Below, in pieces: positions 1-64,000 of a stretch of 64,000 nucleotides of DNA (positions are counted from its first letter, which is position 1; each line of letters begins with the position of its first letter). The stretch is from Flavobacteriaceae bacterium F08102 (GTDB taxonomy: Bacteria > Bacteroidota > Bacteroidia > Flavobacteriales > Flavobacteriaceae): NCBI GenBank assembly GCA_023015935.1, contig JALKAY010000001.1:558874-622873 (forward strand), read 5' to 3'. Made by a program: the position numbers and the translations under genes. The notes under the pieces were generated by a model, which was not told the DNA's origin, searched no databases, and was given only the letters and a program-made list of their open reading frames with translations.

Positions 1-340
1 TTTTTACCTCCTCAATTACATATCCTGTTTCTTCTAAGGTTTCTTTTTTAATACATTTTTCAGGTAAATCACCATCCAACAATCCAGCGGGTACCTCTAT
101 CATCATTCCGTCCTTATGTCCATTTAAATACGTAGGCATTCTAAATTGTTTGGTTAAAATAACCTTTCTGTCATTTTTATTATACAACAAAATAGCCGCA
201 CCATTTCCTTTATTATATACTTCTCTATTTTGATTTATCCACAATCCATCAGACATTTTATAATCAAAATTTACCTTATTAAGTATGTACCAATCATCTG
301 ATAAATTTTTAGTCTGTATGTTTTTAACTCTTGGATTCAT
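1..340 (-). CDS. nudK: NudK-like NUDIX hydrolase, partial (C-terminus off the left edge)
   Basis: I translated the minus strand from the ATG at 340 down to base 2, giving about 113 residues without a stop, so the 3' end lies outside the window. The NUDIX signature is present as GLLDGDLPE followed by CIKKE and ETGY. This closely follows the pattern of E. coli NudK (GDP-mannose pyrophosphatase), as does the upstream REVYNKGNGAAILLYN stretch. NudK-family enzymes hydrolyse GDP-mannose and related sugar nucleotides using Mg2+ bound by the glutamates of the box. The gene is followed closely in the same direction by no other gene inside the window, and elaA starts upstream of it with a 1-base gap (elaA stop at 342), so the two are probably co-transcribed. 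Substrate is inferred from family resemblance only; other ADP-sugar or nucleoside diphosphate substrates are possible. Confidence 0.85.
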   Translation of the reverse strand, partial: MNPRVKNIQTKNLSDDWYILNKVNFDYKMSDGLWINQNREVYNKGNGAAILLYNKNDRKVILTKQFRMPTYLNGHKDGMMIEVPAGLLDGDLPEKCIKKETLEETGYVIEEVK

Positions 341-341
341 G

Positions 342-791
342 TTATAGTAAACTATTATTTAACATATACATATGAGGTATTCCATCTTCCAAATAAGGTT
401 CACCTATTTGAAAAAAATCAAAAGATTCATAAAAATTTTGTAAATATGTTTGTGCACCAATTTTGATCGGTACTTTTCCAAATAACCGCTCTATTTCTTT
501 TATAGATTTAGCGAGTAATGCTCTACCTAATTTATTCTTTCTGTTAGATTTTTCAACGACAATTCTTCCAATAGATGCTTCATTATAATAAACCCCTGGT
601 TTAAACAAACGTGCATAAGCAACAATCTTATGATTATGTTTAAAAAACAAATGATAAGCAACCTTATCTTTTCCATCTAAATCTTGAAAAATGCACTGTT
701 GCTCAACCACAAATACGGCATTTCTCAATTGAATAATATCATGAAAATCGGCTGTTGAAAGTTCATTAAAAGAAAGGCAGAACCAGGCCAT
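342..791 (-). CDS. elaA: ElaA-like GNAT N-acetyltransferase
   Basis: This 149-residue protein is full length for the ElaA group of GNAT acetyltransferases. Recognisable segments are LRNAVFVVEQQC near residue 22, YARLFKP near 60, the acyl-CoA-binding region RIVVEKSNRKNKLGRALL near 76-92, and the family-typical C-terminal run GAQTYLQNFYESFDF followed by EDGIPHMYM. GNAT enzymes transfer an acetyl group from acetyl-CoA to an amine, but the substrate of ElaA proteins is not established. It lies 3 bases downstream of rpiB and 1 base upstream of the nudK-like gene, so the three form a tight minus-strand operon. Start at the ATG at 791 gives the usual N-terminus. Confidence 0.85.
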   Translation of the reverse strand: MAWFCLSFNELSTADFHDIIQLRNAVFVVEQQCIFQDLDGKDKVAYHLFFKHNHKIVAYARLFKPGVYYNEASIGRIVVEKSNRKNKLGRALLAKSIKEIERLFGKVPIKIGAQTYLQNFYESFDFFQIGEPYLEDGIPHMYMLNNSLL

Positions 792-794
792 ATA

Positions 795-1223
795 TTAACA
801 AGGTATTTTAGCTACCCTTTTTTGATGACGTCCACCTTCAAATTTAGTAGTAAGAAATATATCTACAAAATTCACAGCTTGATAAGAAGAAACAAAACGC
901 GCGGGAATGCTTAAAACATTTGCATCATTATGTAATCTTGCCAACGCAACCAATTCATTATTCCAACAAAGAGCGGCCCTAATTTTTTGATGTTTATTAG
1001 CGGTCATTTGTGCTCCATTTCCACTACCGCAAATTACAATTCCAAAATCGGCTTTTTTACACGCTACAGCTTCTGCAACTGGATGTACAAAGTCTGGATA
1101 ATCTATACTATCCTCTGAATCAGTTCCAAAATTATGCACTTCAATTCCCTTAGACTCTAAATGCGCAACGATTATCTTTTTATATGCGGTTCCCGCATGA
1201 TCATTACCAATGGCTATTTTCAT
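795..1223 (-). CDS. rpiB: Ribose-5-phosphate isomerase B
   Basis: RpiB interconverts ribose 5-phosphate and ribulose 5-phosphate in the non-oxidative pentose phosphate pathway, in the cytoplasm. The 142-residue length is normal for LacAB/RpiB proteins. Visible motifs are GNDHAG at the N-terminus (phosphate and ring-opening residues D8 and H9) and the catalytic cysteine C65 in VICGSGNGAQM. It is the first gene of the minus-strand rpiB-elaA-nudK operon. A TAAATTTG sequence on the minus strand at 1251-1244 matches the Bacteroidetes -7 consensus and lies about 20 bases before the ATG, although no good -33 element is at the standard distance. Assignment is secure. Confidence 0.95.
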   Translation of the reverse strand: MKIAIGNDHAGTAYKKIIVAHLESKGIEVHNFGTDSEDSIDYPDFVHPVAEAVACKKADFGIVICGSGNGAQMTANKHQKIRAALCWNNELVALARLHNDANVLSIPARFVSSYQAVNFVDIFLTTKFEGGRHQKRVAKIPC

Positions 1224-1390
1224 TTTAATATATTTTCAATGTCCAAATTTACGCTATAAACACAAAAATAGGGCATTGTTAATTAATAAAATTATAACAT
1301 TGATAAATAATACTTTAAGATCTAATAATATTGTTTATAACTTCAAATTAAATTTGATAAAAAAATAACAAAAAATTAAAATTAAAATGC

Positions 1391-1432
1391 AATAGATAAT
1401 TGGTTTTAAATAACCAAAAAAGATTATCTATT
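1391..1432. repeat. Imperfect palindrome (nested inverted repeats)
   Basis: AATAGATAAT (1391-1400) pairs with ATTATCTATT (1423-1432). Inside it TGGTT (1401-1405) pairs with AACCA (1412-1416), leaving a 6-base bulge on the 3' side. A short T-run follows, so it could act as a plus-strand terminator, but no gene ends nearby. An operator or cruciform role is equally possible. Confidence 0.5.
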
Positions 1433-1793
1433 TTTAACTACTTTTTATAAACATTAAAATACCATATTCTTAACTATTTTTTTAAAAACGTTATTCAAAA
1501 AACTTGTGTTTTTAGGTTATTAACAAACTGTTTATAACTGTAATTAATTCCTTGATAATGAACTTTTTTAAATAAGTAAAACTCGACTCATAACATGTTA
1601 ATCAAAATTTAACAATGAAATAAAAAAATATATTTTCACTTTTTTATACCTTCTATTAACATCCTATTATAGACATCAGTTTCTTTTTTAAAATTTTAAA
1701 TAAAATATAATATATACTATATAATTGTTTATAAACTTTTCAAAAATTACAATGGTTAATCTTCTGGTCAACAGTCCTTTTTACCGTATTAAA

Positions 1794-1823
1794 TTGATAT
1801 ATAATTAGAAAATCGTACCTTAG
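1794..1823 (+). promoter_or_regulatory. Bacteroidetes-type promoter for the NHL-repeat gene
   Basis: TTG at 1794-1796 is followed by exactly 19 bases and TACCTTAG at 1816-1823. This matches the Bacteroidetes TTG-N19-TAnnTTTG pattern with one or two departures in the -7 box. It ends 44 bases before the start codon at 1868. Confidence 0.6.
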
Positions 1824-1867
1824 CCCTCTAAAACTATGAAATTAGAAAATTTAAATTCCCCTATGTT

Positions 1868-3163
1868 ATGAAAAAAAATTACTTTTTTATTTTACTAGTA
1901 CTTTGTGTTTTTGTGGGACAAAGTCAAACCATTACCACAGTAGCTGGTAATGGAAATTCCGGCTTTTCGGGCGATGGAGATTTAGCAACCACGGCAAAAT
2001 TAAATTTGCCTTTTAATTTAACGTTTGATAAAGCTGATAATTTATTTATAGCGGATACGTATAATAAAAGTATTCGTAAAATAGATACTGAATCTGGTAT
2101 TATTTCAACGGTTGTAGGAACCGCAGATAAAAATGAAATAAGTGAATTAAATACGCCAACTGGTTTAACGTTTGATAATTACAACAATTTATATATCGCA
2201 GACTTGGCAAATGCTAGAATTAGAAAAGTAAATCTAGATACAGGAAGTTCGATAACCTTAGTTGGAAAAAAATCGGAAACTGTACGACCCAACATTGATG
2301 CTGAATTAGCGGGACCATTTAATGTTGTCTTTGATAAGATTGGTCATTTATATATTTCTAATAATGAAAATAGTAAAGTATCAAAAGTTGATTTTTTTAC
2401 AGGTGAAGTTACTACTATTGCAGGAACTGGTGTTGCAGGATTTTCAGGAGATGGTGGCCCGGCGAATAAAGCTCAATTAGCAAATCCTACTGGTTTAGCG
2501 CTAGATAATAATGGTCATTTATTTATCTCTGACAGTGGTAACGAACGAATTCGTCAAGTAGACTTAAATACTGGAATTATCACAACCATTGCAGGTAATG
2601 GAAGAACGGGATTTTCAGAAGATGGTGTTTTTGCCGTAACAGCAAGTTTGTCAAATCCCTTAGGTTTGGCGGTTGATGTAGTTGGAGATTTGTATTTTGT
2701 AGATAGAAATAATAACATGGTTAGAAAGGTAGATATGACTACAGGTAAATTAACCACTGTTGCAGGTAATGGAAAGCAAGGTTTTTCAGGAGATGGTAGT
2801 TTAGCGACAGAAGCCAAATTATCGAATCCAACAGGACTTGCATTTAATAAATCAGGTGATTTATATATTGTTGATAGAGGAAATAATCGTATTCGTAAAA
2901 TTACTGGATTAATTAAAAGTAGTGAAACCAATATAGCTACCAATATTAAAATTTTTCCTAACCCCAGTATAGATAAAATTAATGTTGAGGTAAGTAATGA
3001 TGTTCAACTCATTGCTGTTGCGTTATATGATTCTTCAGGAACTTTAGTTAAAGTTCCATTGATAAATAATAGTTTAAATGTGTCTAAATTACCTAGAGGT
3101 ATTTACATATTAAAAATTACAACTTCAGAAGGAAGTAGTGAACAAAAAGTAGTATTAGAATAA
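1868..3163 (+). CDS. Secreted NHL-repeat beta-propeller protein with T9SS C-terminal sorting domain
   Basis: The 431-residue product starts with a Sec signal peptide (KKNY followed by a hydrophobic stretch, cleavage near residue 19 after GQSQ). Repeats of about 55 residues follow, carrying the pattern TTVAGNG..GFSGDG, LxNPTGLAFD, LYIADxxNxRIRKVD, typical of NHL-repeat six-bladed propellers. From about residue 355 there is a type A sorting domain of the type IX secretion system: IKIFPNPS, then LPRGIYILKI and a terminal KVVLE. It is therefore probably exported across the outer membrane by T9SS and anchored or released at the surface. NHL propellers usually bind protein, polysaccharide or other ligands; no catalytic residues can be pointed to. 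A good terminator follows. The function beyond secretion is not known. Confidence 0.9.
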   Translation: MKKNYFFILLVLCVFVGQSQTITTVAGNGNSGFSGDGDLATTAKLNLPFNLTFDKADNLFIADTYNKSIRKIDTESGIISTVVGTADKNEISELNTPTGLTFDNYNNLYIADLANARIRKVNLDTGSSITLVGKKSETVRPNIDAELAGPFNVVFDKIGHLYISNNENSKVSKVDFFTGEVTTIAGTGVAGFSGDGGPANKAQLANPTGLALDNNGHLFISDSGNERIRQVDLNTGIITTIAGNGRTGFSEDGVFAVTASLSNPLGLAVDVVGDLYFVDRNNNMVRKVDMTTGKLTTVAGNGKQGFSGDGSLATEAKLSNPTGLAFNKSGDLYIVDRGNNRIRKITGLIKSSETNIATNIKIFPNPSIDKINVEVSNDVQLIAVALYDSSGTLVKVPLINNSLNVSKLPRGIYILKITTSEGSSEQKVVLE

Positions 3164-3182
3164 TACTGCTACATATAAATTG

Positions 3183-3216
3183 AAAAAGCCTCGCTTGTTA
3201 ACGAGGCTTTTTTATT
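3183..3216 (+). terminator. Rho-independent terminator after the NHL-repeat gene
   Basis: AAAAAGCCTCG (3183-3193) pairs with CGAGGCTTTTTT (3202-3213) around an 8-base loop, followed by a T-run. It lies 20 bases after the stop codon. The A-run before the stem means it could work in both directions. Confidence 0.9.
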
Positions 3217-3269
3217 TGGTATAAATTACGTTTTTACGTTAAATTTAGACCATATTAAGTACATAATGA

Positions 3270-5477
3270 ATGTCAAAAAAAAGAAAATTTAATAGAAAGA
3301 AAAAAGGAAATGTTGTTAAAGATTTAACAGCAAAAATCCTAAAAGAATTGAATAAAAAATCAACGCAAAGTTTTAATTATAAGCAAATTGCTGCTAAACT
3401 TGGAATTGAAGATGCGCATGGAAAACAACAAATAATTGAAAAATTAGCAGCGTTAAAAATTGAAAAAAGAGTTGAAGAAGTTGAAATAGGTAAGTTTAAA
3501 ATTATTCAAAATGAGCATTATCATGTGGGTATTTTAGATGTTACGAGTAATAAAAACGCATATTTTATTACTGATGACCTTGAATATGATGTATTTATTC
3601 CTGCCATTAATATTAACAAAGGGTTAGATGGAGATACCGTAAAAGTATATGTATATCGTCGACGAAATAATGATAAATTTGAAGGAGAGGTCGTAGAAAT
3701 ATTAGAACGAGCTAAAGATGAATTTGTTGGCGTATTGCAAATGAGTAAAAATTTTGGATTCGTTATACCGGATAATCAAAAAATGTATGCCGATATTTTT
3801 ATCCCTATAAAAAAAATTGGAGAAGCTAAAGATGGGGATAAGGTTTTAGCAAAAATTACAGATTGGCCAGAAAATTCAAAAAATCCTTTTGGAAAAATTA
3901 AAACAGTTCTAGGTAAACCTGGTGAGCATGATACTGAAATTCATTCTATTCTTTTAGAATATGGTTTGCCCTATGAATTTCCTAAAGAGATTGAAGAATT
4001 AGCCAGTAAAATTGATACGAAAATTTCAAAAGAAGAAATTTCAAAGCGTAGAGATATGCGTTCTACGTTAACGTTTACAATTGATCCAAAAGATGCTAAA
4101 GATTTTGATGATGCATTGTCATTTAAGGTTTTAGACAATGGAAATTATGAAATCGGAATACATATTGCTGATGTTTCTCATTATGTACAACCAGGTACTG
4201 AATTAGAGAATGAAGCATATGAACGAGCAACATCTGTTTATTTAGTAGATAGAGTGGTTCCAATGTTACCCGAAGTTTTATCTAATGGCGTGTGTTCACT
4301 TCGACCAAATGAAGAGAAATTAACATTTTCTGCGGTTTTTGAATTAGACAAGAAGGCCCACGTTGTGAATCAATGGTTTGGGAGAACAGTCACTTATTCT
4401 GATCAACGATTTGCGTATGAAGAAGCACAAGCTATTTTGGAAACTGGATCTGATTTAATTCCGGCCGATGTTTCTTTAACTGGCGAAGAATATAGGGTTT
4501 CTGAAGCTATAGTTGAAGCTACTTTAAAACTAAATGAACTTAGCAAAAAATTACGTAAAAGACGGATAGAACAAGGAGCTATCACTTTTGATAGAGTAGA
4601 GGTTAAATTTAATTTAGATGAAAATGCTGAACCAACCGGAGTTTATTTTAAAGAAGCAAAAGATGCAAATAAATTGATTGAAGAATTTATGTTGCTAGCA
4701 AACCGAAAAGTGGCAGAATTTGTTGGAAAATCTAAATCTGGTGCACCTACTAAAAATACATTTATCTATAGAGTGCACGATGAACCAAATGAGGATAAAT
4801 TAGAAGGTTTAAAAGAAATTATAGGTAAATTTGGATATAAAATTGATACTAAAACACGTACTTCTACTTCAGATTCATTAAATAAATTATTGAAAGATGT
4901 TCATGGAAAAGGCGAGTCTAATCTTATTGAAACATTAGCTATTCGGTCTATGAGTAAAGCCATATATACGACAGAAAATATTGGACATTACGGACTCGCA
5001 TTTGATTATTATAGTCATTTTACTTCACCAATTAGACGCTATCCAGATGTGATGACACATCGCCTTTTGCAGCATTATTTAGATGGAGGTAAATCGCCAG
5101 ATGCAGGACCTTATGAGATAAAGTGTGAACATTCTTCTGAACGTGAAATGATGGCCTCCAAAGCAGAAAGAGATTCTATTAAGTATATGCAAGTTAAATA
5201 TATGCAAAATCATCAGAATCAAGAATTTAAAGGTGTTATTTCTGGAGTTACTGAATGGGGAATATACGTTGAAATTATTGAAAATAAATGTGAAGGAATG
5301 GTAAGGATTCGGGATATTAAAGAAGATTATTATATCTATGATGAAAAGCAATATGCACTTGTAGGACAATCTACAAAGAAATTATTACAGTTAGGAGATG
5401 AGGTTATTGTCAAAGTGAAAAAGACCGATCTAGAACGTAAACATTTAGATTTCTATTTGGTGGAAGAAAAAAATTAA
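3270..5477 (+). CDS. rnr: Ribonuclease R (RNB-family 3'-5' exoribonuclease)
   Basis: RNase R degrades structured RNA processively from the 3' end and takes part in rRNA and tmRNA-linked mRNA quality control in the cytoplasm. The 735-residue protein has a basic N-terminus (SKKRKFNRKKKG), a winged-helix segment (about 20-75), cold-shock domains (GVLQMSKNFGFVIPD near 150-170), the RNB catalytic core with the metal-binding acidic cluster DPKDAKDFDDA near residue 275, the HFTSPIRRYPD motif near 590, and a C-terminal S1 domain (GVISGVTEWGIYVEI near 655). Length and order are normal. A weak TTTG at 3215 and TAAATTTA at 3240 may provide a promoter. The tatA gene follows with a gap and its own -7 box. 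Confidence 0.95.
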   Translation: MSKKRKFNRKKKGNVVKDLTAKILKELNKKSTQSFNYKQIAAKLGIEDAHGKQQIIEKLAALKIEKRVEEVEIGKFKIIQNEHYHVGILDVTSNKNAYFITDDLEYDVFIPAININKGLDGDTVKVYVYRRRNNDKFEGEVVEILERAKDEFVGVLQMSKNFGFVIPDNQKMYADIFIPIKKIGEAKDGDKVLAKITDWPENSKNPFGKIKTVLGKPGEHDTEIHSILLEYGLPYEFPKEIEELASKIDTKISKEEISKRRDMRSTLTFTIDPKDAKDFDDALSFKVLDNGNYEIGIHIADVSHYVQPGTELENEAYERATSVYLVDRVVPMLPEVLSNGVCSLRPNEEKLTFSAVFELDKKAHVVNQWFGRTVTYSDQRFAYEEAQAILETGSDLIPADVSLTGEEYRVSEAIVEATLKLNELSKKLRKRRIEQGAITFDRVEVKFNLDENAEPTGVYFKEAKDANKLIEEFMLLANRKVAEFVGKSKSGAPTKNTFIYRVHDEPNEDKLEGLKEIIGKFGYKIDTKTRTSTSDSLNKLLKDVHGKGESNLIETLAIRSMSKAIYTTENIGHYGLAFDYYSHFTSPIRRYPDVMTHRLLQHYLDGGKSPDAGPYEIKCEHSSEREMMASKAERDSIKYMQVKYMQNHQNQEFKGVISGVTEWGIYVEIIENKCEGMVRIRDIKEDYYIYDEKQYALVGQSTKKLLQLGDEVIVKVKKTDLERKHLDFYLVEEKN

Positions 5478-5532
5478 GCAATTTATAGCGATAAATTTAT
5501 GTTTTCTCAAGATGCTATGAAAAATTAATCAT

Positions 5533-5540
5533 TACCTTTG
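5533..5540 (+). promoter_or_regulatory. -7 promoter box of tatA
   Basis: TACCTTTG is a perfect match to the Bacteroidetes -7 box TAnnTTTG. No clear TTG is present at the -33 position. If used, transcription would begin around 5545, after the first possible ATG (5542), which favours the downstream start at 5560. Confidence 0.6.
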
Positions 5541-5559
5541 TATGGTAAACTTTACTAAA

Positions 5560-5748
5560 ATGATGACATCGATATTTTTATTAGGCATGCCAAGTCCGGC
5601 ATCTTGGATATTAATTCTTGTAGCAATTCTATTGTTATTTGGAGGTAAAAAAATTCCAGAGTTAATGAAAGGTTTAGGTTCTGGTATTAAAGAATTTAAG
5701 GATGCTTCAAAACCTGATGAAGACAATAAAGAAACTGAAAAAAAATAA
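5560..5748 (+). CDS. tatA: Twin-arginine translocase subunit TatA/E
   Basis: TatA is the pore-forming component that exports folded proteins with twin-arginine signals across the inner membrane. The product has one N-terminal membrane segment ([12 protein letters not shown]), the [21 protein letters not shown] hinge and amphipathic helix that define the family, and a short acidic-basic tail, all within about 62 residues. The frame is open from an ATG at 5542, but a -7 box ends at 5540, so I prefer the ATG pair at 5560/5563. It is followed at once by a bidirectional terminator, and no tatC is nearby. The family call is certain; TatA versus TatE is not distinguished. Confidence 0.92.
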
Positions 5749-5756
5749 TTTTTAGA

Positions 5757-5788
5757 ATAAAAAAGACGCCGTTGGCGCCTTTTTTTTA
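5757..5788. terminator. Bidirectional terminator between convergent tatA and the SPFH gene
   Basis: A-run plus GACGCC, loop GTT, GGCGCC and a run of eight T (stem about 5761-5783, one mismatch). On the minus strand it also ends in a T-run, so it can stop transcription of both convergent genes (stops at 5748 and 5792). Confidence 0.9.
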
Positions 5789-5791
5789 AGT

Positions 5792-6736
5792 TTATTCAGT
5801 CTTCTTTTTTTTGGCATTTTTCATGGCTTCACCAATTTGATTACTTGCTGTAAATGAAGCGACCATGTTATTTAACATATCACTACCAGCTTGAGGAGAA
5901 TTGGGTAAAAGAATTAAATTAGAATTCACATGTTCACCAATGGATTGTAAGGTGTCATAGTGTTGAGTTACGACAATTAAGGCAGAGGCTTCTTGAGAAT
6001 TGATTCCTACCTTATTAAGTACTTCTACAGATTCTTCTAAACCTCTGGCAATTTCTCTACGTTGGTCAGCAATACCTTGACCTTGTAAACGCTTGCTTTC
6101 TGCTTCAGCTTTTGCTCTTTCTACGATTAAAATTCTAGCAGCATCTCCTTCGTATTGTGCAGCTACTTTTTCGCGTTCTGACGCATTGATACGATTCATG
6201 GCTACCTTAACCTGTTGATCAGGATCAATATCTGTTACTAAGGTTTTAATAATGTCAAAACCGTAATCTAACATTGCATCTTGTAATTCTGTTTTTACGG
6301 CAATGGCAATATCGTCTTTCTTGACAAAAACATCGTCCAATTTCATTTTAGGAACCTCTGCACGAACTACGTCAAATACATACGAAGTAATTTGATCGTG
6401 AGGATATTCTAATTTATAAAAAGCTTCATAGACCTTATCCCGAAGAATTACGTATTGTACCGAAACTTTTAGTTTTACAAAAACATCATCTAAGGTTTTA
6501 GTTTCAACTATGACGTCTAGTTGTTGAATTTTTAGACTGACTTTTCCCGCAATTTTATCAATAATGGGAATTTTAAATTGAAAACCAGAGTGGGCAATAC
6601 GTTGAAATTTTCCAAATCGTTCTACAATTGCTACCGTTTGTTGTTTAACGATAAAAAATGTTTGAGGAATTAATAAAACAGCAATGATAATAAGGGGAAT
6701 ATACCCTAAATAATTATCTAAATTGACTTCATTCAT
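5792..6736 (-). CDS. SPFH/band 7 (stomatin-like slipin) membrane protein
   Basis: The 314-residue protein has an N-terminal membrane anchor (residues about 12-30, YIPLIIIAVLLIPQTFFIV). It is followed by the band-7 domain starting VKQQTVAIVERFGKFQRI and the conserved stretch ETKTLDDVFVKLKVSVQY. A helical region rich in Ala/Glu with ASEREKVAAQYEGDA and AKAEAESKRLQGQG (about 185-225) is typical of stomatins, QmcA and HflK/C. These proteins form large oligomeric rings in the inner membrane and modulate proteases or membrane microdomains. There is no NfeD partner next to it, which argues for the QmcA/stomatin branch. It is monocistronic, with a TATCTTTA -7-like box upstream on the minus strand near 6770. 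Confidence 0.88.
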   Translation of the reverse strand: MNEVNLDNYLGYIPLIIIAVLLIPQTFFIVKQQTVAIVERFGKFQRIAHSGFQFKIPIIDKIAGKVSLKIQQLDVIVETKTLDDVFVKLKVSVQYVILRDKVYEAFYKLEYPHDQITSYVFDVVRAEVPKMKLDDVFVKKDDIAIAVKTELQDAMLDYGFDIIKTLVTDIDPDQQVKVAMNRINASEREKVAAQYEGDAARILIVERAKAEAESKRLQGQGIADQRREIARGLEESVEVLNKVGINSQEASALIVVTQHYDTLQSIGEHVNSNLILLPNSPQAGSDMLNNMVASFTASNQIGEAMKNAKKKKTE

Positions 6737-6854
6737 ATCTTTATATGATTTATAATAGTGAACCTTAAAGATAATTATAAATTTAGAGTATTGCTTAGCT
6801 AATTGTGAATTTAATATGATAGTTTTCCTCTTATTGAATTAACTAGTATAGTTT

Positions 6855-8429
6855 TTATGAATTACCCAATCGTGTGCAAGCTTTTTTTATGCGTTCAATA
6901 GATTCTGTTTTTCCGAGTAAACTGATAATATCAAAAACATGTGGTCCTTCCATAGCTCCTACAAGGCTTAAACGCAAGGGTTGCATAATTTTACCAAAGC
7001 TGAGTTCTTTGGCTACGATCCATTTTTTTATTTCCGTTTCAATATGTTTTGCATCAAAGGGTGTTATTTTTTCAATAACGGCCATGAGGTTTTTCATTAA
7101 TTCGGTCGTATCTTCTTTCCAAACCTTTGCGGCTGTTTTTTCATTGTAGGTGTCAGGGGCTATAAAAAAGAAGCTACCTAATGAAAGAAAGTCTTTTACA
7201 AAATTGGCACGTTCTTTAATAAGCTCTACTACTTTTTCCATATACATAAGGTCGTCTAAATGTAATCCCTTTGAGCTGAGTGCTTGGTGTGTTGTAGGAT
7301 TAGTTTTCATTAGACTTATGTGTAAATAAAGTAATTTAGCGAGTTCTTTATTATCTATCTTTTGTAGGTATTGATGATTAAACCATTTGGTTTTATCAGG
7401 ATTAAATTTAGCCCCAGATTTACTTACATTTTCCAAACTAAAAGCACGGATTAGTTCAGGTAGACTATAAATTTCTTTTTCTGACCCTTTTCCTTCATTC
7501 CAACCTAAAAGGGCTAGCATATTGACTACAGCTTCACTAAAATACCCTTCTTCTCTATATCCAGTAGCCGACTCACCATTAGAATTCCAAGTAATAGGAA
7601 AAACAGGAAAGCCCATTTTATCTCCATCTCTCTTACTTAATTTTCCTTTTCCAGTGGGTTTTAAAATTAATGGTAAATGCGCGAATTGAGGAACTTCCCA
7701 TCCAAAAGCTTTATAGAGTAAAACGTGTAATGCAAGCGATGGTAACCATTCTTCTCCGCGTATAACATGAGATATTTCCATAAGGTGATCATCAACAATG
7801 TTTGCTAAGTGATAGGTTGGCATTCCATCAGATTTAAACAAAACTTTGTCATCCAATACGGATGTATCAATATGCATCGTACCTCTAATAATATCATGCA
7901 GTTCGAGTTGTTCACTTTCTGGAGATTTAAAACGAATCACATAGGGATCTCCATTGTCAATCCGTTTTTTAACAATATCAGCATCAAGTGAAAGACTATT
8001 TTCTAGTTTTAGTCTATTATGCCAATTGTAAATAAATGTTTTGCCTTTTTCTTCATGGCTTTTACGGTGCATATCTAATTGTTCTGCCGTGTCAAAAGCA
8101 TAATACGCATGACCACGCTCTAACAATGTATTAATGTGTTTTAAATAGATGTCTTTTCGTTCAGATTGACGATACGGACCATATAAATTTTGTTTTTCGG
8201 ATAAGCCTGGCCCTTCATCAAAAGGAATATTGAGCCAATTTAAGGCTTCTATAATATATGCTTCTGCGCCTTCTACATATCTCTTTTGGTCTGTGTCTTC
8301 AATACGTAGTATGAAAGTTCCGTTGTGTTTTTTAGCAAATAAGTAATTGTATAATGCCGTTCGTACTCCTCCTATATGTAAAGGACCTGTTGGGCTTGGG
8401 GCGAATCGTACTCTAACTTTGTTAATCAT
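6855..8429 (-). CDS. gltX: Glutamyl-tRNA synthetase
   Basis: GluRS charges tRNA-Glu with glutamate using ATP. The 524-residue protein carries the class I signature APSPTGPLHIGG (HIGG at 18-21), the family string LRIEDTDQKR near 41-50, IRGEEWLPSLALHVLLY near 223-239, and the KMSKS-type loop as KLSKR at 263-267. An insert of about 35 residues with GFPVFPITWNSNGESATGY follows the KLSKR loop, which I believe is common in Bacteroidetes GluRS. The C-terminal anticodon-binding domain is complete. It starts with the ATG at 8429, divergent from the DUF4175 gene. TATCTTTG on the minus strand at 8454-8447 is a perfect -7 box 17 bases before the start codon. Confidence 0.96.
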   Translation of the reverse strand: MINKVRVRFAPSPTGPLHIGGVRTALYNYLFAKKHNGTFILRIEDTDQKRYVEGAEAYIIEALNWLNIPFDEGPGLSEKQNLYGPYRQSERKDIYLKHINTLLERGHAYYAFDTAEQLDMHRKSHEEKGKTFIYNWHNRLKLENSLSLDADIVKKRIDNGDPYVIRFKSPESEQLELHDIIRGTMHIDTSVLDDKVLFKSDGMPTYHLANIVDDHLMEISHVIRGEEWLPSLALHVLLYKAFGWEVPQFAHLPLILKPTGKGKLSKRDGDKMGFPVFPITWNSNGESATGYREEGYFSEAVVNMLALLGWNEGKGSEKEIYSLPELIRAFSLENVSKSGAKFNPDKTKWFNHQYLQKIDNKELAKLLYLHISLMKTNPTTHQALSSKGLHLDDLMYMEKVVELIKERANFVKDFLSLGSFFFIAPDTYNEKTAAKVWKEDTTELMKNLMAVIEKITPFDAKHIETEIKKWIVAKELSFGKIMQPLRLSLVGAMEGPHVFDIISLLGKTESIERIKKACTRLGNS

Positions 8430-8446
8430 TTTGTTAAATTTGTCGG

Positions 8447-8454
8447 CAAAGATA
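8447..8454 (-). promoter_or_regulatory. -7 promoter box of gltX
   Basis: Minus-strand TATCTTTG, a perfect TAnnTTTG match, ends 17 bases before the gltX ATG at 8429. A standard TTG at -33 is not visible, so the call rests on the -7 box alone. Confidence 0.5.
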
Positions 8455-8491
8455 CTATTTGCCTGTTAAAATAGTATTTTTATAGATTAAT

Positions 8492-11400
8492 ATGACAGGG
8501 AATTTTAATAACATACAAAAAAAACTTCAAAAATTTATTTCGAAGTACTATACCAATGAATTAATTAAGGGGGCAATCCTTTTCGTTTCATTTGGCTTGT
8601 TGTATTTTTTAATTACGTTAATCATAGAGTATTTCTTATGGTTGTCACCGATTGGTAGAACTGTGTTGTTTTTTGCTTTTTTGGGGGTTGAACTCATTTT
8701 ATTGATTAAGTTTATACTTATTCCCCTAACAAAATTACTGGGTATACGAACAGGGTTAACCCAACAAGAAGCTTCTAAAATAATTGGAAAGCACTTTCCT
8801 GAAGTAGATGATCGGTTATTGAATGTTTTACAGTTGAACGAAAGTAGTCATAAATCAGAGCTACTATTGGCCAGTATAGAACAAAAAGCGGCAGCCTTAA
8901 ATCCGATTCCTTTTAAAAGGGCTATTAATTTTTCTAAAAACACAAAATATTTAAAATATCTAGCTATTCCATTGGTCATTTGGGGATTTTCAGCCATTAC
9001 GGGAAATCAGAATCTTTTTAATGAAAGTTTACACAGAGTAGTTCATTATAAAACAGCGTATGAGCCACCAGCTCCATTTTCATTTCGTATTTTAAATGAA
9101 AATTTACAAATTGTAGAGGGTGCTTCGTTAGAATTAAATGTTGCTACGGTTGGTGATATTATCCCTGAGAATGTTTCGATACATTTTGACAATCAAGTAA
9201 ATTTGATGAAAGAAGTGGTTAGGGGACAATTTTCATTTTCATTTTCAAATTTAACTGAAGGACTTGATTTTTATATTTCTGCTAATGGTATACGTTCTGC
9301 GAAGTATCGAATTGAGGTTATCAATACCCCTAGAATTACAAATTTTGAAATGCTTTTATCTTATCCAAAGTATACGGCTAAACGCAATGAACAACTTCAA
9401 AATACGGGAAATACTATAGTGCCAGAAGGGACGGTTGTACGATGGAATATTCAAACCATATCTACCGATACAGTACATTTCGTTAGTAATCGTTCAATTG
9501 AATTATTTGACAGTGAAGATAAAGGGGTTTTTTCGTATTCTCAGCCCATTGTACGGTCGTTAAACTATCAAATTTCAACATCCAATCAACAACTTATTTC
9601 TTACGAAAAATTGGATTTTTCCATACAGGTGATTAAAGATGAATTTCCTAAAATTGAAATTAAATCTGATATAGATTCTATACAACGTGGTCCCATACAA
9701 TTTGCAGGTCAATTAACTGATGATTACGGCTTGAGTAAATTACAAATGGTATTTTACAAAACGGAAGATAGGGAACAGTCGTGGAGTATACCCATTCCAA
9801 TAAGCAATACCGTTTTTGAAGATTTTTATTTTGTGTTTGCTCCAGAAACTGATCCACGTGTAGAAAAAGGGCATGCGTATACCATATATTTTGAGGTTTT
9901 CGATAATGATGGAGTTAATGGCGCTAAATCCGTGCAAAGTCAACGTTTTCAATATTATCAAAAAACAAATGAAGAACTAGAGAGAGAATTGCATAAAGAA
10001 CAGGAAGAGCGTATTAATGCCTTGTATAAAACAAGTAAAAATTCAAAAGAATTAAATAAAGAATTGAATGAATTCTCAAAAAAATTAAAAAATAAAACTC
10101 AGTTAAACTGGAATGATAAAAAGCAGTTCGAAAAATTTTTGAAAAGGCAAGAACAATATCAAAAAATGTTAGAAGATCATACAGATAAGTTGAAACAAAA
10201 TTTGGATGATCAATTAAAAGATATTAATGATCCTTTGCTAGAACAGAAGAAAGATGAACTCAAAAAGCGAATTAAAGAAACGCAAGAACTGCAAGAAAAG
10301 AATCGCTTGTTAAAAGAGTTGAAAAAGATGGCGGATAAGATGGATAAAGAGGATATGATTCGTAAGCTAGAAAAACTCACTGAACAAAACAAACAAGAGA
10401 ATCGTACTTTAGAGCGAATGTTAGAAATGTCGAAGCGATTTTTCGTAGAAAAAAAAGCTGGTCAAATTGCTAGAAAGTTAGATACACTTGCGAATAAACA
10501 GACGGCGTTATACCTTAAAAAAGACGAACAAAATACGTCATTAAAACAAACGCTACTTAATGAAGCATTTAAAGAAATTGATAAAGATTTTAAAGAATTG
10601 CGCAAAGAAAATAGCCACTTAGCTCAACCTATGGATTTTCCTCCTACTAAAGGGGATAGAGAAAAGATTGACGAATCAATGAATGAGGCTAAGGAAAAAC
10701 TAGAAAAAGAAGAGGAGCATCCGGTTGATAATAAAAGTAAATTCAAGGAATCAGCTAAAATGAGTCAAAAGAGTGCAGCGCAAAAAATGAAGAAATTAAG
10801 TAAAAAAATGTCTGAGGCACTACAAATGATTCAAGGAGAAACCATTTCTGAGGATATTTCAACACTTAGGGGTATTTTAGAAAATTTATTAAGCTTTTCT
10901 TTTGATCAAGAAAAATTGATGATGGTGTTAAATGGGAAGGATTCGGGTGATGCGGAATATCCTAAATATTTAAAAAAACAGCAATTGCTTAAAGAACATT
11001 TTGAACATATAGATGATAGTATTTATGCTTTAGCATTAAGGCTACCAGAACTGAGTAATGTTGTGCAAAAGGATTTAACAGAAGTGCATTATAATATTAA
11101 TCGTTCATTAGCCAATATTGCCGATAATCGTATTCATCAAGGAAGATTCAATCAACAATATGCTATGACGGCTGCAAACAATATTGCAGAGTTGCTTAGC
11201 GATTTATTAAATAGTTTACAGAATCCAAGTTTAGGGGACGGTAAAGGTGAGGGTAATGGCTTTCAATTACCAGATATTATTAAAAAGCAAGGAGAGATGA
11301 AGGGTAGGATGAAAAATGCCATGCAACCGGGAGAACAGGGTGAACCTCAGGATCAAAATGGAGAAAAAGGAAAACAGGGTTCATCTGAGGGTAAAGGTAA

Positions 11401-11857
11401 AAATAAGGAAGGAGATGGTAAATCGGATGAAGATACGTTTGAAGAGTTATATGAAATTTATCAGGAACAGCAAAGGTTACGCGAAGAATTAGAAAATATA
11501 TTGGAAAATAAGAGGTTGCAAGGAAGTTTAAAAAATCAGGCTAAAGAGGCAGTACGTCGTATGGAATGGTTGGAAAATCAATTATTAGAAAAAGGGATTT
11601 CTCCTGATGTGCTACAACAAATGCAACGCTTAGAACATGAATTATTAAAATTAGATGAGGCTATTAAAGAACAAGGTGAGGATCTACAGCGTAAAGCAAC
11701 ATCGAACAAACGAGAGTATAAACAAGTAGTATTACCTCAAATTCGAGGTGAAAAATTATTCTTTAATGTTGATGAAATATTAATTAGAGAATCGCTTCCT
11801 TTGCGTACGAATTATAAAAAGAAAGTACAACAATACTTTAAAAACGCTACATTGTGA
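8492..11857 (+). CDS. DUF4175-type large membrane protein with coiled coils
   Basis: The 1121-residue protein resembles the DUF4175 family of Bacteroidetes. It has two adjacent N-terminal membrane segments (about 28-50 and 58-80) and a third near 155-170. An extracytoplasmic beta-rich region (about 200-480) follows, with DDYGLSKLQMVFY, a motif I associate with this family. From about 495 to 800 it is very rich in Lys, Glu and Gln with heptad-like spacing, so a long coiled coil is likely. A Gly/Gly-Glu-rich low-complexity stretch (about 920-985) precedes a last helical segment. The function is unknown. It overlaps ybeY by 4 bases (GTGA), so the two are translationally coupled, and mnmG follows. 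The same gene order is, as far as I recall, common in Flavobacteriaceae. Confidence 0.82.
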   Translation: MTGNFNNIQKKLQKFISKYYTNELIKGAILFVSFGLLYFLITLIIEYFLWLSPIGRTVLFFAFLGVELILLIKFILIPLTKLLGIRTGLTQQEASKIIGKHFPEVDDRLLNVLQLNESSHKSELLLASIEQKAAALNPIPFKRAINFSKNTKYLKYLAIPLVIWGFSAITGNQNLFNESLHRVVHYKTAYEPPAPFSFRILNENLQIVEGASLELNVATVGDIIPENVSIHFDNQVNLMKEVVRGQFSFSFSNLTEGLDFYISANGIRSAKYRIEVINTPRITNFEMLLSYPKYTAKRNEQLQNTGNTIVPEGTVVRWNIQTISTDTVHFVSNRSIELFDSEDKGVFSYSQPIVRSLNYQISTSNQQLISYEKLDFSIQVIKDEFPKIEIKSDIDSIQRGPIQFAGQLTDDYGLSKLQMVFYKTEDREQSWSIPIPISNTVFEDFYFVFAPETDPRVEKGHAYTIYFEVFDNDGVNGAKSVQSQRFQYYQKTNEELERELHKEQEERINALYKTSKNSKELNKELNEFSKKLKNKTQLNWNDKKQFEKFLKRQEQYQKMLEDHTDKLKQNLDDQLKDINDPLLEQKKDELKKRIKETQELQEKNRLLKELKKMADKMDKEDMIRKLEKLTEQNKQENRTLERMLEMSKRFFVEKKAGQIARKLDTLANKQTALYLKKDEQNTSLKQTLLNEAFKEIDKDFKELRKENSHLAQPMDFPPTKGDREKIDESMNEAKEKLEKEEEHPVDNKSKFKESAKMSQKSAAQKMKKLSKKMSEALQMIQGETISEDISTLRGILENLLSFSFDQEKLMMVLNGKDSGDAEYPKYLKKQQLLKEHFEHIDDSIYALALRLPELSNVVQKDLTEVHYNINRSLANIADNRIHQGRFNQQYAMTAANNIAELLSDLLNSLQNPSLGDGKGEGNGFQLPDIIKKQGEMKGRMKNAMQPGEQGEPQDQNGEKGKQGSSEGKGKNKEGDGKSDEDTFEELYEIYQEQQRLREELENILENKRLQGSLKNQAKEAVRRMEWLENQLLEKGISPDVLQQMQRLEHELLKLDEAIKEQGEDLQRKATSNKREYKQVVLPQIRGEKLFFNVDEILIRESLPLRTNYKKKVQQYFKNATL

Positions 11858-12267
11858 TTTTATATACAAGTGAAACGGACTTTGTTTTGGATGATGAAAA
11901 TAAGGTTACTGCGTGGTTAGGAGATTTATTACGATCCGAATCCAAAATCGAAGGTGAAATTAACTATGTATTTTGTTCTGATGAATTTTTACTTAAATAC
12001 AATATTAAATATCTGAAACATAATACTTTAACAGATATTATTAGTTTTGATTATACGGTTGGGAATGAAATAAATGGCGATGTTTTTATTTCTATTGAAC
12101 GTGTTAAAGAGAATGCTTTACTGTATAAAGTTTCTATGCGTGATGAATTACATCGGGTGATGGCACATGGTCTTTTGCACTATTGTGGTTATAAAGACAA
12201 AACAACTGAAGATAAAGTATTAATGCGAGAAAAAGAGGATTATTACTTATCTTTGCGCTCTTTTTAA
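11854..12267 (+). CDS. ybeY: YbeY endoribonuclease (rRNA maturation factor)
   Basis: YbeY is a metal-dependent endoribonuclease needed for 16S rRNA 3'-end maturation and 70S quality control. The 137-residue length fits. The family motif H-x3-H-x5-H is seen as H105-GLL-H109-YCGYK-D115: the first two histidines are kept and the third ligand is aspartate. From memory this CGYKDKT form is usual in Bacteroidetes, so I read it as a lineage variant and not as inactivation. An upstream H100 is also kept. The start is GTG at 11854, overlapping the TGA of the DUF4175 gene, which implies coupled translation. The mnmG gene follows 32 bases later. Confidence 0.92.
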   Translation: MILYTSETDFVLDDENKVTAWLGDLLRSESKIEGEINYVFCSDEFLLKYNIKYLKHNTLTDIISFDYTVGNEINGDVFISIERVKENALLYKVSMRDELHRVMAHGLLHYCGYKDKTTEDKVLMREKEDYYLSLRSF

Positions 12268-12284
12268 ATTAGGAACATTAAAGA

Positions 12285-12300
12285 TGTTCCACGTGAAACA
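12285..12300. promoter_or_regulatory. parS: parS-like site upstream of mnmG
   Basis: TGTTCCACGTGAAACA matches the conserved bacterial parS palindrome TGTTTCACGTGAAACA at 15 of 16 positions. Its last base is the A of the mnmG start codon. ParB would nucleate here and load onto flanking DNA for chromosome segregation. A second site lies at 14186-14201. Confidence 0.88.
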
Positions 12301-14177
12301 TGGGAATATTTCAAAATACATATGATGTAATTGTTGTGGGTGGTGGTCACGCTGGAAGTGAAGCTGCAGCAGCAAGTGCAAATTTAGGAGCGAGTACATT
12401 GTTAATTACGATGAACTTACAAAATATTGCACAAATGAGTTGTAATCCTGCCATGGGCGGAATTGCTAAGGGACAAATTGTTCGTGAAATTGATGCAATG
12501 GGCGGATATAGTGGTATTGTGTCAGACAAATCGGCCATCCAATTTAAAATGCTTAATAAATCCAAAGGACCTGCAATGTGGAGTCCTCGTGTTCAAAGTG
12601 ATCGAATGCGATTTGCTGAAGAATGGAGAATTCGCTTAGAGCAAACCAAAAATTTGGATTTTTATCAAGATATGGTGAATGGTTTGCTAATTGAAGGGGA
12701 TGCGGTAGTTGGTGTGAAAACGGCTTTAGGTATAGAAATTCGTTCTAGGTCAGTCGTATTAACGACAGGTACTTTTTTAAACGGACTTATTCATATTGGT
12801 AACAAAAATTTTGGCGGTGGAAGGGCAGGAGAAAAAGCGGCTGTTGGAATTACAGAACATTTAGTAGCACTTGGATTTGAATCGGGTAGGATGAAAACAG
12901 GAACACCTCCAAGGGTAGATGGTAGGTCTTTAGACTACAGTAAAATGATCGTTCAGCCAGGTGATGCAATAACCTCTAAATTTTCATATAGTAAAGAAAC
13001 CACTGCATTAAAACATCAACGTGATTGTCATATGACTTATACGAGCCAAGAGGTACATGATTTGTTACGGGAAGGTTTTGATCGTTCGCCTATGTTTAAT
13101 GGGCGTATTCAAAGTATAGGTCCGCGATATTGTCCCTCCATAGAGGATAAAATTGATCGATTTTCTACGAAAAATAGACATCAGTTATTTATTGAGCCCG
13201 AAGGCTGGAATACGGTTGAAGTTTATGTAAATGGATTTTCAACTTCTTTACCTGAAGATGTTCAGGCAAAAGCTTTACGCAAAGTAGCGGGGTTTGAACA
13301 TGTTAAATTTTTTAGATTTGGATACGCTATAGAATACGATTATTTTCCACCTACGCAACTAACGCATACTTTAGAAACGAAATTGATTTCAAATCTTTTT
13401 TTTGCTGGACAAATTAATGGTACTACGGGTTATGAAGAGGCGGCAGCTCAAGGATTAATGGCTGGGATAAATGCGGCTTTAAAAGTTAAGGAAAAAGCAC
13501 CGTTTTTATTGAAAAGAAATGAAGCATATATTGGTGTTCTCATTGATGATTTGATTACAAAGGGTACTGAAGAGCCATACCGTATGTTTACATCGCGAGC
13601 AGAGTATCGTACCTTATTAAGACAAGATAATGCAGATTTGCGGCTTACTCCCAAGGCGCATGCTATTGGGTTGGCTTCTGATGAAAGATTACGAAGAGTA
13701 GAGGAGAAGCAAGCAAAAACGGATTTATTTATTGATTTTTTAAAAAACACAAGTGTATCTCCCAAAGCAATTAATCCTATCTTACAGAAAAAAAATACCG
13801 CAGAAATAAATCAATCTATGAAGATGTTTAAAGTAGCATCTAGACCTCAGTTAGATTTTGAGGATGTTCGTCAATTTCCGGGTGTAAATGATTTCATTAC
13901 GTCACAATCGATTGATGAAGAAATTATGGAGCAAACAGAGGTTCATGTTAAATATGCAGGATATATTGAAAAGGAAAAAAACAATGCTGATAAATTGAAT
14001 CGGCTTGAGTATGTAACCATACCTTCTGGTTTTGACTATTCAAAAGTGAAGTCATTATCCTATGAGGCTAGAGAAAAATTAGCAGTTATACAGCCGACCA
14101 CCATCTCTCAAGCTAGTAGAATTTCGGGTGTATCACCATCAGATATTTCTGTTTTGTTGGTGTATATGGGAAGGTAG
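12300..14177 (+). CDS. mnmG: tRNA U34 carboxymethylaminomethyl-modifying enzyme MnmG (GidA)
   Basis: MnmG, with MnmE, uses FAD, NADH, methylenetetrahydrofolate and glycine or ammonium to modify the wobble uridine of certain tRNAs. The 625-residue length is normal. The FAD-binding Rossmann motif VVGGGHAGSEAA is at residues 12-23, followed by SCNPAMGGIAKGQIV and the family signature GPRYCPSIEDK near 275. TGYEEAAAQGLMAGINAA near 380 and the helical C-terminal MnmE/tRNA-binding region complete it. The start codon overlaps a parS-like site and there is no Shine-Dalgarno sequence, as is usual in this phylum. Location beside parS sites agrees with the common position of gidA near the replication origin. 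Confidence 0.97.
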   Translation: MGIFQNTYDVIVVGGGHAGSEAAAASANLGASTLLITMNLQNIAQMSCNPAMGGIAKGQIVREIDAMGGYSGIVSDKSAIQFKMLNKSKGPAMWSPRVQSDRMRFAEEWRIRLEQTKNLDFYQDMVNGLLIEGDAVVGVKTALGIEIRSRSVVLTTGTFLNGLIHIGNKNFGGGRAGEKAAVGITEHLVALGFESGRMKTGTPPRVDGRSLDYSKMIVQPGDAITSKFSYSKETTALKHQRDCHMTYTSQEVHDLLREGFDRSPMFNGRIQSIGPRYCPSIEDKIDRFSTKNRHQLFIEPEGWNTVEVYVNGFSTSLPEDVQAKALRKVAGFEHVKFFRFGYAIEYDYFPPTQLTHTLETKLISNLFFAGQINGTTGYEEAAAQGLMAGINAALKVKEKAPFLLKRNEAYIGVLIDDLITKGTEEPYRMFTSRAEYRTLLRQDNADLRLTPKAHAIGLASDERLRRVEEKQAKTDLFIDFLKNTSVSPKAINPILQKKNTAEINQSMKMFKVASRPQLDFEDVRQFPGVNDFITSQSIDEEIMEQTEVHVKYAGYIEKEKNNADKLNRLEYVTIPSGFDYSKVKSLSYEAREKLAVIQPTTISQASRISGVSPSDISVLLVYMGR

Positions 14178-14185
14178 TTGATCAA

Positions 14186-14201
14186 TGTTTCACGTGGAAC
14201 C
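14186..14201. promoter_or_regulatory. parS: Second parS-like site, downstream of mnmG
   Basis: TGTTTCACGTGGAACC matches parS TGTTTCACGTGAAACA at 14 of 16 positions, with the central TTTCACGTG intact. It is 1.9 kb from the first site. The pair flanks mnmG, so chance occurrence is unlikely. Confidence 0.75.
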
Positions 14202-14217
14202 CTTTTAAATAGTTTTG
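14188..14217 (+). promoter_or_regulatory. Putative promoter overlapping parS, for the methyltransferase gene
   Basis: TTT at 14188-14190, then exactly 19 bases, then TAGTTTTG at 14210-14217 (perfect TAnnTTTG). The -33 element lies inside the second parS-like site, so ParB binding could occlude it. The predicted transcription start would fall at or just past the TTG used as start codon. Confidence 0.45.
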
Positions 14218-14221
14218 TCTT

Positions 14222-15049
14222 TTGAAATCAAAAACCATAACATGTATAGATCACAGTGTGAGTAAAGAATCTTTCACATTGGTTTATAATGAAGTATTGT
14301 CCTTGTATAAAACAGATCCGGTTCCCAAGGATTTGGCATCGTATTACGAAAGTGATGAGTATATATCTCATACTGATTCTAAGAAGACGATAATTGAGTT
14401 TATTTATCAAACAGTACGAAGAGTTACACTACGACAAAAATTACGCTTAATAAATAGGGTGGCTATTCAAAAATCGGTGCTTGATATTGGATGTGGTACA
14501 GGTGATTTTATAAAGGTTTGTGAAAATGCAGGATGGAATGCGGTGGGTATAGAACCTCATGAAGGGGCAAGAAAAATTGCACAAAATAAATGTAACGGAA
14601 CCGTTCATGCTTCAATTGAGCACATTGAAACGCAGTTTGACGTAGTAACTATGTGGCACGTATTAGAACATGTTGTTGATTTAGAATACTATTTGGAACA
14701 ATTAACACGATTGGTTAAGCCAAAAGGATCTTTGATTATAGCTGTGCCAAATTATCGATCTGACGACGCAAAACATTATGGTGCTTATTGGGCGGCCTAT
14801 GATGTTCCAAGACATGTTTGGCATTTTTCACAAGAGAGTATTCAACAATTATTTAAAGAGCGTCCTTTTACCTTGGTTGAAACACGGGGGATGAAATTCG
14901 ATGCCTTTTACGTAAGTCTTTTGTCAGAGAAGTATAAAAACGGAAAAGGAAATTTTTTAAATGCATTTTGGCAGGGATTTCGTTCCAATTGGAGAGCAAG
15001 ACGTAGTTCTGAATACTCTTCTTTAATCTATGTGTTAAAAAAGATCTAA
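14222..15049 (+). CDS. Class I SAM-dependent methyltransferase
   Basis: The 275-residue protein has the class I methyltransferase fold: motif I VLDIGCGTGDF (about 87-97), an acidic loop GIEPHEGARK near 110, and the post-motif MWHVLEHVVDLEYYLEQLTRLVKPKG (about 145-170), common to Methyltransf_11/23 proteins. The N-terminal segment YYESDEYISHTDSK is, to my recollection, shared by flavobacterial homologues next to mnmG. The substrate is unknown. The start is uncertain: no ATG exists upstream of the conserved part, and TTG at 14222 is the best candidate, but a -7 promoter box ends at 14217, which would make the mRNA nearly leaderless. A start further down is not supported by any ATG, GTG or TTG in a sensible place. 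Confidence 0.85.
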   Translation: MKSKTITCIDHSVSKESFTLVYNEVLSLYKTDPVPKDLASYYESDEYISHTDSKKTIIEFIYQTVRRVTLRQKLRLINRVAIQKSVLDIGCGTGDFIKVCENAGWNAVGIEPHEGARKIAQNKCNGTVHASIEHIETQFDVVTMWHVLEHVVDLEYYLEQLTRLVKPKGSLIIAVPNYRSDDAKHYGAYWAAYDVPRHVWHFSQESIQQLFKERPFTLVETRGMKFDAFYVSLLSEKYKNGKGNFLNAFWQGFRSNWRARRSSEYSSLIYVLKKI

Positions 15050-15200
15050 TTATTTATTTAGAGCTGTTTAAAAGCAGTTTTTTAGTAGAGATAATATAAA
15101 CTATTACTTAAATTTAAACCGCACTTAAAACGCCTTAAAATAAGTTAAAATTGATAAGAATTACTTATTGTTATAATTTAATCATAAAAAATATTGATAC

Positions 15201-15230
15201 TTTGCTACTCGTGTAAAAAAGTTATCTTTG
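15201..15230 (+). promoter_or_regulatory. Bacteroidetes-type promoter for the OmpH-like gene
   Basis: TTTG at 15201-15204 and TATCTTTG at 15223-15230 are separated by 18 bases, an almost ideal -33/-7 pair, ending 24 bases before the ATG at 15255. Confidence 0.8.
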
Positions 15231-15254
15231 GCAAAATTTTAAAAAATAGAATTG

Positions 15255-15779
15255 ATGAAAAAAATTTTTGTTTTACTGACCTTGGGGTTAAGCTTACTTT
15301 CATGTACCCAGACTAAAATGGCTTTTATAGATGTTGAGGAAATTATGAAAGAATATAAAGGCACTAAAGAAAAGGAGGCCGAAATGAAAGAAAAAAGTGA
15401 TGCTTTGCGGAAGGAATTAGATAGTTTGGCTTCATCATGGGAAGAAAAGGCACGAAAATATCAACAAGAGATGAATGCTTTATCAGCTAAAACGAGAGCT
15501 GAACGCGAAAAAGTTTTAATGCAAGAACAACAGGCGATAAATCAACGTCAACAAGCCATTCAACAACAAGTACAGTCGGAAGGACAAGCGGGCTTAGAGG
15601 AAATTACGAATGAAATTAAAGATTTCCTTAAAACCTATGCAAATACGAATGGGATTCAAGTTATTTTTGGAACCAGTGTGGCTAACGGAACCATCATGTA
15701 TGGAGACGACGCGATGGATATTACCGACGATGTTTTGGTACAATTAAATAAAAACTATAAATCGTCTAAAAAAGAATAG
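15255..15779 (+). CDS. OmpH/Skp-family periplasmic chaperone-like lipoprotein
   Basis: The product (174 residues) begins KKIFVLLTLGLSLLSC, a lipoprotein signal with the lipobox LLSC, so it is probably lipidated and periplasm-facing. The mature part starts KMAFIDVEEIMKEYKGTKEKEAEM, the pattern of OmpH/Skp proteins. A long Lys/Glu/Gln coiled coil (about 40-115) and a small C-terminal beta segment ending in VANGTIMYGDDAMDITDDVL follow. Skp binds unfolded outer-membrane proteins in the periplasm; a lipid anchor is a variation of that design. I chose the ATG at 15255 over the in-frame TTG just before it. It has its own promoter and terminator and sits ahead of an OmpA-family gene. Confidence 0.85.
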   Translation: MKKIFVLLTLGLSLLSCTQTKMAFIDVEEIMKEYKGTKEKEAEMKEKSDALRKELDSLASSWEEKARKYQQEMNALSAKTRAEREKVLMQEQQAINQRQQAIQQQVQSEGQAGLEEITNEIKDFLKTYANTNGIQVIFGTSVANGTIMYGDDAMDITDDVLVQLNKNYKSSKKE

Positions 15780-15802
15780 ATTTATACACGAGCTGATTTA
15801 GT

Positions 15803-15836
15803 AAGTCCAGGCATTTTGTCTGGACTTATTTTTTAC
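15803..15836 (+). terminator. Rho-independent terminator after the OmpH-like gene
   Basis: AAGTCCAG (15803-15810) pairs with CTGGACTT (15820-15827), loop of 9 bases, followed by ATTTTTT. It lies 24 bases after the stop codon. Confidence 0.88.
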
Positions 15837-15912
15837 ATACTTATTAACAGTAAACACACTTTATTAACATTTTTTACGTTATGTTTTTGCTAACTAAACG
15901 CTAAAACTGTAC

Positions 15913-18663
15913 ATGAAAAGATTAATAATTGCTTGTTTGATGCTCTCCGCCTCCGTGTATTCACAAGAATCGACACCTAAGCATTTGATTAAATTTTTAG
16001 AATCAAATACGAGTCATTCTGATTATGCAGTCTCCTTTTATGGAGAAGACCATCTTGTTTTTTCATCACCTATTGATGATAAAAGAAAACACCCAAAACA
16101 AGATTTGTTTATTGCTAAATTTGATGAAATAGGTCAACTAAGCGATGCTAAATTTATTGGTTTTGAAAATCGAACCGTTACGAAAACTGGTTTGACCTTA
16201 AGCTCCGATCGACATACCGTATATTTTTCTGCAAAAAATAAGCGCAAAGGGAAACATCAACTGTTTAAAGCGACCATAGACAAAGATGGTTTATGGACAG
16301 CGATTGTTCGTTTACCTTTTAATGAGAGTAATTTCCATTTTACTTCACCCACGTTAAGCCCTGATAATACCAAGCTCTATTTTGCTTCTGATAATAGACA
16401 GTCCTACGGAGGAACTGACATTTTTGTGGTAGATATTAAATCAGATGGTAGCTTTGGAACGCCTGTTAATTTGGGAAATCTAATTAATACAACAGGAAAT
16501 GAAGTAACACCATTTGTATCAGCGAGTAACGTTTTGTATTATTCTTCGGATGGTTTCCAAGCTTCTCAAGGAGGATTTGACGTTTATCAAAGTCAAATTT
16601 CTAGTGATGGTTTTACGGAACCGATCAATTTAGACGCCCCAATAAATGGCCCTCACAATGATATCGCGTATATCATAAATACATCAAATAGGAAAGGATA
16701 TTTTTCATCTAATCGATTACAAGGAGGAGAAAATATGAATATGTATTCTTTTATAATTGATCATCCAGTCGTAGAAAAATGCCAGCAAGTTATTGCTGGT
16801 GTTGTTAAGGATAAAAATACAGCCTTACCTATACCTGGAGCTGAAATGATTTTGTACGATAATAAGAATGAAGAAGTTTCAAAGCAGGTAACTGATGAGA
16901 CTGGTAACTATCGTTTTACTATGGATTGCAATAAAACATACACGTTAATAGCCACTGGTGAATTTTATGATAAAGAAGAACATATAATTAATACAGCCAA
17001 TTATCGAAATGCACCGGCTTTAGTTGCAAATAAATTTTTAACTAAAACTATTGATTTTGATGCTTTATACGCATCGAATGGACATAAAAAAGCATCAAAA
17101 CTTCCCACAACTGAATCAAAAGAAGGTGTTGTGGAACAACAAAAAGATGTAAAGATAACCTCGAATTATACACTTCCACGAAACGGTATGGAATCATTAG
17201 AAAACGTAGCTGATTTACCAAAAGTCAATGCAATTTACTTTGATTTTGACAAAGCGTATATCAAACGAACAGAAATTCCTCAGCTCGATGAGATTGTAAA
17301 TTTGATGAAGGAAAACCCAGACGTATCTATCGAATTATCTGCATATACTGATTCACGCGGTCCAAAGGCGTACAACTTATTTTTATCACAACGCCGGTTG
17401 AAATCAACAATGAATTATTTAATAAAAAAAGGCATATCAAAAGATAGACTTTCAGGAAAAGGGTATGGAGAAGAAAATATTTTAAACAAATGTATTGATG
17501 GTGTTCCGTGCTCTCGTGAAGAACACAGAAAAAATAGACGAACCGAATTTAATTTTATCCGAAATAATGCCATTGTTACTTTAGAAAAAAAACGACCAGT
17601 GGTTGTGGAAAAAAAGGTTAAAATGGCACCAAAACAAAGGCTTAATCCAGTTGACATTTCGGTAAAGGATTCTGTAAAAAGCATTCTAAAGTCAACACAA
17701 GAGTCGATGCCATTGACCACCAGCAAACGCGCTCGTGAAGTAGAGCAAACATTTACAGTGAATCAGATAAAAGAAGTTAACAAGATTGGTCAAATTAACG
17801 CCGATACCGGAACAACGGTGGCTGAAATTAAAGCCTTGTTAGATGAAGGTGTTATCGTGGAATCTACGACCAACGTTGGTGATGAAATACAAGAACCAAA
17901 GAAAAAAAACATTCAACCAACGGCTCAAGAAAAAGTAGCGTCTGAAAAGGTATTGGTTGACAGAAGTAACCTTACAATTACGAAGAACACTCAAGAGATT
18001 GAACACCATGATACTCAAAAGAAATTGATTCAAACGGAGACAAATAAAGAAACGTTCAAGCAGCTAGAAAATTTGCAAAAAACGAAGGAAAAGGCTCAAA
18101 AGAAAAACAAAGCAAAAGTACCGAAAATTTTAGGAAATTCATCGAGTAGACCCTTTGATCAAGCTAGTGTTAGTGATGATTTTCAACCAAATGAATTACT
18201 GAAGCTTACCGATGAACAAATAACAATTACGAATAGAAGTGCTGCTAGGACAGCTTCTGAAAGCCCATCATTTGACGTTAAAATAAACACGGTATCCGTA
18301 ACTCCGATGACGAGTAAGCGGGGTAAATATGTCAGCACCAACAAAGCTAAGAAAATAGAAGCGTTACGCGTAAATTTTAAATTATTGAGCAATCATGGCT
18401 ATGCTCAAGGGTATCATGACGCTTACATTGTTATTAAGTCTCCCAATGGACAGGTCGTTAATCAGGCAGGTACTTTTGAATTAGTTACCGGTGATGAAAT
18501 GGGGTTTACCGAACAAACCACCGTTTTAGTTGGAGATAAAGACATTAAAGTTGTGATGTTTATTGATCGTATTGTTCAGAAATTTATCAAAGGTACATAC
18601 CAGGTGGACATTTATTTTAATGGTAGCTTATCAGCTACGAGCAATTTTGTCGTTGCAAGCTAA
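15913..18663 (+). CDS. OmpA-family protein with PD40 propeller repeats and a long C-terminal extension
   Basis: The 916-residue protein has a signal peptide (cleavage after about residue 18), PD40/TolB-like propeller repeats (TLSPDNTKLYFASDNRQSYGGTDIFV near 145-180; further copies to about 270), a carboxypeptidase-regulatory-like beta domain (about 295-370) and an OmpA peptidoglycan-binding domain (INAIYFDFDKAYIKRTEI near 437, TDSRGPKAYN near 479, NRRTEFNF near 542). This layout is common in Bacteroidetes and tethers outer-membrane assemblies to peptidoglycan. Unusually, about 370 residues follow the OmpA domain: a Lys/Glu/Gln-rich, probably disordered linker (about 560-780) and a beta-rich terminal domain (about 800-916). 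I do not recognise that terminal domain. A TATGTTTT -7-like box lies near 15880. Confidence 0.85.
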   Translation: MKRLIIACLMLSASVYSQESTPKHLIKFLESNTSHSDYAVSFYGEDHLVFSSPIDDKRKHPKQDLFIAKFDEIGQLSDAKFIGFENRTVTKTGLTLSSDRHTVYFSAKNKRKGKHQLFKATIDKDGLWTAIVRLPFNESNFHFTSPTLSPDNTKLYFASDNRQSYGGTDIFVVDIKSDGSFGTPVNLGNLINTTGNEVTPFVSASNVLYYSSDGFQASQGGFDVYQSQISSDGFTEPINLDAPINGPHNDIAYIINTSNRKGYFSSNRLQGGENMNMYSFIIDHPVVEKCQQVIAGVVKDKNTALPIPGAEMILYDNKNEEVSKQVTDETGNYRFTMDCNKTYTLIATGEFYDKEEHIINTANYRNAPALVANKFLTKTIDFDALYASNGHKKASKLPTTESKEGVVEQQKDVKITSNYTLPRNGMESLENVADLPKVNAIYFDFDKAYIKRTEIPQLDEIVNLMKENPDVSIELSAYTDSRGPKAYNLFLSQRRLKSTMNYLIKKGISKDRLSGKGYGEENILNKCIDGVPCSREEHRKNRRTEFNFIRNNAIVTLEKKRPVVVEKKVKMAPKQRLNPVDISVKDSVKSILKSTQESMPLTTSKRAREVEQTFTVNQIKEVNKIGQINADTGTTVAEIKALLDEGVIVESTTNVGDEIQEPKKKNIQPTAQEKVASEKVLVDRSNLTITKNTQEIEHHDTQKKLIQTETNKETFKQLENLQKTKEKAQKKNKAKVPKILGNSSSRPFDQASVSDDFQPNELLKLTDEQITITNRSAARTASESPSFDVKINTVSVTPMTSKRGKYVSTNKAKKIEALRVNFKLLSNHGYAQGYHDAYIVIKSPNGQVVNQAGTFELVTGDEMGFTEQTTVLVGDKDIKVVMFIDRIVQKFIKGTYQVDIYFNGSLSATSNFVVAS

Positions 18664-18812
18664 TATTTTCTCCCCGTAGTATAGGGTGTATAACTTCTTT
18701 CTAACCCATATTGGATTTGGTTGAATTCAAAAGGATATTTGTTGTTTAAATTATAGAGTTTACTCTCCATTTTTTTGGTAAATTCATAAACTCATAAATT
18801 AATTTAAACTCT

Positions 18813-21800
18813 ATGTCTAGCATGCGTTCTTTTTTTGTGTATTTTTTACTATTATTGACTACTTACTCATGTAATAAACAAGCTTCTACGTCGGATACAG
18901 ATAATCTATTTACGTTTAAAGATTATATATATTATACAACATCTGGTTTGATATCGGTTGGAGAAAAGGTTGAAATTGGCTTGGCAAAAGAAGTTGAAAC
19001 TTGGGAGAAAGGCACTATTTTATCTGAGCATTTATTTACCATAGAGCCCAAGGTTGAGGGGCGATTAGTTGCACAGAATTCACGTGCCTTTAACTTTATC
19101 CCATCAAGACTGCTTTTACCCGATACGGAATACACGGTAAGGATACACTTAGATAAAATTTACGGCGCAATACCTAACGCGTTTAAATCATACACTTTTC
19201 GGTTCAAAACCATTGCACCTAACTTTTCTGTGAATACACGTAATTTACATTCGTATGATAAGCATTGGCAATACATAGATGGCGTTTTTAAATCGGCAGA
19301 TTTACTATCCTTAGATCAAGTTAAAACAGTACTTCAAGTAGATCAAATGGGTAAGGATATTTCGATACGATGGGATTCTCTGTCACCTACGTTATACGAG
19401 TTTAAGGTAGACAGTATTCAGCGATTTAAAGACGATTCTGAAATAACCATTGCGTGGAGTGGTAAAAAAATCGGTATTGATCAGGAGGGTCAAACGATAA
19501 GAACCATACCGAGCATTCGTAATTTTACCATTGTAAATGTAGGTGTACGGCAATCTCCAGAGCAATATGTAGAAATTAATTTTTCAGACCCTGTCAAAAA
19601 GCAACAAAATTTTCAAGGATTGGTGAAAATTGAAAACGTAAATTATGTAAAATTTACCGTAGACGGAAATGTATTAAAAGTATATCCCGACACACGCGTA
19701 AAGGGCAATGTAAACGTTGAAGTATTTCAGGGAATTCAAAATGTTGATGGGAATAAATTAAAAGACAATTTTTCTGAACAAATAGCTTTTCAAGAATTAA
19801 AACCGGCTGTAAGGTTGATTAATAATGGGGTAATTTTACCTAATTCTGAACGTCTTCAATTTAATTTTGAAGCGGTGAATTTACGTGCAGTAGATCTAAG
19901 AGTGATTAAGATTTTTGAGGATAATGTATTACAGTTTTTACAAGCGAATAATTTAGACGAAATTAATCGCTATTCAATTCGTAGAGTTGGTAGGAGGGTT
20001 GCAAAAAAGACGATTATTCTTCAAAAAACGGACTTTGAAAATACGGGGAAATGGAAATCGTATGGTGTAGATTTGTCTCAAATGATTAAAGCTGACCCTG
20101 GTGCGATCTATCAAGTTGAGTTAAGTTTTAAAAAGTCGTATTCGATGTATTCTTGTGATTCTGCGGAACGCATAACAAATAGCGAACGTGATATTGATAT
20201 GGAAGTCGATTTTTATGAGGCAGATTTTCAAGAAGGTGATCTTTCGAGCGCAGAAAGCGACGCGCGAGAGGAAGCTTATTGGGATAATTTGATGTACAAT
20301 TATCGCAATAATCGATACTATCGATGGGAGGACCGAGAAAACCCCTGTAAAGAGGCTTATTACCACAATGAAAACCATATTGTTACGGCAAATTTATTAG
20401 GTTCAAATATTGGGGTGATTGCTAAAAAGTCTGAAAATAGAATGTATCACTTTGCGGTAACAGATATCTTAACAACGTCCCCGATAGCTAACGCAACGAT
20501 ACATCTTTACAATTTTCAACAACAAGAAATTTCAAGTCAAAAAACAGATCGTCAAGGGTTTGCTCTTTTTGATGAAAATAAAAATGCGGCGTTCGCCATA
20601 GTAGAAAAAGGTAAAAGTAAGGCCTATTTAAAATTGGACGATGGGAATACACTTTCCTTAAGTAAGTTTGACGTATCAGGAAAGCATTTAGAAAAAGGAT
20701 TGAAAGGATATATTTATGGAGAAAGAGGGGTTTGGAGGCCTGGTGATTCGTTACATTTAACGTTTGTACTCAACGATAAGGCTAATCCTTTGCCTGAAAA
20801 TCACCCTGTTCGTTTGGAAGTAACGGATGCACGAGGTAAGTTACAGTTTCAAAAAGTAAATAGTGACGGTATAAATGGATTTTATCGATTTACGGTGCCT
20901 ACTCGCAGCTCAGATGTAACTGGAAATTGGTCTGCAAAAATCATTGTGGGTGGAACTACTTTTCACAAAAATTTACCTTTAGAAACGGTCAAGCCTAATC
21001 GATTAAAAATCAATATTGATTTTGATAATGAAGTCCTTAGTTCATCAAGTCCTATTCGTGGAAAGCTCGGCGTAAAATGGTTACATGGAGCAGATGCTAA
21101 AAATTTAAAAGCAGAGGTTAAGGCGAAATTTACTACTACTTCAACAGCATTTAAAGCATATCCTGATTATATTTTTTCTGATCCAACACGAAAGTTTTCG
21201 TCAGAAGAAGTAATAATTTATGATAGATTATTAAATAATCAAGGCAAGGCAATGCTCAGTAAAAAAGTAAATTTTAGTCAACAAGCCCCTGGCATGTTAA
21301 AAGCATCATTTTTAACTAGAGTGTTTGAAAATGGAGGCGATTTTTCTATGGATGTGGTTTCTAAAAATTATGCACCCTATGAAACATTTGTGGGTCTAAA
21401 ATCGCCAAAAGGACGCGCTTATGGCTCTTTTTATACAGATGAAGACATTGCGTTTGATGTCGTTACTGTGAACGCAAAAGGACAGCCTGTACAACGTGAA
21501 AATTTAGAAGTAAAGGTCTATCAAATAAAATGGCGTTGGTGGTGGAATTCTTCCTATGATGATTTGGCTTCTTATGCGGGAAGTAACTACAAAAAGGCGA
21601 TAAAATCGTTCATTATTCACACGGGTGCTGACGGGAAGACCTCGTTTAAGGTAAATATTCCAGAGGAAGAAGGTGGGCGATATTTAATTCGAATTTATGA
21701 CCCTAAAGGAAAACACGCAACAGGTAGAACGGCCTATTTCTACAAAAACTGGTGGCAAAGACCTGCAGGAAGCGATCCGCAAGCAGCAAAAATGTTGGTT

Positions 21801-24383
21801 TTTTCATCTGATAAGGAGAAATATAATGTAGGAGAAACGGCCAGAATTACCTTTCCATCTGGCACCGAAGGACGGGCCTTAGTCAGTATTGAAAATGGCA
21901 CTGAAGTACTGGATCAAATTTGGGTTAAAACACAAAAAGGAGAAACCACGACAGATATTCCAATAACGAAAGAAATGGCACCCAATGTATATGTGAATAT
22001 TTCACTATTACAACCCCATGCGACAACAACAAATGATTTACCCATGAGGTTATATGGTGTTATTCCCCTGTTGGTCCATGATCCTTTAACGATTATTAGT
22101 CCAAAAATTACCATGCCTAACGTGTTGCGACCGGATGAATCTTATGAAATAAACGTGAGTGAAGAAAATGGAAAGCGTATGACCTATACGGTAGCCGTTG
22201 TGGATGAAGGCTTATTAGATCTTACACGCTTTAAAACCCCAAATGCCTGGGATGATTTTTATAGTAAGGAGGCTTTAGGCGTGAAGACTTGGGATATGTA
22301 TGATTATGTTATTGGTGCTTACAGTGGAAGTCTTGAGCAGGTCTATGGTATTGGAGGAGATGGAGAAGCCACAAAACCCTCAGCTAAAAAGGCCAATAGA
22401 TTTACACCTGTAGTACGTTATTTAGGTCCCTTTACTTTGGAAAAGGGTGCTACACAGGTTCATAAAATTAACATGCCAAAATACATTGGTTCTGTACGGG
22501 CAATGGTCGTGGCTGGAGACAAATTGAACGGGGCGTATGGAAGTGTTGAAAAGACGGTACCTGTACGAAAACCTTTAATGGTTTTATCGTCTCTTCCGCG
22601 AAAATTGAGACCAGGGGAGCAAGTAACCTTACCGGTAACGGTTTTTGCGATGGAATCAAAGATAAAAAAGGCTACGATTCGTTTAAAATTGAGTCCTGGA
22701 ATCAAGGTAATAGGTGCGTCTACGCAACAGGTAAGTTTCGTTAAGCCCGATGAAAAAATGATCTATTTTAACTTAGATGTAAGCGAGGCAGAAGGAATTG
22801 GAACAATTGAAGTAATCGCAGAAAGTAATGGAGAAAAATCGTCTTATGAGGTAGAAATTGACGTGCTGAATCCAAATCCCATGAGTACTATTTTTAAGGA
22901 TTTAATTTTGGAACCAAACTCGACAAAAACGATAGATTTTGAAACCTTTGGAGTACATGGAACGCGTGGAGCCTCACTTGAGTTTTCAACGATGCCACCA
23001 ATGGATTTTACCGGGCGTTTACAGTATTTAATTCAATATCCGCATGGATGCGTTGAGCAAACTACTTCAAGCGTTTTTCCGCAGCTTTATTTAGGAGATA
23101 TTTTTGACTTAACCTATGATAAAAAGCAGGAAATAGATACAAACATTAAAAAAGCGATTGAAAAATTAGGGTTGTTTCAATTGCCTAATGGAGGAATGAG
23201 TTATTGGATTGGACAAAACTCAGTAGATGATTGGGGAACAAGTTATGCGGGGCATTTTATGATTGAAGCTGAAAAGAAGGGGTATGTAATGCCGTTAAGT
23301 TTTAAAAGCAATTGGATAAGATATCAACAAAAAGCGGCGGCGAGTTGGCGACCTAGCTACAAGAGATATACAACTGATCTGGCACAAGCGTATCGTTTGT
23401 ACACCTTAGCTTTAGCAGGTCATCCAGATTTAGGAGCTATGAATCGCTTAAGAGAATTTAAAGAAATTTCTAATGATGCTAAATGGCGGTTAGCGGGCGC
23501 ATATGCCTTGGCAGGACAAAAAGAAGCTGCACAAAAAGTGGCTTCAACGGCATCGATAGATTTTACACATACCCATGATTACTATACCTATGGTTCTACA
23601 AATCGAAATAGAGCCATGGCAATGGAGACGATGATCTTAACGGATAATCTTAAATACAGAGATTTGGCAATGTATCTTGCTAAAGAATTGTCTTCTAATC
23701 GTTGGATGAGTACACAAACAACAGCGTATAGTTTGATGGCAATGGCTAAAATGGTGGAATTTGGTGGGGGCAAAGCGTTGGATCTCAATTTCAAATTAAA
23801 CAAAGATCAAGTGGTCTCAATAAAAACGTCAAAAGCCATATCACAACGTACCTTATCACCAAAAGAAGGGGTTAATAATTTAGTCATTAAGAATGTAAAG
23901 GCTAATACGGTCTATGTGAGATTGCTTAATTCAGGGGTATTGCCACTGGGTAAAGAATTGGTTGAAAAACGCAATATAGGGGTAAATGTAGTATATAAAG
24001 ATCTCTCGGGAAACCGGATAGATGTTAGTGAATTGACTCAAGGAACAGATTTTAAGGCGGAGGTTACTATTTCAAATTTAAAAGCTGAAAATGTGTATAA
24101 TATGGCGTTGACCCAAATTTTCCCTTCTGGTTGGGAAATAGTTAATACGCGATTTACGGATTTTGGAAATAACGCAACGAATCATGTTAATTTTATGGAC
24201 ATTAGAGACGATCGAGTGCTCTATTATTTTGATCTTGGCGATCGAAAATCGAAAACGTTTACCGTTTTGCTCAATGCTTCCTATTTAGGTCAATATTATT
24301 TGCCAGGAATACAGGTTGAGGCCATGTATGATAACACGTATTTTGCACGGGAAAAAGGACAGTGGATTAGGGTAAAAAAATAA
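18813..24383 (+). CDS. Bacterial alpha-2-macroglobulin lipoprotein with thioester motif
   Basis: The 1856-residue protein begins with a lipoprotein signal (SSMRSFFVYFLLLLTTYSC; lipobox TYSC, Cys near 20), so it is a membrane-anchored, periplasmic or surface trap. Repeated macroglobulin-type beta domains precede the MG2/bait region (GERGVWRPGDSLHLTF near 635). The thioester sequence GCVEQ has the reactive cysteine at residue 1413 and is followed by an alpha-alpha TED domain. Bacterial A2Ms are thought to entrap invading proteases. It is followed 33 bases later by a pbpC homologue, the same pairing as E. coli yfhM-pbpC, consistent with defence and repair of the envelope. An extended acidic/Tyr-rich insert (about 470-515) is notable. 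Assignment is confident. Confidence 0.93.
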   Translation: MSSMRSFFVYFLLLLTTYSCNKQASTSDTDNLFTFKDYIYYTTSGLISVGEKVEIGLAKEVETWEKGTILSEHLFTIEPKVEGRLVAQNSRAFNFIPSRLLLPDTEYTVRIHLDKIYGAIPNAFKSYTFRFKTIAPNFSVNTRNLHSYDKHWQYIDGVFKSADLLSLDQVKTVLQVDQMGKDISIRWDSLSPTLYEFKVDSIQRFKDDSEITIAWSGKKIGIDQEGQTIRTIPSIRNFTIVNVGVRQSPEQYVEINFSDPVKKQQNFQGLVKIENVNYVKFTVDGNVLKVYPDTRVKGNVNVEVFQGIQNVDGNKLKDNFSEQIAFQELKPAVRLINNGVILPNSERLQFNFEAVNLRAVDLRVIKIFEDNVLQFLQANNLDEINRYSIRRVGRRVAKKTIILQKTDFENTGKWKSYGVDLSQMIKADPGAIYQVELSFKKSYSMYSCDSAERITNSERDIDMEVDFYEADFQEGDLSSAESDAREEAYWDNLMYNYRNNRYYRWEDRENPCKEAYYHNENHIVTANLLGSNIGVIAKKSENRMYHFAVTDILTTSPIANATIHLYNFQQQEISSQKTDRQGFALFDENKNAAFAIVEKGKSKAYLKLDDGNTLSLSKFDVSGKHLEKGLKGYIYGERGVWRPGDSLHLTFVLNDKANPLPENHPVRLEVTDARGKLQFQKVNSDGINGFYRFTVPTRSSDVTGNWSAKIIVGGTTFHKNLPLETVKPNRLKINIDFDNEVLSSSSPIRGKLGVKWLHGADAKNLKAEVKAKFTTTSTAFKAYPDYIFSDPTRKFSSEEVIIYDRLLNNQGKAMLSKKVNFSQQAPGMLKASFLTRVFENGGDFSMDVVSKNYAPYETFVGLKSPKGRAYGSFYTDEDIAFDVVTVNAKGQPVQRENLEVKVYQIKWRWWWNSSYDDLASYAGSNYKKAIKSFIIHTGADGKTSFKVNIPEEEGGRYLIRIYDPKGKHATGRTAYFYKNWWQRPAGSDPQAAKMLVFSSDKEKYNVGETARITFPSGTEGRALVSIENGTEVLDQIWVKTQKGETTTDIPITKEMAPNVYVNISLLQPHATTTNDLPMRLYGVIPLLVHDPLTIISPKITMPNVLRPDESYEINVSEENGKRMTYTVAVVDEGLLDLTRFKTPNAWDDFYSKEALGVKTWDMYDYVIGAYSGSLEQVYGIGGDGEATKPSAKKANRFTPVVRYLGPFTLEKGATQVHKINMPKYIGSVRAMVVAGDKLNGAYGSVEKTVPVRKPLMVLSSLPRKLRPGEQVTLPVTVFAMESKIKKATIRLKLSPGIKVIGASTQQVSFVKPDEKMIYFNLDVSEAEGIGTIEVIAESNGEKSSYEVEIDVLNPNPMSTIFKDLILEPNSTKTIDFETFGVHGTRGASLEFSTMPPMDFTGRLQYLIQYPHGCVEQTTSSVFPQLYLGDIFDLTYDKKQEIDTNIKKAIEKLGLFQLPNGGMSYWIGQNSVDDWGTSYAGHFMIEAEKKGYVMPLSFKSNWIRYQQKAAASWRPSYKRYTTDLAQAYRLYTLALAGHPDLGAMNRLREFKEISNDAKWRLAGAYALAGQKEAAQKVASTASIDFTHTHDYYTYGSTNRNRAMAMETMILTDNLKYRDLAMYLAKELSSNRWMSTQTTAYSLMAMAKMVEFGGGKALDLNFKLNKDQVVSIKTSKAISQRTLSPKEGVNNLVIKNVKANTVYVRLLNSGVLPLGKELVEKRNIGVNVVYKDLSGNRIDVSELTQGTDFKAEVTISNLKAENVYNMALTQIFPSGWEIVNTRFTDFGNNATNHVNFMDIRDDRVLYYFDLGDRKSKTFTVLLNASYLGQYYLPGIQVEAMYDNTYFAREKGQWIRVKK

Positions 24384-24416
24384 GCAGAAAAAACGAGTGA
24401 ATAAGGTTAAATAGCG

Positions 24417-26786
24417 GTGAGAATCATAAAAATTTTCATAACGATTGGTGCATTTTTTCAACGTCATCTTATTAAAAGTGTTGTTGTATGTATGCTATTC
24501 ATTTGGTATTATTTTTCGCTTCCTACGGTTTTATTTCATGCGCCTACCTCAACGGTAGTTGAAAGTGCAGAGGGGGAATTAATTGGAGCACAAATTGCTG
24601 GGGATGGTCAATGGAGATTTCCTCCCATCGATAGTATACCCAAGAAGTTTGAAACAGCCCTCTTATCTTTTGAGGATGCTTATTTTTATCAGCATATAGG
24701 ATTTAACCCAGTCTCTATTGCTAAAGCTTTTTATGAAAATTTACGAGCAGGATCAGTACAAAGAGGAGGAAGTACACTTACCCAGCAAGTCATTCGACTT
24801 TCACGGAAACAAGCAAAGCGAAGTTATTTTGAAAAATTTAAAGAACTGATTTTAGCAACGCGATTAGAGTTACGTTTAACCAAAAAAGAAATTTTAAAAT
24901 TATATGCTTCTCATGCACCATTTGGAGGGAATGTTGTAGGATTAGATATGGCATCATATCGATATTTTGGAAGGCCTCCTTTTCAATTATCTTGGGCAGA
25001 GAGTGCTACTTTAGCCGTTTTACCTAACGCTCCAAGCCTTATCTATCCAGGCAAAAATCAGCAAAAATTGAAGGTGAAAAGAGATAGATTACTCTATAAA
25101 TTGTTCAGAGAAGGAGCTATTGATAGCTTGACTTATCAATTGTCTATTGCAGAAGAGTTACCTCAAAAACCTTTTCCAATACCACAACTTGCCGCTCATT
25201 TACTTCAGCGTTTTGTCAAAACAGATCAAGGTAAACGCATTCGGTCAACGGTGCAATACGCGCTTCAAAAAAGAGCTCAAGAAATCGTAAAACAACATTA
25301 TCATACGTTAAAACAAAATCATATTTACAATGCCGCAGTATTAATTATGGAGGTAAGAACAAAAAAAATTATCGCCTATATTGGAAATACACCTACTGAC
25401 AAGCAACATCAAAAAGATGTGGATATTATTGAAAAACCTAGAAGTACAGGAAGCATATTAAAACCATTTTTATATACGGCGATGTTAGATGCTGGCGATA
25501 TTTTACCAAATATGTTAGTTGCTGATGTTCCCACTCAAATAGCAAGTTATACTCCTCAAAATTTTGACCTTCAATTTAGCGGTGCTGTGGCCGCAAGTAG
25601 AGCCCTCTCACGCTCCCTTAACGTTCCTGCTGTACGCATGTTACAACAATTTGGTTTAGATCGATTTTACCATTATTTAAAGGCATTAAAACTTAGAGAC
25701 GTGAAATACGATGCAAATCATTATGGACTTTCACTTATATTGGGTGGCGCCGAAAGCAATTTGTGGGATTTGACTAAAAGCTATGCTTCGTTGTCGTCAA
25801 CTCTTAACCACTACGATTCCACACAGGGGAAGTACTATACAAAAGAGTTTGGTGAGCCAAGACTTAGAGAACATTCATCTCTTGATATGGGGGAAATAAG
25901 TACAGAAAAAACACTTTTTGATGCAGGATCCATTTATTTGACTTTTAATGCACTAAAAGAAGTTAATCGTCCAGAGGGGAATGAAAATTGGGAATTTTTT
26001 GATTCTTCGAGAAAAATTGCGTGGAAAACAGGAACGAGTTTTGGATTCCGGGATGCATGGGCTATTGGAACTACGAAGGATTACACCATCGGGGTTTGGG
26101 TAGGGAATGCTGACGGTGAAGGTCGTCCTGGGCTTGTTGGGATCTCAACAGCAGCTCCTTTAATGTTTGATTTATTTCAATTATTGCCGCGTAGCGAATG
26201 GTTTAAACAGCCTTTTGATGAAATGGAGGAAGTACCTATTTGTGCTTTGAGTGGATATCGAGCTGGTCAGAACTGTACAACGGTTGATACGGTTTTTGTT
26301 CAACGAAGTGGACTAAAAACAAAGGCTTGTAGTTATCATATATGGGTTCATTTAGATTCCAATGAAGAGTTTCAAGTAAATTCATCGTGCTATCCAACAG
26401 ATCAAATGGTTCATAAAAGTTGGTTTGTCTTGCCTCCTTTGCAAGCGTATTATTATCAACAAAACCATCCTGATTATCGCGTTTTACCAAACTTTCAACC
26501 AAATTGTTCAGGAGGCTCCAACGCAACGATGGATTTCATTTACCCCAAGGAAGATTTAAAAATAGTTCTCGCTAGAGACTTTTCTGAAGACACCAATGAA
26601 ATTGTATTAAAAATAGCACATGATTTGAAGGATAGTACCATTTTCTGGTATTTGGATGCGAATTTTATAGGTGCCACACAAACTTTTCATGAGATGGCAG
26701 TAATCCCTAAAAAAGGGAAGCATCGTATCACTGCAACAGACGAATTTGGCAATCAAATTTTCAGAGATATTGAAATTGTGGATTAA
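24417..26786 (+). CDS. pbpC: Penicillin-binding protein 1C
   Basis: PBP1C is a bifunctional class A peptidoglycan synthase in the inner membrane. The 789-residue protein has one N-terminal membrane segment (about 20-38), a GT51 glycosyltransferase domain with EDAYFYQHIGFNP (about 85) and QRGGSTLTQQVIRLSRK (about 119-135), and a transpeptidase domain with S346-ILK, SLN (about 403) and KTGTSFGFRDAWAIG (about 538). It ends in the PBP1C-type C-terminal beta domain (about 690-789). All catalytic motifs are intact. The start is GTG at 24417, since no ATG precedes the membrane segment. It forms an operon with the alpha-2-macroglobulin gene, 33 bases away. Confidence 0.95.
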   Translation: MRIIKIFITIGAFFQRHLIKSVVVCMLFIWYYFSLPTVLFHAPTSTVVESAEGELIGAQIAGDGQWRFPPIDSIPKKFETALLSFEDAYFYQHIGFNPVSIAKAFYENLRAGSVQRGGSTLTQQVIRLSRKQAKRSYFEKFKELILATRLELRLTKKEILKLYASHAPFGGNVVGLDMASYRYFGRPPFQLSWAESATLAVLPNAPSLIYPGKNQQKLKVKRDRLLYKLFREGAIDSLTYQLSIAEELPQKPFPIPQLAAHLLQRFVKTDQGKRIRSTVQYALQKRAQEIVKQHYHTLKQNHIYNAAVLIMEVRTKKIIAYIGNTPTDKQHQKDVDIIEKPRSTGSILKPFLYTAMLDAGDILPNMLVADVPTQIASYTPQNFDLQFSGAVAASRALSRSLNVPAVRMLQQFGLDRFYHYLKALKLRDVKYDANHYGLSLILGGAESNLWDLTKSYASLSSTLNHYDSTQGKYYTKEFGEPRLREHSSLDMGEISTEKTLFDAGSIYLTFNALKEVNRPEGNENWEFFDSSRKIAWKTGTSFGFRDAWAIGTTKDYTIGVWVGNADGEGRPGLVGISTAAPLMFDLFQLLPRSEWFKQPFDEMEEVPICALSGYRAGQNCTTVDTVFVQRSGLKTKACSYHIWVHLDSNEEFQVNSSCYPTDQMVHKSWFVLPPLQAYYYQQNHPDYRVLPNFQPNCSGGSNATMDFIYPKEDLKIVLARDFSEDTNEIVLKIAHDLKDSTIFWYLDANFIGATQTFHEMAVIPKKGKHRITATDEFGNQIFRDIEIVD

Positions 26787-26788
26787 CT

Positions 26789-26819
26789 TTTGTCAATGAT
26801 ATGAAATGTAGTATCTTGG
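26789..26819 (+). promoter_or_regulatory. Bacteroidetes-type promoter of the LytTR two-component operon
   Basis: TTTG at 26789-26792, exactly 19 bases, then TATCTTGG at 26812-26819 (one departure from TAnnTTTG), 32 bases before the start codon at 26852. Confidence 0.7.
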
Positions 26820-26851
26820 CTTTGTTAAATAACCCTAAGCAAGCATAGACC

Positions 26852-27583
26852 ATGTTAAAGACCATACTAGTTGATGATGAAATCAACGCGTTAGAAGCTT
26901 TAGAATGGAAATTAAATCGTTACGTTGAGGATTTAAAAATTATCAAATGTAACTCTCCTGTGGATGCTATCAATATTATTGAGAAGGAAAAACCAGCATT
27001 GGTTTTTTTAGATATTGATATGCCTGAGATGGACGGATTTTCATTATTACAGAAATTAACCTACACTGATTTTGATTTAATTTTCACCACGGCACACGAT
27101 GAGTATGCCTTAAAAGCAATTAAAGTTTCAGCAATCGATTATTTGTTGAAACCCGTAGATAAAGATGAATTGATAATGGCGGTTGCCAAAGTTAGGTCTT
27201 CAAGAAATAATGATCATTTAGAAAATAAGTTGCAATCTTTGTTTTCTAACCTAAGTGCCACCAACGAAAAGATAAACATTGCAGCAGATGGTAAAATTTA
27301 TTTATTAGATAAAGCTGATGTTATCATGTTGAAGTCGGATAAGAGTTACACGACAATTTTTTTAGAAGATAACAAAAAAATAGTCGTTTCTAAGACACTT
27401 AAAGAAGTGGAAAAGAAATTTGATTTTCAAGAATTCTTTAGAGTACACAATTCTTATTTGATTAACATTAATCACGTAAAAGAATACAGAAAAAGTATGG
27501 GAGGAGAGTTGCTGATGAGTAATGGAATGTGTGCGAGTATAAGTCGCAATAAGAAAAATGAATTGTTAGAAAAACTATTTTAA
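26852..27583 (+). CDS. LytTR-family response regulator
   Basis: The 243-residue protein has an N-terminal receiver domain with the acidic pocket VDDE (8-10), the phospho-acceptor D54 in VFLDIDMPEMDG and the conserved lysine in YLLKPVD near 107. A C-terminal LytTR DNA-binding domain follows (about 140-243), with DKSYTTIFLEDNKKIVVSKTLKEVEKK and FFRVHNSYLININHVKEY. It binds DNA through LytTR and is activated by phosphorylation from the histidine kinase encoded 9 bases downstream. The regulon is not deducible here; no LytTR-type repeat sites were identified near it. Its own promoter lies at 26789-26819. Confidence 0.95.
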   Translation: MLKTILVDDEINALEALEWKLNRYVEDLKIIKCNSPVDAINIIEKEKPALVFLDIDMPEMDGFSLLQKLTYTDFDLIFTTAHDEYALKAIKVSAIDYLLKPVDKDELIMAVAKVRSSRNNDHLENKLQSLFSNLSATNEKINIAADGKIYLLDKADVIMLKSDKSYTTIFLEDNKKIVVSKTLKEVEKKFDFQEFFRVHNSYLININHVKEYRKSMGGELLMSNGMCASISRNKKNELLEKLF

Positions 27584-27592
27584 TTCCCGCCG

Positions 27593-28918
27593 ATGCTGTT
27601 AGATTTTAATTCAGAAATCTACGCCTTAATTAGAGGCGCATTGCTATTTCTGTCTTTATATATGTTCACCTTGTACAGTCAGCGGCGAAAGCGTTTATAT
27701 CTATACTACGCTGCCTATCTGTTGTGTCTTTTTCTTTATTTTTTAAAAGATGTAAGCATTGAACCGTATACGTCACTTTATCACTACATAAATTTTTCAA
27801 TTTTGTATGTGGCTTTGGGGTTTTATTTGGCCTATGGTCGTGAGGTTTTGAGAACTAAAAAATATATTCCTTCTTGGGATGCGCTTATGGTGAATGCCCA
27901 ACGCGCTTTGTTTTTTTCACCGTTATTGTTCTTATTAATTGAATACTTTTTTGGGTATACGTATCAAAACAAGTTGTTTGTAATTACGATGCCAATTATT
28001 TCAGTATTTGCGATTTTAACGTACAGTGTATTTAAAAAAATAAAGGGAAAACATGTCAATTACTTTATAATTGGATCGGTCATTTTTTTAATAATGGCGA
28101 ATATTAGTTTCATTGCCAATTACAGTTCAAAGGAATTTTTCATTGAAAACCTTGGGTTTCAACCCAAACTGTTTTTGTATGTAGGTGCCTTTATTGAAAC
28201 CTTATTCTTTACTACTACCATAGGGTATTTAATAAGAGTGATGGAATCGCGTAAAATTCAAGCGGATATTCAACTCGCAAAAGTGAATAAAGAAATTTCG
28301 GATATGAAAATGACTGTATTGCAAACACAAATGGACCCTCATTTTTTATACAATTCGCTTAATTCAATAAATAATTTTGTCATTCAAAATGATATAGAAA
28401 AAGCATCTGATTACATTACCAAATTTGCACGATTAATTCGCGAAATTTTAAAAAACTCATCGAGTTTAACGGTTTCATTAGAAGACGATTTAGGGGTGCT
28501 AGGATTGTATGTAAAATTGGAACAAATGCGTACCGTTGGAGGGTTTGATTATATCGTCACTATAGATGATGAGATAGATTTAAGGGAAATCCAAGTTCCT
28601 CCATTATTTATGCAACCCTATATTGAAAATGCAATATGGCACGGCTTTGCGAATGTTAAAGGGTATAAAAAAATCAATCTAACCATATATGATGAAGAAG
28701 ATAAAATTAGGTGTGAAATAATTGACAATGGGGTTGGAATTAAAAAATCTAAAACAATGAAGCCTAAAGATAAGCGAAAACCGTTTGGGTTAAAGGCTTC
28801 AGAAGACCGCATAAAATTATTACATGAAAATCAAAATGTATATGTCATTATTGAAGATATTTCTGATCATCAAAATACGGGAACAAAAGTAACCATTAAG
28901 TTTCCAAAGAAAATTTAA
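27593..28918 (+). CDS. LytS/YehU-type sensor histidine kinase
   Basis: The 441-residue protein begins with about seven hydrophobic segments (residues about 10-225), resembling the 7TMR-DISM/7TM sensor type without an extracellular domain. The His_kinase domain follows, with QTQMDPHFLYNSLNSINNFV containing the phospho-acceptor H250 typical of the LytS group. A HATPase region has QPYIENAIWHGF (N-box, about 340) and DNGVGI (about 380). It is the cognate partner of the LytTR regulator just upstream, with the response regulator gene first. The inducing signal is unknown. A terminator follows at 28935. Confidence 0.93.
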   Translation: MLLDFNSEIYALIRGALLFLSLYMFTLYSQRRKRLYLYYAAYLLCLFLYFLKDVSIEPYTSLYHYINFSILYVALGFYLAYGREVLRTKKYIPSWDALMVNAQRALFFSPLLFLLIEYFFGYTYQNKLFVITMPIISVFAILTYSVFKKIKGKHVNYFIIGSVIFLIMANISFIANYSSKEFFIENLGFQPKLFLYVGAFIETLFFTTTIGYLIRVMESRKIQADIQLAKVNKEISDMKMTVLQTQMDPHFLYNSLNSINNFVIQNDIEKASDYITKFARLIREILKNSSSLTVSLEDDLGVLGLYVKLEQMRTVGGFDYIVTIDDEIDLREIQVPPLFMQPYIENAIWHGFANVKGYKKINLTIYDEEDKIRCEIIDNGVGIKKSKTMKPKDKRKPFGLKASEDRIKLLHENQNVYVIIEDISDHQNTGTKVTIKFPKKI

Positions 28919-28934
28919 TGCCATTTGTTGTTAA

Positions 28935-28977
28935 AAATGAACCATTTATTAATGTTTGAGGTTCATTTATTGTTTTT
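28935..28977 (+). terminator. Rho-independent terminator of the LytTR/LytS operon
   Basis: AAATGAACC (28935-28943) pairs with GGTTCATTT (28960-28968), loop of 16 bases, followed by a T-rich tail (ATTGTTTTT). It begins 16 bases after the kinase stop codon. Confidence 0.8.
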
Positions 28978-29192
28978 GTTAGAAAATAGTCCTCTAGAGC
29001 TGTACATTTGATCTAAGAAACGATACCCCTTATTACCAGATAATTATCGTTTACACTTAAAAAGTATCACTGTCTTTTTACATGGAATGATAACTACTGT
29101 GGGACGTATTCCAACATAAATTTTTGGCATAGGTCAAATAATATATAACGATGGGAAAATTTACTGTGAAAGAGAAGTATTTAGTCACGTTC
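28978..29192 (+). other. Intergenic stretch ending in an unassigned plus-strand terminator; possible small RNA
   Basis: No open reading frame is convincing. It holds the inverted repeat AAACGATA (29018-29025) with TATCGTTT (29045-29052), and ends at a strong plus-strand terminator (29193-29229). Because the kinase operon already has a terminator at 28935, the second may serve a short non-coding transcript. A weak promoter-like pair (TTTG near 29123, TAACGATG 19 bases later) could start it near 29160. This is inference. Confidence 0.3.
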
Positions 29193-29229
29193 AACCTCGA
29201 AATTTACTGTGTTTCGAGGTTTATTTTTT
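29193..29229 (+). terminator. Strong plus-strand terminator with no assigned gene
   Basis: AACCTCGAAA (29193-29202) pairs with TTTCGAGGTT (29212-29221), followed by TATTTTTT. On the minus strand no T-run follows, so it does not serve the CYTH gene, whose stop codon it overlaps. Confidence 0.82.
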
Positions 29230-29697
29230 CCAAGAAGAGAACGGTTTTTTAATCAGGATTGCATTGTAATATTTTCGTTGGCCAGTGACCTCTTTCCCTA
29301 ACCAAGAGGGGATAGGGTAAGCCTCATGTATACTTTTTAATTCTATTTCGGCTATGATTAATCCCTCATTGACACCCGAAAACACATCTACTTCATAGCA
29401 GTGATTTCCATAAGGGATGCGATAACGAATTTTTTCAATTAAGGGTTTTTCTGCAATTTTAAGTAAGGAGATTGCTTCTTCTTTTGAAATTTCTTTTTCC
29501 CATTCAAAGCGAGATACTCCGCCGTCGGTTGTTTTTCCTTTTACGGTGAGATATCCTATTCCGTCTGCAATTCTCACGCGCACTATACGCTTTTTGTGAG
29601 AGCTTAAAAAGCCCTGAACTAAGGTAGTTGAGCTCTGGGCTTCTGCTTTAAAGGAATCGTTTTTTACGAGGAATTTACGTTCTATTTCAAGAGCCAT
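29221..29697 (-). CDS. CYTH-domain triphosphatase-like protein
   Basis: The 158-residue protein is a single CYTH domain. It starts with the ExExK signature E4-I-E6-R-K8, continues with RVRIADGIGYLTVKGKT (near 40-57), EWEKEIS (near 65), EKIRYRI (near 88) and EVDVFSG (near 99), and ends in AEIELKS (near 113). CYTH enzymes hydrolyse triphosphates (inorganic triphosphate, thiamine triphosphate) or cyclise ATP in some lineages; a short single-domain bacterial form most often acts on inorganic triphosphate. The substrate is inferred. It is monocistronic on the minus strand, between the kinase operon and porZ. Confidence 0.9.
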   Translation of the reverse strand: MALEIERKFLVKNDSFKAEAQSSTTLVQGFLSSHKKRIVRVRIADGIGYLTVKGKTTDGGVSRFEWEKEISKEEAISLLKIAEKPLIEKIRYRIPYGNHCYEVDVFSGVNEGLIIAEIELKSIHEAYPIPSWLGKEVTGQRKYYNAILIKKPFSSWKK

Positions 29698-29780
29698 AGG
29701 CTATAATATTAGGTTTGTTTAAAATAAGTTAATGTATTATTGCGAAAAATCCTTGTAAAGGACCGTATTTACATTCATGT

Positions 29781-29810
29781 TTTACCCGTTAAAAATAATG
29801 AATATCTTTG
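29781..29810 (+). promoter_or_regulatory. Bacteroidetes-type promoter of porZ-recO
   Basis: TTT at 29781-29783, 19 bases, then TATCTTTG at 29803-29810 (perfect TAnnTTTG). It overlaps an upstream in-frame TTG (29808), which therefore cannot be the start codon. Confidence 0.65.
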
Positions 29811-29828
29811 GGGGAGAATCTAAAAAGA

Positions 29829-32168
29829 ATGGTGAAAAGTATATGTTGTTTAATCGTGGGGTTGGTAATGGGTACTGTATCGGCTCAAGTTGACTTTTCA
29901 GATACCTGGGAAGATTTTTATTCTTATACAAATGTCAAAGATTTTATTAAGGTAGATGAGCAGGTGTATGCAATTGTTGATAACGCCGTTTTTATGTATA
30001 ACACTACGACAAAAGAAATAGAAAAAAGATCATCTATTCACGGCCTCACAGGAGAAACTACTTCAAGCATTTTTTATAGTAGGATTTTTGAAAAACTAAT
30101 TATTGGGTATGAGTCTGGTTTGTTGGAAGTATTAGATACCCGTGGTAAAATCACTGTAAATACAGATATAAAGCGTCTCACCATTACGGGAGCGAAAAGT
30201 ATCAATCACATAACGGAATATGGAAATAAATTATTGATTTCTACTCCGTTTGCCATTGTTGTGTATGAACTAGATAAATTGCAGTTTGGAGACACGTACT
30301 TTATCGGAAATAGTTCAAATTCAGTTCAAGTGAATCAAACAGTCGTTTTTAATGAGCAAATTTATGCGGCAACTTCAGAAGGGATCTTTACTGCGAATGC
30401 CAATGATCCCAATTTAATAGATTACACGAAATGGAAGCAACCTCAAGGAGATTTTGCAGGTAATTTTAAGGCCGTTAGTGTCTTTAATAATGCAGTGTAT
30501 TGTGCTAAGAATAATGAGTTATTTCGATTGGAGAATCCTGATGCCATAGTGCGAACATCAACTTTAGCCCAACCAATTTTAGACCTCAAATCTTCCCCTG
30601 AGTTTTTAACTATTAGTCAACCAAATTCGGCGCTAGTTTTTGATGCTGGAATGCAGGAAATTGCACGAGCAGAAAATGATCTTGATTTTAGTTTTACATT
30701 ACATACGGCCTATGCAGAAGGGAATTCAATCTTTTTAGGGACAGAGCGATTTGGGTTGTTAAATTCTCAGATAATCAATCCGTCGAGCTATATAGAAATT
30801 CACCCATCAGGACCTTCGTCCAATGATATTTTTTCAATAACCGCAGAGAACAATCATATTTGGGTGGTTTATGGAGGATATTCAACGGCTTTTGCTCCTT
30901 TACAAAATGCAGAAGGTTTTAGCCATTTTAATGGTGAAGCGTGGAAAAATATACCATTTGATTATACCTTTCCTGCACGAGATTTGGTTCACGTAACAGT
31001 AGACCCTTTAAATATTAATAGAGCATACATCAGTTCATATGGACAAACTTCCCCCGATTTATTAACTGCTACAGGTGGAATTTTAGTGGTAGAAAATGAT
31101 GAAGTACAGGAATTTTGGAATCACACAAATAGTGGGTTGGAAGATTTAGCGCCCGACAATCCAAATTATTCGAGTATTCGAATTAATGGAACCGCTTTTG
31201 ACGATCAGGGAAACTTGTGGGTATCCAGTTCGTTTATTCGGAATAGGTTAAAAAAGAGGAGTCAGGATGGTGTTTGGACTTCTTATGATTTAAACAGTCT
31301 TATGACGGTTCAGGCATTTGGATTGACAGAGTTAGTGATTGATAAAAATCAAAATGTATGGATGGGATCCAGAAGAAATGGCGCTTTAGTGTATGCTCCT
31401 AGTACGAATCGAAAAACTTCCCTGACGGCAGAAGTAAACAAAGGGTCTTTACCAGATCCTAATGTGAGAACTATTGCGGTAGATAGAAATAATCGCATTT
31501 GGATAGGGACTAAAAAAGGCTTGGTAGTTTTTAATAATGTAGGGAGTCTTTTTGACGCAGCTATATACGATGCCGCACCGGTAATTGTAGAAGATGATGG
31601 TATTGCTAAAAAGTTACTAGGCGATCAGCCTGTGAGTACGATTGCTATTGATGGGGCAGATAATAAATGGTTCGGAACGGACACAGGAGGCGTTTTAGCA
31701 ACAAACCCTTCTGGGAGTAAAACCCTGTTTGCCTTTAATAAGGACAATTCTCCATTACCATCAAATAAAATCGTTAAAATCAAGGTAGATAATAGTAATG
31801 GTCGCGTTTTTATAGCTACCGACAAAGGAATGGTTGCTTTTAATAATAATGTGGCCCCTTTTGGTGAGAAATTGGAAGCGGTTTACGCATATCCTAACCC
31901 CGCAAGGAGTGAACATAACGTTATTACTATTGACGGTAGAAATGGCACGCATTTACCCAGAGGCACCAACGTGAAGATTCTCGATGCGGAAGGTAGGTTG
32001 GTACACGAAACAAATGTGACTGAAGGACAAGAGCTTAAAGGAGGTAAGGTAATTTGGAATAAAACAAATTTAGCTGGACGTAAAGTAGCGTCGGGAGTTT
32101 ATATCGTATTGCTTACTTTGCCAGATAAATCTGAAACAGCCATGTGTAAAATAGCCATTATCAATTAA
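29829..32168 (+). CDS. porZ: Type IX secretion system protein PorZ
   Basis: PorZ belongs to the T9SS attachment complex that processes and anchors cargo proteins at the cell surface. From the ATG at 29829 the product is about 779 residues: signal peptide ending GTVSAQ (about 20), an N-terminal beta-propeller beginning DFSDTWEDFYSYTNVKDF as in PorZ proteins, two-component-regulator-type propeller repeats (WIGTKKGLVVFNN, WFGTDTGGVLATN), and a C-terminal sorting domain (AYPNPARSE, LAGRKVASGVYIVLL). I chose 29829 because the -7 box at 29803-29810 excludes an earlier TTG and because the signal peptide starts there. The recO gene begins directly after the stop codon, a pairing I recall as frequent in Flavobacteriaceae. 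Confidence 0.9.
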   Translation: MVKSICCLIVGLVMGTVSAQVDFSDTWEDFYSYTNVKDFIKVDEQVYAIVDNAVFMYNTTTKEIEKRSSIHGLTGETTSSIFYSRIFEKLIIGYESGLLEVLDTRGKITVNTDIKRLTITGAKSINHITEYGNKLLISTPFAIVVYELDKLQFGDTYFIGNSSNSVQVNQTVVFNEQIYAATSEGIFTANANDPNLIDYTKWKQPQGDFAGNFKAVSVFNNAVYCAKNNELFRLENPDAIVRTSTLAQPILDLKSSPEFLTISQPNSALVFDAGMQEIARAENDLDFSFTLHTAYAEGNSIFLGTERFGLLNSQIINPSSYIEIHPSGPSSNDIFSITAENNHIWVVYGGYSTAFAPLQNAEGFSHFNGEAWKNIPFDYTFPARDLVHVTVDPLNINRAYISSYGQTSPDLLTATGGILVVENDEVQEFWNHTNSGLEDLAPDNPNYSSIRINGTAFDDQGNLWVSSSFIRNRLKKRSQDGVWTSYDLNSLMTVQAFGLTELVIDKNQNVWMGSRRNGALVYAPSTNRKTSLTAEVNKGSLPDPNVRTIAVDRNNRIWIGTKKGLVVFNNVGSLFDAAIYDAAPVIVEDDGIAKKLLGDQPVSTIAIDGADNKWFGTDTGGVLATNPSGSKTLFAFNKDNSPLPSNKIVKIKVDNSNGRVFIATDKGMVAFNNNVAPFGEKLEAVYAYPNPARSEHNVITIDGRNGTHLPRGTNVKILDAEGRLVHETNVTEGQELKGGKVIWNKTNLAGRKVASGVYIVLLTLPDKSETAMCKIAIIN

Positions 32169-32882
32169 ATGTTACATACACACAAAGCCATTGTATTGAG
32201 TTCTTTAAAGTATGGTGAAGCAGATTTAATTGTAAAATGTTATACGGAGATTGGACTCAAATCTTATTTTTTAAAAGGCATTTTAAAACAAAAAAAAGGT
32301 CGAATTTCTGCTTCGTATTTTTTACCCTTAAGTCAATTGGAAATCACCGCTAATTATCCCTCACAAAAGCAACTTTTTTACATAAAAGATGTGCGGGTTG
32401 CCTATCCGTACAACCGTATAGCTACTGATATTAAAAAACAAACAATCGTCTTGTTTTTGTCGGAAGTGTTAACGCACGCTTTAAAGGAAGAAGAGTCTAA
32501 TCCTTCTTTGTTTTCGTTTATCGAAACAGCCTTGCAATGGTTAGATACGCATGAACGTACTAGTAATTTCCACTTGTTGTTTTTAATGAATCTCACGAGA
32601 CATCTCGGGTTTTATCCAGAATTTACGCCAAACAGGCGTTATTTTGATTTGTTAGAAGGAAAATTTACTGATCATTTCGTGTCAAAGCATTATATCTCTG
32701 GAGAACTATTAGGTTATTTCACGTCAATTCTCGGCACAAATTTTGATGCTTTAGAAAGCATAAATCTTAATAAAAAAAGTAGGCATAAATTGTTGGAAAT
32801 CTTAATTGAATATTTTGAATTACATTTGTCAGGATTTAAAAAACCCAAGTCTTTAGCCGTACTTAAAACGATCTTTAATTAA
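32169..32882 (+). CDS. recO: DNA repair protein RecO
   Basis: RecO loads RecA onto SSB-coated DNA with RecR and promotes strand annealing in the RecF pathway. The 237-residue protein has the N-terminal OB-fold (KAIVLSSLKYGEADLIVKCYTE, residues 5-26; GLKSYFLKGI near 29) and an alpha-helical C-terminal domain with FHLLFLMNLTRHLGFYP near 137. No zinc-finger cysteines are seen, unlike some RecO proteins. The start codon touches the porZ stop, and the TonB-dependent receptor follows 2 bases after its stop, so all three genes are one transcription unit. Confidence 0.92.
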   Translation: MLHTHKAIVLSSLKYGEADLIVKCYTEIGLKSYFLKGILKQKKGRISASYFLPLSQLEITANYPSQKQLFYIKDVRVAYPYNRIATDIKKQTIVLFLSEVLTHALKEEESNPSLFSFIETALQWLDTHERTSNFHLLFLMNLTRHLGFYPEFTPNRRYFDLLEGKFTDHFVSKHYISGELLGYFTSILGTNFDALESINLNKKSRHKLLEILIEYFELHLSGFKKPKSLAVLKTIFN

Positions 32883-32884
32883 AT

Positions 32885-35335
32885 ATGAAGAAAGTACTAC
32901 TCCTTGTTTTTTGTTTGCCTTTTTTTAATGTTTCTGCTCAAACCATTACGATTTTAGATAAAGACACAAAATTTCCGATTAGAAATGTTGAGGTTTTTAG
33001 TGAAAATAAGCAAGTAAAAGCTATATCTAATAAAAATGGAATTGTAGATATTAGTGCTTTTGCCGATGATGAAGTGATTAGTTTTTCACATTTAGGGTAC
33101 GTAGATTATGACATTCTAAAGCGTCAAATTCCTCTAAAAGGTAAAATTTACTTACAAAGTGTAGAACATCAATTAGAGGAAGTGTTTTTATCTACATCGA
33201 AACGTGTAGAGCACAGGCAACGTATAGCAGAACAAATAGATATTCTTTCTCTAGCAGAAATTCAGCAGTTGCAGGCGCAAACTGCGGCTGATGTCTTGTC
33301 AACAATGCCTGGAATTAAAGTTCAAAAAAGTCAATCAGGAGGTGGAAGTCCAATTTTACGTGGCATGGAAGCAAATCGCATACTATTGGTGGTAGATGGG
33401 GTGCGTATGAATAATGCTATATATAGGCATGGTCATTTACAGAATTCAATTACTGTCTCTCCAAATCAATTAGATCGAACTGAAGTGATTTTTGGTCCTT
33501 CTTCTGTGATGTATGGATCTGATGCCTTAGGTGGTGTAATTCATTTTTACACTAAAAAACCCAAGGTGAGTACGTTTTTTAATACGGAAGTAGATCTTTT
33601 AAGTCGGTATAATTCAGTAAATGATGAAGTAACGCTACAGGCGGGGGTTGAATTATCATTTCCTAAATGGGCAAGTTATACGAGTATTTCGCGCAGTGAG
33701 TTTGGAGATATAAGAATGGGAAAAAAGCGGAATCACGGGTTTGATACATGGGGTTTAATTCCAACCTATTCCTCAAATAACGATACTTTTTATAGTGATG
33801 AAGAAACGGTAAATGGGGATCCAAACGTACAGCGTCGTACGGGCTACGATCAGACTGATTTTTTACAAAAATTTTATGTGCCAATTTCAAATAATACGGA
33901 TTTAGGTGTTAACCTTCAATACAGTACTTCTTCAAACATTAATCGTTTTGATCGTTTGATTGAAAAACGTGATGGTAAATTGCGATTTGCAGAATGGTAT
34001 TACGGACCGCAAAAACGCTTCTTAGTTTCTACACAATTGGGCTTAAAACCTAGCTTAACTTGGATGAATAAAGGAACCATTACATTGGCGTATCAAAATA
34101 TAGAAGAATCGCGGATTAATCGAAAATTTGGAAGTTTGAATCGTACAATCCGAAAGGAGCAAGTTGATGTGGTTAGTTTAAATGCTGATTTTTCTTTGCC
34201 ATTGACTAAAGATGAAGATAGAATTCTCTCGTACGGTTTAGAATTTACTCATAATGATGTTGATTCAAATCCAACAGGAGAGGTATTAGCCATTGAAGGA
34301 AATCAAATTGTTGGTATTTCTGATTATTTTCCTGTTCAAGCGCGTTATGCAGATGGTGGGAGTAGCTATTCAACAGGGGCTGTATATCTAAATTATCGTC
34401 AAGATATTAGTAAAACCTCTACGTTGAATTCAGGGATTCGATTTACCCATACGCGATTAGCAGCAAACTGGATAGATCAAACCTTTATACGTTTAGCTGA
34501 TCAGGATATACTAGTAAACAATTCAGCAGTTACTGCGACCTTGGGCTATATTTTTAAACCTACCCCAAACTGGCAACTCAATGGTGTATTATCTTCGGGG
34601 TTTCGATCACCTAATATTGATGATATTGGCAAAGTACGTGAAAAATCGGGCGAAGTTACTGTGCCAAATGTCCATTTAAAACCAGAGTATGCCTATAATG
34701 CAGAAGTAGGTTTATTGCGCTATTTTAATAAGAAAAAGATGTATGTTGGGGCTACTTTTTATTATACGTTATTGGATCATTACATCATGCGAACCAATTT
34801 TACAATGAATGGCAGTTCAACTATATTATTTGATGGAGAAGAAGGAAATGTTGTTGCGAATGTCAATATGGACAAGGCAGGTATTTTTGGTTTTACAAGT
34901 ACAGTTAAAGGGGTGCTTTCGAATGAGCTAAGTACACACGCTTCACTCACTTATACACATGGAAAGGCCTATGATACTGACGAACCGCTGTCTTCTATTC
35001 CTCCTTTGTTTGCTCAAGTTGGAATGCGTTATGAAAAAGGAAAAGTGGGAGGGGGAATTGATTATGTCTTTAATGCCCACAAAAAGCCAAATACATATAA
35101 TTTAACAGAAGGGATTGATCGATTTGAAGATACGCCATTTGATGAAAATACACAAAACTACTACGGTACTCCACAATGGGCAACGCTTGATGTAAACCTC
35201 AGTTATAAATTATCAAAGCAATTGATGTTACAAGCCGCGGTCGACAATGTTTTTGATATTCATTACAAAGAATATGCATCGGGTATTTCAGCGCCAGGAA
35301 GAGGCTTTAAAATAGCCCTGATGGGGAAGTTCTAG
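32885..35335 (+). CDS. TonB-dependent outer-membrane receptor
   Basis: The 816-residue protein has a signal peptide (cleavage after NVSAQ, residue about 19) and a short carboxypeptidase-regulatory-like N-terminal domain (about 20-95). The plug domain (about 110-225) carries TAADVLSTMPGIKVQKSQSG, SPILRGMEANRILLVVDGVRMN and GPSSVMYGSDALGGVIHF. The large beta-barrel follows, ending in a consensus C-terminal strand (RGFKIALMGKF). Such receptors import iron-siderophores, haem, cobalamin or sugars with energy from TonB. The plug resembles the haemoglobin/haem receptor group, but this is only a guess, since no haem-uptake genes are nearby. It is the last gene of the porZ-recO unit; no terminator is seen after it. 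Confidence 0.9.
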   Translation: MKKVLLLVFCLPFFNVSAQTITILDKDTKFPIRNVEVFSENKQVKAISNKNGIVDISAFADDEVISFSHLGYVDYDILKRQIPLKGKIYLQSVEHQLEEVFLSTSKRVEHRQRIAEQIDILSLAEIQQLQAQTAADVLSTMPGIKVQKSQSGGGSPILRGMEANRILLVVDGVRMNNAIYRHGHLQNSITVSPNQLDRTEVIFGPSSVMYGSDALGGVIHFYTKKPKVSTFFNTEVDLLSRYNSVNDEVTLQAGVELSFPKWASYTSISRSEFGDIRMGKKRNHGFDTWGLIPTYSSNNDTFYSDEETVNGDPNVQRRTGYDQTDFLQKFYVPISNNTDLGVNLQYSTSSNINRFDRLIEKRDGKLRFAEWYYGPQKRFLVSTQLGLKPSLTWMNKGTITLAYQNIEESRINRKFGSLNRTIRKEQVDVVSLNADFSLPLTKDEDRILSYGLEFTHNDVDSNPTGEVLAIEGNQIVGISDYFPVQARYADGGSSYSTGAVYLNYRQDISKTSTLNSGIRFTHTRLAANWIDQTFIRLADQDILVNNSAVTATLGYIFKPTPNWQLNGVLSSGFRSPNIDDIGKVREKSGEVTVPNVHLKPEYAYNAEVGLLRYFNKKKMYVGATFYYTLLDHYIMRTNFTMNGSSTILFDGEEGNVVANVNMDKAGIFGFTSTVKGVLSNELSTHASLTYTHGKAYDTDEPLSSIPPLFAQVGMRYEKGKVGGGIDYVFNAHKKPNTYNLTEGIDRFEDTPFDENTQNYYGTPQWATLDVNLSYKLSKQLMLQAAVDNVFDIHYKEYASGISAPGRGFKIALMGKF

Positions 35336-35649
35336 TGCGGTTTAATCTGTACATACAATGTGCTTCTTGGTTTGGAGATTACTTGATGCTTAATTTATGC
35401 GGCTATAGTTTATCGACTTTTTGCATACGGTCTGCAAAGTGTTTAACCACAAAGGACAAATGTAGATGGCAAATGTAGATGGCAAAGAATATATTGGCAT
35501 GTTTTTTGAATAATTTATTGGCCTGCATAACGTAAGCTGAAATTTAAAAATCAAGGTTATTGAATGAAGTAAATTTCAATGACAAATTTTTTACTTGGGT
35601 TAAGAAGTAAGATTAATAATTGGCTATCTTTGTAGACTCAAATAACATT
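35336..35649. other. Intergenic region before tmRNA
   Basis: No gene is seen in these 314 bases. They hold a 13-bp tandem duplication (AAATGTAGATGGC at 35458-35470 and 35471-35483) and a perfect -7 box TATCTTTG at 35625-35632 that fits the tmRNA, whose 5' end is 17 bases further. No terminator for the preceding receptor gene was found. Confidence 0.7.
35625..35632 (+). promoter_or_regulatory. -7 promoter box of ssrA
   Basis: TATCTTTG is a perfect TAnnTTTG match 17 bases before the tmRNA 5' end. The nearest upstream TTG (35595) is at longer than usual spacing, so the -33 element is unclear. Confidence 0.6.
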
Positions 35650-36040
35650 GGGGACGACTGGTTTTGACAGCAAGGTCAGTTGAAATGTAAGCATGTCGAG
35701 CAATGAAATAGTACTCGTAAAACTCAATTTCACCATTTAAACGGCGAGAATAACTACGCTTTAGCTGCATAATCTGAATTTTAGTAAGATTAGGCCACGT
35801 CTCTACAAGGTAGAGAAGCTTTATGTCTCCTGAAAGCGTTTGCTAACCGCGTTCAATTTAGAGGCATCGTAAAAGTCAGCATAGAATTCCTAGGCTTCGA
35901 TAGGAATTTGAAATTAAAGAAGCTAAGCTAAAAGTGGACGGTTTTCGGTCAGCTTTTAGACGAAAATTAAACGAAAACTAAACATGTAGAAAGCACTTCT
36001 GCTGCTTGTTTGGACGAGGGTTCGAGTCCCTCCGTCTCCA
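35650..36040 (+). ncRNA. ssrA: Transfer-messenger RNA (tmRNA)
   Basis: tmRNA rescues ribosomes stalled on broken mRNAs and tags the nascent peptide for degradation. The 5' end GGGGACG (35650-35656) pairs with the 3' end CGTCTCC (36033-36039), with one G-U pair, to form the acceptor stem; discriminator A is at 36040. The 3' T-arm GGGTTCGAGTCCC is at 36018-36030. CCA is not encoded and must be added. The tag reading frame runs from GGC at 35743 to TAA at 35770-35772 and encodes GENNYALAA, the tag I associate with flavobacteria. The 3' end is the attachment site of the integrative element that follows. Confidence 0.96.
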
Positions 36041-36041
36041 C
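36028..36041 (+). repeat. attL: attL: 14-bp direct repeat within the ssrA 3' end
   Basis: CCCTCCGTCTCCAC at the 3' end of ssrA is repeated exactly at 45022-45035 beyond the integrase gene. Flanking bases differ on both sides, so the core identity is 14 bp. This marks the left boundary of the integrated element. Confidence 0.9.
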
Positions 36042-36043
36042 TT

Positions 36044-36085
36044 AATCCTCTGTAACCAATTGCTTTACAGAGGATTATTTTTTTT
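36044..36085 (+). terminator. Element-borne terminator directly after ssrA
   Basis: AATCCTCTGTAA (36044-36055) pairs with TTACAGAGGATT (36065-36076), followed by ATTTTTTTT. It lies 3 bases inside the element and now terminates ssrA, whose native terminator appears to be at 45066 beyond attR. Confidence 0.9.
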
Positions 36086-36104
36086 GGTGTCAATTTAGGT
36101 GTCA
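36086..36104 (+). repeat. Paired GGTGTCA repeats, left end (candidate integrase arm sites)
   Basis: GGTGTCA at 36086-36092 and 36098-36104, joined by ATTTA, giving a 12-bp period. The same pair with the same spacing and orientation occurs at 44883-44901 near the other end. Confidence 0.6.
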
Positions 36105-36159
36105 ATAATGTGCTTAATAGGAAGTCTTTTACTTTTAATTCTCAAGTTTTTTTTATTAA

Positions 36160-36969
36160 TTGAAGTTTCAAATCACGGAAATTAGAAAACAGAAAATGCA
36201 AGATCCATTGTATTATTCTTTATTGGATATAACAAAAGAGGTTCGCCGATTACAAAACGTAATTAAGCCTTCGGTAATGGTCGAGATTCAGCGGTCAATA
36301 AATAGTGTTAGTGATTTTGGAAGAAATAAACACTTAATTGCTTTTGCTGAACAACTCAGAGCAAATTATCTTCCATTGAATTTTTTAATTCCTATAGATT
36401 TTACAACTAAACTAAATAAAAGGAATGAAGAAATTTCTATGGTTTTAAAAATTCTATCTACTTCAATTAATAATCTATCTGGTTTAAATTATGATCTACA
36501 TACATTAATTCAGGATGAAATTGAGGATGAGTCTAAATTTAGTATAATTGATAATTCTAAAAATATTATTAAAAGTATTTACGAAGATCATAGTTTACTT
36601 GACATTATAGAACCTCGAGAATTTGAAGAGGTTGTAGCCGAGCTTTTGCAGAATAAAGGTTTTGAAGTTAGCCTAACAGGTAGAACAAGAGATGGTGGCT
36701 ATGACATATTGGCTATGACTCATCAGGGTGACATTCCATTTAAAATGTTAGTAGAATGTAAACGACATAAAAAAAAAATTGGTGTAGAGGTAATTAGAAG
36801 TTTTTGTGATGTGATTCATCGTGAAAAGGCAAATAAAGGAATCATATTTACGACTTCATATTTTTCAAAACCGTCTCAAGTGAGAAAGGAAGAAAAGGGC
36901 GCGTTATTAGATTTACGAAATAGAAATGACTTATTAAAATGGATAATACAGTATTCAATTAAAAACTAA
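36160..36969 (+). CDS. Mrr-like restriction endonuclease-fold nuclease
   Basis: The 269-residue protein has a helical N-terminal part (about 1-145, unrecognised) and a C-terminal Mrr_cat-type domain. The domain begins EPREFEEVVAELLQNKGFEV and has the PD-(D/E)xK core D178-GGY-D182 and E199-C-K201, then RSFCDVIHREKANKGIIFTTS. Such nucleases cut DNA, in Mrr and type IV systems often modified or foreign DNA. The first codon in frame is TTG at 36160; an ATG at 36196 (residue 13) is a plausible alternative. It is the first of three closely spaced plus-strand genes at the ssrA end of the element and is probably cargo with a defence role. Its specificity is unknown. Confidence 0.8.
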   Translation: MKFQITEIRKQKMQDPLYYSLLDITKEVRRLQNVIKPSVMVEIQRSINSVSDFGRNKHLIAFAEQLRANYLPLNFLIPIDFTTKLNKRNEEISMVLKILSTSINNLSGLNYDLHTLIQDEIEDESKFSIIDNSKNIIKSIYEDHSLLDIIEPREFEEVVAELLQNKGFEVSLTGRTRDGGYDILAMTHQGDIPFKMLVECKRHKKKIGVEVIRSFCDVIHREKANKGIIFTTSYFSKPSQVRKEEKGALLDLRNRNDLLKWIIQYSIKN

Positions 36970-36982
36970 AGGATAATTAAGA

Positions 36983-37327
36983 ATGAAAGTAAAATTAACA
37001 CTTCATGAAAAAAGAGCTCTTTTTAATGCTGTTGCAATTAGAAAAAAGAATCATTCAGAATCAGATATCATATCTAAAAAACATAAAGAAGCGTTAAAAA
37101 AGGTGGACGATAGTTTAATGAATCAGCCCTTTATAATTGAAGGATTCGCGAAGGCGCTATTTAAAGGGTTGATAAATAGCGAAATAAAAAACCTTTTGTC
37201 TAATTATCAATTAGAATATTTGGCACCAATTGAAATAGATAGACTGTTTGTTTTAGCAGATACTCATAAATTTAGAAGGGGGTTGTGGAACAAATTGGAG
37301 AAAGAAGTTCCAAAAAGTTTATTTTAA
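36983..37327 (+). CDS. Unrecognised 114-residue protein in the nuclease cargo operon
   Basis: I do not recognise this protein. It is Lys/Glu-rich and predicted mainly helical, with no signal peptide, membrane segment or obvious catalytic motif. It starts KVKLTLHEKRALFNAV and has a C-terminal segment YLAPIEIDRLFVLADTHKFRRGLW. It begins 13 bases after the nuclease stop, with AAAGGA just upstream as a possible ribosome binding site, and lies 14 bases before the next gene, so it is co-transcribed with both. It could be a partner, regulator or immunity protein of the nuclease, which is inference from position only. Confidence 0.65.
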   Translation: MKVKLTLHEKRALFNAVAIRKKNHSESDIISKKHKEALKKVDDSLMNQPFIIEGFAKALFKGLINSEIKNLLSNYQLEYLAPIEIDRLFVLADTHKFRRGLWNKLEKEVPKSLF

Positions 37328-37341
37328 AATATTATTAAACT

Positions 37342-37947
37342 ATGTCTTTTTCATCCAAATATTATACAAGCTATTCAGAAGTCCCTTATTTAAGCTCGGA
37401 AGAAATCCTCAAAGGAGATTTATTATGGTTAAGAAAAAGTTATGATGGTGAAGGTGGTGAAATACCTGAAGGGGATAAGGAAAAATTAATCAAAGTCTAT
37501 AACGAAATAATTAGAGAAAGAAATGAAAATATAAAGGGACTAGATACATTTAGTTTTATTCCAGAATTATCAAAATTACTTTCATTATCAAGTAGTTATT
37601 TTCTAGCCAAAAGTACTTTTCCTTTTTTTAAAACTGTCCAGTTGGAAAGTAAATATTGGAATAAATTCATTCGTGTTTATGAAGGGTATGATATGAAATA
37701 TCATAAAAAAATATTGACAATAGAAGAGCGTGAGAAATATTTTACATGGCTTGAAAGGCAAATTTATAATTTGGGGTTAGAACTACTTAAATCAGTTAAT
37801 AAAAACAGGTTTTTTCTAGTTAAGAAATACAATGAAGAGAAAATTTTAAGTTTGAAACAAACAGTCGAATCTGTTCTTTTTAATCCAAATTTGACCTCCC
37901 TTAAAGAGTTCGATAATTATTGTATAAAGTCAAAAGATAATTGTTAA
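37342..37947 (+). CDS. Unrecognised 201-residue protein, third gene of the cargo operon
   Basis: No family is recognised. The protein is soluble-looking and rich in Lys, Tyr, Phe and Leu. It has a helical central part (GLDTFSFIPELSKLLSLSSSYFLAKS split by short polar turns, about 73-95) and YFTWLERQIYNLGLELLKSVNK near 133-154. No signal peptide or membrane segment is clear. It follows the 114-residue gene by 14 bases. Its stop codon overlaps by 4 bases the stop codon of the convergent minus-strand gene (37944), so no terminator separates the cargo from the replication module. Confidence 0.65.
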   Translation: MSFSSKYYTSYSEVPYLSSEEILKGDLLWLRKSYDGEGGEIPEGDKEKLIKVYNEIIRERNENIKGLDTFSFIPELSKLLSLSSSYFLAKSTFPFFKTVQLESKYWNKFIRVYEGYDMKYHKKILTIEEREKYFTWLERQIYNLGLELLKSVNKNRFFLVKKYNEEKILSLKQTVESVLFNPNLTSLKEFDNYCIKSKDNC

Positions 37948-38588
37948 AAACGGTTAAAATAGATGCCTATTTTTTTGCAATTTTCTATTAGAACTTGGTT
38001 GCGCATATCGTCAAAATGATTCATTTGTTTACGCAATTTGTATAACTTCATAAAGTCTTTAGTAGGCTTTCCTTTATAGAGCGGTTTTCTGTGTTTGGTA
38101 AAAAGCTCATTTTCTAATTTATCAACTTGTTTTCTTAAATCATGGTAACGATTATTATAATAATCTCGTTTAGCACATTGCTGAGTAGTATAGTAAATTC
38201 TTACATTATGATTTTCTAAATACCAATCGCGATGTACATACTTTGGGTATCTGTATGCCGAATATAAAATTCTTGCGCGTTTGGCACTTTCAGGACAAAC
38301 AAAATATAAAACTTCACCTTTTCCTAAATTGCTTGGTACAGTAGTTATGTGTATTTTATAGTCGTAGTCGGTTTTTTCACCTTCTATATCGGTTACGGTA
38401 TAATATAGTCTTAACCACTTTTCAGATTTAGTACATTTACATTCAAATCCTGCTGAGCTGTTATCAGTCCATTCAATTTGCCCGCGAGTTATAAAGCCTT
38501 TACGGATATAATTATTTCTTAATAACCAATTAATATTTAATTTTCGACATTCACTTGTAGACCACGCGCCTGTATTTGCTTTTCCCAT
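37944..38588 (-). CDS. Unrecognised 214-residue element protein
   Basis: No function is recognised. It starts GKANTGAWSTSECRKLNINWLLRNNYIRKG, which reads like a short DNA- or RNA-binding head. A central beta-rich part contains LYFVCPESAKRARILYSAYRYPKYVHRDWY, reminiscent of a zinc-ribbon-like replication accessory domain but lacking a clear set of four ligands. A basic helical or coiled-coil tail (about 140-214, RYHDLRKQVDKLENELF) follows. It is the last gene of the minus-strand int-to-primase series, 27 bases after the primase-like gene, so a role in element maintenance is more likely than cargo. Confidence 0.65.
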   Translation of the reverse strand: MGKANTGAWSTSECRKLNINWLLRNNYIRKGFITRGQIEWTDNSSAGFECKCTKSEKWLRLYYTVTDIEGEKTDYDYKIHITTVPSNLGKGEVLYFVCPESAKRARILYSAYRYPKYVHRDWYLENHNVRIYYTTQQCAKRDYYNNRYHDLRKQVDKLENELFTKHRKPLYKGKPTKDFMKLYKLRKQMNHFDDMRNQVLIENCKKIGIYFNRF

Positions 38589-38615
38589 TTTCCTATTTTT
38601 TAATTCAGATTAACC

Positions 38616-39671
38616 TTAATCTTTAAGAGAACTTACATTTATTGGTAAATTGTTTTCATCTGTTAATTCGAAAACATCTATTAACTTCAATAAGTTTACA
38701 TTCTTTTTCATCATCCTTTTAATTTTTGCTTCTGTTATTGATTTAACCCGAGAAAAGTTTGTTGATGTGTTTGTAATTGTTGTCACTGTTTTGGGTTTTT
38801 TACTAGTTCTAATTTGTTCTAAATAAATATCTGCTAAATCAGTTCCATTTACATGGTTTGAATCTTCTATAAACCTACTAACTTTTATTTTAAAACCATA
38901 GTCATTTAATTCCATTGCCTTGCTCTGCCAGTCGTTATATTCCCCTTTGTCTGGGAAGGCAATTATATTATAACTTATAATTGGTTTAAGCATTTCATAT
39001 TTAAAACCGTGTTTGCTTCCAGTAGCTAGCCAAACATAATTAGGTTTAAATAAGCTCATGATAACTGCCGTTTTTTCACTTTCTACAATTCCTATGGTTT
39101 GGCTGGCTTTTTTATTGATGAGATGTAAACCGAACAAGCATTGTTTTAGATTAAAGTTGTTTAATTTTAATAAGCTTCTTACGCTAGTTATAAAAGCATT
39201 TCCAGAAGCATTTTTAAGCCGTTTGCCAGTTTTAATATTATACAACATTACCTTACCATGTCTTACGTTTTTATTATTGTCTATTTGCCAGAATACAGTT
39301 GCTCCATCCCAAAATTTTGATGTTCCAATTAAATATTTTAAAATGACTGTTTTAACCTCATCTATGGTAAAGATGTTTTTCAGGAATTGTACAAAATTAT
39401 TGTGTTTGTAATTCCGCCCACAATGAGAAACTAATGTGTAAGAGTGATAACTTATTGGTGGTGGTGTTGTATATTTGACTTCATAGGTTTTAATATAATT
39501 TCCTTTTGGCGCTGTGTGATAACCACATTTGTTTTCTCGATCGCATCGTCCAATCTCATTGGGTAAATATTCTTTTTTTTCATTATCAAAATATCTTACA
39601 AAAGTTTTTTTATTGCAATTTGGACAATGATACTTTTTACTGCTTTTATCTAAATTATATCTGTATTTCAT
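38616..39671 (-). CDS. Primase-like protein with zinc ribbon and Toprim-like region (DUF6371 type)
   Basis: The 351-residue protein starts with a zinc ribbon (C16, C19, C43, C49; YHCPNCNKKTFVRYF). A middle segment has FWDGATVFWQIDNNKNVRHGKVMLY (about 119-143), and a Toprim-like core has IGIVESEKTAVIMS (about 193-206), WLATGSKHGF and IAFPDKGEYNDW (about 236-247), with the acidic residues E and D expected in Toprim nucleotidyl-transfer sites. This layout matches CHC2-type primases and the DUF6371 family of Bacteroidetes mobile elements. It probably primes replication of the element. The iteron-like array starts 20 bases upstream of its ATG. Confidence 0.78.
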   Translation of the reverse strand: MKYRYNLDKSSKKYHCPNCNKKTFVRYFDNEKKEYLPNEIGRCDRENKCGYHTAPKGNYIKTYEVKYTTPPPISYHSYTLVSHCGRNYKHNNFVQFLKNIFTIDEVKTVILKYLIGTSKFWDGATVFWQIDNNKNVRHGKVMLYNIKTGKRLKNASGNAFITSVRSLLKLNNFNLKQCLFGLHLINKKASQTIGIVESEKTAVIMSLFKPNYVWLATGSKHGFKYEMLKPIISYNIIAFPDKGEYNDWQSKAMELNDYGFKIKVSRFIEDSNHVNGTDLADIYLEQIRTSKKPKTVTTITNTSTNFSRVKSITEAKIKRMMKKNVNLLKLIDVFELTDENNLPINVSSLKD

Positions 39672-39690
39672 TATATTTTTCTTTAGAGGA

Positions 39691-39859
39691 TGGCAATGTT
39701 GACAAAGTTGACAAACATCAATAATAGTAAAGATTTCAGGCGTTTTTTACCTGTCAGACATTTGGCAATGCTGGCAAAGTGCCGACAATCCATATTGTTG
39801 TTAATGTGTTGAAAAATAATGAATTAAACTAGGATTTGCCATCTTTGTCGTCTTTGCCA
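39691..39859. repeat. Iteron-like array: nine 9-bp units in three triplets; candidate element origin
   Basis: Triplet 1, plus strand: TGGCAATGT (39691-39699), TGACAAAGT (39700-39708), TGACAAACA (39709-39717). Triplet 2, plus strand: TGGCAATGC (39763-39771), TGGCAAAGT (39772-39780), and the diverged GCCGACAAT (39781-39789). Triplet 3, read on the minus strand: TGGCAAAGA (39859-39851), CGACAAAGA (39850-39842), TGGCAAATC (39841-39833). Triplet starts are 72 and 70 bp apart. An AT-rich stretch (39790-39832) separates triplets 2 and 3. The array fills the gap between the primase-like and helicase-like genes. Iteron and origin function is inferred. Confidence 0.75.
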
Positions 39860-39863
39860 CATC

Positions 39864-41165
39864 TTATGAAAATTTCTTTTTATAATGACCTGCTTTTAGT
39901 TCTTTTGAAGTTTGAAAACTGTTAAATATCTTCTCATTTTTTAGAAATCTGTCCGCAGTTCTTATGCTAAAACCCATTTCATCAAATAACGGTAATACAT
40001 CGGCTCTTTTAAACTCATAAGGTAATGCCTTGTATAAATCCAATTGAGCAGGTGTTAGGCCTTGTAAATAATTTTTAGACAGTATTCTGTCGTGCACTTT
40101 TAAAGCGTTATATCTAAAGTATTCTATCAGTCTAATAGCTTTGTGGATGCTTTCGTTTGAAATGTTTGTTTGAAAATGTCCAGTAGTCGCCTGTTGTGTC
40201 ATTTCAATTACCAATGCCAAACGCCACACATAAGTTTCAAGTTTAGCTTGTATTGATGCTTCCAGTTGATCATTGAAACACTCTATCACTTTTTTATGTT
40301 GCCATGCTTTATAAATATCAATGTGTGAAATTGTTGTTTTAATTACCATTTGTTGAATATCTAAAAGATTATTTATTAACTTATGATAGTTATTTAAATG
40401 CCTTTGGTCAATATCTAGACCAGTAAATAAATTTGGTTCTATGTTGTCGGGATATACGAATAGAAATCTATCTAAAAAACCGTCTTCATTTCGATTGTTT
40501 TTTGCGATGCTTTTTAGTATTTCAGGTTGCATTCCACCTAAAATATTTACGTTGGTATGCTCTATCCTAATGGGTTCTTTCGTGACCCTATCAACCGTTA
40601 AACCACTTCCATTGAAAAGGTCGAGGTACATTTGTTGATCTCCGCCTTTTTTGTACTGGTCAAATGAATTAATCCACCTCATCAATTCATCTTGAAATAT
40701 CAAAACTCCTTTTTCATTATATTGTAGCGTTTCTGCTAACTTTTCAGGAGTGAAGTCTTTTAGAATGAATTTAGAGTATTTTGGTCGTTTGCCTTTACCC
40801 TCGTTTTTCTCATATTCGTTATACGCCTGTTTGTAATCTTCAAATGATAGCGTATCTCTTTGTTCAATCGGTGTTTTAGTAAACTCTAGGGGTTGGGTTT
40901 TTCCTGTACCACGTCTGCCAATTATTGTGATCCAAAAAATAGGTTTAGCGGTATAGCTTCCATTGTAGAGGTTTACTGTATTTCCGATAGCCGTTGCGCA
41001 AATTGACAAGATCCCTGCACTTAAAAACTCTTTATTAAATCCTTTGGTTTTATGTGCGTTATCAATAAGCTGTTGAACTTCGGTCGGGAATATATCAAAG
41101 GGAAATTGTGATGTTTCCGTATGCATTTCATTATCAATGATTGCGCTTAATCTGTCTAACTCCAT
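39864..41165 (-). CDS. DUF3987-family P-loop protein (helicase/primase-associated)
   Basis: The 433-residue protein matches the DUF3987 pattern: FPFDIFPTEVQQLIDNAHKTKGFNKEFLSAGILS near the N-terminus (about 21-54), a Walker A GRRGTGKT (83-90), Walker B-like VLIFQDEL (about 154-161), and a downstream sensor region NVNILGGMQPEIL (about 208-220). A C-terminal HTH-like tail follows (about 370-430). Such proteins are common in Bacteroidetes integrative elements, where they are thought to act with primase as replicative helicases. It overlaps the upstream 102-residue gene at one base (41165) and precedes the iteron-like array and the primase gene. Confidence 0.82.
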   Translation of the reverse strand: MELDRLSAIIDNEMHTETSQFPFDIFPTEVQQLIDNAHKTKGFNKEFLSAGILSICATAIGNTVNLYNGSYTAKPIFWITIIGRRGTGKTQPLEFTKTPIEQRDTLSFEDYKQAYNEYEKNEGKGKRPKYSKFILKDFTPEKLAETLQYNEKGVLIFQDELMRWINSFDQYKKGGDQQMYLDLFNGSGLTVDRVTKEPIRIEHTNVNILGGMQPEILKSIAKNNRNEDGFLDRFLFVYPDNIEPNLFTGLDIDQRHLNNYHKLINNLLDIQQMVIKTTISHIDIYKAWQHKKVIECFNDQLEASIQAKLETYVWRLALVIEMTQQATTGHFQTNISNESIHKAIRLIEYFRYNALKVHDRILSKNYLQGLTPAQLDLYKALPYEFKRADVLPLFDEMGFSIRTADRFLKNEKIFNSFQTSKELKAGHYKKKFS

Positions 41166-41473
41166 TAGAAAAACAATTTATATTGGTTAGACTTCGGGAA
41201 TAAATCAGGGTTGGTGGTTAAAAAATTCGCTTCATGATTAGTAATTATACATCGATCTGTTTTAACCTTATCAATTTTATTGGCTTTACGCCATTTTGCT
41301 ACATAACGGCAAATATTAGCCCTTAATATTCCAGTTTCAACACTTACCATTAACATTGTCTTAGGGCGATCATAAAATGCCTTAAAAACAATTTTCATTT
41401 GATCTTCAAATTTTTTACCTTTACGTTCTTCGCCAAAAGAATTTTTAAGGCTGTGTTTACTTTGTGTATTCAT
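41165..41473 (-). CDS. Small HTH-type DNA-binding protein of the element
   Basis: The 102-residue protein is basic, with a probable winged-helix or HTH segment (MLMVSVETGILRANICRYVAKWRKANKI, about 41-68) preceded by a disordered charged N-terminus. It reads as a DNA-binding regulator or replication-initiator accessory protein. Its stop overlaps the start of the DUF3987 gene and it begins 5 bases after the excisionase-like gene, so the three are tightly coupled. I do not recognise a named family. It is a candidate for binding the iteron-like array, which is inference. Confidence 0.7.
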   Translation of the reverse strand: MNTQSKHSLKNSFGEERKGKKFEDQMKIVFKAFYDRPKTMLMVSVETGILRANICRYVAKWRKANKIDKVKTDRCIITNHEANFLTTNPDLFPKSNQYKLFF

Positions 41474-41478
41474 AGCCT

Positions 41479-41766
41479 TTATCTTTTGTATTTAATTGAT
41501 TTTACTTCCCCGTTAGAGTCGAACAGTTCTGAATGTTGAACGTAGTATTTGTGTCCAAATTTTTCAGCTTTTAAATTACCTTTTTTAATTTGATTTCGAA
41601 CGGTTAAGGGTATAACTCCGTATAATTCGGCAACCTCTTTTATTGAATAGCGTTTTTTTGATAGATCTTCTTTAGTTTGTTGCGAATTGATTTTTTTTAC
41701 TACCTCATTTGCAATGTCGGCAACAAGAAGATCAATGTTTCTCGTACTTAATACTGTGTTGTTCAT
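41479..41766 (-). CDS. Excisionase-like helix-turn-helix protein
   Basis: The 95-residue protein has a MerR/excisionase-type HTH (YSIKEVAELYGVIPLTVRNQIKKGNLKAEKFG, about 42-73) with a following wing (KYYVQHSELF), as in AlpA/Xis-like helix_turn_helix_17 proteins. The N-terminal 40 residues are charged and helical. Such proteins act as excision directionality factors or as transcriptional switches of integrative elements. In the element it lies between the integrase side and the replication genes, as alpA does in many satellites. Its target sites are unknown; the paired GGTGTCA sites or the adjacent 120-bp gap are the obvious places to look. Confidence 0.82.
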   Translation of the reverse strand: MNNTVLSTRNIDLLVADIANEVVKKINSQQTKEDLSKKRYSIKEVAELYGVIPLTVRNQIKKGNLKAEKFGHKYYVQHSELFDSNGEVKSIKYKR

Positions 41767-41887
41767 TTTGATTAAATTTTTAATTTCGTCAAAGAAACAA
41801 CGCGATTGAAATCGGTAGTAATTAGGGTAATTACCCAGAATTACCTTGTTGAAAATGAGGAGGTTAGTGTTTTATGTTAGAATGAGG

Positions 41888-43606
41888 TTAGGGGTATTTT
41901 TCTATGTGTTTATTTACTTCGGGATCAAAATTTGATAAATTACGTATTGTTTTTTTATAAGATTTTCCAAAAATTTTACGAAAATTATCCTTATTACTAA
42001 TATCTATTTCAATAAATTCTCGGTAAAACATTTGAGAGCTTATTGCGGGGTAGTGTGTCTTTGCAAATTGCTGAATCTCTTTTCTAGGGTATTTATCATC
42101 TAGATTACGTTCAAACATTGGTTCTTTATCCATTTCAATTAAAATCCAATGATATAATGCGTAGAATTTTGCTGAGATTTTGCCTTTGGCTTTTGTTTGT
42201 TGCGTTAGTTTTTGTGTTAATAACTCTTCAATATACGGTTTAAGAAAAATGTGTCTAAAATAGGTTTGCACTACCTTAGAACCATTCCCATTGTTGAGAT
42301 AAGTAGTGTTCTCCTTATAATAATTACCATCTAACACTCGCAATAGTACAATTTCATTCTCGTATTCACGATTATAATGATATTTATAAATATTTAGTCC
42401 TTTGATTGATATTAATTTTTTCGCATTTTTTTCAAGGTCATTGAGGTGTTTTAATTCAGCTTTTAAAAAAGTATCTCTGAGTTCGGATTTTAATTGACTC
42501 TTAAATTCATTTTGGTTGATGAATTTATTAAACTCCAATTCTGAATTATATTTTAAAAACCAATAGGTGAATTCAGGTTCTTTATCGCTATTTTTAAAAT
42601 AATGTTCATAGACAGGATATTGAATTTTTAAAGGAGACTTAAACTCTTTGTTACTAAAAATTGTTTCTAGAACCGTGTCATGATATTCAATAAAAAACCC
42701 CTCATCCTTTATTCTCATTTCATTAGTGATTACCTTGTATTTATCATAATACTCTCCTTTGATTATTCTTAGGTAATTCAATCTTTGAGAGATAGAACGG
42801 TGTTTGTTTAACTCCTCAATGATATGGGTGTGATCTAAATAGCCAAGAGGTTTAATTCTATTTAGTAGATTGTTTTCTTTTTGTGTTACCTCTTTTAAGT
42901 ATTTGATTATAAAAATGTTTGCATATCGTTTTAATTCTCTAAATCTCCTTTCAGCTTCTTTTTTTGTAATGCCAAATTTTTTCAAGAAAGCAATATTGTT
43001 ATATTCAGAAAGAATAAAGATTTGAATGTCGGTATTTTCCAAGCTTTCTATAAAATTATTTAATATTTTCTTTTTAAGCACTGGTAATTTTATTAACTCT
43101 AATTTAAGGGTTATGCTTTTTACGAAACTCTTGGCGTATTTTGAGGGTTTTTCTTTTTGATCTGTTAAAACGAACTTAGTAAAATCGTCAATTTCCTCTT
43201 GAACAATCGACAATTGTTTAATTAGGGTTGTATCCAAGATGTTATGAGCATAATACTTTTCATCTAGGCTATTATCTTGAATTTTTTTAAGAAATTCAAT
43301 TTCAATCTTTTTCAGTTTTATTTCAATCTCTGAGAGGGGATAATGATTGGCAGCAACAATATCGGTGGAATTTTTTGGGTGAGTAGTGGGAATTGATTGA
43401 TGACCTTTTAAAAATCCATTTTGAATTTCTAAATCACTTAAATATTTATTTTGGTATAGTGATAAATTAGGCGTTAAAGAAGTGTCTAAATATTGAGAGT
43501 ATAATTTTTCTTTTAAATAGTCATCTTTTTGGAAAAGATCTAAATACGGAATTTTTCGAACCCTTCTTTTGGTAAGGTCTTTATTGAATTGCTCTCTTTT
43601 TCCCAT
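41888..43606 (-). CDS. Unrecognised 572-residue element protein next to the integrase
   Basis: No family is recognised with confidence. The protein is highly charged and mostly helical, without signal peptide or membrane segment. A C-terminal part (about 480-572) has AKFYALYHWILIEMDKEPMFE, FAKTHYPAISSQMFYREF and FGKSYKKTIRNLSNFDPEV, suggesting a DNA-binding terminal helical domain. It starts 3 bases after the integrase stop, so it is probably co-expressed with integrase. RteC-like control proteins of Bacteroides elements hold a comparable position, but I cannot show a match. Roles in excision control or interference with a helper phage are open. Confidence 0.65.
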   Translation of the reverse strand: MGKREQFNKDLTKRRVRKIPYLDLFQKDDYLKEKLYSQYLDTSLTPNLSLYQNKYLSDLEIQNGFLKGHQSIPTTHPKNSTDIVAANHYPLSEIEIKLKKIEIEFLKKIQDNSLDEKYYAHNILDTTLIKQLSIVQEEIDDFTKFVLTDQKEKPSKYAKSFVKSITLKLELIKLPVLKKKILNNFIESLENTDIQIFILSEYNNIAFLKKFGITKKEAERRFRELKRYANIFIIKYLKEVTQKENNLLNRIKPLGYLDHTHIIEELNKHRSISQRLNYLRIIKGEYYDKYKVITNEMRIKDEGFFIEYHDTVLETIFSNKEFKSPLKIQYPVYEHYFKNSDKEPEFTYWFLKYNSELEFNKFINQNEFKSQLKSELRDTFLKAELKHLNDLEKNAKKLISIKGLNIYKYHYNREYENEIVLLRVLDGNYYKENTTYLNNGNGSKVVQTYFRHIFLKPYIEELLTQKLTQQTKAKGKISAKFYALYHWILIEMDKEPMFERNLDDKYPRKEIQQFAKTHYPAISSQMFYREFIEIDISNKDNFRKIFGKSYKKTIRNLSNFDPEVNKHIEKYP

Positions 43607-43609
43607 TGA

Positions 43610-44875
43610 TTAATTTACTTTTTTGAGTGGAATTTGGATGTTAAAAGTGTCTTTAATGGCTTCTTTTTTCTCATCATTAGAAACTTGATAATATTGATTC
43701 AGTGTTTTCATGTCGCTATGTCCTGAAATTTGAGAAATTAATTTATCACTTTTACCGTTTCTTTTCATCATGGTTATAAATGTTCTCCTAGCTGAATGAC
43801 TTGCTATACGTTTATAAAATGGCATTTCTTCACGTATTACTTCTTTCCCTCGCGTGGTGGTTTTCTCCACAAGATATGTGTATCCTGCCAGTTTGAAAAT
43901 CTCTTTCAAATAGTCGTTATATTTTTGATTTGCAATCAGCGGGAATTTATATTCGTACTTATGCAATAAATAAAGTGCAATTTCATTAAGTGGTATTTCT
44001 CGTGTCTCTTTACGGGTGCCTTTTTCTTCCTTTAAAAGCAAGGTGTCTTTAATAATATTACTTTTAGAAATAAGTTTTAATTCGCCAAATCTAACACCTG
44101 TTACACAAGCAAAGACAAAAATATCCCTTACTCGTTCAAGTCGTTTTGTGTCGTAATTCTGGGTTAATAGTTTTTCAATATCTTCTTTGGTTAAAGCGAC
44201 TTGATTCGTTATTACTTTAGGTTTCTTTTTAAAACTCATAAAGTCTGTTTTATAAGTGTATCCTTTATTTAATGACCAAAATAAAAATGTTTTTAATAAC
44301 CCAACGTTACGAGAAAAGGTATTATTAATGTGCCCTAAATCGTTCATGCAAAAGTTTGTAAATTCAGTATAAAAATTATCATTAATCGAATTGAAGTTAA
44401 GTTTATAATTCTTTACCTCTTCGAATGATAGAAGAATGTTTTTAATATTACTATATCTTTTAATTGTAGCTTTAGACCATTCGTTGTTCTTTTTTTTATA
44501 TTCTATGAAATCATCGTATGCCTCAAAAAACTTATTCTTTTTAATAGAGACTTTTTTAAACTCTTTATCAAATTCAGTTCTAATTTTTTCAATCGTAATT
44601 TCTTGATGAGTGTTTTTGTATTGGTTAGTTATGGTAAGGAAGAAATTTGAATATCTATCCAATTGCATTTTAATAGATCGGTGATTGTCCGCTTTATGGC
44701 CACGTCCATTGAAGTTATTTGGAAGTCTATTTTTAAAATCCCATTCGGAAGGTCGTATGGTTTCTCCCGTTGAATAGACAAATCTTTTGCCTTCATTTTT
44801 AAAATAGGCTTTAAGATAAATAAGAGTTTTGTTGTCTTTGTTTTTTACGTTTTTTAGGTTGAAAGTACACTTCAT
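43610..44875 (-). CDS. int: Tyrosine site-specific integrase
   Basis: The 421-residue tyrosine recombinase has an N-terminal arm-binding domain (YSTGETIRPSEWDFKNRLP, about 34-52), a SAM-like core-binding domain (about 110-215) and a catalytic domain with R262 (TGVRFGEL), H360-SA-R363, H386 (ISGHSDMK) and the nucleophile Y395 or Y396. It is full length and intact. It catalyses insertion at and excision from the 14-bp att core in ssrA. It is the rightmost gene, 147 bases from attR, and its start codon lies 8 bases from the paired GGTGTCA repeats, which may let it autoregulate. The attachment-site choice (ssrA 3' end) is a classic one for this family. Confidence 0.95.
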   Translation of the reverse strand: MKCTFNLKNVKNKDNKTLIYLKAYFKNEGKRFVYSTGETIRPSEWDFKNRLPNNFNGRGHKADNHRSIKMQLDRYSNFFLTITNQYKNTHQEITIEKIRTEFDKEFKKVSIKKNKFFEAYDDFIEYKKKNNEWSKATIKRYSNIKNILLSFEEVKNYKLNFNSINDNFYTEFTNFCMNDLGHINNTFSRNVGLLKTFLFWSLNKGYTYKTDFMSFKKKPKVITNQVALTKEDIEKLLTQNYDTKRLERVRDIFVFACVTGVRFGELKLISKSNIIKDTLLLKEEKGTRKETREIPLNEIALYLLHKYEYKFPLIANQKYNDYLKEIFKLAGYTYLVEKTTTRGKEVIREEMPFYKRIASHSARRTFITMMKRNGKSDKLISQISGHSDMKTLNQYYQVSNDEKKEAIKDTFNIQIPLKKVN

Positions 44876-44882
44876 TTTTATG

Positions 44883-44901
44883 GGTGTCAGTTTAGGTGTC
44901 A
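44883..44901 (+). repeat. Paired GGTGTCA repeats, right end (candidate integrase arm sites)
   Basis: GGTGTCA at 44883-44889 and 44895-44901, joined by GTTTA, giving a 12-bp period. The pair is in the same orientation as the one at 36086-36104 and lies just upstream of the integrase start codon at 44875. Confidence 0.6.
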
Positions 44902-45021
44902 GTAAAATTATCGTTTTATATTAAATTTGAATTATATTTAGAATAAGAGTTATTAACATTTACAGGGCTTTTAGCGTTGTTTTATCGTGACGAATGATAA
45001 TTATAAATAAGAGGTTAAATA

Positions 45022-45035
45022 CCCTCCGTCTCCAC
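45022..45035 (+). repeat. attR: attR: 14-bp direct repeat
   Basis: CCCTCCGTCTCCAC, an exact copy of the ssrA 3' terminal sequence at 36028-36041, marking the right end of the element. The original sequence downstream of ssrA resumes here. Confidence 0.9.
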
Positions 45036-45065
45036 AATTAAGCGTGATGTACGCTAGGATTCTAA

Positions 45066-45109
45066 AAAAAGGCACAACGAGCTTGCTCGGTTGTGCTTTT
45101 TTTTTAAAA
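45066..45109 (+). terminator. Displaced native ssrA terminator
   Basis: An A-run with GGCACAACGAGC (45071-45082), then TT and GCTCGGTTGTGC, then nine T. No plus-strand gene precedes it, but it lies 31 bases after attR, where the ssrA terminator would be expected before the element inserted. Confidence 0.85.
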
Positions 45110-46131
45110 GATTAGAGTCTGATAGTACGGCCTAGGTATGCACACATTTACTGCAAAGGAAAGTGTTCTGTTCTAAGGAGAACGATCGAATCCCGCTGTT
45201 TTCATCAATCCATTCTGACTTTTTAATGAAGAAAGGTCGTGTACATTGACGGGTATGTTCATTATTCGTATTTTCTATGAGTTTTAGTCTAGCTTTTCAC
45301 TAAAAAATCAAAAATATACCAAAGCGTATTGTTTTAGGAGCGTTATAAATAGATGTGTCTAATAATCAATCTATTACTGCTTTATTAATACCAAGTAGTA
45401 TGTTTAATTATAGGTGTAATATGATTAAATTTGGCATATATGCGTTAATATAGCAGTAATATTGTTCATATATGCTGGGCTTTTGGGAAAGATTCACGCT
45501 ATATACAATCAACGTTCAACAGAAAATATGGTCAAGCCTATAGCGAATATCTCCATCGCATTAAGAGGTCGGAGTGACGAAAATTTTCATAATTCATTGT
45601 GTCTTTATTTTAGTATGGATCTTTCGTTTGGTACATTGGTGTAATGGTTTTAAAATTCCGATAGAGTTATTTTTTTAATCAATGTCTTTTGGAATTGAAC
45701 AATTTGAAGAGAACAGTATTGATTTCAATGTAAAAATTTATATGACGAATTCAAGGCTATTGGTTGTTGTAAATGATATATATTCTTTTTAAAGAATTAC
45801 ATTGATTTCATTATTTGGAAACCTATATTTTATGATTTAATGAAATTATTTTGCCTGATTTAGGTGTATAATTGTGTTGTAGAGAGATGTAGCTTAGGTA
45901 TTATAAAGCGAAAATGTAAAAAATGTAAAATAATGTGTTATATACGGAACGGTTTGTTTTTTGTAGCGTTAAGAAATTAACTTACTGTAATTAAGTCGTG
46001 TATGTTTACATAATTCGCTTTGGTATGTTTTTTTTAAGCCTGTTCAGGCATGTAGTTGGGTTTGACATTGAAATATTCGTTCTTCTGGACTTTTTAAGGG
46101 GCTTCTCGCTCCCTAGAATGAAGGGAATATT

Positions 46132-46163
46132 AAAAAAAGGGCTTGCCAAATAGCAGCCCCTTA
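46132..46163 (-). terminator. Minus-strand terminator of the small secreted-protein gene
   Basis: On the minus strand AAGGGGCTGC, a short loop with TATTT, and GGCAAGCCC are followed by TTTTTTTA. The stem has small bulges. It begins 5 bases after the stop codon at 46168. Confidence 0.65.
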
Positions 46164-46167
46164 CAAA

Positions 46168-46503
46168 TCATTTAGTATAATGGTGAAATTTATTTTTTTC
46201 AATGAGTTTTAAATCCATAATAGCATAAATTTCATAGGTCTCATCATTTTCATCACTTTCGGTTTCCATGCGATAACTCACTTTGAATTTTTTATCAACA
46301 TATTTGATGTCAGTTAAATCATATTTTTTAGAAGCAACCGAATCAATTCGTTGAAATAGGTAGCTTCTTTCATCTTCATCAGTGAATGAATAGATTCCTT
46401 CGTCGTATTCGTCAAAGGTTGCTTTTACTTTAATTATATCTTGTAGGGCACTAAAGCCAACAGAAACACTCAATAGTGTAATTAAAATGTGTTTAATTCT
46501 CAT
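46168..46503 (-). CDS. Small secreted hypothetical protein
   Basis: The 111-residue protein has an N-terminal signal peptide (RIKHILITLLSVSVGFSALQ) and a mature part with many acidic residues (FDEYDEGIYSFTDEDERSYLFQ, split across about 30-52; YRMETESDENDETYEIYA near 77-94) and alternating beta-type sequence. I do not recognise a family. The signal peptide, a good terminator at 46132-46163 and a normal composition support a real gene. It lies alone on the minus strand between eroded DNA and an ABC-ATPase remnant. Confidence 0.65.
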   Translation of the reverse strand: MRIKHILITLLSVSVGFSALQDIIKVKATFDEYDEGIYSFTDEDERSYLFQRIDSVASKKYDLTDIKYVDKKFKVSYRMETESDENDETYEIYAIMDLKLIEKNKFHHYTK

Positions 46504-46882
46504 GGTATTCGTTTTAAAATAAGTTAATTCATCAGTTAAAAAAATCGGCTTGGGTATTTACTATCTTCAATACGTTTAATCGAGGTGATTATGAAGCCTT
46601 TTTGAATTTGGTGAATACTATCTATTTCGTGTGAGACGATAAGAATGGTTTGTTGCGCTGTTTGTAGCGATAAAAGAAGTTGTCCGAATAGATCGGTTGC
46701 CTATCCCATAGGTTGTACTGTAGGAAAAGTTCACAATTCCGAGGTACCCGACGTGAATTAAATCATACATCGCGTCTAAACTTTGACGCTACAAATGACG
46801 TGATTTTTATATACAAAATTTATTTTATAGAAACTATTTTTTAGGTATTTATTTCTATGGCTTAATGGTTAATCGAAGAGGT
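46504..46882. other. Gap holding the ABC-ATPase remnant
   Basis: Besides the remnant at 46536-46715 nothing further is recognised. No clear terminator for the receptor gene ending at 46883 was found in this stretch. Confidence 0.5.
46536..46715 (-). pseudogene. Remnant of an ABC-transporter ATPase (C-terminal part)
   Basis: Translating the minus strand from about 46710 gives PMG, a stop, then ATDLFGQLLLSLQTAQQTI, LIVSHEID, SIHQIQKGFIITSIKRIED and a stop at 46536-46538. The D-loop-like start, the helical segment and the ILIVSHE switch (H-loop) are typical of ABC ATP-binding proteins just after Walker B. The Walker A and signature regions are missing, and an in-frame stop is present. It is a decayed fragment, not an active gene. 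Confidence 0.6.
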
Positions 46883-49393
46883 TTAAAATAGTATACTAAA
46901 TACGGCATTTGGTGTAAAGGCCAATGCACTTTTAGTCCCACGCTGTATCTGTCCTTCTTGGACGCGATAAAATTGGGAAATAATATTTTTGTGATTAAAG
47001 GCATTCCATAGTGATGCCCCTGTTTTTAGGTGTATTCCATTGGCAATTTTAAATTGGTATATGGCAGACACATCGACCCTTAAATAGTCTTCTAGTCGGC
47101 TACTATTGGTAGGTTCATATTGAATGGATTCCTCTTCAACCACCTGGTTTTTAACAGGGAGTGTGGTGGGTTTACCGGTGTAATAATTAAGCCCTGCAGA
47201 AATTTTAAAATTTGCGGTTGAAAAAGTTGACCCGAATGTTACAGCGTGGGTGATATCTACATTATTTGGGAATTGTGAGGGGTTAAATTCATCAAAAGTA
47301 TAGGTGTTGTCTCCATAGGCATAACTCAACCAACTGCTCATCTTTTTTATGCGTTTATTAATTAGTAAATCTATTCCTTTTACCGTATAAGATCCGATAG
47401 ATTGATCGTAGATGTGAGGTCCTAAAAATCCTTGACTTTGGGAGGTAATTTGATCTACGTTTTTATGATAACCAGTTGCACTAATTAACCAGCCTTTATG
47501 AGAATAACTTATACCTAATGAGGCTTGTTTACTTTGAATTATTGGCACTTCTTCTTGATTTGATAGACGCCATCTTCTTTTTTCAACGCCTAAAAAATCA
47601 TTTTGAAAATTAATGATTTGCGAACTGTTTTGATGTTTAAATTCTCCTGCAAGTTCGAGATTAAAATGCTTAGCAAATCGTTGATTAATTATGAGTCTTG
47701 GTTCTATTAAATTTTTCTCAAATTTTTCAACATAGGTATAGCGTAATCCACCCGTTATTTGTGTTTTATTCGATATTGAATTAAAATTTATGGCTGAAAA
47801 AAGGGCATGTTCGCGAATTACTTCAGTTTCTAAGGTCAAAAACCTAGGATCGTCAACATCCGTGAGGTTTGAGATGCCAGATTCGATAAATTGATATCCA
47901 TTGGTATAAGCCCATTTCAGATTGGGAGAAAAGACCGTTTTAAATTTTAAAGAACTTTCAGATACTTTATTTTCTTGTTCTAAGCGTTGATTTTTTAAAA
48001 CATCAACATTAATAGCATTGAGGCGATAATCTGTTTCGTAGAGTTGTAAGCTAGTGTTGAATTTTGTGGACCAATTTCTTTGATAGTAGAGTCCTTCTGC
48101 CGTTGTGTTTTGAATTAAGCGACTTTCTCTAGTGTTTATTTCTTGATTTTGTTCCGCACTTTCGTTGAAAATTAATTTATTATTGACATTGATGAAGTTT
48201 ATGCGGATTACATCGTTAGCACTTGGTCGATAGATCCAACGGAAAGAGGTGTCATAAAAATCAAAGGTAATTCCCGAATGGTTAATTTTTGAGGTGTTAT
48301 TTTCTACTTCACTATCTTGTAAAACACGATCGTAGTAAGCACTATAGGTTGGGGTTTTGATGAAATCATTGATTGCTTTTCGCGCCGCAATTTGTAATGA
48401 AGATTTGGTTCCTAGTGAGAGATCTACAAAGGCGTTTGCATTTGTAAAATTTGAACCAAAACTTCCCGTTGTTTTTTGGGTAATTTTATCATCTGATTTC
48501 ATTAAGATTGTTCCTGAGACACCATCGGTATACTCTACTCTTGTTCCGTTTTTTATCAAGGATACTTTAGAAGTAATTAAAGGGTTAAACATGGATATCA
48601 ATCCAAAAAAATGTCCAGATTGATACATTTTTATACCGTCCCATAAAAGTAAATTCTCTGCATGGGTTCCCCCTCTAATATTAATATTTGAAACAGTTTC
48701 ATCTGAACTTTGTATTCCTGGTAAGGCTTGCACAGTTTGTAAAACATCCGTTTCTATCAAGCCAGGGACTAGATCGAAGTTTTTAAAATTGATGGAAATA
48801 CTACCATCGGTTAGTTTATCAATACCTTTAGCAATCAAATTAGCGAGTACAACTTCATCTAAAGATTCATATTGAACACTGAGTTCAATGGTATCACAAT
48901 CCTTTCCTTGAAAATGATTTGATGGTATAGTTATAGGGGTATAACCCAAGTGCCGAATATGTACCAGTTCTTTCGGGTTTTCAATGCGTAGACTAAAGTA
49001 GCCCTCAGCACTAGAGGTAGTTCCGTGTTCATCGCCTACAATTGATGCCGAATGAATAGGGCTTTTATCGAATTGATCGACTACAATACCGCAGATGTTA
49101 AAGGAAGTCTCTATTTTATTGATGACAATGTAATTTCCCTCAAGAAAGCTAAATTTTAACCCCGTTTCTTTGCGGAGATAGGCTATGATTTCTTTTAGAT
49201 TTAACCGTATATCTGGTGATTGAACAACAATGTTTTTAACAATTTGATCTGCATAGGTAAATTGACAGTCATGTTGCTCTTGAATTGCAGTTAAAACTTC
49301 AACAAGGGGCTTTTTTTCCGTATTGCCTTGGGCTGACAAAACAGAAGTCGCAACTAAGTAAAGTATAAGTGCAAAACAATTTAATTTATTCAC
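46883..49393 (-). CDS. FecA-like TonB-dependent receptor with STN signalling domain
   Basis: The 836-residue outer-membrane receptor has a signal peptide (ending VLSAQ, about 22) and an STN domain (about 30-92, with YADQIVKNIVVQSPDI and LNLKEIIAYLRKETGLKF) of the kind that signals to FecR proteins. A carboxypeptidase-regulatory-like domain (about 95-185) is followed by a plug (LVPGLIETDVLQTVQALPGI, NINIRGGTHAENLLLWDGIKMY) and a beta-barrel ending in the C-terminal strand AFTPNAVFSILF. It overlaps the fecR-like gene by 8 bases. With that gene and the ECF sigma factor it makes a trans-envelope signalling unit: ligand binding outside leads to sigma activation. The ligand is unknown. Confidence 0.92.
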   Translation of the reverse strand: MNKLNCFALILYLVATSVLSAQGNTEKKPLVEVLTAIQEQHDCQFTYADQIVKNIVVQSPDIRLNLKEIIAYLRKETGLKFSFLEGNYIVINKIETSFNICGIVVDQFDKSPIHSASIVGDEHGTTSSAEGYFSLRIENPKELVHIRHLGYTPITIPSNHFQGKDCDTIELSVQYESLDEVVLANLIAKGIDKLTDGSISINFKNFDLVPGLIETDVLQTVQALPGIQSSDETVSNINIRGGTHAENLLLWDGIKMYQSGHFFGLISMFNPLITSKVSLIKNGTRVEYTDGVSGTILMKSDDKITQKTTGSFGSNFTNANAFVDLSLGTKSSLQIAARKAINDFIKTPTYSAYYDRVLQDSEVENNTSKINHSGITFDFYDTSFRWIYRPSANDVIRINFINVNNKLIFNESAEQNQEINTRESRLIQNTTAEGLYYQRNWSTKFNTSLQLYETDYRLNAINVDVLKNQRLEQENKVSESSLKFKTVFSPNLKWAYTNGYQFIESGISNLTDVDDPRFLTLETEVIREHALFSAINFNSISNKTQITGGLRYTYVEKFEKNLIEPRLIINQRFAKHFNLELAGEFKHQNSSQIINFQNDFLGVEKRRWRLSNQEEVPIIQSKQASLGISYSHKGWLISATGYHKNVDQITSQSQGFLGPHIYDQSIGSYTVKGIDLLINKRIKKMSSWLSYAYGDNTYTFDEFNPSQFPNNVDITHAVTFGSTFSTANFKISAGLNYYTGKPTTLPVKNQVVEEESIQYEPTNSSRLEDYLRVDVSAIYQFKIANGIHLKTGASLWNAFNHKNIISQFYRVQEGQIQRGTKSALAFTPNAVFSILF

Positions 49394-50297
49394 TCGGGTA
49401 TAACAAAATTTTAGTTGGACCTTCTTTCGTATAGGTCAAGTTAAATGAACTGGTAATGGACTGAAGAGCCTGTTCAAGGCTTAAATGGGTGAATCCGCCC
49501 GTAAATAGTTGCTCGGTATCAACCTCCTTAACGGAAATTTTTACCGCAAATTGCCGTTCAATTTCATTTAACACTTCAATTAGGGCAATACTCTTAAAGG
49601 TACTTTTATCAGAAATCCAAGCAGGTTCTTCCAGAGATAGTTCATCTAATTTTAATTCGCCATTACGAATACGCAACGATTTGCCTTTTGTTAAAAGATG
49701 GTTGATTTTCCCACTTTCAACTTGTACAACACCTTCAAAACACTTTACTTCAAAAAAATGGTCACGTTGGTTTACGGTAAACTGGGTCCCTTTTACAGAA
49801 ACGATTCCTGCACTTGTATGTACATCAAATTTAGACCCTTTAGCAACTTTAAAGTACGCTTCTCCAGTAAGGGTTAATTCTCGTTTGTTTTTCCAGTGTT
49901 TTTTATTGTAACTAAGGCTTGATAAATTATTTAAAATTACTTCAGATGAATCTGGTAATTCAATGGTTGTTTTTTGACTCGCCATCGTTTTAATGGTAGT
50001 CTTATTTTGATTGAAAAAAGCCACGTATAAACCTAAACTTACAATGAGTACCGCAGCAATTCGTACAAAGATTTTGCTGGGGCTAAAGCGAACAACTTTA
50101 GGCTTTTGTTTATCCTCAAGAATACGTTTGAATTGCTCATATGATCTTACCTCAGAAAAATTAGTTGCTTTAAACGCCTTAGCTCCTTCGATGATCTTTG
50201 AATGCAACTCGAAGTCCTCGTCTTCTTTAAAGGCCTTTAATTCCTCTGCATTAAGGTCATTTGACAACCATTTTTTTATTATTTCCTCTTGATTCAT
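49386..50297 (-). CDS. FecR-type anti-sigma factor
   Basis: The 303-residue protein has a cytoplasmic N-terminal part (about 1-75), one membrane segment (FVRIAAVLIVSLGLYVAFF, about 78-96) and a periplasmic FecR domain. The domain contains TIELPDSSEVILNNLSSLSYNKKHW (about 114-138), LTGEAYFKVAKGSKFDVHTSAG (about 143-164) and VKGTQFTVN, with a DUF4974-like C-terminal domain (about 230-303). It relays the state of the FecA-like receptor (gene overlapping by 8 bases) to the ECF sigma factor encoded just upstream, 57 bases away. Length and layout are typical of Bacteroidetes. Confidence 0.94.
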   Translation of the reverse strand: MNQEEIIKKWLSNDLNAEELKAFKEDEDFELHSKIIEGAKAFKATNFSEVRSYEQFKRILEDKQKPKVVRFSPSKIFVRIAAVLIVSLGLYVAFFNQNKTTIKTMASQKTTIELPDSSEVILNNLSSLSYNKKHWKNKRELTLTGEAYFKVAKGSKFDVHTSAGIVSVKGTQFTVNQRDHFFEVKCFEGVVQVESGKINHLLTKGKSLRIRNGELKLDELSLEEPAWISDKSTFKSIALIEVLNEIERQFAVKISVKEVDTEQLFTGGFTHLSLEQALQSITSSFNLTYTKEGPTKILLYPSE

Positions 50298-50354
50298 TAA
50301 CTAGTATTTTTCTTAAAAACAATATAGATTCCTTTTGTCCTGATGAATTTTTAA

Positions 50355-50867
50355 TTATTTTATTTCTTTTATTTCTGCTTTGATGATTGCAAAAGCAGAA
50401 TAAATTCTATATTCGACTACCTTTTTTGTAACACCTAGCATATCTGCTATTTCTTGGTGTTTTTTGCCTTCTGTTTTATTGAGTAAAAAAGCTACACGCT
50501 GTTCTTCTGACAATTTTGACAAGGCTTGCTGATATTTTTGGTAAAATTGTTCTTGTTCTAATAAAAATTCAGGATTCTCTGAAGTGTACCCTTTTGGCTT
50601 TACTTGTTGATGCTTTAAAATTACTTTTTGATGTTTAATTTCGTTTAGCATCATATTTTTTGAAACCATAAAAACAAAGCCTTTTGCTTTTTCAAAACTA
50701 ACTTTTTTACAATTTTTCCATAGTTTAACAAAAGCTTCTTGTACAGTATCATTTGGATCATAGCGATCCCCATATTTGTAATAAAGGTAGTTATGAAGGT
50801 CTTTTGCGTATGATTTATAAATGGATGCGAATACGCGTTCATCACATACAGACTTTGATTGGGTCAT
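50355..50867 (-). CDS. ECF-type RNA polymerase sigma factor
   Basis: The 170-residue protein has region 2 (SIYKSYAKDLHNYLYYKYGD near 12-31, DTVQEAFVKLWKNC near 39-52) and region 4 (LSEEQRVAFLLNKTEGKKHQEIADMLGVTKKVVEYRIYSA near 117-156) of group 4 sigma factors. The linker between is Gln/Glu-rich. It is the first gene of the sigma / FecR / receptor operon and is divergent from the repeat lipoprotein gene at 50970. The 102-base gap between the two starts is the place to expect its promoter and perhaps its target promoter. It probably transcribes its own operon or the neighbouring lipoprotein gene, which is inference. Confidence 0.94.
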   Translation of the reverse strand: MTQSKSVCDERVFASIYKSYAKDLHNYLYYKYGDRYDPNDTVQEAFVKLWKNCKKVSFEKAKGFVFMVSKNMMLNEIKHQKVILKHQQVKPKGYTSENPEFLLEQEQFYQKYQQALSKLSEEQRVAFLLNKTEGKKHQEIADMLGVTKKVVEYRIYSAFAIIKAEIKEIK

Positions 50868-50969
50868 TAATTTCCTATTTATGTTTTAAAAGTAAAAAAA
50901 TTTTCAGGACTTTTAAGCGTTTAATTGTTTTACCATATATACACTTATGCGATAAATTCACATTGTACC

Positions 50970-52043
50970 ATGAAACAAACGATAAAAACAGCCAAGTTAT
51001 TACTCTTAGGATTATTAATTTTTGGTGCATGTAGAACAGAAGAATCTGTTTTGATTCCTGGGCCAAAGGAATCGTCTTTCACAGCAGATTCTAATTTGGC
51101 TGGATTGATGAAGCGAACCGCATTAAAAGATGGCTCTTTTGACAATATTATAGATAGAGCGAATTGTTTTACGGTACATTTTCCCATCACTGTGATTGCT
51201 AATGGAATTGAGGTTGTGGTAAGTAGTGAAGACGATTTTGAAACGGTAGAAAATATTTTTGATGATCATGATGATGATACAGACACTATTCAAATGCAAT
51301 TTCCCATTACGGTTACCTTGCCTAATTATTCTGAGCTAACCTTTAATAATCAGGCAGAATTTGATTCTTTGGCGGCTTCATGCCCAGGCGAAAATGTTGT
51401 TGATGAGGACATTGAATGTGTCGATTTTAAATTTCCTATAACCGTGTCAACTTTTAATACCGTAACAGAAAAATTTGATAAAGATTTTTTACAAAGTGAT
51501 CGGGAAATAATCAATTTTATAGACGCATTTAAAGCGGAGGATATTTCAAATATAGAATTTCCAGTGGTTGTTATACGAAGCGATGGTACTGAAGTAACTA
51601 CAAATACGATGCAAGCATTGGAAGCAGAAATTACAGCCTCTATTGATGCTTGTGATGAAGATGATGATTATGATTACAATGATGATGATTGTTTAGAATG
51701 TGAATTACAAGAATTGATTGATTTGCTCACAGATTGTGATGATTGGGGTATAAATAGACTCACTTTAAATTCAGTAAATCTAGATTTACTCTATCCACTT
51801 TATCGATTTGAATTTGAAACCAATGGAACTGTTATTGTAAGATTATTAGGATTACCCATTTTCTCGGGAACTTGGACGGCTACTGGGACTGGACAAAATA
51901 TTGAGTTAACAATTTCAATATTTGGATTAGTAGAGGTGTCAGATGTTTGGACATTGACAGAGATTGATTTGGTGCCAGGAGAAACACGCATAGACTTTAA
52001 AAGTAGTGATGGACGTTTACGTTTTGAGAGTGCTTGTGATTAA
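50970..52043 (+). CDS. Acidic repeat lipoprotein with four FPITV modules
   Basis: From the ATG at 50970 the product is 357 residues, starting with a lipoprotein signal KQTIKTAKLLLLGLLIFGAC (lipobox FGAC, Cys near 21). I rejected the in-frame TTG at 50925, because the signal peptide begins at 50970. Four modules start with FPITV or FPVVV at 51180, 51300, 51432 and 51558, i.e. every 40-44 codons, each with a cysteine nearby and acidic Asp-rich linkers. A C-terminal domain (about 260-357) with FSGTWTATGTGQNIELTISIF split over two strands and TLTEIDLVPG looks lipocalin-like. The function is unknown. It is divergent from the ECF sigma gene, which suggests co-regulation. Confidence 0.8.
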   Translation: MKQTIKTAKLLLLGLLIFGACRTEESVLIPGPKESSFTADSNLAGLMKRTALKDGSFDNIIDRANCFTVHFPITVIANGIEVVVSSEDDFETVENIFDDHDDDTDTIQMQFPITVTLPNYSELTFNNQAEFDSLAASCPGENVVDEDIECVDFKFPITVSTFNTVTEKFDKDFLQSDREIINFIDAFKAEDISNIEFPVVVIRSDGTEVTTNTMQALEAEITASIDACDEDDDYDYNDDDCLECELQELIDLLTDCDDWGINRLTLNSVNLDLLYPLYRFEFETNGTVIVRLLGLPIFSGTWTATGTGQNIELTISIFGLVEVSDVWTLTEIDLVPGETRIDFKSSDGRLRFESACD

Positions 52044-52476
52044 GCTATATCATCTGAAAAACAGAGAGAAACGTTTCTTTAATGGAATGATTGATTATTA
52101 AAAAGGAATGATCGTATAGATCAACGAATCGTTAAGCGGTTGTTTTAAAAGAGGAGAGTCATAAGCAGCTTATAGTGAGCATATAAAAAAACTCATTTTT
52201 TTTCAGGATATTTTATGCCGTTGTTGTTTTCATAGTAGGGGAGTCTGAAAAATAGATTAATATAGACTCAGCTTTATTTTTTTAACATATCATAGCTAAA
52301 AAAGCATCCTTTTTAACGGATGCTTTTTTTTTAAATCATATGTAAAGGCTTCACGATTCATGGAGGCATAAAGTTTGTGAAAAATCGATTTTTTTCGGGA
52401 TTAATCCTTACGAGTTTGTTTTTATGGTACAGTCCGTTTTTCAAATATAAAAAGGTACAACTATCGGCAAATTTAT
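52044..52476. other. Intergenic region with one terminator
   Basis: No gene is seen. The only clear signal is the terminator at 52298-52332. An open frame from 52377 overlaps the DUF2911 gene in another frame and is not credible. Confidence 0.6.
52298..52332 (+). terminator. Rho-independent terminator
   Basis: AAAAAAGCATCC (52298-52309) pairs with GGATGCTTTTTT (52318-52329), followed by further T. It lies 254 bases after the lipoprotein stop codon, an unusually long 3' region if it serves that gene. Confidence 0.88.
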
Positions 52477-53061
52477 ATGAAGATTATGAAACAAAAAGTA
52501 TGGGTACGACCCCCATTTATTTTGATGATTGTGTTATTTATTACCTACACCACAGAAGCTCAAGAAGTTTCAATAGATGATAAAATTCCGTTGGATATTG
52601 CTTATTTACGGAGTTCTCAATTAAGTAAGCCCGCGGTTAAGGTTGTTTATGGCAGACCTGCTTTAAAGAATGAACAGGAGAAACTTGCTGATAAAATCAC
52701 CTATGGAACACTTTGGAAACCAGTAGAGAGAGAAGTAACAGAAATTAAGTTTTACCAGGCGATGTATTTTGGTAAAACCTTGGTTCCTCCAGGGACCTAT
52801 GGGCTATTGTTAGTTCCTGGTGAAAAAGAATGGGAAATCATTTTAAATAGTCAATACGAAACATGGGGAGCTTTTCGGTATAACCCGCATGCCAATATTG
52901 CACATCTCAAAATCACTGTAAAAAAAGGAGAAAGATTGCGGGTTTTCTCTATTTGTTTTAACGAGCATAAGAAAAAGAGAACAATGGTGTTAGGGTGGGA
53001 CCAGACGCGAATTTACATACCTATTCAAGCTGCTAATGAGTGTCATGTAACTAAAATATAA
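52477..53061 (+). CDS. Secreted DUF2911 protein
   Basis: The 194-residue protein starts with a signal peptide (about 1-31, hydrophobic stretch ILMIVLFITYTTEAQ). The DUF2911 domain follows: KVVYGRPALK (about 58-67), YGTLWKP (about 82), TEIKFYQAMYFGKTLVPPGTYGLLLVPGEKEWEII split across about 93-127, and ETWGAFRYNP (about 134). The family is frequent in Bacteroidetes and is probably periplasmic or secreted; its function is unknown. The start at 52477 (KIMKQK) is used; the second ATG at 52486 is equally possible. A terminator follows at 53147. Confidence 0.88.
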   Translation: MKIMKQKVWVRPPFILMIVLFITYTTEAQEVSIDDKIPLDIAYLRSSQLSKPAVKVVYGRPALKNEQEKLADKITYGTLWKPVEREVTEIKFYQAMYFGKTLVPPGTYGLLLVPGEKEWEIILNSQYETWGAFRYNPHANIAHLKITVKKGERLRVFSICFNEHKKKRTMVLGWDQTRIYIPIQAANECHVTKI

Positions 53062-53071
53062 ATTTGGGTAG

Positions 53072-53142
53072 AATTGATCATTGCTTCGCTTTTTAATTAT
53101 TTAGGGAGGATTCAAATGAATTAATTAGCGAATCGATCAATT
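53072..53142. repeat. Interrupted inverted repeat
   Basis: AATTGATC (53072-53079) and TTCGCT (53085-53090) are matched by AGCGAA (53127-53132) and GATCAATT (53135-53142). The long centre makes a simple hairpin weak. It lies between the DUF2911 stop and its terminator. Confidence 0.4.
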
Positions 53143-53146
53143 CGAT

Positions 53147-53184
53147 AAAACTGCTTTGAGTTTATCTTAGAGCAGTTTTTGTTT
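53147..53184 (+). terminator. Rho-independent terminator after the DUF2911 gene
   Basis: AAAACTGCT (53147-53155) pairs with AGCAGTTTT (53171-53179), with further pairing inside the loop, followed by a T-rich tail. Confidence 0.8.
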
Positions 53185-53259
53185 GTTGAGTTGATATAGA
53201 TTGTATCCAGTTTGTGAGAATATTTTGTAAATCCTTTAAGAAAAGTGATTTGACTTGGT

Positions 53260-53267
53260 TAGCTTTG
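53260..53267 (+). promoter_or_regulatory. -7 promoter box of the dehydrogenase gene
   Basis: TAGCTTTG, a perfect TAnnTTTG match, ends 22 bases before the ATG at 53290. The -33 position has no TTG at the usual spacing. Confidence 0.5.
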
Positions 53268-53289
53268 TCTTCGTTTAAAATATCACCAA

Positions 53290-54495
53290 ATGAAGTTTGC
53301 CATTATAAAAGAAAGAAAAAACCCACCAGACCGAAGAGTTGTTTTCTCTCCAGAGGCCTGTGTACAATTACTTGAAACTTATCCTACGTGTCAAATAGCC
53401 GTAGAAACCTCAGATATTCGAATTTTTAAAGATGAGGAATATCTCGAAAAGGGAATCGAAGTAAAAAATAACATAGAGGATAGCGATGTACTTTTTGGTG
53501 TAAAAGAAGTTCCTGTAGATGCGTTGATACCAAATAAATCTTATTTCTTCTTTTCTCATACGATAAAAAAGCAACCATATAACCGAAAGTTATTGAGGGC
53601 TTTACTCGATAAAAATATTACATTTTACGATCATGAAACCATTGTGAATGAAAAAGGAAATCGTTTAATAGGTTTTGGATACTATGCAGGGATAGTTGGT
53701 GCGTATAATACCATTCGTGCTTATGGTTTAAAATATGGAGGGATAAATTTACCGAAGGCTTCAACATTAAAAAATAAAAAGGAATTAGAGGATGAATTAA
53801 AAAAAATTAGCCTTCCAAATTTGAAAATTGTAATGACTGGTGATGGTCGAGTTGGAAAAGGAGCGAAGGAAATACTTGATTTTTTAGGTATTAGAAAGGT
53901 CTCGGCCGAAGCGTATGTTCATGAAACCTTTGACGAACCTGTTTACACACAACTTACGGTTTTAGATTATAATCGACGGAAAGATGGGAAAAGGTTGGAT
54001 AAGTTTGATTTTTTTGAAGATCCATCAGCATATGAATCAACGTTTATGAAATATGCAGCAAAAAGTGATATCTATATTGCTTGCCATTTTTATGGAGATG
54101 GAGCCCCTTTTATATTTACGCGGTCTGATGCCAAATTACCTGAATTCAACATTAAAGTAGTTGGGGATATAAGTTGTGACATTGATGGGCCAGTCGCCTC
54201 TACCATTCGCGCTTCAACTATTGAGGATCCAGTTTATGGATATAATCCACATACAGAGAAAGAAGTTGATTTTAAAGACAAAGATGCCATTGTGGTAATG
54301 GCCGTTGATAACTTGCCTTGTGAGCTGCCAGACAATGCTAGTCGAGGGTTCGGAGATATGTTTTTGGAACATGTAATTCCTGCTTTTTTTAATGGAGATA
54401 AAGATGGTGTTCTTGCTAGATCAATGATGTGCACGCAAGGAAAACTCACCAAAAAATTTGCCTATTTACAGGATTATGTCGATGGTAAAGAATGA
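53290..54495 (+). CDS. Saccharopine/alanine dehydrogenase-like NAD(P)-dependent enzyme
   Basis: The 401-residue protein resembles the AlaDh/PNT superfamily, in particular lysine-forming saccharopine dehydrogenase. The N-terminal domain begins KFAIIKERKNPPDRRVVFSPE, with the conserved KER and RR segments. There is a loop SYFFFSHTIKKQPYN (about 78-93), and the Rossmann motif KIVMTGDGRVGKGAKEIL (about 179-196) is in the GxGxxG position with D replacing a glycine. DISCDIDGPVASTIRASTIEDPVYGY (about 297-322) is split by short turns and typical of the group. The exact substrate is unclear. A DUF3820 gene starts within its stop codon (ATGA), so the two are translationally coupled. Confidence 0.82.
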   Translation: MKFAIIKERKNPPDRRVVFSPEACVQLLETYPTCQIAVETSDIRIFKDEEYLEKGIEVKNNIEDSDVLFGVKEVPVDALIPNKSYFFFSHTIKKQPYNRKLLRALLDKNITFYDHETIVNEKGNRLIGFGYYAGIVGAYNTIRAYGLKYGGINLPKASTLKNKKELEDELKKISLPNLKIVMTGDGRVGKGAKEILDFLGIRKVSAEAYVHETFDEPVYTQLTVLDYNRRKDGKRLDKFDFFEDPSAYESTFMKYAAKSDIYIACHFYGDGAPFIFTRSDAKLPEFNIKVVGDISCDIDGPVASTIRASTIEDPVYGYNPHTEKEVDFKDKDAIVVMAVDNLPCELPDNASRGFGDMFLEHVIPAFFNGDKDGVLARSMMCTQGKLTKKFAYLQDYVDGKE

Positions 54496-54731
54496 TGCAA
54501 GATCCTGATTTTCTCATAGAACTGGCTCATACGAGAATGCCTTTTGGTAAATTTAAAGGTCGAGATCTTATTGATTTACCAGAACACTATATTGTTTGGT
54601 ATCATGCAAAAGGATTCCCAAAAGGGAAAATAGGGCAAATGTTGGGACTCGTTTACGAATTAAAACTCAATGGTTTAGAGTATCTTGTCAAAGAAATTAA
54701 ACACAAACATCAGCGACCAAATACACCGTGA
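54492..54731 (+). CDS. DUF3820 small protein
   Basis: The 79-residue protein is a complete DUF3820 domain with the characteristic MPFGKFKGRDLIDLPEHYIVW (about 17-37) and a helical C-terminus ending KEIKHKHQRP. The function is unknown; some members were called quorum-sensing-regulated virulence factors, and the fold resembles nuclease-associated small domains. The start ATG at 54492 overlaps the dehydrogenase stop. The next gene (54886) is convergent; no clear terminator was found in the 154-base gap. Confidence 0.88.
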   Translation: MMQDPDFLIELAHTRMPFGKFKGRDLIDLPEHYIVWYHAKGFPKGKIGQMLGLVYELKLNGLEYLVKEIKHKHQRPNTP

Positions 54732-54885
54732 AAATTTGGGGTAAAGGCGTTTGATTTAAGTTTGTATAAAAAAGGTTAATATAGAGTCGTTTTGCAGCCT
54801 TTTCGTTTTGTTGTTCGTACTGGATTTTTGCCCTGTTGTACTGCGTATGGTTTGTTGAGATCAGCTCAGCTATTGATTTGTCAAA

Positions 54886-55995
54886 TTATAATTCACGTTG
54901 AATCATGTCTGCTGTAGCTACGGTTCTGAACCCTACATGGTCAGCTCCAGAATCTAGTGATACTGCCATGCGAGAGGAGATTCTAAAACTGGCACAATAT
55001 GAGTCGTGACAAAGAAACGAACCTCCTTTTATAATGCGTTCTTTTTGATAGGGGTTGTTTGGGTTATAGGGTTCGTCTGCACCTTGTGGATTTACACTTA
55101 CGGTATAGGGTCGTAAATTGCTGTAATAATTCACATTGAACCAGTCGGTTGTCAATTCCCAAACATTCCCAATCATGTCATATAGTCCAATGCTATTTGG
55201 TGGATAAGAGCCTACAGGAGCAATGAAGGCATATCCGTCTTTTGGTTTGTTCTCTAAGGGAAATTTACCTTGCCATGTATTGGCATGGGCATTTAGTTGG
55301 GTTAGGTCATTGCCCCAGGTAAAAATTTTATCTTGATAGGAACCTTGTGCTGCCGACTCCCATTCTGCTTCGGTTGGAAGTCTTCGATTTGCCCATTTAC
55401 AATAGGCTACAGCGTCTTCATAAGCAATGTGTACTACAGGATAATTGTCTTTCCCTTCAATGCTACTCCCTTTACCTTCTGGGTGTTTCCAATTTACGCC
55501 AACCTTCCAACTCCACCATTGCTCATAATTGTCCATGGAGTCAATTTGATTGACATTTTTATTGAAAATCATACACCCCGGTTGTAGTATAGAATCGGGT
55601 GGTTTCGGTGTTCCCTTGGGAAGTTGTTTTTTCATTTCGTTCCAATCGACGGGTCTTTCAGCAACCGTTACATAGCCCGTTGCATCTACAAAGGCTTTAA
55701 ATTGCGCATTAGTGACTTCGGTGATATCCATAAAAAAACCATCAACTTCTACTTCGTGCGCTGGTTTTTCCCGTGACAAAGCATAGGGGTCATTTTCTTT
55801 AGCACCCATTAAAAATCTTTTCCCTTTTACCCATATCATTCCTTTAGGGGTAGGTATGGTTGATGGTTGATCTACAATCAAACTGTGTGGTTTAGCTAAT
55901 GCACTTTTAGCCTTTTCTTTTACAGCCTCTTTTTTATTATTACAACTCCATGTAAAAAGGATAAGTAGGAAGAAAAAGGTTTGTCGTAAGGGCAT
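54886..55995 (-). CDS. Lipoprotein formylglycine-generating-enzyme (SUMF1/FGE) homologue
   Basis: From the ATG at 55995 the product is 369 residues. It has a lipoprotein signal (PLRQTFFFLLILFTWSC, Cys near 18), a linker, and an FGE-sulfatase domain starting GMIWVKGKRFLMGA (about 52). Family strings are DITEVTNAQFKAFVDATGY (about 92), RLPTEAEWESAAQG (about 207), WGND, and GGSFLCHDSYCASFRI with cysteines C329 and C334 at the spacing of the two catalytic cysteines of human FGE. FGE oxidises a cysteine of sulfatases to formylglycine. No sulfatase is adjacent. An upstream ATG at 56061 is excluded, because it overlaps the -7 promoter box. Confidence 0.88.
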   Translation of the reverse strand: MPLRQTFFFLLILFTWSCNNKKEAVKEKAKSALAKPHSLIVDQPSTIPTPKGMIWVKGKRFLMGAKENDPYALSREKPAHEVEVDGFFMDITEVTNAQFKAFVDATGYVTVAERPVDWNEMKKQLPKGTPKPPDSILQPGCMIFNKNVNQIDSMDNYEQWWSWKVGVNWKHPEGKGSSIEGKDNYPVVHIAYEDAVAYCKWANRRLPTEAEWESAAQGSYQDKIFTWGNDLTQLNAHANTWQGKFPLENKPKDGYAFIAPVGSYPPNSIGLYDMIGNVWELTTDWFNVNYYSNLRPYTVSVNPQGADEPYNPNNPYQKERIIKGGSFLCHDSYCASFRISSRMAVSLDSGADHVGFRTVATADMIQREL

Positions 55996-56058
55996 TTTAT
56001 ACAATTTTAACGTAGAAAACAGTAAACATTTTTTTATTCGGATGAATGATTTGTACAC

Positions 56059-56088
56059 CAAAGATATACATATTGAGGGCTAATTAAA
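56059..56088 (-). promoter_or_regulatory. Promoter of the FGE-like lipoprotein gene
   Basis: On the minus strand TTT (56088-56086), 19 bases, then TATCTTTG (56066-56059), a perfect -7 box. It starts transcription near 56053, well before the chosen start codon at 55995. Confidence 0.65.
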
Positions 56089-56479
56089 ATGCTAAAATAT
56101 GCGAATTCAATTTATTTTTTATGTTGGGAATTTTTTATTAGGTGGAATCCCATTATAAAAACAAAAAGTAATTGTCAGAAAATTAAGTGTATAAATGTGT
56201 TTATTTAGGAGTTAAAGAGTGCCGTTCAAATATATAGCCGTTGAATTAAGCCAATTCATTATTTCAATAATTGATACTTTTATTTTGATAGAAATGGGTT
56301 AATGTATCATATTTTATCTATGAATAAGTCTTATTTCCTAGTTTACAATAAAACAAAAGAATACCTGTAATGCGTAATTTTTTGAAGGGAGAAGTGTCGT
56401 AGTGGGAGCGATAAAGCAGACATATGACGGGGTAATTCTCTGTAAATTGAGATTTATATAAATGGAATAAAAAAGGGAG
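56089..56479. other. Intergenic region between the FGE-like gene and mutS
   Basis: I see no gene, RNA or strong terminator in this AT-rich stretch. It separates two genes both read on the minus strand. Confidence 0.6.
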
Positions 56480-59086
56480 TTACTTTTTACTTAACATTCG
56501 TTTGATCTCATTGAGTTTCATCAACGCCTCTATCGGCGTAAGGCTATCGATGTCTGTGGTGAGTATTTCTTCTTTTATATCTTCTAATAAAGGATCGTCT
56601 AATTGAAAAAAACTAAGTTGGACATCTTCTTCTATCCCTTTTTTTACGGAGTCTTTTACAGATTCTGTGCCATGGCTAGCTTCTAATTTTTTAAGCATCT
56701 TTTCAGCGTTGTGAATAACCGATGAAGGCATACCGGCTAATTTAGCAACGTGAATTCCAAAACTGTGTTCACTTCCCCCTGGCACTAATTTTCTCAAGAA
56801 AATAACGGTATCTTTTAATTCCTTAATAGAGACATTGTAATTTTTTATCCGCTCAAAAGTTGCGGCCATGTCATTGAGTTCGTGGTAGTGCGTAGCGAAT
56901 AAGGTTTTAGCTTTTGCTGGATGTTCGTGGAGGTATGCAGCTATGGCCCAGGCAATTGAAATACCGTCGTATGTGCTTGTTCCTCGTCCAATTTCGTCTA
57001 ATAAAACCAAACTTCGTTCGGAAATATTATTTAAGATATTGGCAGTTTCATTCATTTCGACCATAAACGTTGATTCTCCCATTGAGATATTATCACTTGC
57101 ACCAACGCGCGTAAAGATTTTGTCAACAATGCCAATTCGTGCGTTTTGAGCAGGCACATAACTTCCCATTTGAGCAAGTAATACAATGAGTGCCGATTGG
57201 CGCAGTAAAGCAGATTTACCACTCATATTTGGTCCAGTAATCATGATGATTTGTTGGGAGGTACGATTTAAAACCACATCGTTTGCAATATAGGTTTCCC
57301 CAATTGGAAGTTGGCGCTCAATGACAGGATGCCTTCCATTTTTTATCTCTAGGTCTGTACTTTCATCGAGTATAGGGCGTACATAATTATGTGAAATTGC
57401 TGTTTGCGCAAAAGAACAAAGACAATCTAGCTTTCCAATTTCATAAGCATTTTGTTGGACCTCAGGAATGTGTTGTACTAGACTTTCGACTAATTCAGCA
57501 AACAGTTGTTGTTCAATTTGGGTGATTTTTTCCTCTGCACCGAGTATTTTAGTTTCGTAAGTTTTTAATTCGTCTGTAATATATCGTTCTGCATTTACAA
57601 GTGTTTGTTTTCGTATCCAATCTTCAGGAACTTTATCCTTATGGGTGTTTCGAACTTCAATATAATAGCCAAAAACATTGTTGAAAGCGATTTTCAAACT
57701 TGGAATTTGCGTTCGTTCAGTTTCACGTGTTAACATGTCGTCTAGGTAGTCTTTACCTGTTGCCGAGATGTTACGAAGTTCATCTAACTCTTCAGAAACA
57801 CCCGTAGCGATGGCATTGCCTTTGAGAATATTTACGGGCGCATCGTCTCGTAGGGTAGTTGTTATTTTATTGAGAAGTTTTTCACAAGCATTTATACGCG
57901 TACTGACATGTTGTAGTACTTTTTGATCGCTTTTTTCGGCAGCTTCTTTTATTGGTTGAATAGCCAATAATGAGCCTTTAAGAACTATGAGCTCTCTCGG
58001 ACTAATCTTTCGTGTGGCTACTTTTGAGATCAATCGCTCTAAATCGCTAATTTGTTTGATTTGATTCATGATGAGCTCAAAAAAATCATCATGTTCAATA
58101 AAGTATTTTACAATTTCATGCCTTTCCTTGATATGATCTATATTTTTCAAGGGTAAGGCCATCCATCGTTTGAGTAATCGTCCACCCATTGGAGAGATTG
58201 TTCGATCGATACAATCGAGTAAGGTAACGGCCTCTGGTAGGGGCGAATGTATTAATTCTAAGTTTCTAATGGTAAATCGATCCATCCAAACATATCGATC
58301 TTCTTCAATTCGACGTATTACGGTGATATGATCAAGCTGGTTATGCTGAGTTTCGGATAGGTAGTGTAATGCAGCACCAGCGGCTATGAGTCCATGCGTG
58401 AGGTCGTCTACACCAAACCCTTTTAATGAAGCGGTTTTAAATTGATTTAATAAGCGTTCTTGGGCAAAGTCATTTTTAAAGATCCAATCATCTAAATAGA
58501 AGGTATAGTAACCTGATCCAAACCCCTTACTAAATTTTTCTTTATATTGCTTTTGTAATAAAATCTCACTGGGATTAAAATTTTGTAAGAGTTTATCAAT
58601 ATAAGCTTCATTGCCTTGTGCAACTAAAAATTCTCCTGTAGAAACATCTAAAAAGGAAATGCCCAGAATGTTTTTCCCATAGTGAATAGCTGCTAAAAAA
58701 TTATTTGAATTAGATTGTAATACTTCGTCATTAAGTGCTACACCTGGGGTTACTAATTCTGTTACACCTCGTTTGACAATGGTTTTTGTCATTTTTGGAT
58801 CTTCTAGTTGGTCGCAGATAGCTACTCGTAATCCAGCTTTTACTAATTTTGGTAAGTAGGTATTTATTGAATGATGTGGAAATCCAGCAAGAGCCGTTTC
58901 AGATTCACTACCAGCTCCTCTTTTAGTTAAAACAATACCTAATATCCTAGCGGTCTTAATGGCATCTTCTCCGAAAGTTTCATAAAAATCGCCCACTCTA
59001 AACAGTAATAAAGCATCAGGATATTTCATCTTAATGCTGTTGTATTGTTTCATTAAAGGGGTGATTTTTTTCTTTTTAGCGGTCAA
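56480..59086 (-). CDS. mutS: DNA mismatch repair protein MutS
   Basis: MutS recognises mismatches and small loops and recruits MutL. The 868-residue length is normal. The mismatch-binding domain has the [16 protein letters not shown] segment (F-x-E motif within DFYETF, about 27-42). The ATPase domain has Walker [15 protein letters not shown] (about 610-623), Walker [18 protein letters not shown] split (about 680-697) and ATHYHEL (about 723). The C-terminal part with LSFFQLDD and [13 protein letters not shown] ends normally. A GGAG ribosome-binding-like sequence lies upstream of the ATG at 59086. It is divergent from the trmH-like gene. Confidence 0.97.
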
Positions 59087-59148
59087 TTTCTCCTTTTTTA
59101 AATTAGTTTTGCGAAGTTACTTATTCAAAATTAATTTGCTGAAATTTT

Positions 59149-59682
59149 ATGCGTAAATTAAAAAACAATGAGCTATTGCGGTTGACTCCTGAGGCGTTTA
59201 AAAATGCAACGAAAACTCCGTTGATAGTTATTTTAGACAATATTAGAAGTTTAAACAATATAGGCTCCGTATTTAGAACAAGTGATGCTTTTTTGATCGA
59301 AAAAATTTACCTCTGTGGAATCACGGCCTCGCCACCACATAAGGATATACATAAAACTGCCTTGGGTGCCACTGATACCGTAACTTGGGAATATGTAGAA
59401 GATACATTGGAGTTGGTGCGTACACTTAAGGAACAAAACGTGCTTATTGCCGCTGTTGAACAAACCGAAAACAGCACTTTGTTACAGGATTTTCAGCCTA
59501 AAAAGAATCAAAAAATTGCCGTAATTTTTGGAAATGAAGTAAAAGGAGTTCGTCAAGATGTGGTTCACAATGCTGATGCAAGTATTGAGATTCCGCAGTT
59601 TGGAACAAAACATTCTTTAAATATCTCTGTGAGTTGTGGGGTTGTATTATGGGATTTATTCAAGAAGATTTCATTATCGTGA
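59149..59682 (+). CDS. SpoU/TrmH-family RNA 2'-O-methyltransferase
   Basis: The 177-residue protein consists of the SPOUT methyltransferase domain: motif 1 PLIVILDNIRSLNNIGSVFRTSDAF (split, about 24-48), motif 2 KIAVIFGNEVKGV (about 122-134) and motif 3 IEIPQFGTKHSLNISVSCGVVLWDL (split, about 146-170), which form the knotted SAM site. It methylates a ribose 2'-hydroxyl in tRNA or rRNA; the target is not clear, since it lacks an N-terminal RNA-binding domain. TrmH-type tRNA G18 methylation is the likeliest. It is transcribed divergently from mutS. Confidence 0.9.
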   Translation: MRKLKNNELLRLTPEAFKNATKTPLIVILDNIRSLNNIGSVFRTSDAFLIEKIYLCGITASPPHKDIHKTALGATDTVTWEYVEDTLELVRTLKEQNVLIAAVEQTENSTLLQDFQPKKNQKIAVIFGNEVKGVRQDVVHNADASIEIPQFGTKHSLNISVSCGVVLWDLFKKISLS

Positions 59683-59720
59683 GAACGTGAAGGGGTCTGT
59701 AAGGCTAATAAAGATTTTAA

Positions 59721-59751
59721 TTGGTTCAACTCGTAGAGATGTCTATCTTTG
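59721..59751 (+). promoter_or_regulatory. Bacteroidetes-type promoter of the HupE/UreJ-like gene
   Basis: TTG at 59721-59723, 20 bases, then TATCTTTG at 59744-59751 (perfect TAnnTTTG), 67 bases before the start codon at 59819. Confidence 0.7.
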
Positions 59752-59818
59752 TTACGGGTTACAGAATAGAATGGATCTTGAATATTAGAAGGTTCAGCAT
59801 TAAATTTTACTTGTTTTT

Positions 59819-60400
59819 ATGGAAGATTTTACACTTTATTTGCAATTAGCCTTCGATCATGTTCTCGATTGGAAAGCATATGATCATATTTTATTTTTTA
59901 TTGCCTTAACGGTGGTTTATACCATCAAGGATTGGAAAAAAACACTATGGTTAATCACTTTTTTCACCATTGGACATACAACAACACTGGCACTAGCAAC
60001 CTACGATATAGTTAATGTAAATACAGCTGTTATAGAATTTTTAATTCCTTTAACGATATTCATTACGGCGCTTGTGAATATACTAACCCTGAGAAATTTA
60101 GACTTACACAAGTCAAATGTAAATTTGATTTTTGCATTGGTTTTTGGTTTTATTCACGGAATGGGGTTGTCGGGGTTTTTAAAAATGACCTTGATGGATG
60201 ATGAAGGAGTATTAGCTCCATTATTAGAATTTGCATTAGGTGTTGAATTAGCACAAATGGTAATTGTTTTTCTAGTGTTGGCTCTTTGGTATTTAATGGA
60301 CAAATTGACTAAAATTACCCAGAAACAATGGGTTTTTGCGAGTTCATTGGTAGTAGCGGTTATCTCGTTTGTACTCATGATTCAACGTAAATTTTGGTAA
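59819..60400 (+). CDS. HupE/UreJ-like membrane protein
   Basis: The 193-residue protein has about five or six membrane segments (AYDHILFFIALTVVYTI, LIPLTIFITALVNIL, LIFALVFGFIHGMGLSGFL, MVIVFLVLALWYL, SSLVVAVISFVLMI). It carries the family histidines and aspartate in GxDH-type spots: WKAYDHILFF (about 19-28), IGHTTTLALA (about 55-64) and FGFIHGMGLSG (about 99-109). HupE and UreJ proteins are linked to nickel or other metal transport for hydrogenase and urease, but many stand-alone members, as here, have no such neighbours. A metal-transport role is therefore inferred only from the fold. Confidence 0.85.
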   Translation: MEDFTLYLQLAFDHVLDWKAYDHILFFIALTVVYTIKDWKKTLWLITFFTIGHTTTLALATYDIVNVNTAVIEFLIPLTIFITALVNILTLRNLDLHKSNVNLIFALVFGFIHGMGLSGFLKMTLMDDEGVLAPLLEFALGVELAQMVIVFLVLALWYLMDKLTKITQKQWVFASSLVVAVISFVLMIQRKFW

Positions 60401-60505
60401 AATTTTAACAGGAGTCCGATAATTTTAGTCCTACTTTGTCGTAGTAAAAGACGACAATACGTTAGGCGTAAATGAACGGGTTTTGAACGTGTTATAAATA
60501 TATTC

Positions 60506-60940
60506 ATGACAGCAGAAAAACAGAAAAGATACGATCAAGCCTATTTAAAAATGGCTAATGAATGGGCAAAACTATCCTATTGTAAACGTAAGCAGGTTGG
60601 CGCGCTTATTGTCAAGGGTAAAATGATTATCTCCGATGGGTATAATGGAACCCCCACAGGTTTTGAAAACGAATGTGAGGATGAGGATCACTATACAAAA
60701 TGGTATGTGCTTCACGCAGAGGCTAATGCCATATTGAAGGTGGCAAATTCTACACAATCATGTGAAGGAGCTACCCTGTATATTACTTTATCTCCATGTA
60801 AGGAATGTAGTAAATTGATTCACCAAGCAGGGATTAAACGCTTAGTTTATCAAAATCCATATAAGGACGATTCTGGGCTAAAGTTTTTAGAAAAAGCTGG
60901 AGTTGAGTTGACACATTTAGAAATTAATGATGAAGAATAA
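60506..60940 (+). CDS. dCMP deaminase-family zinc enzyme
   Basis: The 144-residue protein has the zinc-dependent deaminase motif H70-A-E72 and P97-C98-KE-C101 (LSPCKECSKLI), with the dCMP-deaminase-type N-terminus YLKMANEWAKLSYCKRKQVGALIV (split, about 13-36) and GYNGTP at 45-50. It converts dCMP to dUMP for thymidylate synthesis. Length and motifs are normal. It overlaps the S41 peptidase gene by 14 bases, so the two are translationally coupled, an arrangement I recall in other flavobacteria. Confidence 0.93.
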   Translation: MTAEKQKRYDQAYLKMANEWAKLSYCKRKQVGALIVKGKMIISDGYNGTPTGFENECEDEDHYTKWYVLHAEANAILKVANSTQSCEGATLYITLSPCKECSKLIHQAGIKRLVYQNPYKDDSGLKFLEKAGVELTHLEINDEE

Positions 60941-62549
60941 ATTATATCTACCACTATTTATAGCGCTTGCAATAGTTCTTGGAATTTTTATAGGTAGCTT
61001 TTTGAATTATCCTCAAGGGAGTCCGATGGGTTTGTTTAAAGGGAGTCCTCAAGAAGCAAAAATTAAGCGTTTAATTAATTATATTCAGTATGATTATGTA
61101 GATGATGTTGATACAGATAGTTTACTAGATGGAACGATTGCAAATTTACTGAGTAAGTTAGATCCACATTCTGTGTATATCCCTGCCAGCGAACACGATG
61201 CGGTCGCGGAACGGATGAATGGGCAATTTGTGGGCGTTGGAGTTCAATTTAGAATGGTTAATGATTCTTTGACTGTTATTAAAGTAGTGGAAGGTGGTCC
61301 GAGTGAAAAAGCGGGGATTAAGGATGGGGACCGAATTTTAATTGCAGATGGTGATACATTGTACGGCAAAGGTGTTTCTACAGATTACATTATGAAAACC
61401 CTAAAAGGGAAAGCAAAAACAAATGTGGATTTGACTATTTTTCGTAAGGCAACAGGAGAAATGTTAGATATACGTGTTAAACGAGGGAATATTCCTGATA
61501 AAAGTTTGTTGGCTGCTTATATGCTTAACGATAGTTTAGGGTATATTAAGCTCGACCGTTTTGCTTCAACAACGTACGATGAATTTATCACGGCCTTACA
61601 CCAATTGCAAGAAAAAAATATGAAAGACTTGGTGTTGGATTTACGCGGAAATGGTGGTGGATATATGGGGGTAGCCACGCAAATTGTAGATGAATTTTTG
61701 GAAAAGGATAAATTAATTGTCTTTACCAAAAATAAAGGTGGACAAATAGATAAGACCTATGCTACCGCAAAAGGGGATTTTGAAAAAGGTAAAATTTATG
61801 TTTTGATTGATGAGAATTCAGCCTCTGCGAGTGAGATTGTTGCTGGGGCCTTACAAGATAATGATAAAGGAACTATTGTAGGTCGTCGTTCGTTTGGAAA
61901 AGGATTGGTGCAACAAGAAATGGAGTTAGGAGATGGGTCTTCGGTTCGATTAACGGTTGCACGGTATTATACTCCAACAGGTAGGTCTATTCAAAAACCT
62001 TATAAGGGAAAAGATGGTAAAAGTTATTATCAAGATTTACATTTGTTGCGATTTAAAAATGGAGAATTAATGAATGGTGATAGTATTAAGGTTAATGATA
62101 GTTTAAGATTTACAACGCCAAAAGGAAAAGTAGTGTACGGAGGGGGTGGAATTGTACCCGATGTTTTTGTGAGTATAGATACATCCTCTTATTTTGGGAT
62201 TTATCATATAGAAATTTTGAACGATTTTGTTTTTAACTATGTAGATACAAATCGTGAAGAAGTTCATTCGTGGAAATGGGAAGAGTTTGTGCGCGATTTT
62301 GATAAAAATGACGAAATTTTTAATCACTATAACCAGGTATTTAAAAACAAAATAGAGAATGCATCCCATGGAAAAATAAAGGGAGAAATTTCAGAAAGGA
62401 GTAAGCCATATTTAAAATTATACCTTAAAGCTTTATTTGCACAAATGGTTTTTGATGATAGTTCCTTTTATAAAATTATCAATGAAAAAGATAAGATGAT
62501 AGAACGGGTTCTGGAGCTTGAAGCAGAGGTGAATTATATAAAACATTGA
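60927..62549 (+). CDS. S41-family carboxy-terminal processing peptidase (CtpA-like)
   Basis: The 540-residue protein has one N-terminal membrane or signal segment (LYLPLFIALAIVLGIFIGSF), a helical head (KRLINYIQYDYVDDVDTDSLLDG), a PDZ domain (about 85-165; GPSEKAGIKDGDRILIADGD) and an S41 catalytic domain. That domain has LVLDLRGNGGGYMGVATQIVDEFL (split, about 236-258), the catalytic serine in DENSASASEIVAGAL (about 295-309) and the lysine in RRSFGKGLVQ (about 322-331). Such proteases cut C-termini of periplasmic proteins. It is probably periplasmic and membrane-anchored. Two adjacent ATG codons (60927, 60930) can serve as start. Confidence 0.93.
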   Translation: MMKNKLYLPLFIALAIVLGIFIGSFLNYPQGSPMGLFKGSPQEAKIKRLINYIQYDYVDDVDTDSLLDGTIANLLSKLDPHSVYIPASEHDAVAERMNGQFVGVGVQFRMVNDSLTVIKVVEGGPSEKAGIKDGDRILIADGDTLYGKGVSTDYIMKTLKGKAKTNVDLTIFRKATGEMLDIRVKRGNIPDKSLLAAYMLNDSLGYIKLDRFASTTYDEFITALHQLQEKNMKDLVLDLRGNGGGYMGVATQIVDEFLEKDKLIVFTKNKGGQIDKTYATAKGDFEKGKIYVLIDENSASASEIVAGALQDNDKGTIVGRRSFGKGLVQQEMELGDGSSVRLTVARYYTPTGRSIQKPYKGKDGKSYYQDLHLLRFKNGELMNGDSIKVNDSLRFTTPKGKVVYGGGGIVPDVFVSIDTSSYFGIYHIEILNDFVFNYVDTNREEVHSWKWEEFVRDFDKNDEIFNHYNQVFKNKIENASHGKIKGEISERSKPYLKLYLKALFAQMVFDDSSFYKIINEKDKMIERVLELEAEVNYIKH

Positions 62550-62630
62550 TCTCGTTGTACTTAACACAGGGCGCTACTGTTTTATGTAGCATTCGCCAGC
62601 AGTTGGTAAAAGCCATTTAGCTATTTTCTT

Positions 62631-63242
62631 TTATATTTTATCGTGAATTTTTGTATGTTCACCATCATTCCACAAGGTTAAGATATCTGTAGCTACAGCA
62701 GCTCCACTTCCACAGGCAATTGCGAACTGACTACGCCATCCTGCCAAGGCCCCAGCAACGTAGAGTCCGTCGGTGACTAAATGGTCTACATTTTTGAGCC
62801 AAATTCTATTTTTTTCTTTTTTTGCCTTCGGATGCGGTTGTACATAGTCTTCTAATCCTTCAATTAAAAACGGTTTGGTATACCCTGTTGCTATCACAAC
62901 TAGCGTGGCTTGATAGGTGTTCTTATTGGTTACAACGGTAAATTGTCCGTCTTTTTTATACAAACTGCATACTTTTTCCCCTTTAATTTGTTGTACATGG
63001 GGGTATAATTGTGCTAATTGTTGCTTTCCGTCAGTTAAAATATCTACTCCCAATGTACGAGGATTTAGTCCTAAGACATTGTTGAACATGGCGGTGTGTA
63101 AATGTGAAGCTTTTTGGTGCATCACAATGCCAATTTTTTTCGTTGTAGCAAACTCTTTTTTATGAGCAGAACCTAAGATCAGCGCACAAGACATTCCTGA
63201 AGCTCCCCCTCCAATAATTAGAACATCAAATGATTTATTCAT
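62631..63242 (-). CDS. Compact FAD/NAD(P)-dependent oxidoreductase
   Basis: The 203-residue protein begins with an FAD dinucleotide motif DVLIIGGGASGMSCAL (residues 6-21) and has the second FAD contact ATGYTKPF (about 117-124) and TDGLYVAGALAGW (about 157-169), as in thioredoxin-reductase-like proteins. It is much shorter than thioredoxin reductase: the NADPH-binding insert domain and the redox CxxC are absent. It may use another redox partner or another cofactor arrangement. I do not recognise the substrate. It lies 10 bases after the MarC gene stop codon in the same direction and is probably co-transcribed with it. Confidence 0.85.
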   Translation of the reverse strand: MNKSFDVLIIGGGASGMSCALILGSAHKKEFATTKKIGIVMHQKASHLHTAMFNNVLGLNPRTLGVDILTDGKQQLAQLYPHVQQIKGEKVCSLYKKDGQFTVVTNKNTYQATLVVIATGYTKPFLIEGLEDYVQPHPKAKKEKNRIWLKNVDHLVTDGLYVAGALAGWRSQFAIACGSGAAVATDILTLWNDGEHTKIHDKI

Positions 63243-63251
63243 GTATTTTAT

Positions 63252-63830
63252 TTATTGATTTAACAATCCTTGAATATTTGCTGCAAATAGTTTTACAGCG
63301 ATTGCTAATAAAATGACACCAAAAATTTTGCGAATAACGCTAATGCCATCTGGCCCTAAAACACGCTCAATTTTTCCCGATAACTTGAGTACTGCATAGA
63401 CAAACACCATGTTTATGGCGATGGCAATGATAATATTTATGGTTTGGTACTCGGCGCGTAATGAGAGAATTGTGGTCATTGTTCCGGCACCAGCAATCAA
63501 TGGAAATGCGATAGGTACTACACTGGCTGTTTTCGCTTCTTCTTGTTTGTATAATTCAATTCCTAAGACCATTTCTAATGCCAAAAAGAAGATGACAAAA
63601 GCTCCAGCAACTGCAAAGGAGTTTACATCAACCCCCATTATTCGTAAGATATTCTCACCTACAAAGAGAAAACCAATCATAATTACTAATGAAACGATAG
63701 CAGCTTTTTCAGATTGTATATGCCCTACTTTCGAGCGAAGGCCTATGATAATCGGAATACTTCCAATAATGTCTATCACAGCAAATAAAACCATGGTTGC
63801 AGTGATGATTTCTTTTATGTCTAAACTCAT
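63252..63830 (-). CDS. MarC-family membrane protein
   Basis: The 192-residue protein has six membrane segments and the MarC signature early in the chain (TMVLFAVIDIIGSIPI, about 12-27). It continues with IVSLVIMIGFLFVGENILRIMGV (split, about 45-67), FAVAGAFVIFFLALEMVLG (about 72-90) and PIAFPLIAGAGTMTTIL (about 107-123). The family's function is unsettled despite the name (multiple antibiotic resistance locus); it is an integral inner-membrane protein. It is the first gene of a minus-strand pair with the FAD oxidoreductase. Confidence 0.92.
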   Translation of the reverse strand: MSLDIKEIITATMVLFAVIDIIGSIPIIIGLRSKVGHIQSEKAAIVSLVIMIGFLFVGENILRIMGVDVNSFAVAGAFVIFFLALEMVLGIELYKQEEAKTASVVPIAFPLIAGAGTMTTILSLRAEYQTINIIIAIAINMVFVYAVLKLSGKIERVLGPDGISVIRKIFGVILLAIAVKLFAANIQGLLNQ

Positions 63831-63989
63831 TGTCGTACTCCGTTTAATTAGGGGGTAAAAATAACTAAATCTAATTCGATAAATCGAGATTTGAAGAAGG
63901 AATTTATACGAGAATTAATCTTTATTTTCAGCGGTGAATAAAACAAAACAATTTATTCCTTAAAACCGCTGTTACTATTCGTATAATTG

Positions 63990-63997
63990 TATTTTTG
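63990..63997 (+). promoter_or_regulatory. -7 promoter box near the right window edge
   Basis: TATTTTTG is a perfect TAnnTTTG match and probably serves a plus-strand gene beyond the window. No TTG is visible at -33, and nothing else is seen in 63831-64000. Confidence 0.4.
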
Positions 63998-64000
63998 CCC

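Follow-up and report, generated by a model that had tools for sequence, protein, structure and literature searches.

An integrative element at ssrA

The DNA analysed here is a stretch of 64,000 nucleotides from Flavobacteriaceae bacterium F08102 (the window). It contains a 9.0-kb integrative element (36042-45035) located at the 3' end of ssrA and bounded by a 14-bp repeat, the limits being set by an exact repeat of the tmRNA 3' end. A site-specific integrase, an excisionase-like HTH protein and att repeats, as known from mobilizable elements, are all present, and the integrative character proposed in an earlier note on this DNA is upheld. The following features were identified:

35650-36041: tmRNA gene
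36028-36041, no strand: attL, 14-bp repeat inside the 3' end of the tmRNA gene, exact repeat of 45022-45035
36077-36108, plus strand: direct repeat inside the left end, possible integrase arm sites (putative role)
36160-37947, plus strand: cargo, an Mrr-type nuclease and two unassigned genes
36160-36969, plus strand: Mrr-type (type IV-like) nuclease, first cargo gene (PF04471, E 1.3e-25; PADLOC type IV restriction models)
37944-38588, minus strand: 214-residue protein, downstream of the primase (weak PHROGs match, E 0.002)
38616-39671, minus strand: zinc-ribbon and DUF6371 primase (PF19898, E 1.3e-57; PF21957, E 3.1e-24)
39864-41165, minus strand: DUF3987 AAA+ helicase-like protein (PF13148, E 5e-45)
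39876-40073, minus strand: predicted C-terminal winged helix of the DUF3987 protein, residues 365-430 (structure model)
41165-41473, minus strand: 102-residue protein (no family match in Pfam, NCBIfam, PHROGs or PADLOC)
41479-41766, minus strand: HTH_17/excisionase-like protein (PF12728, E 1.7e-6; TIGR01764 below its cut-off)
41888-43606, minus strand: 572-residue protein (no match in Pfam, NCBIfam, PHROGs or PADLOC)
43610-44875, minus strand: tyrosine recombinase, the integrase (PF00589, E 1.2e-13)
44874-44905, plus strand: direct repeat inside the right end, possible integrase arm sites (putative role)
45022-45035, no strand: attR, 14-bp repeat, exact copy of the tmRNA 3' end

The direct repeats inside the two ends are 88% identical and of a tandem GTGTCA type. 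The Mrr-type nuclease and the two genes that follow it are possibly defence cargo. For the 214-residue protein no match was found in Pfam, NCBIfam or PADLOC at E 0.01; related proteins are present in several other elements. Searches of Pfam, NCBIfam and PHROGs recognised no relaxase family among the ten proteins of the element, the 214- and 572-residue proteins being without family, and no packaging or phage-interference family among the same ten, several of which are without family.

A clean empty integration site was not found; the right flank is unmatched beside ssrA in six loci of the same genus. In two of these six (L185 and L187; loci are referred to by L numbers) a second copy of the ssrA 14-mer was observed 157-166 bp past the tmRNA end. 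These second copies resemble remnants of lost elements or minimal inserts, and other insertions in the genus seem to use the ssrA 3' end too.

A nine-unit array between the helicase and primase genes

The 192-bp gap between the genes at 38616-39671 and 39864-41165 carries nine YGRCAAW units, detected by reading of the sequence and by a motif scan. They span 169 bp and are grouped as three clusters of three:

39691-39717, plus strand: iteron cluster 1, units at 39691, 39700 and 39709 (step 9)
39763-39789, plus strand: iteron cluster 2, units at 39763, 39772 and 39783 (steps 9 and 11)
39792-39827, no strand: AT-rich stretch, 83% A+T, candidate melting site (putative role)
39835-39859, minus strand: iteron cluster 3, inverted, units at 39835, 39844 and 39853 (step 9)

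The earlier note had described three triplets, two on the plus strand and one inverted, and the reading, the scan and shuffled controls all confirm them. The 9-bp spacing given there holds for most units and fails at the third unit of the second triplet, where the step is 11; the inverted triplet was placed at 39833-39859, of which the end is right and the start should be 39835. Along the direction of the genes (minus strand) the clusters read forward, inverted, inverted. The AT-rich stretch lies between the facing clusters 2 and 3 and is the most AT-rich among the 36-bp stretches sampled in the gap.

In 300 first-order shuffled 64-kb windows the number of YGRCAAW units per 170 bp reached at most 5 (in two of the 300), against 9 in the real sequence. 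No triplet occurred in any of the shuffles, and the real 64-kb window has these three and no others. The motif was defined after the array had been seen, so a motif-free test was added on the gap only (any 7-mer with at most one mismatch, in 7-11-bp steps). The gap scored 7, a value reached by none of 200 shuffles, whose top score was 6 (in two of the 200). The tandem-repeat search with shuffled controls proposed in the earlier note thus places both the triplets and the motif-free score beyond every shuffle. TRF picks up the first triplet alone (39694-39715, score 37), and the gap sequence has one match within its own genome.

The forward-inverted-inverted order recurs in five relatives (L073, L074, L125, L126 and L177), in which the cluster start-to-start distance ranges from about 28 to 90 bp. 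The equal phasing of 70-72 bp that had been claimed for the triplets does not extend to these relatives, and helical phasing was ruled out by their variable cluster spacing.

Predicted folds of the flanking proteins

A structural model of the primase built from 37 sequences (pLDDT 91) matches the cores of T7 gp4 primase and DnaG, with a best Foldseek E of 2.2e-6 and, in VIA-align 2, Z up to 14.4 over 188 residues at 3.2 A. The zinc-ribbon cysteines are kept across the primase alignment, which also contains ESEKTA, FPD and DLAD segments that we take to be TOPRIM-like motifs.

The DUF3987 protein was modelled from 29 sequences (pLDDT 88). Among its best 50 Foldseek rows, 49 are MCM-containing by entry title and one is ORC (best E 9e-7; TM-scores under 0.5), and the best 50 rows in VIA-align 2 are all MCM-containing (best Z 17.3 over 267 residues at 3.5 A). 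Both searches thus find the MCM AAA+ core fold in the predicted model; families missing from the structure-match lists were given no weight as evidence. An assignment of the protein as RecA-like had been considered and was overturned by these matches. The C-terminus of the model forms a helix-strand-helix-helix-strand-strand winged helix (residues 365-430; pLDDT of the block 68-89). The DUF3987 protein is therefore predicted to have an MCM-like AAA+ fold with a C-terminal winged helix.

The AAA+ fold (Z about 17) and the C-terminal winged helix are shared, as predictions, with the MCM helicases; the protein differs from these in its length of 432 residues, an identity of 10-15% and the lack of a Pfam MCM match. 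MCM sequence models gave no match, DUF3987 being the only Pfam family at E 0.01, and no MCM N-terminal domain was seen, most of the listed MCM chains aligning from residue about 280-525, past that domain. We do not assign the protein to the MCM family. The primase-like and helicase-like flanks described in the earlier note are thus borne out as a DnaG/T7-like primase and an AAA+ protein whose predicted fold is MCM-like. DUF3987 had been predicted by Kazlauskas et al. to be a helicase of mobile elements (PMC5862659).

Relatives of the element

The DUF6371 primase, or its domain, was detected in 35 of the 249 genomes sampled from the same family, in 14 of 395 from the order, in 41 of 395 from the class and in 53 of 395 from the phylum; these samples overlap, and each count includes the window's own genome. 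It also occurs in 11 plasmid and 8 phage records. A scan of a viral contig collection gave no confirmed relative, and a scan of a genome contig collection gave one, L002, with an 8-bp-step array of four exact copies. Terminal repeats, a sign of a circular form, were absent from the phage-collection relatives (L068-L071 and L217) and from three plasmid records. L069 looks like a mobilizable element and not a phage, since MobC- and relaxase-like proteins were seen in it by eye.

Short loci (L001, L003-L062) were swapped for longer ones where these were fetched, and some short or partial loci (e.g., L025, L057 and L058) are outside the final sets. L064 and L065 were dropped because their primase is interrupted, and L175 because it is a duplicate; L141 and L181 have less than 200 bp upstream and do not enter the counts. 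The loci are not independent lineages.

In the long loci a recurrent gene order was observed: integrase, excisionase-like protein, in some a protein like the 102-residue one, helicase/ATPase and primase, with parts missing or unrecognised in some loci. The window's element shares with mobilizable elements of the NBU/Tn4555 kind a helicase/ATPase gene followed by a DUF6371 primase gene. Types were assigned to the gene upstream of the primase by patterns, giving, for 118 loci, 43 DUF3987, 37 AAA_25/RecA-like, 18 SF3, 16 other and 4 with none. A Pfam check of ten loci agrees: AAA_25 was found in L002, L063, L075, L117, L123 and L143, and D5_N/DUF5906 in L088, L122 and L128, while the upstream gene of L150 matched no Pfam family. 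The AAA_25 ATPases of L063, L075 and L117 have a C-terminal HTH match in Pfam.

A shared array design upstream of DUF6371 primases

Arrays were compared across loci as exact 5-mers in 7-10-bp steps. This test replaced a best-6-mer over-representation score, which was too noisy (14 of 71 above the 99% shuffle level). At least four copies occur just upstream of the primase in 64 of the 118 DUF6371 loci, where about 0.9 would be expected. In the first set at least three copies were found in 53 of 70 loci (1.0 expected) and at least four in 50 of 70 (0.5 expected). In the second set, fetched after the test was first used, the counts were 20 of 48 (0.8 expected) and 14 of 48 (0.4 expected). A coding control had at least three copies in 2 of 213 windows. 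Strong lag-9 runs were present upstream of the primase in 19 of 64 loci against 0.6 expected (coding control, 1 of 64), and lags 7 and 8 were likewise raised.

The window's array itself scores only 2 in the exact-5-mer test, because its words alternate between GGCAA and GACAA. For the DUF3987 type, at least four copies were counted automatically in 29 of 43 loci, or 30 of 43 with the window set positive by hand, and at least three, automatically, in 32 of 43. Arrays of at least four copies are also found in 30 of 37 AAA_25 loci and 5 of 18 SF3 loci, and in none of the 16 loci with another upstream gene or the 4 with no helicase. The 13 DUF3987 genes without a primase within the fetched 1.5 kb had at least four copies downstream in two cases; we give this contrast no weight, since in the same small test only two of five DUF3987 genes with a primase had them.

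The iteron-like array noted between the primase and helicase genes is thus common in elements with a DUF6371 primase. Absence of the repeats from homologous elements had been named as evidence against an origin; some loci do lack them, and most (the 53 of 70 and 20 of 48 above) have at least three exact copies. The steps in arrays of at least four copies are 7, 8, 9 and 10 bp in 40, 55, 104 and 13 cases. The words vary: TGGCAA is used in the window and its near relatives L073 and L074, and TCGTAC, GTAACA, GTGAAC, GGGACA, CTGCA, GTTTC/GTTGC and more in other loci. As far as the sequences go, the design of the array is conserved and its words are not.

Both strands are used in 55 of the 64 arrays of at least four copies, and the inverted arms could form an RNA or single-stranded DNA hairpin, an attenuator or a single-strand priming site. 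A long stem is possible in some loci (e.g., L006), 12 of the 64 array regions fold with z below -3 (median z -1.98), and 14 arm pairs match at all compared spacer bases, only 2-4 bases each. The spacers of inverted arms, however, match at 125 of 208 bases in the best register, a choice that favours a match, little better than the 35 of 66 of direct neighbours. Compared with shuffles, the gain in folding of the window gap is modest (z -1.5 and -1.6), and the gap has no Rfam match at gathering score. We regard a hairpin function as very improbable.

When 263-bp windows were slid along the long loci, arrays of at least four copies were found in 66 of 130 windows in the 250-bp bin directly upstream of the primase and in 15 of 123 in the next bin upstream; the remaining bins had 0 to 8 of 119, with slightly raised counts at 1.5-2.25 kb upstream. 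Counted from the aligned primase start, the median position of the last unit is 36 bp upstream. This position would also suit an operator through which the helicase, the excisionase-like HTH protein or the 102-residue protein controls transcription of the primase and the genes downstream. Further short arrays upstream of xis or helicase genes in some loci, with the same word in L112, and a short palindromic array upstream of the excisionase-like gene in the window point the same way. In seven AAA_25-type loci (L063, L111, L143, L144, L146, L151 and L152), however, there is almost no gap between the primase gene and the gene before it, whose coding end contains the array; this leaves little room for a separate promoter. 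Inverted clusters over 170 bp also exceed the usual operator. A scan for sigma-70-type promoters found no excess (18 against 16.2 expected), although this consensus fits Bacteroidota poorly. An operator is in our judgement an unlikely account of the array.

The array lies inside the coding end of the ATPase gene in several loci, including the Tn4555-type L063. In one family of the phylum sample, L143, L150 and relatives (L144-L157), some ATPase coding ends or starts were seen to carry three-codon repeats, e.g., VMQVMQ and VHHVHH, and 9-bp repeats may therefore be built into the protein.

Which protein reads the words

The similarity of the array words was compared with that of the proteins encoded beside them. 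The HTH segments in the 28- and 20-locus tests below were placed by eye, and both tests exclude some near-duplicates and any locus in which no word was called. In 28 loci whose helicase has a trihelical C-terminal HTH, word similarity correlated with similarity of the 25-residue HTH (r=0.53). With primase and ATPase held fixed the correlation was 0.34 (p=0.0002); that of word and primase, with the others held fixed, was 0.04 (p=0.31). Judged from these comparisons, the word in the 28 trihelical loci tracks the helicase HTH rather than the primase. In the trihelical table the helix SEGxxR goes with TCGTA, xMKVxR with GTAACA, and GTVNKY with GTGAAC/GTTCAC. A pattern-extracted version of this table was discarded, as it held wrong segments in many rows.

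For the winged type, that of the window, the word tracks HTH and primase about equally, and both weakly. In 20 loci the word correlated with the HTH at 0.19 (p=0.038) and with the primase at 0.27 (p=0.023), and a pattern-extracted table of 12 rows gave 0.34 (p 0.07) and 0.30 (p 0.06). A crude comparison of the last 130 residues in 29 DUF3987 loci speaks against the helicase, with 0.28 for the primase (p=0.004) and -0.005 for the HTH. The Mantel sets were thinned lightly, 63 of 65 being kept in the last-130-residue comparison.

Individual loci show both the link and an exception to it. The word of L123, mostly in 7-bp steps, is nearly that of L095, L096 and L099; the ATPase of L123 is AAA_25, whereas those of the other three are DUF3987. 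The nearest primase to that of L123 belongs to L122, a locus with a different word. The C-terminal 130 residues of L123 are only weakly similar to those of L099 (0.07), and the likeness of the helices was judged by eye. L112 and L179, in turn, have near-identical recognition helices and different called words.

We take the helicase C-terminus as the reader, for the window itself only tentatively, because of the trihelical result and the precedent of SaPI and Cch2. It is a likelier reader than the 95-, 102- or 214-residue proteins.

The array as a probable replication origin

That many related elements have an array of this design in the same position suggests that such elements have a replication start site of their own. 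As in iteron origins, tandem short repeats lie beside the gene of a putative initiator, the helicase. We consider it probable that the array serves the integrative element as its origin of replication after excision; we infer that the helicase is the initiator, binding to the array and opening the DNA there for replication of the element. Excision of the element from the chromosome would come first. The C-terminal winged helix of the DUF3987 protein, encoded just upstream, would then bind the 9-bp-step units of the facing clusters, and AAA+ rings would open the AT-rich DNA that separates these clusters. Synthesis on the exposed strands would be primed by the DUF6371 primase, whose gene lies just downstream, and the excised circle would be kept or amplified until reintegration or transfer.

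This arrangement resembles that of the staphylococcal islands. The helicases SaPI Rep and SCCmec Cch2 are described as reading short repeats just downstream of their own genes via C-terminal domains (PMC7581432), and PICI origins as two iteron sets around an AT-rich region (PMC6092414). With SaPI and PICI the window's element shares integrase, excisionase, primase and initiator-helicase genes, and, immediately 3' of the initiator gene, an AT-rich stretch flanked by two sets of short iterons (PMC7581432, PMC6092414): clusters 2 and 3 face each other across the 83% A+T stretch, 3' of the helicase gene. In SaPI/PICI the C-terminal domain of the helicase recognises the origin (PMC7581432, PMC6092414); its counterpart here would be the winged helix. 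Unlike these islands, the window has a third cluster beyond the facing pair, helicase and primase of other families, a Bacteroidota host and a 7-9-bp step; its array precedes the primase gene, and families for packaging or phage interference were not recognised. The helicase matches DUF3987 and PHROGs helicase families and the primase matches DUF6371; these are general models, none of them PICI-specific. At the putative origin of the SCCmec Cch2/CCPol-MP system, too, a helicase C-terminal domain reads direct repeats beside its gene (PMC7581432), and the CCPol-MP primase can start on the repeats in vitro (PMC7581432). That system differs in its AAGTG words, its primase type and its setting in a staphylococcal cassette.

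The Tn4555-type element CP103138 (L063) has the integrase, excisionase-like protein, AAA_25 ATPase and DUF6371 primase in order (PMC13183296), as here, and an inverted GGGACA array in the 3' end of its ATPase gene. Its ATPase is AAA_25 and not DUF3987, and Tn4555/NBU1 elements differ in carrying a relaxase. The array could be a site acting in cis where the helicase loads for excision or conjugal transfer, and not a vegetative origin. Excision of NBU1 is reported to depend on a large region made up of oriT, two genes and a portion of the relaxase gene (PMC5704250), and in three plasmid-borne relatives mobilization or relaxase genes follow soon after the primase. Yet the array is present in the window's element, among whose ten proteins no relaxase family was recognised, and it sits between helicase and primase, not beside a relaxase. 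An excision or transfer site has in our view only a small chance of being the explanation, and an origin is the preferred one.

For a broader reading, taken as a single whole, we regard the balance as even. Under it, the arrays would represent an undescribed, phylum-wide class of origin, with a format of facing iteron arrays in 7-9-bp steps tied to the DUF6371 primase. Unrelated motors (the MCM-like DUF3987, AAA_25 and perhaps SF3) would share the array via exchangeable C-terminal HTH domains, and Tn4555/NBU-like elements, including some that are named non-replicating, would be replicons when excised.

A helicase-read iteron origin of an integrative element is of a kind already known; new here are the step, the phylum of the hosts, the protein families involved and the swapping of one helicase type for another. 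In the literature searched, mostly non-subscription papers, we found no description of arrays of this design and no report of an origin or iterons in NBU1 or Tn4555, and DUF6371 appears there only as a Tn4555 gene name (PMC13183296). In a 2017 review the section devoted to integrative and mobilizable elements after excision is entitled 'An Unexplored World', and their replication is said there never to have been studied (PMC5704250); replication of SGI1 has been reported since (PMC7433901, PMC7826253). The array provides a precise place to test replication of excised elements in Bacteroidota, and the same module is also present in a mobilizable transposon that bears a beta-lactamase. The correspondence of repeat words with helicase C-termini offers a natural recognition code, and a likely role emerges for DUF3987, that of an MCM-like initiator helicase.

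Other observations

The record CP103138 is a 10,057-bp circle deposited as a plasmid, with a Tn4555-type gene set. Since its listed genes are those of a Tn4555-type element, it may be an excised circle captured by assembly.

The short palindromic array of the window, around GGTAATTACC, is located at 41808-41849, between the genes for the 95- and 572-residue proteins; it is possibly the operator of the excisionase-like gene, upstream of which it lies. Short arrays were seen near the same place, upstream of xis or helicase genes, in some relatives. The second array of L112 precedes the helicase gene, about 1.4-1.5 kb before the primase, and has the CGGAC word of the main array.
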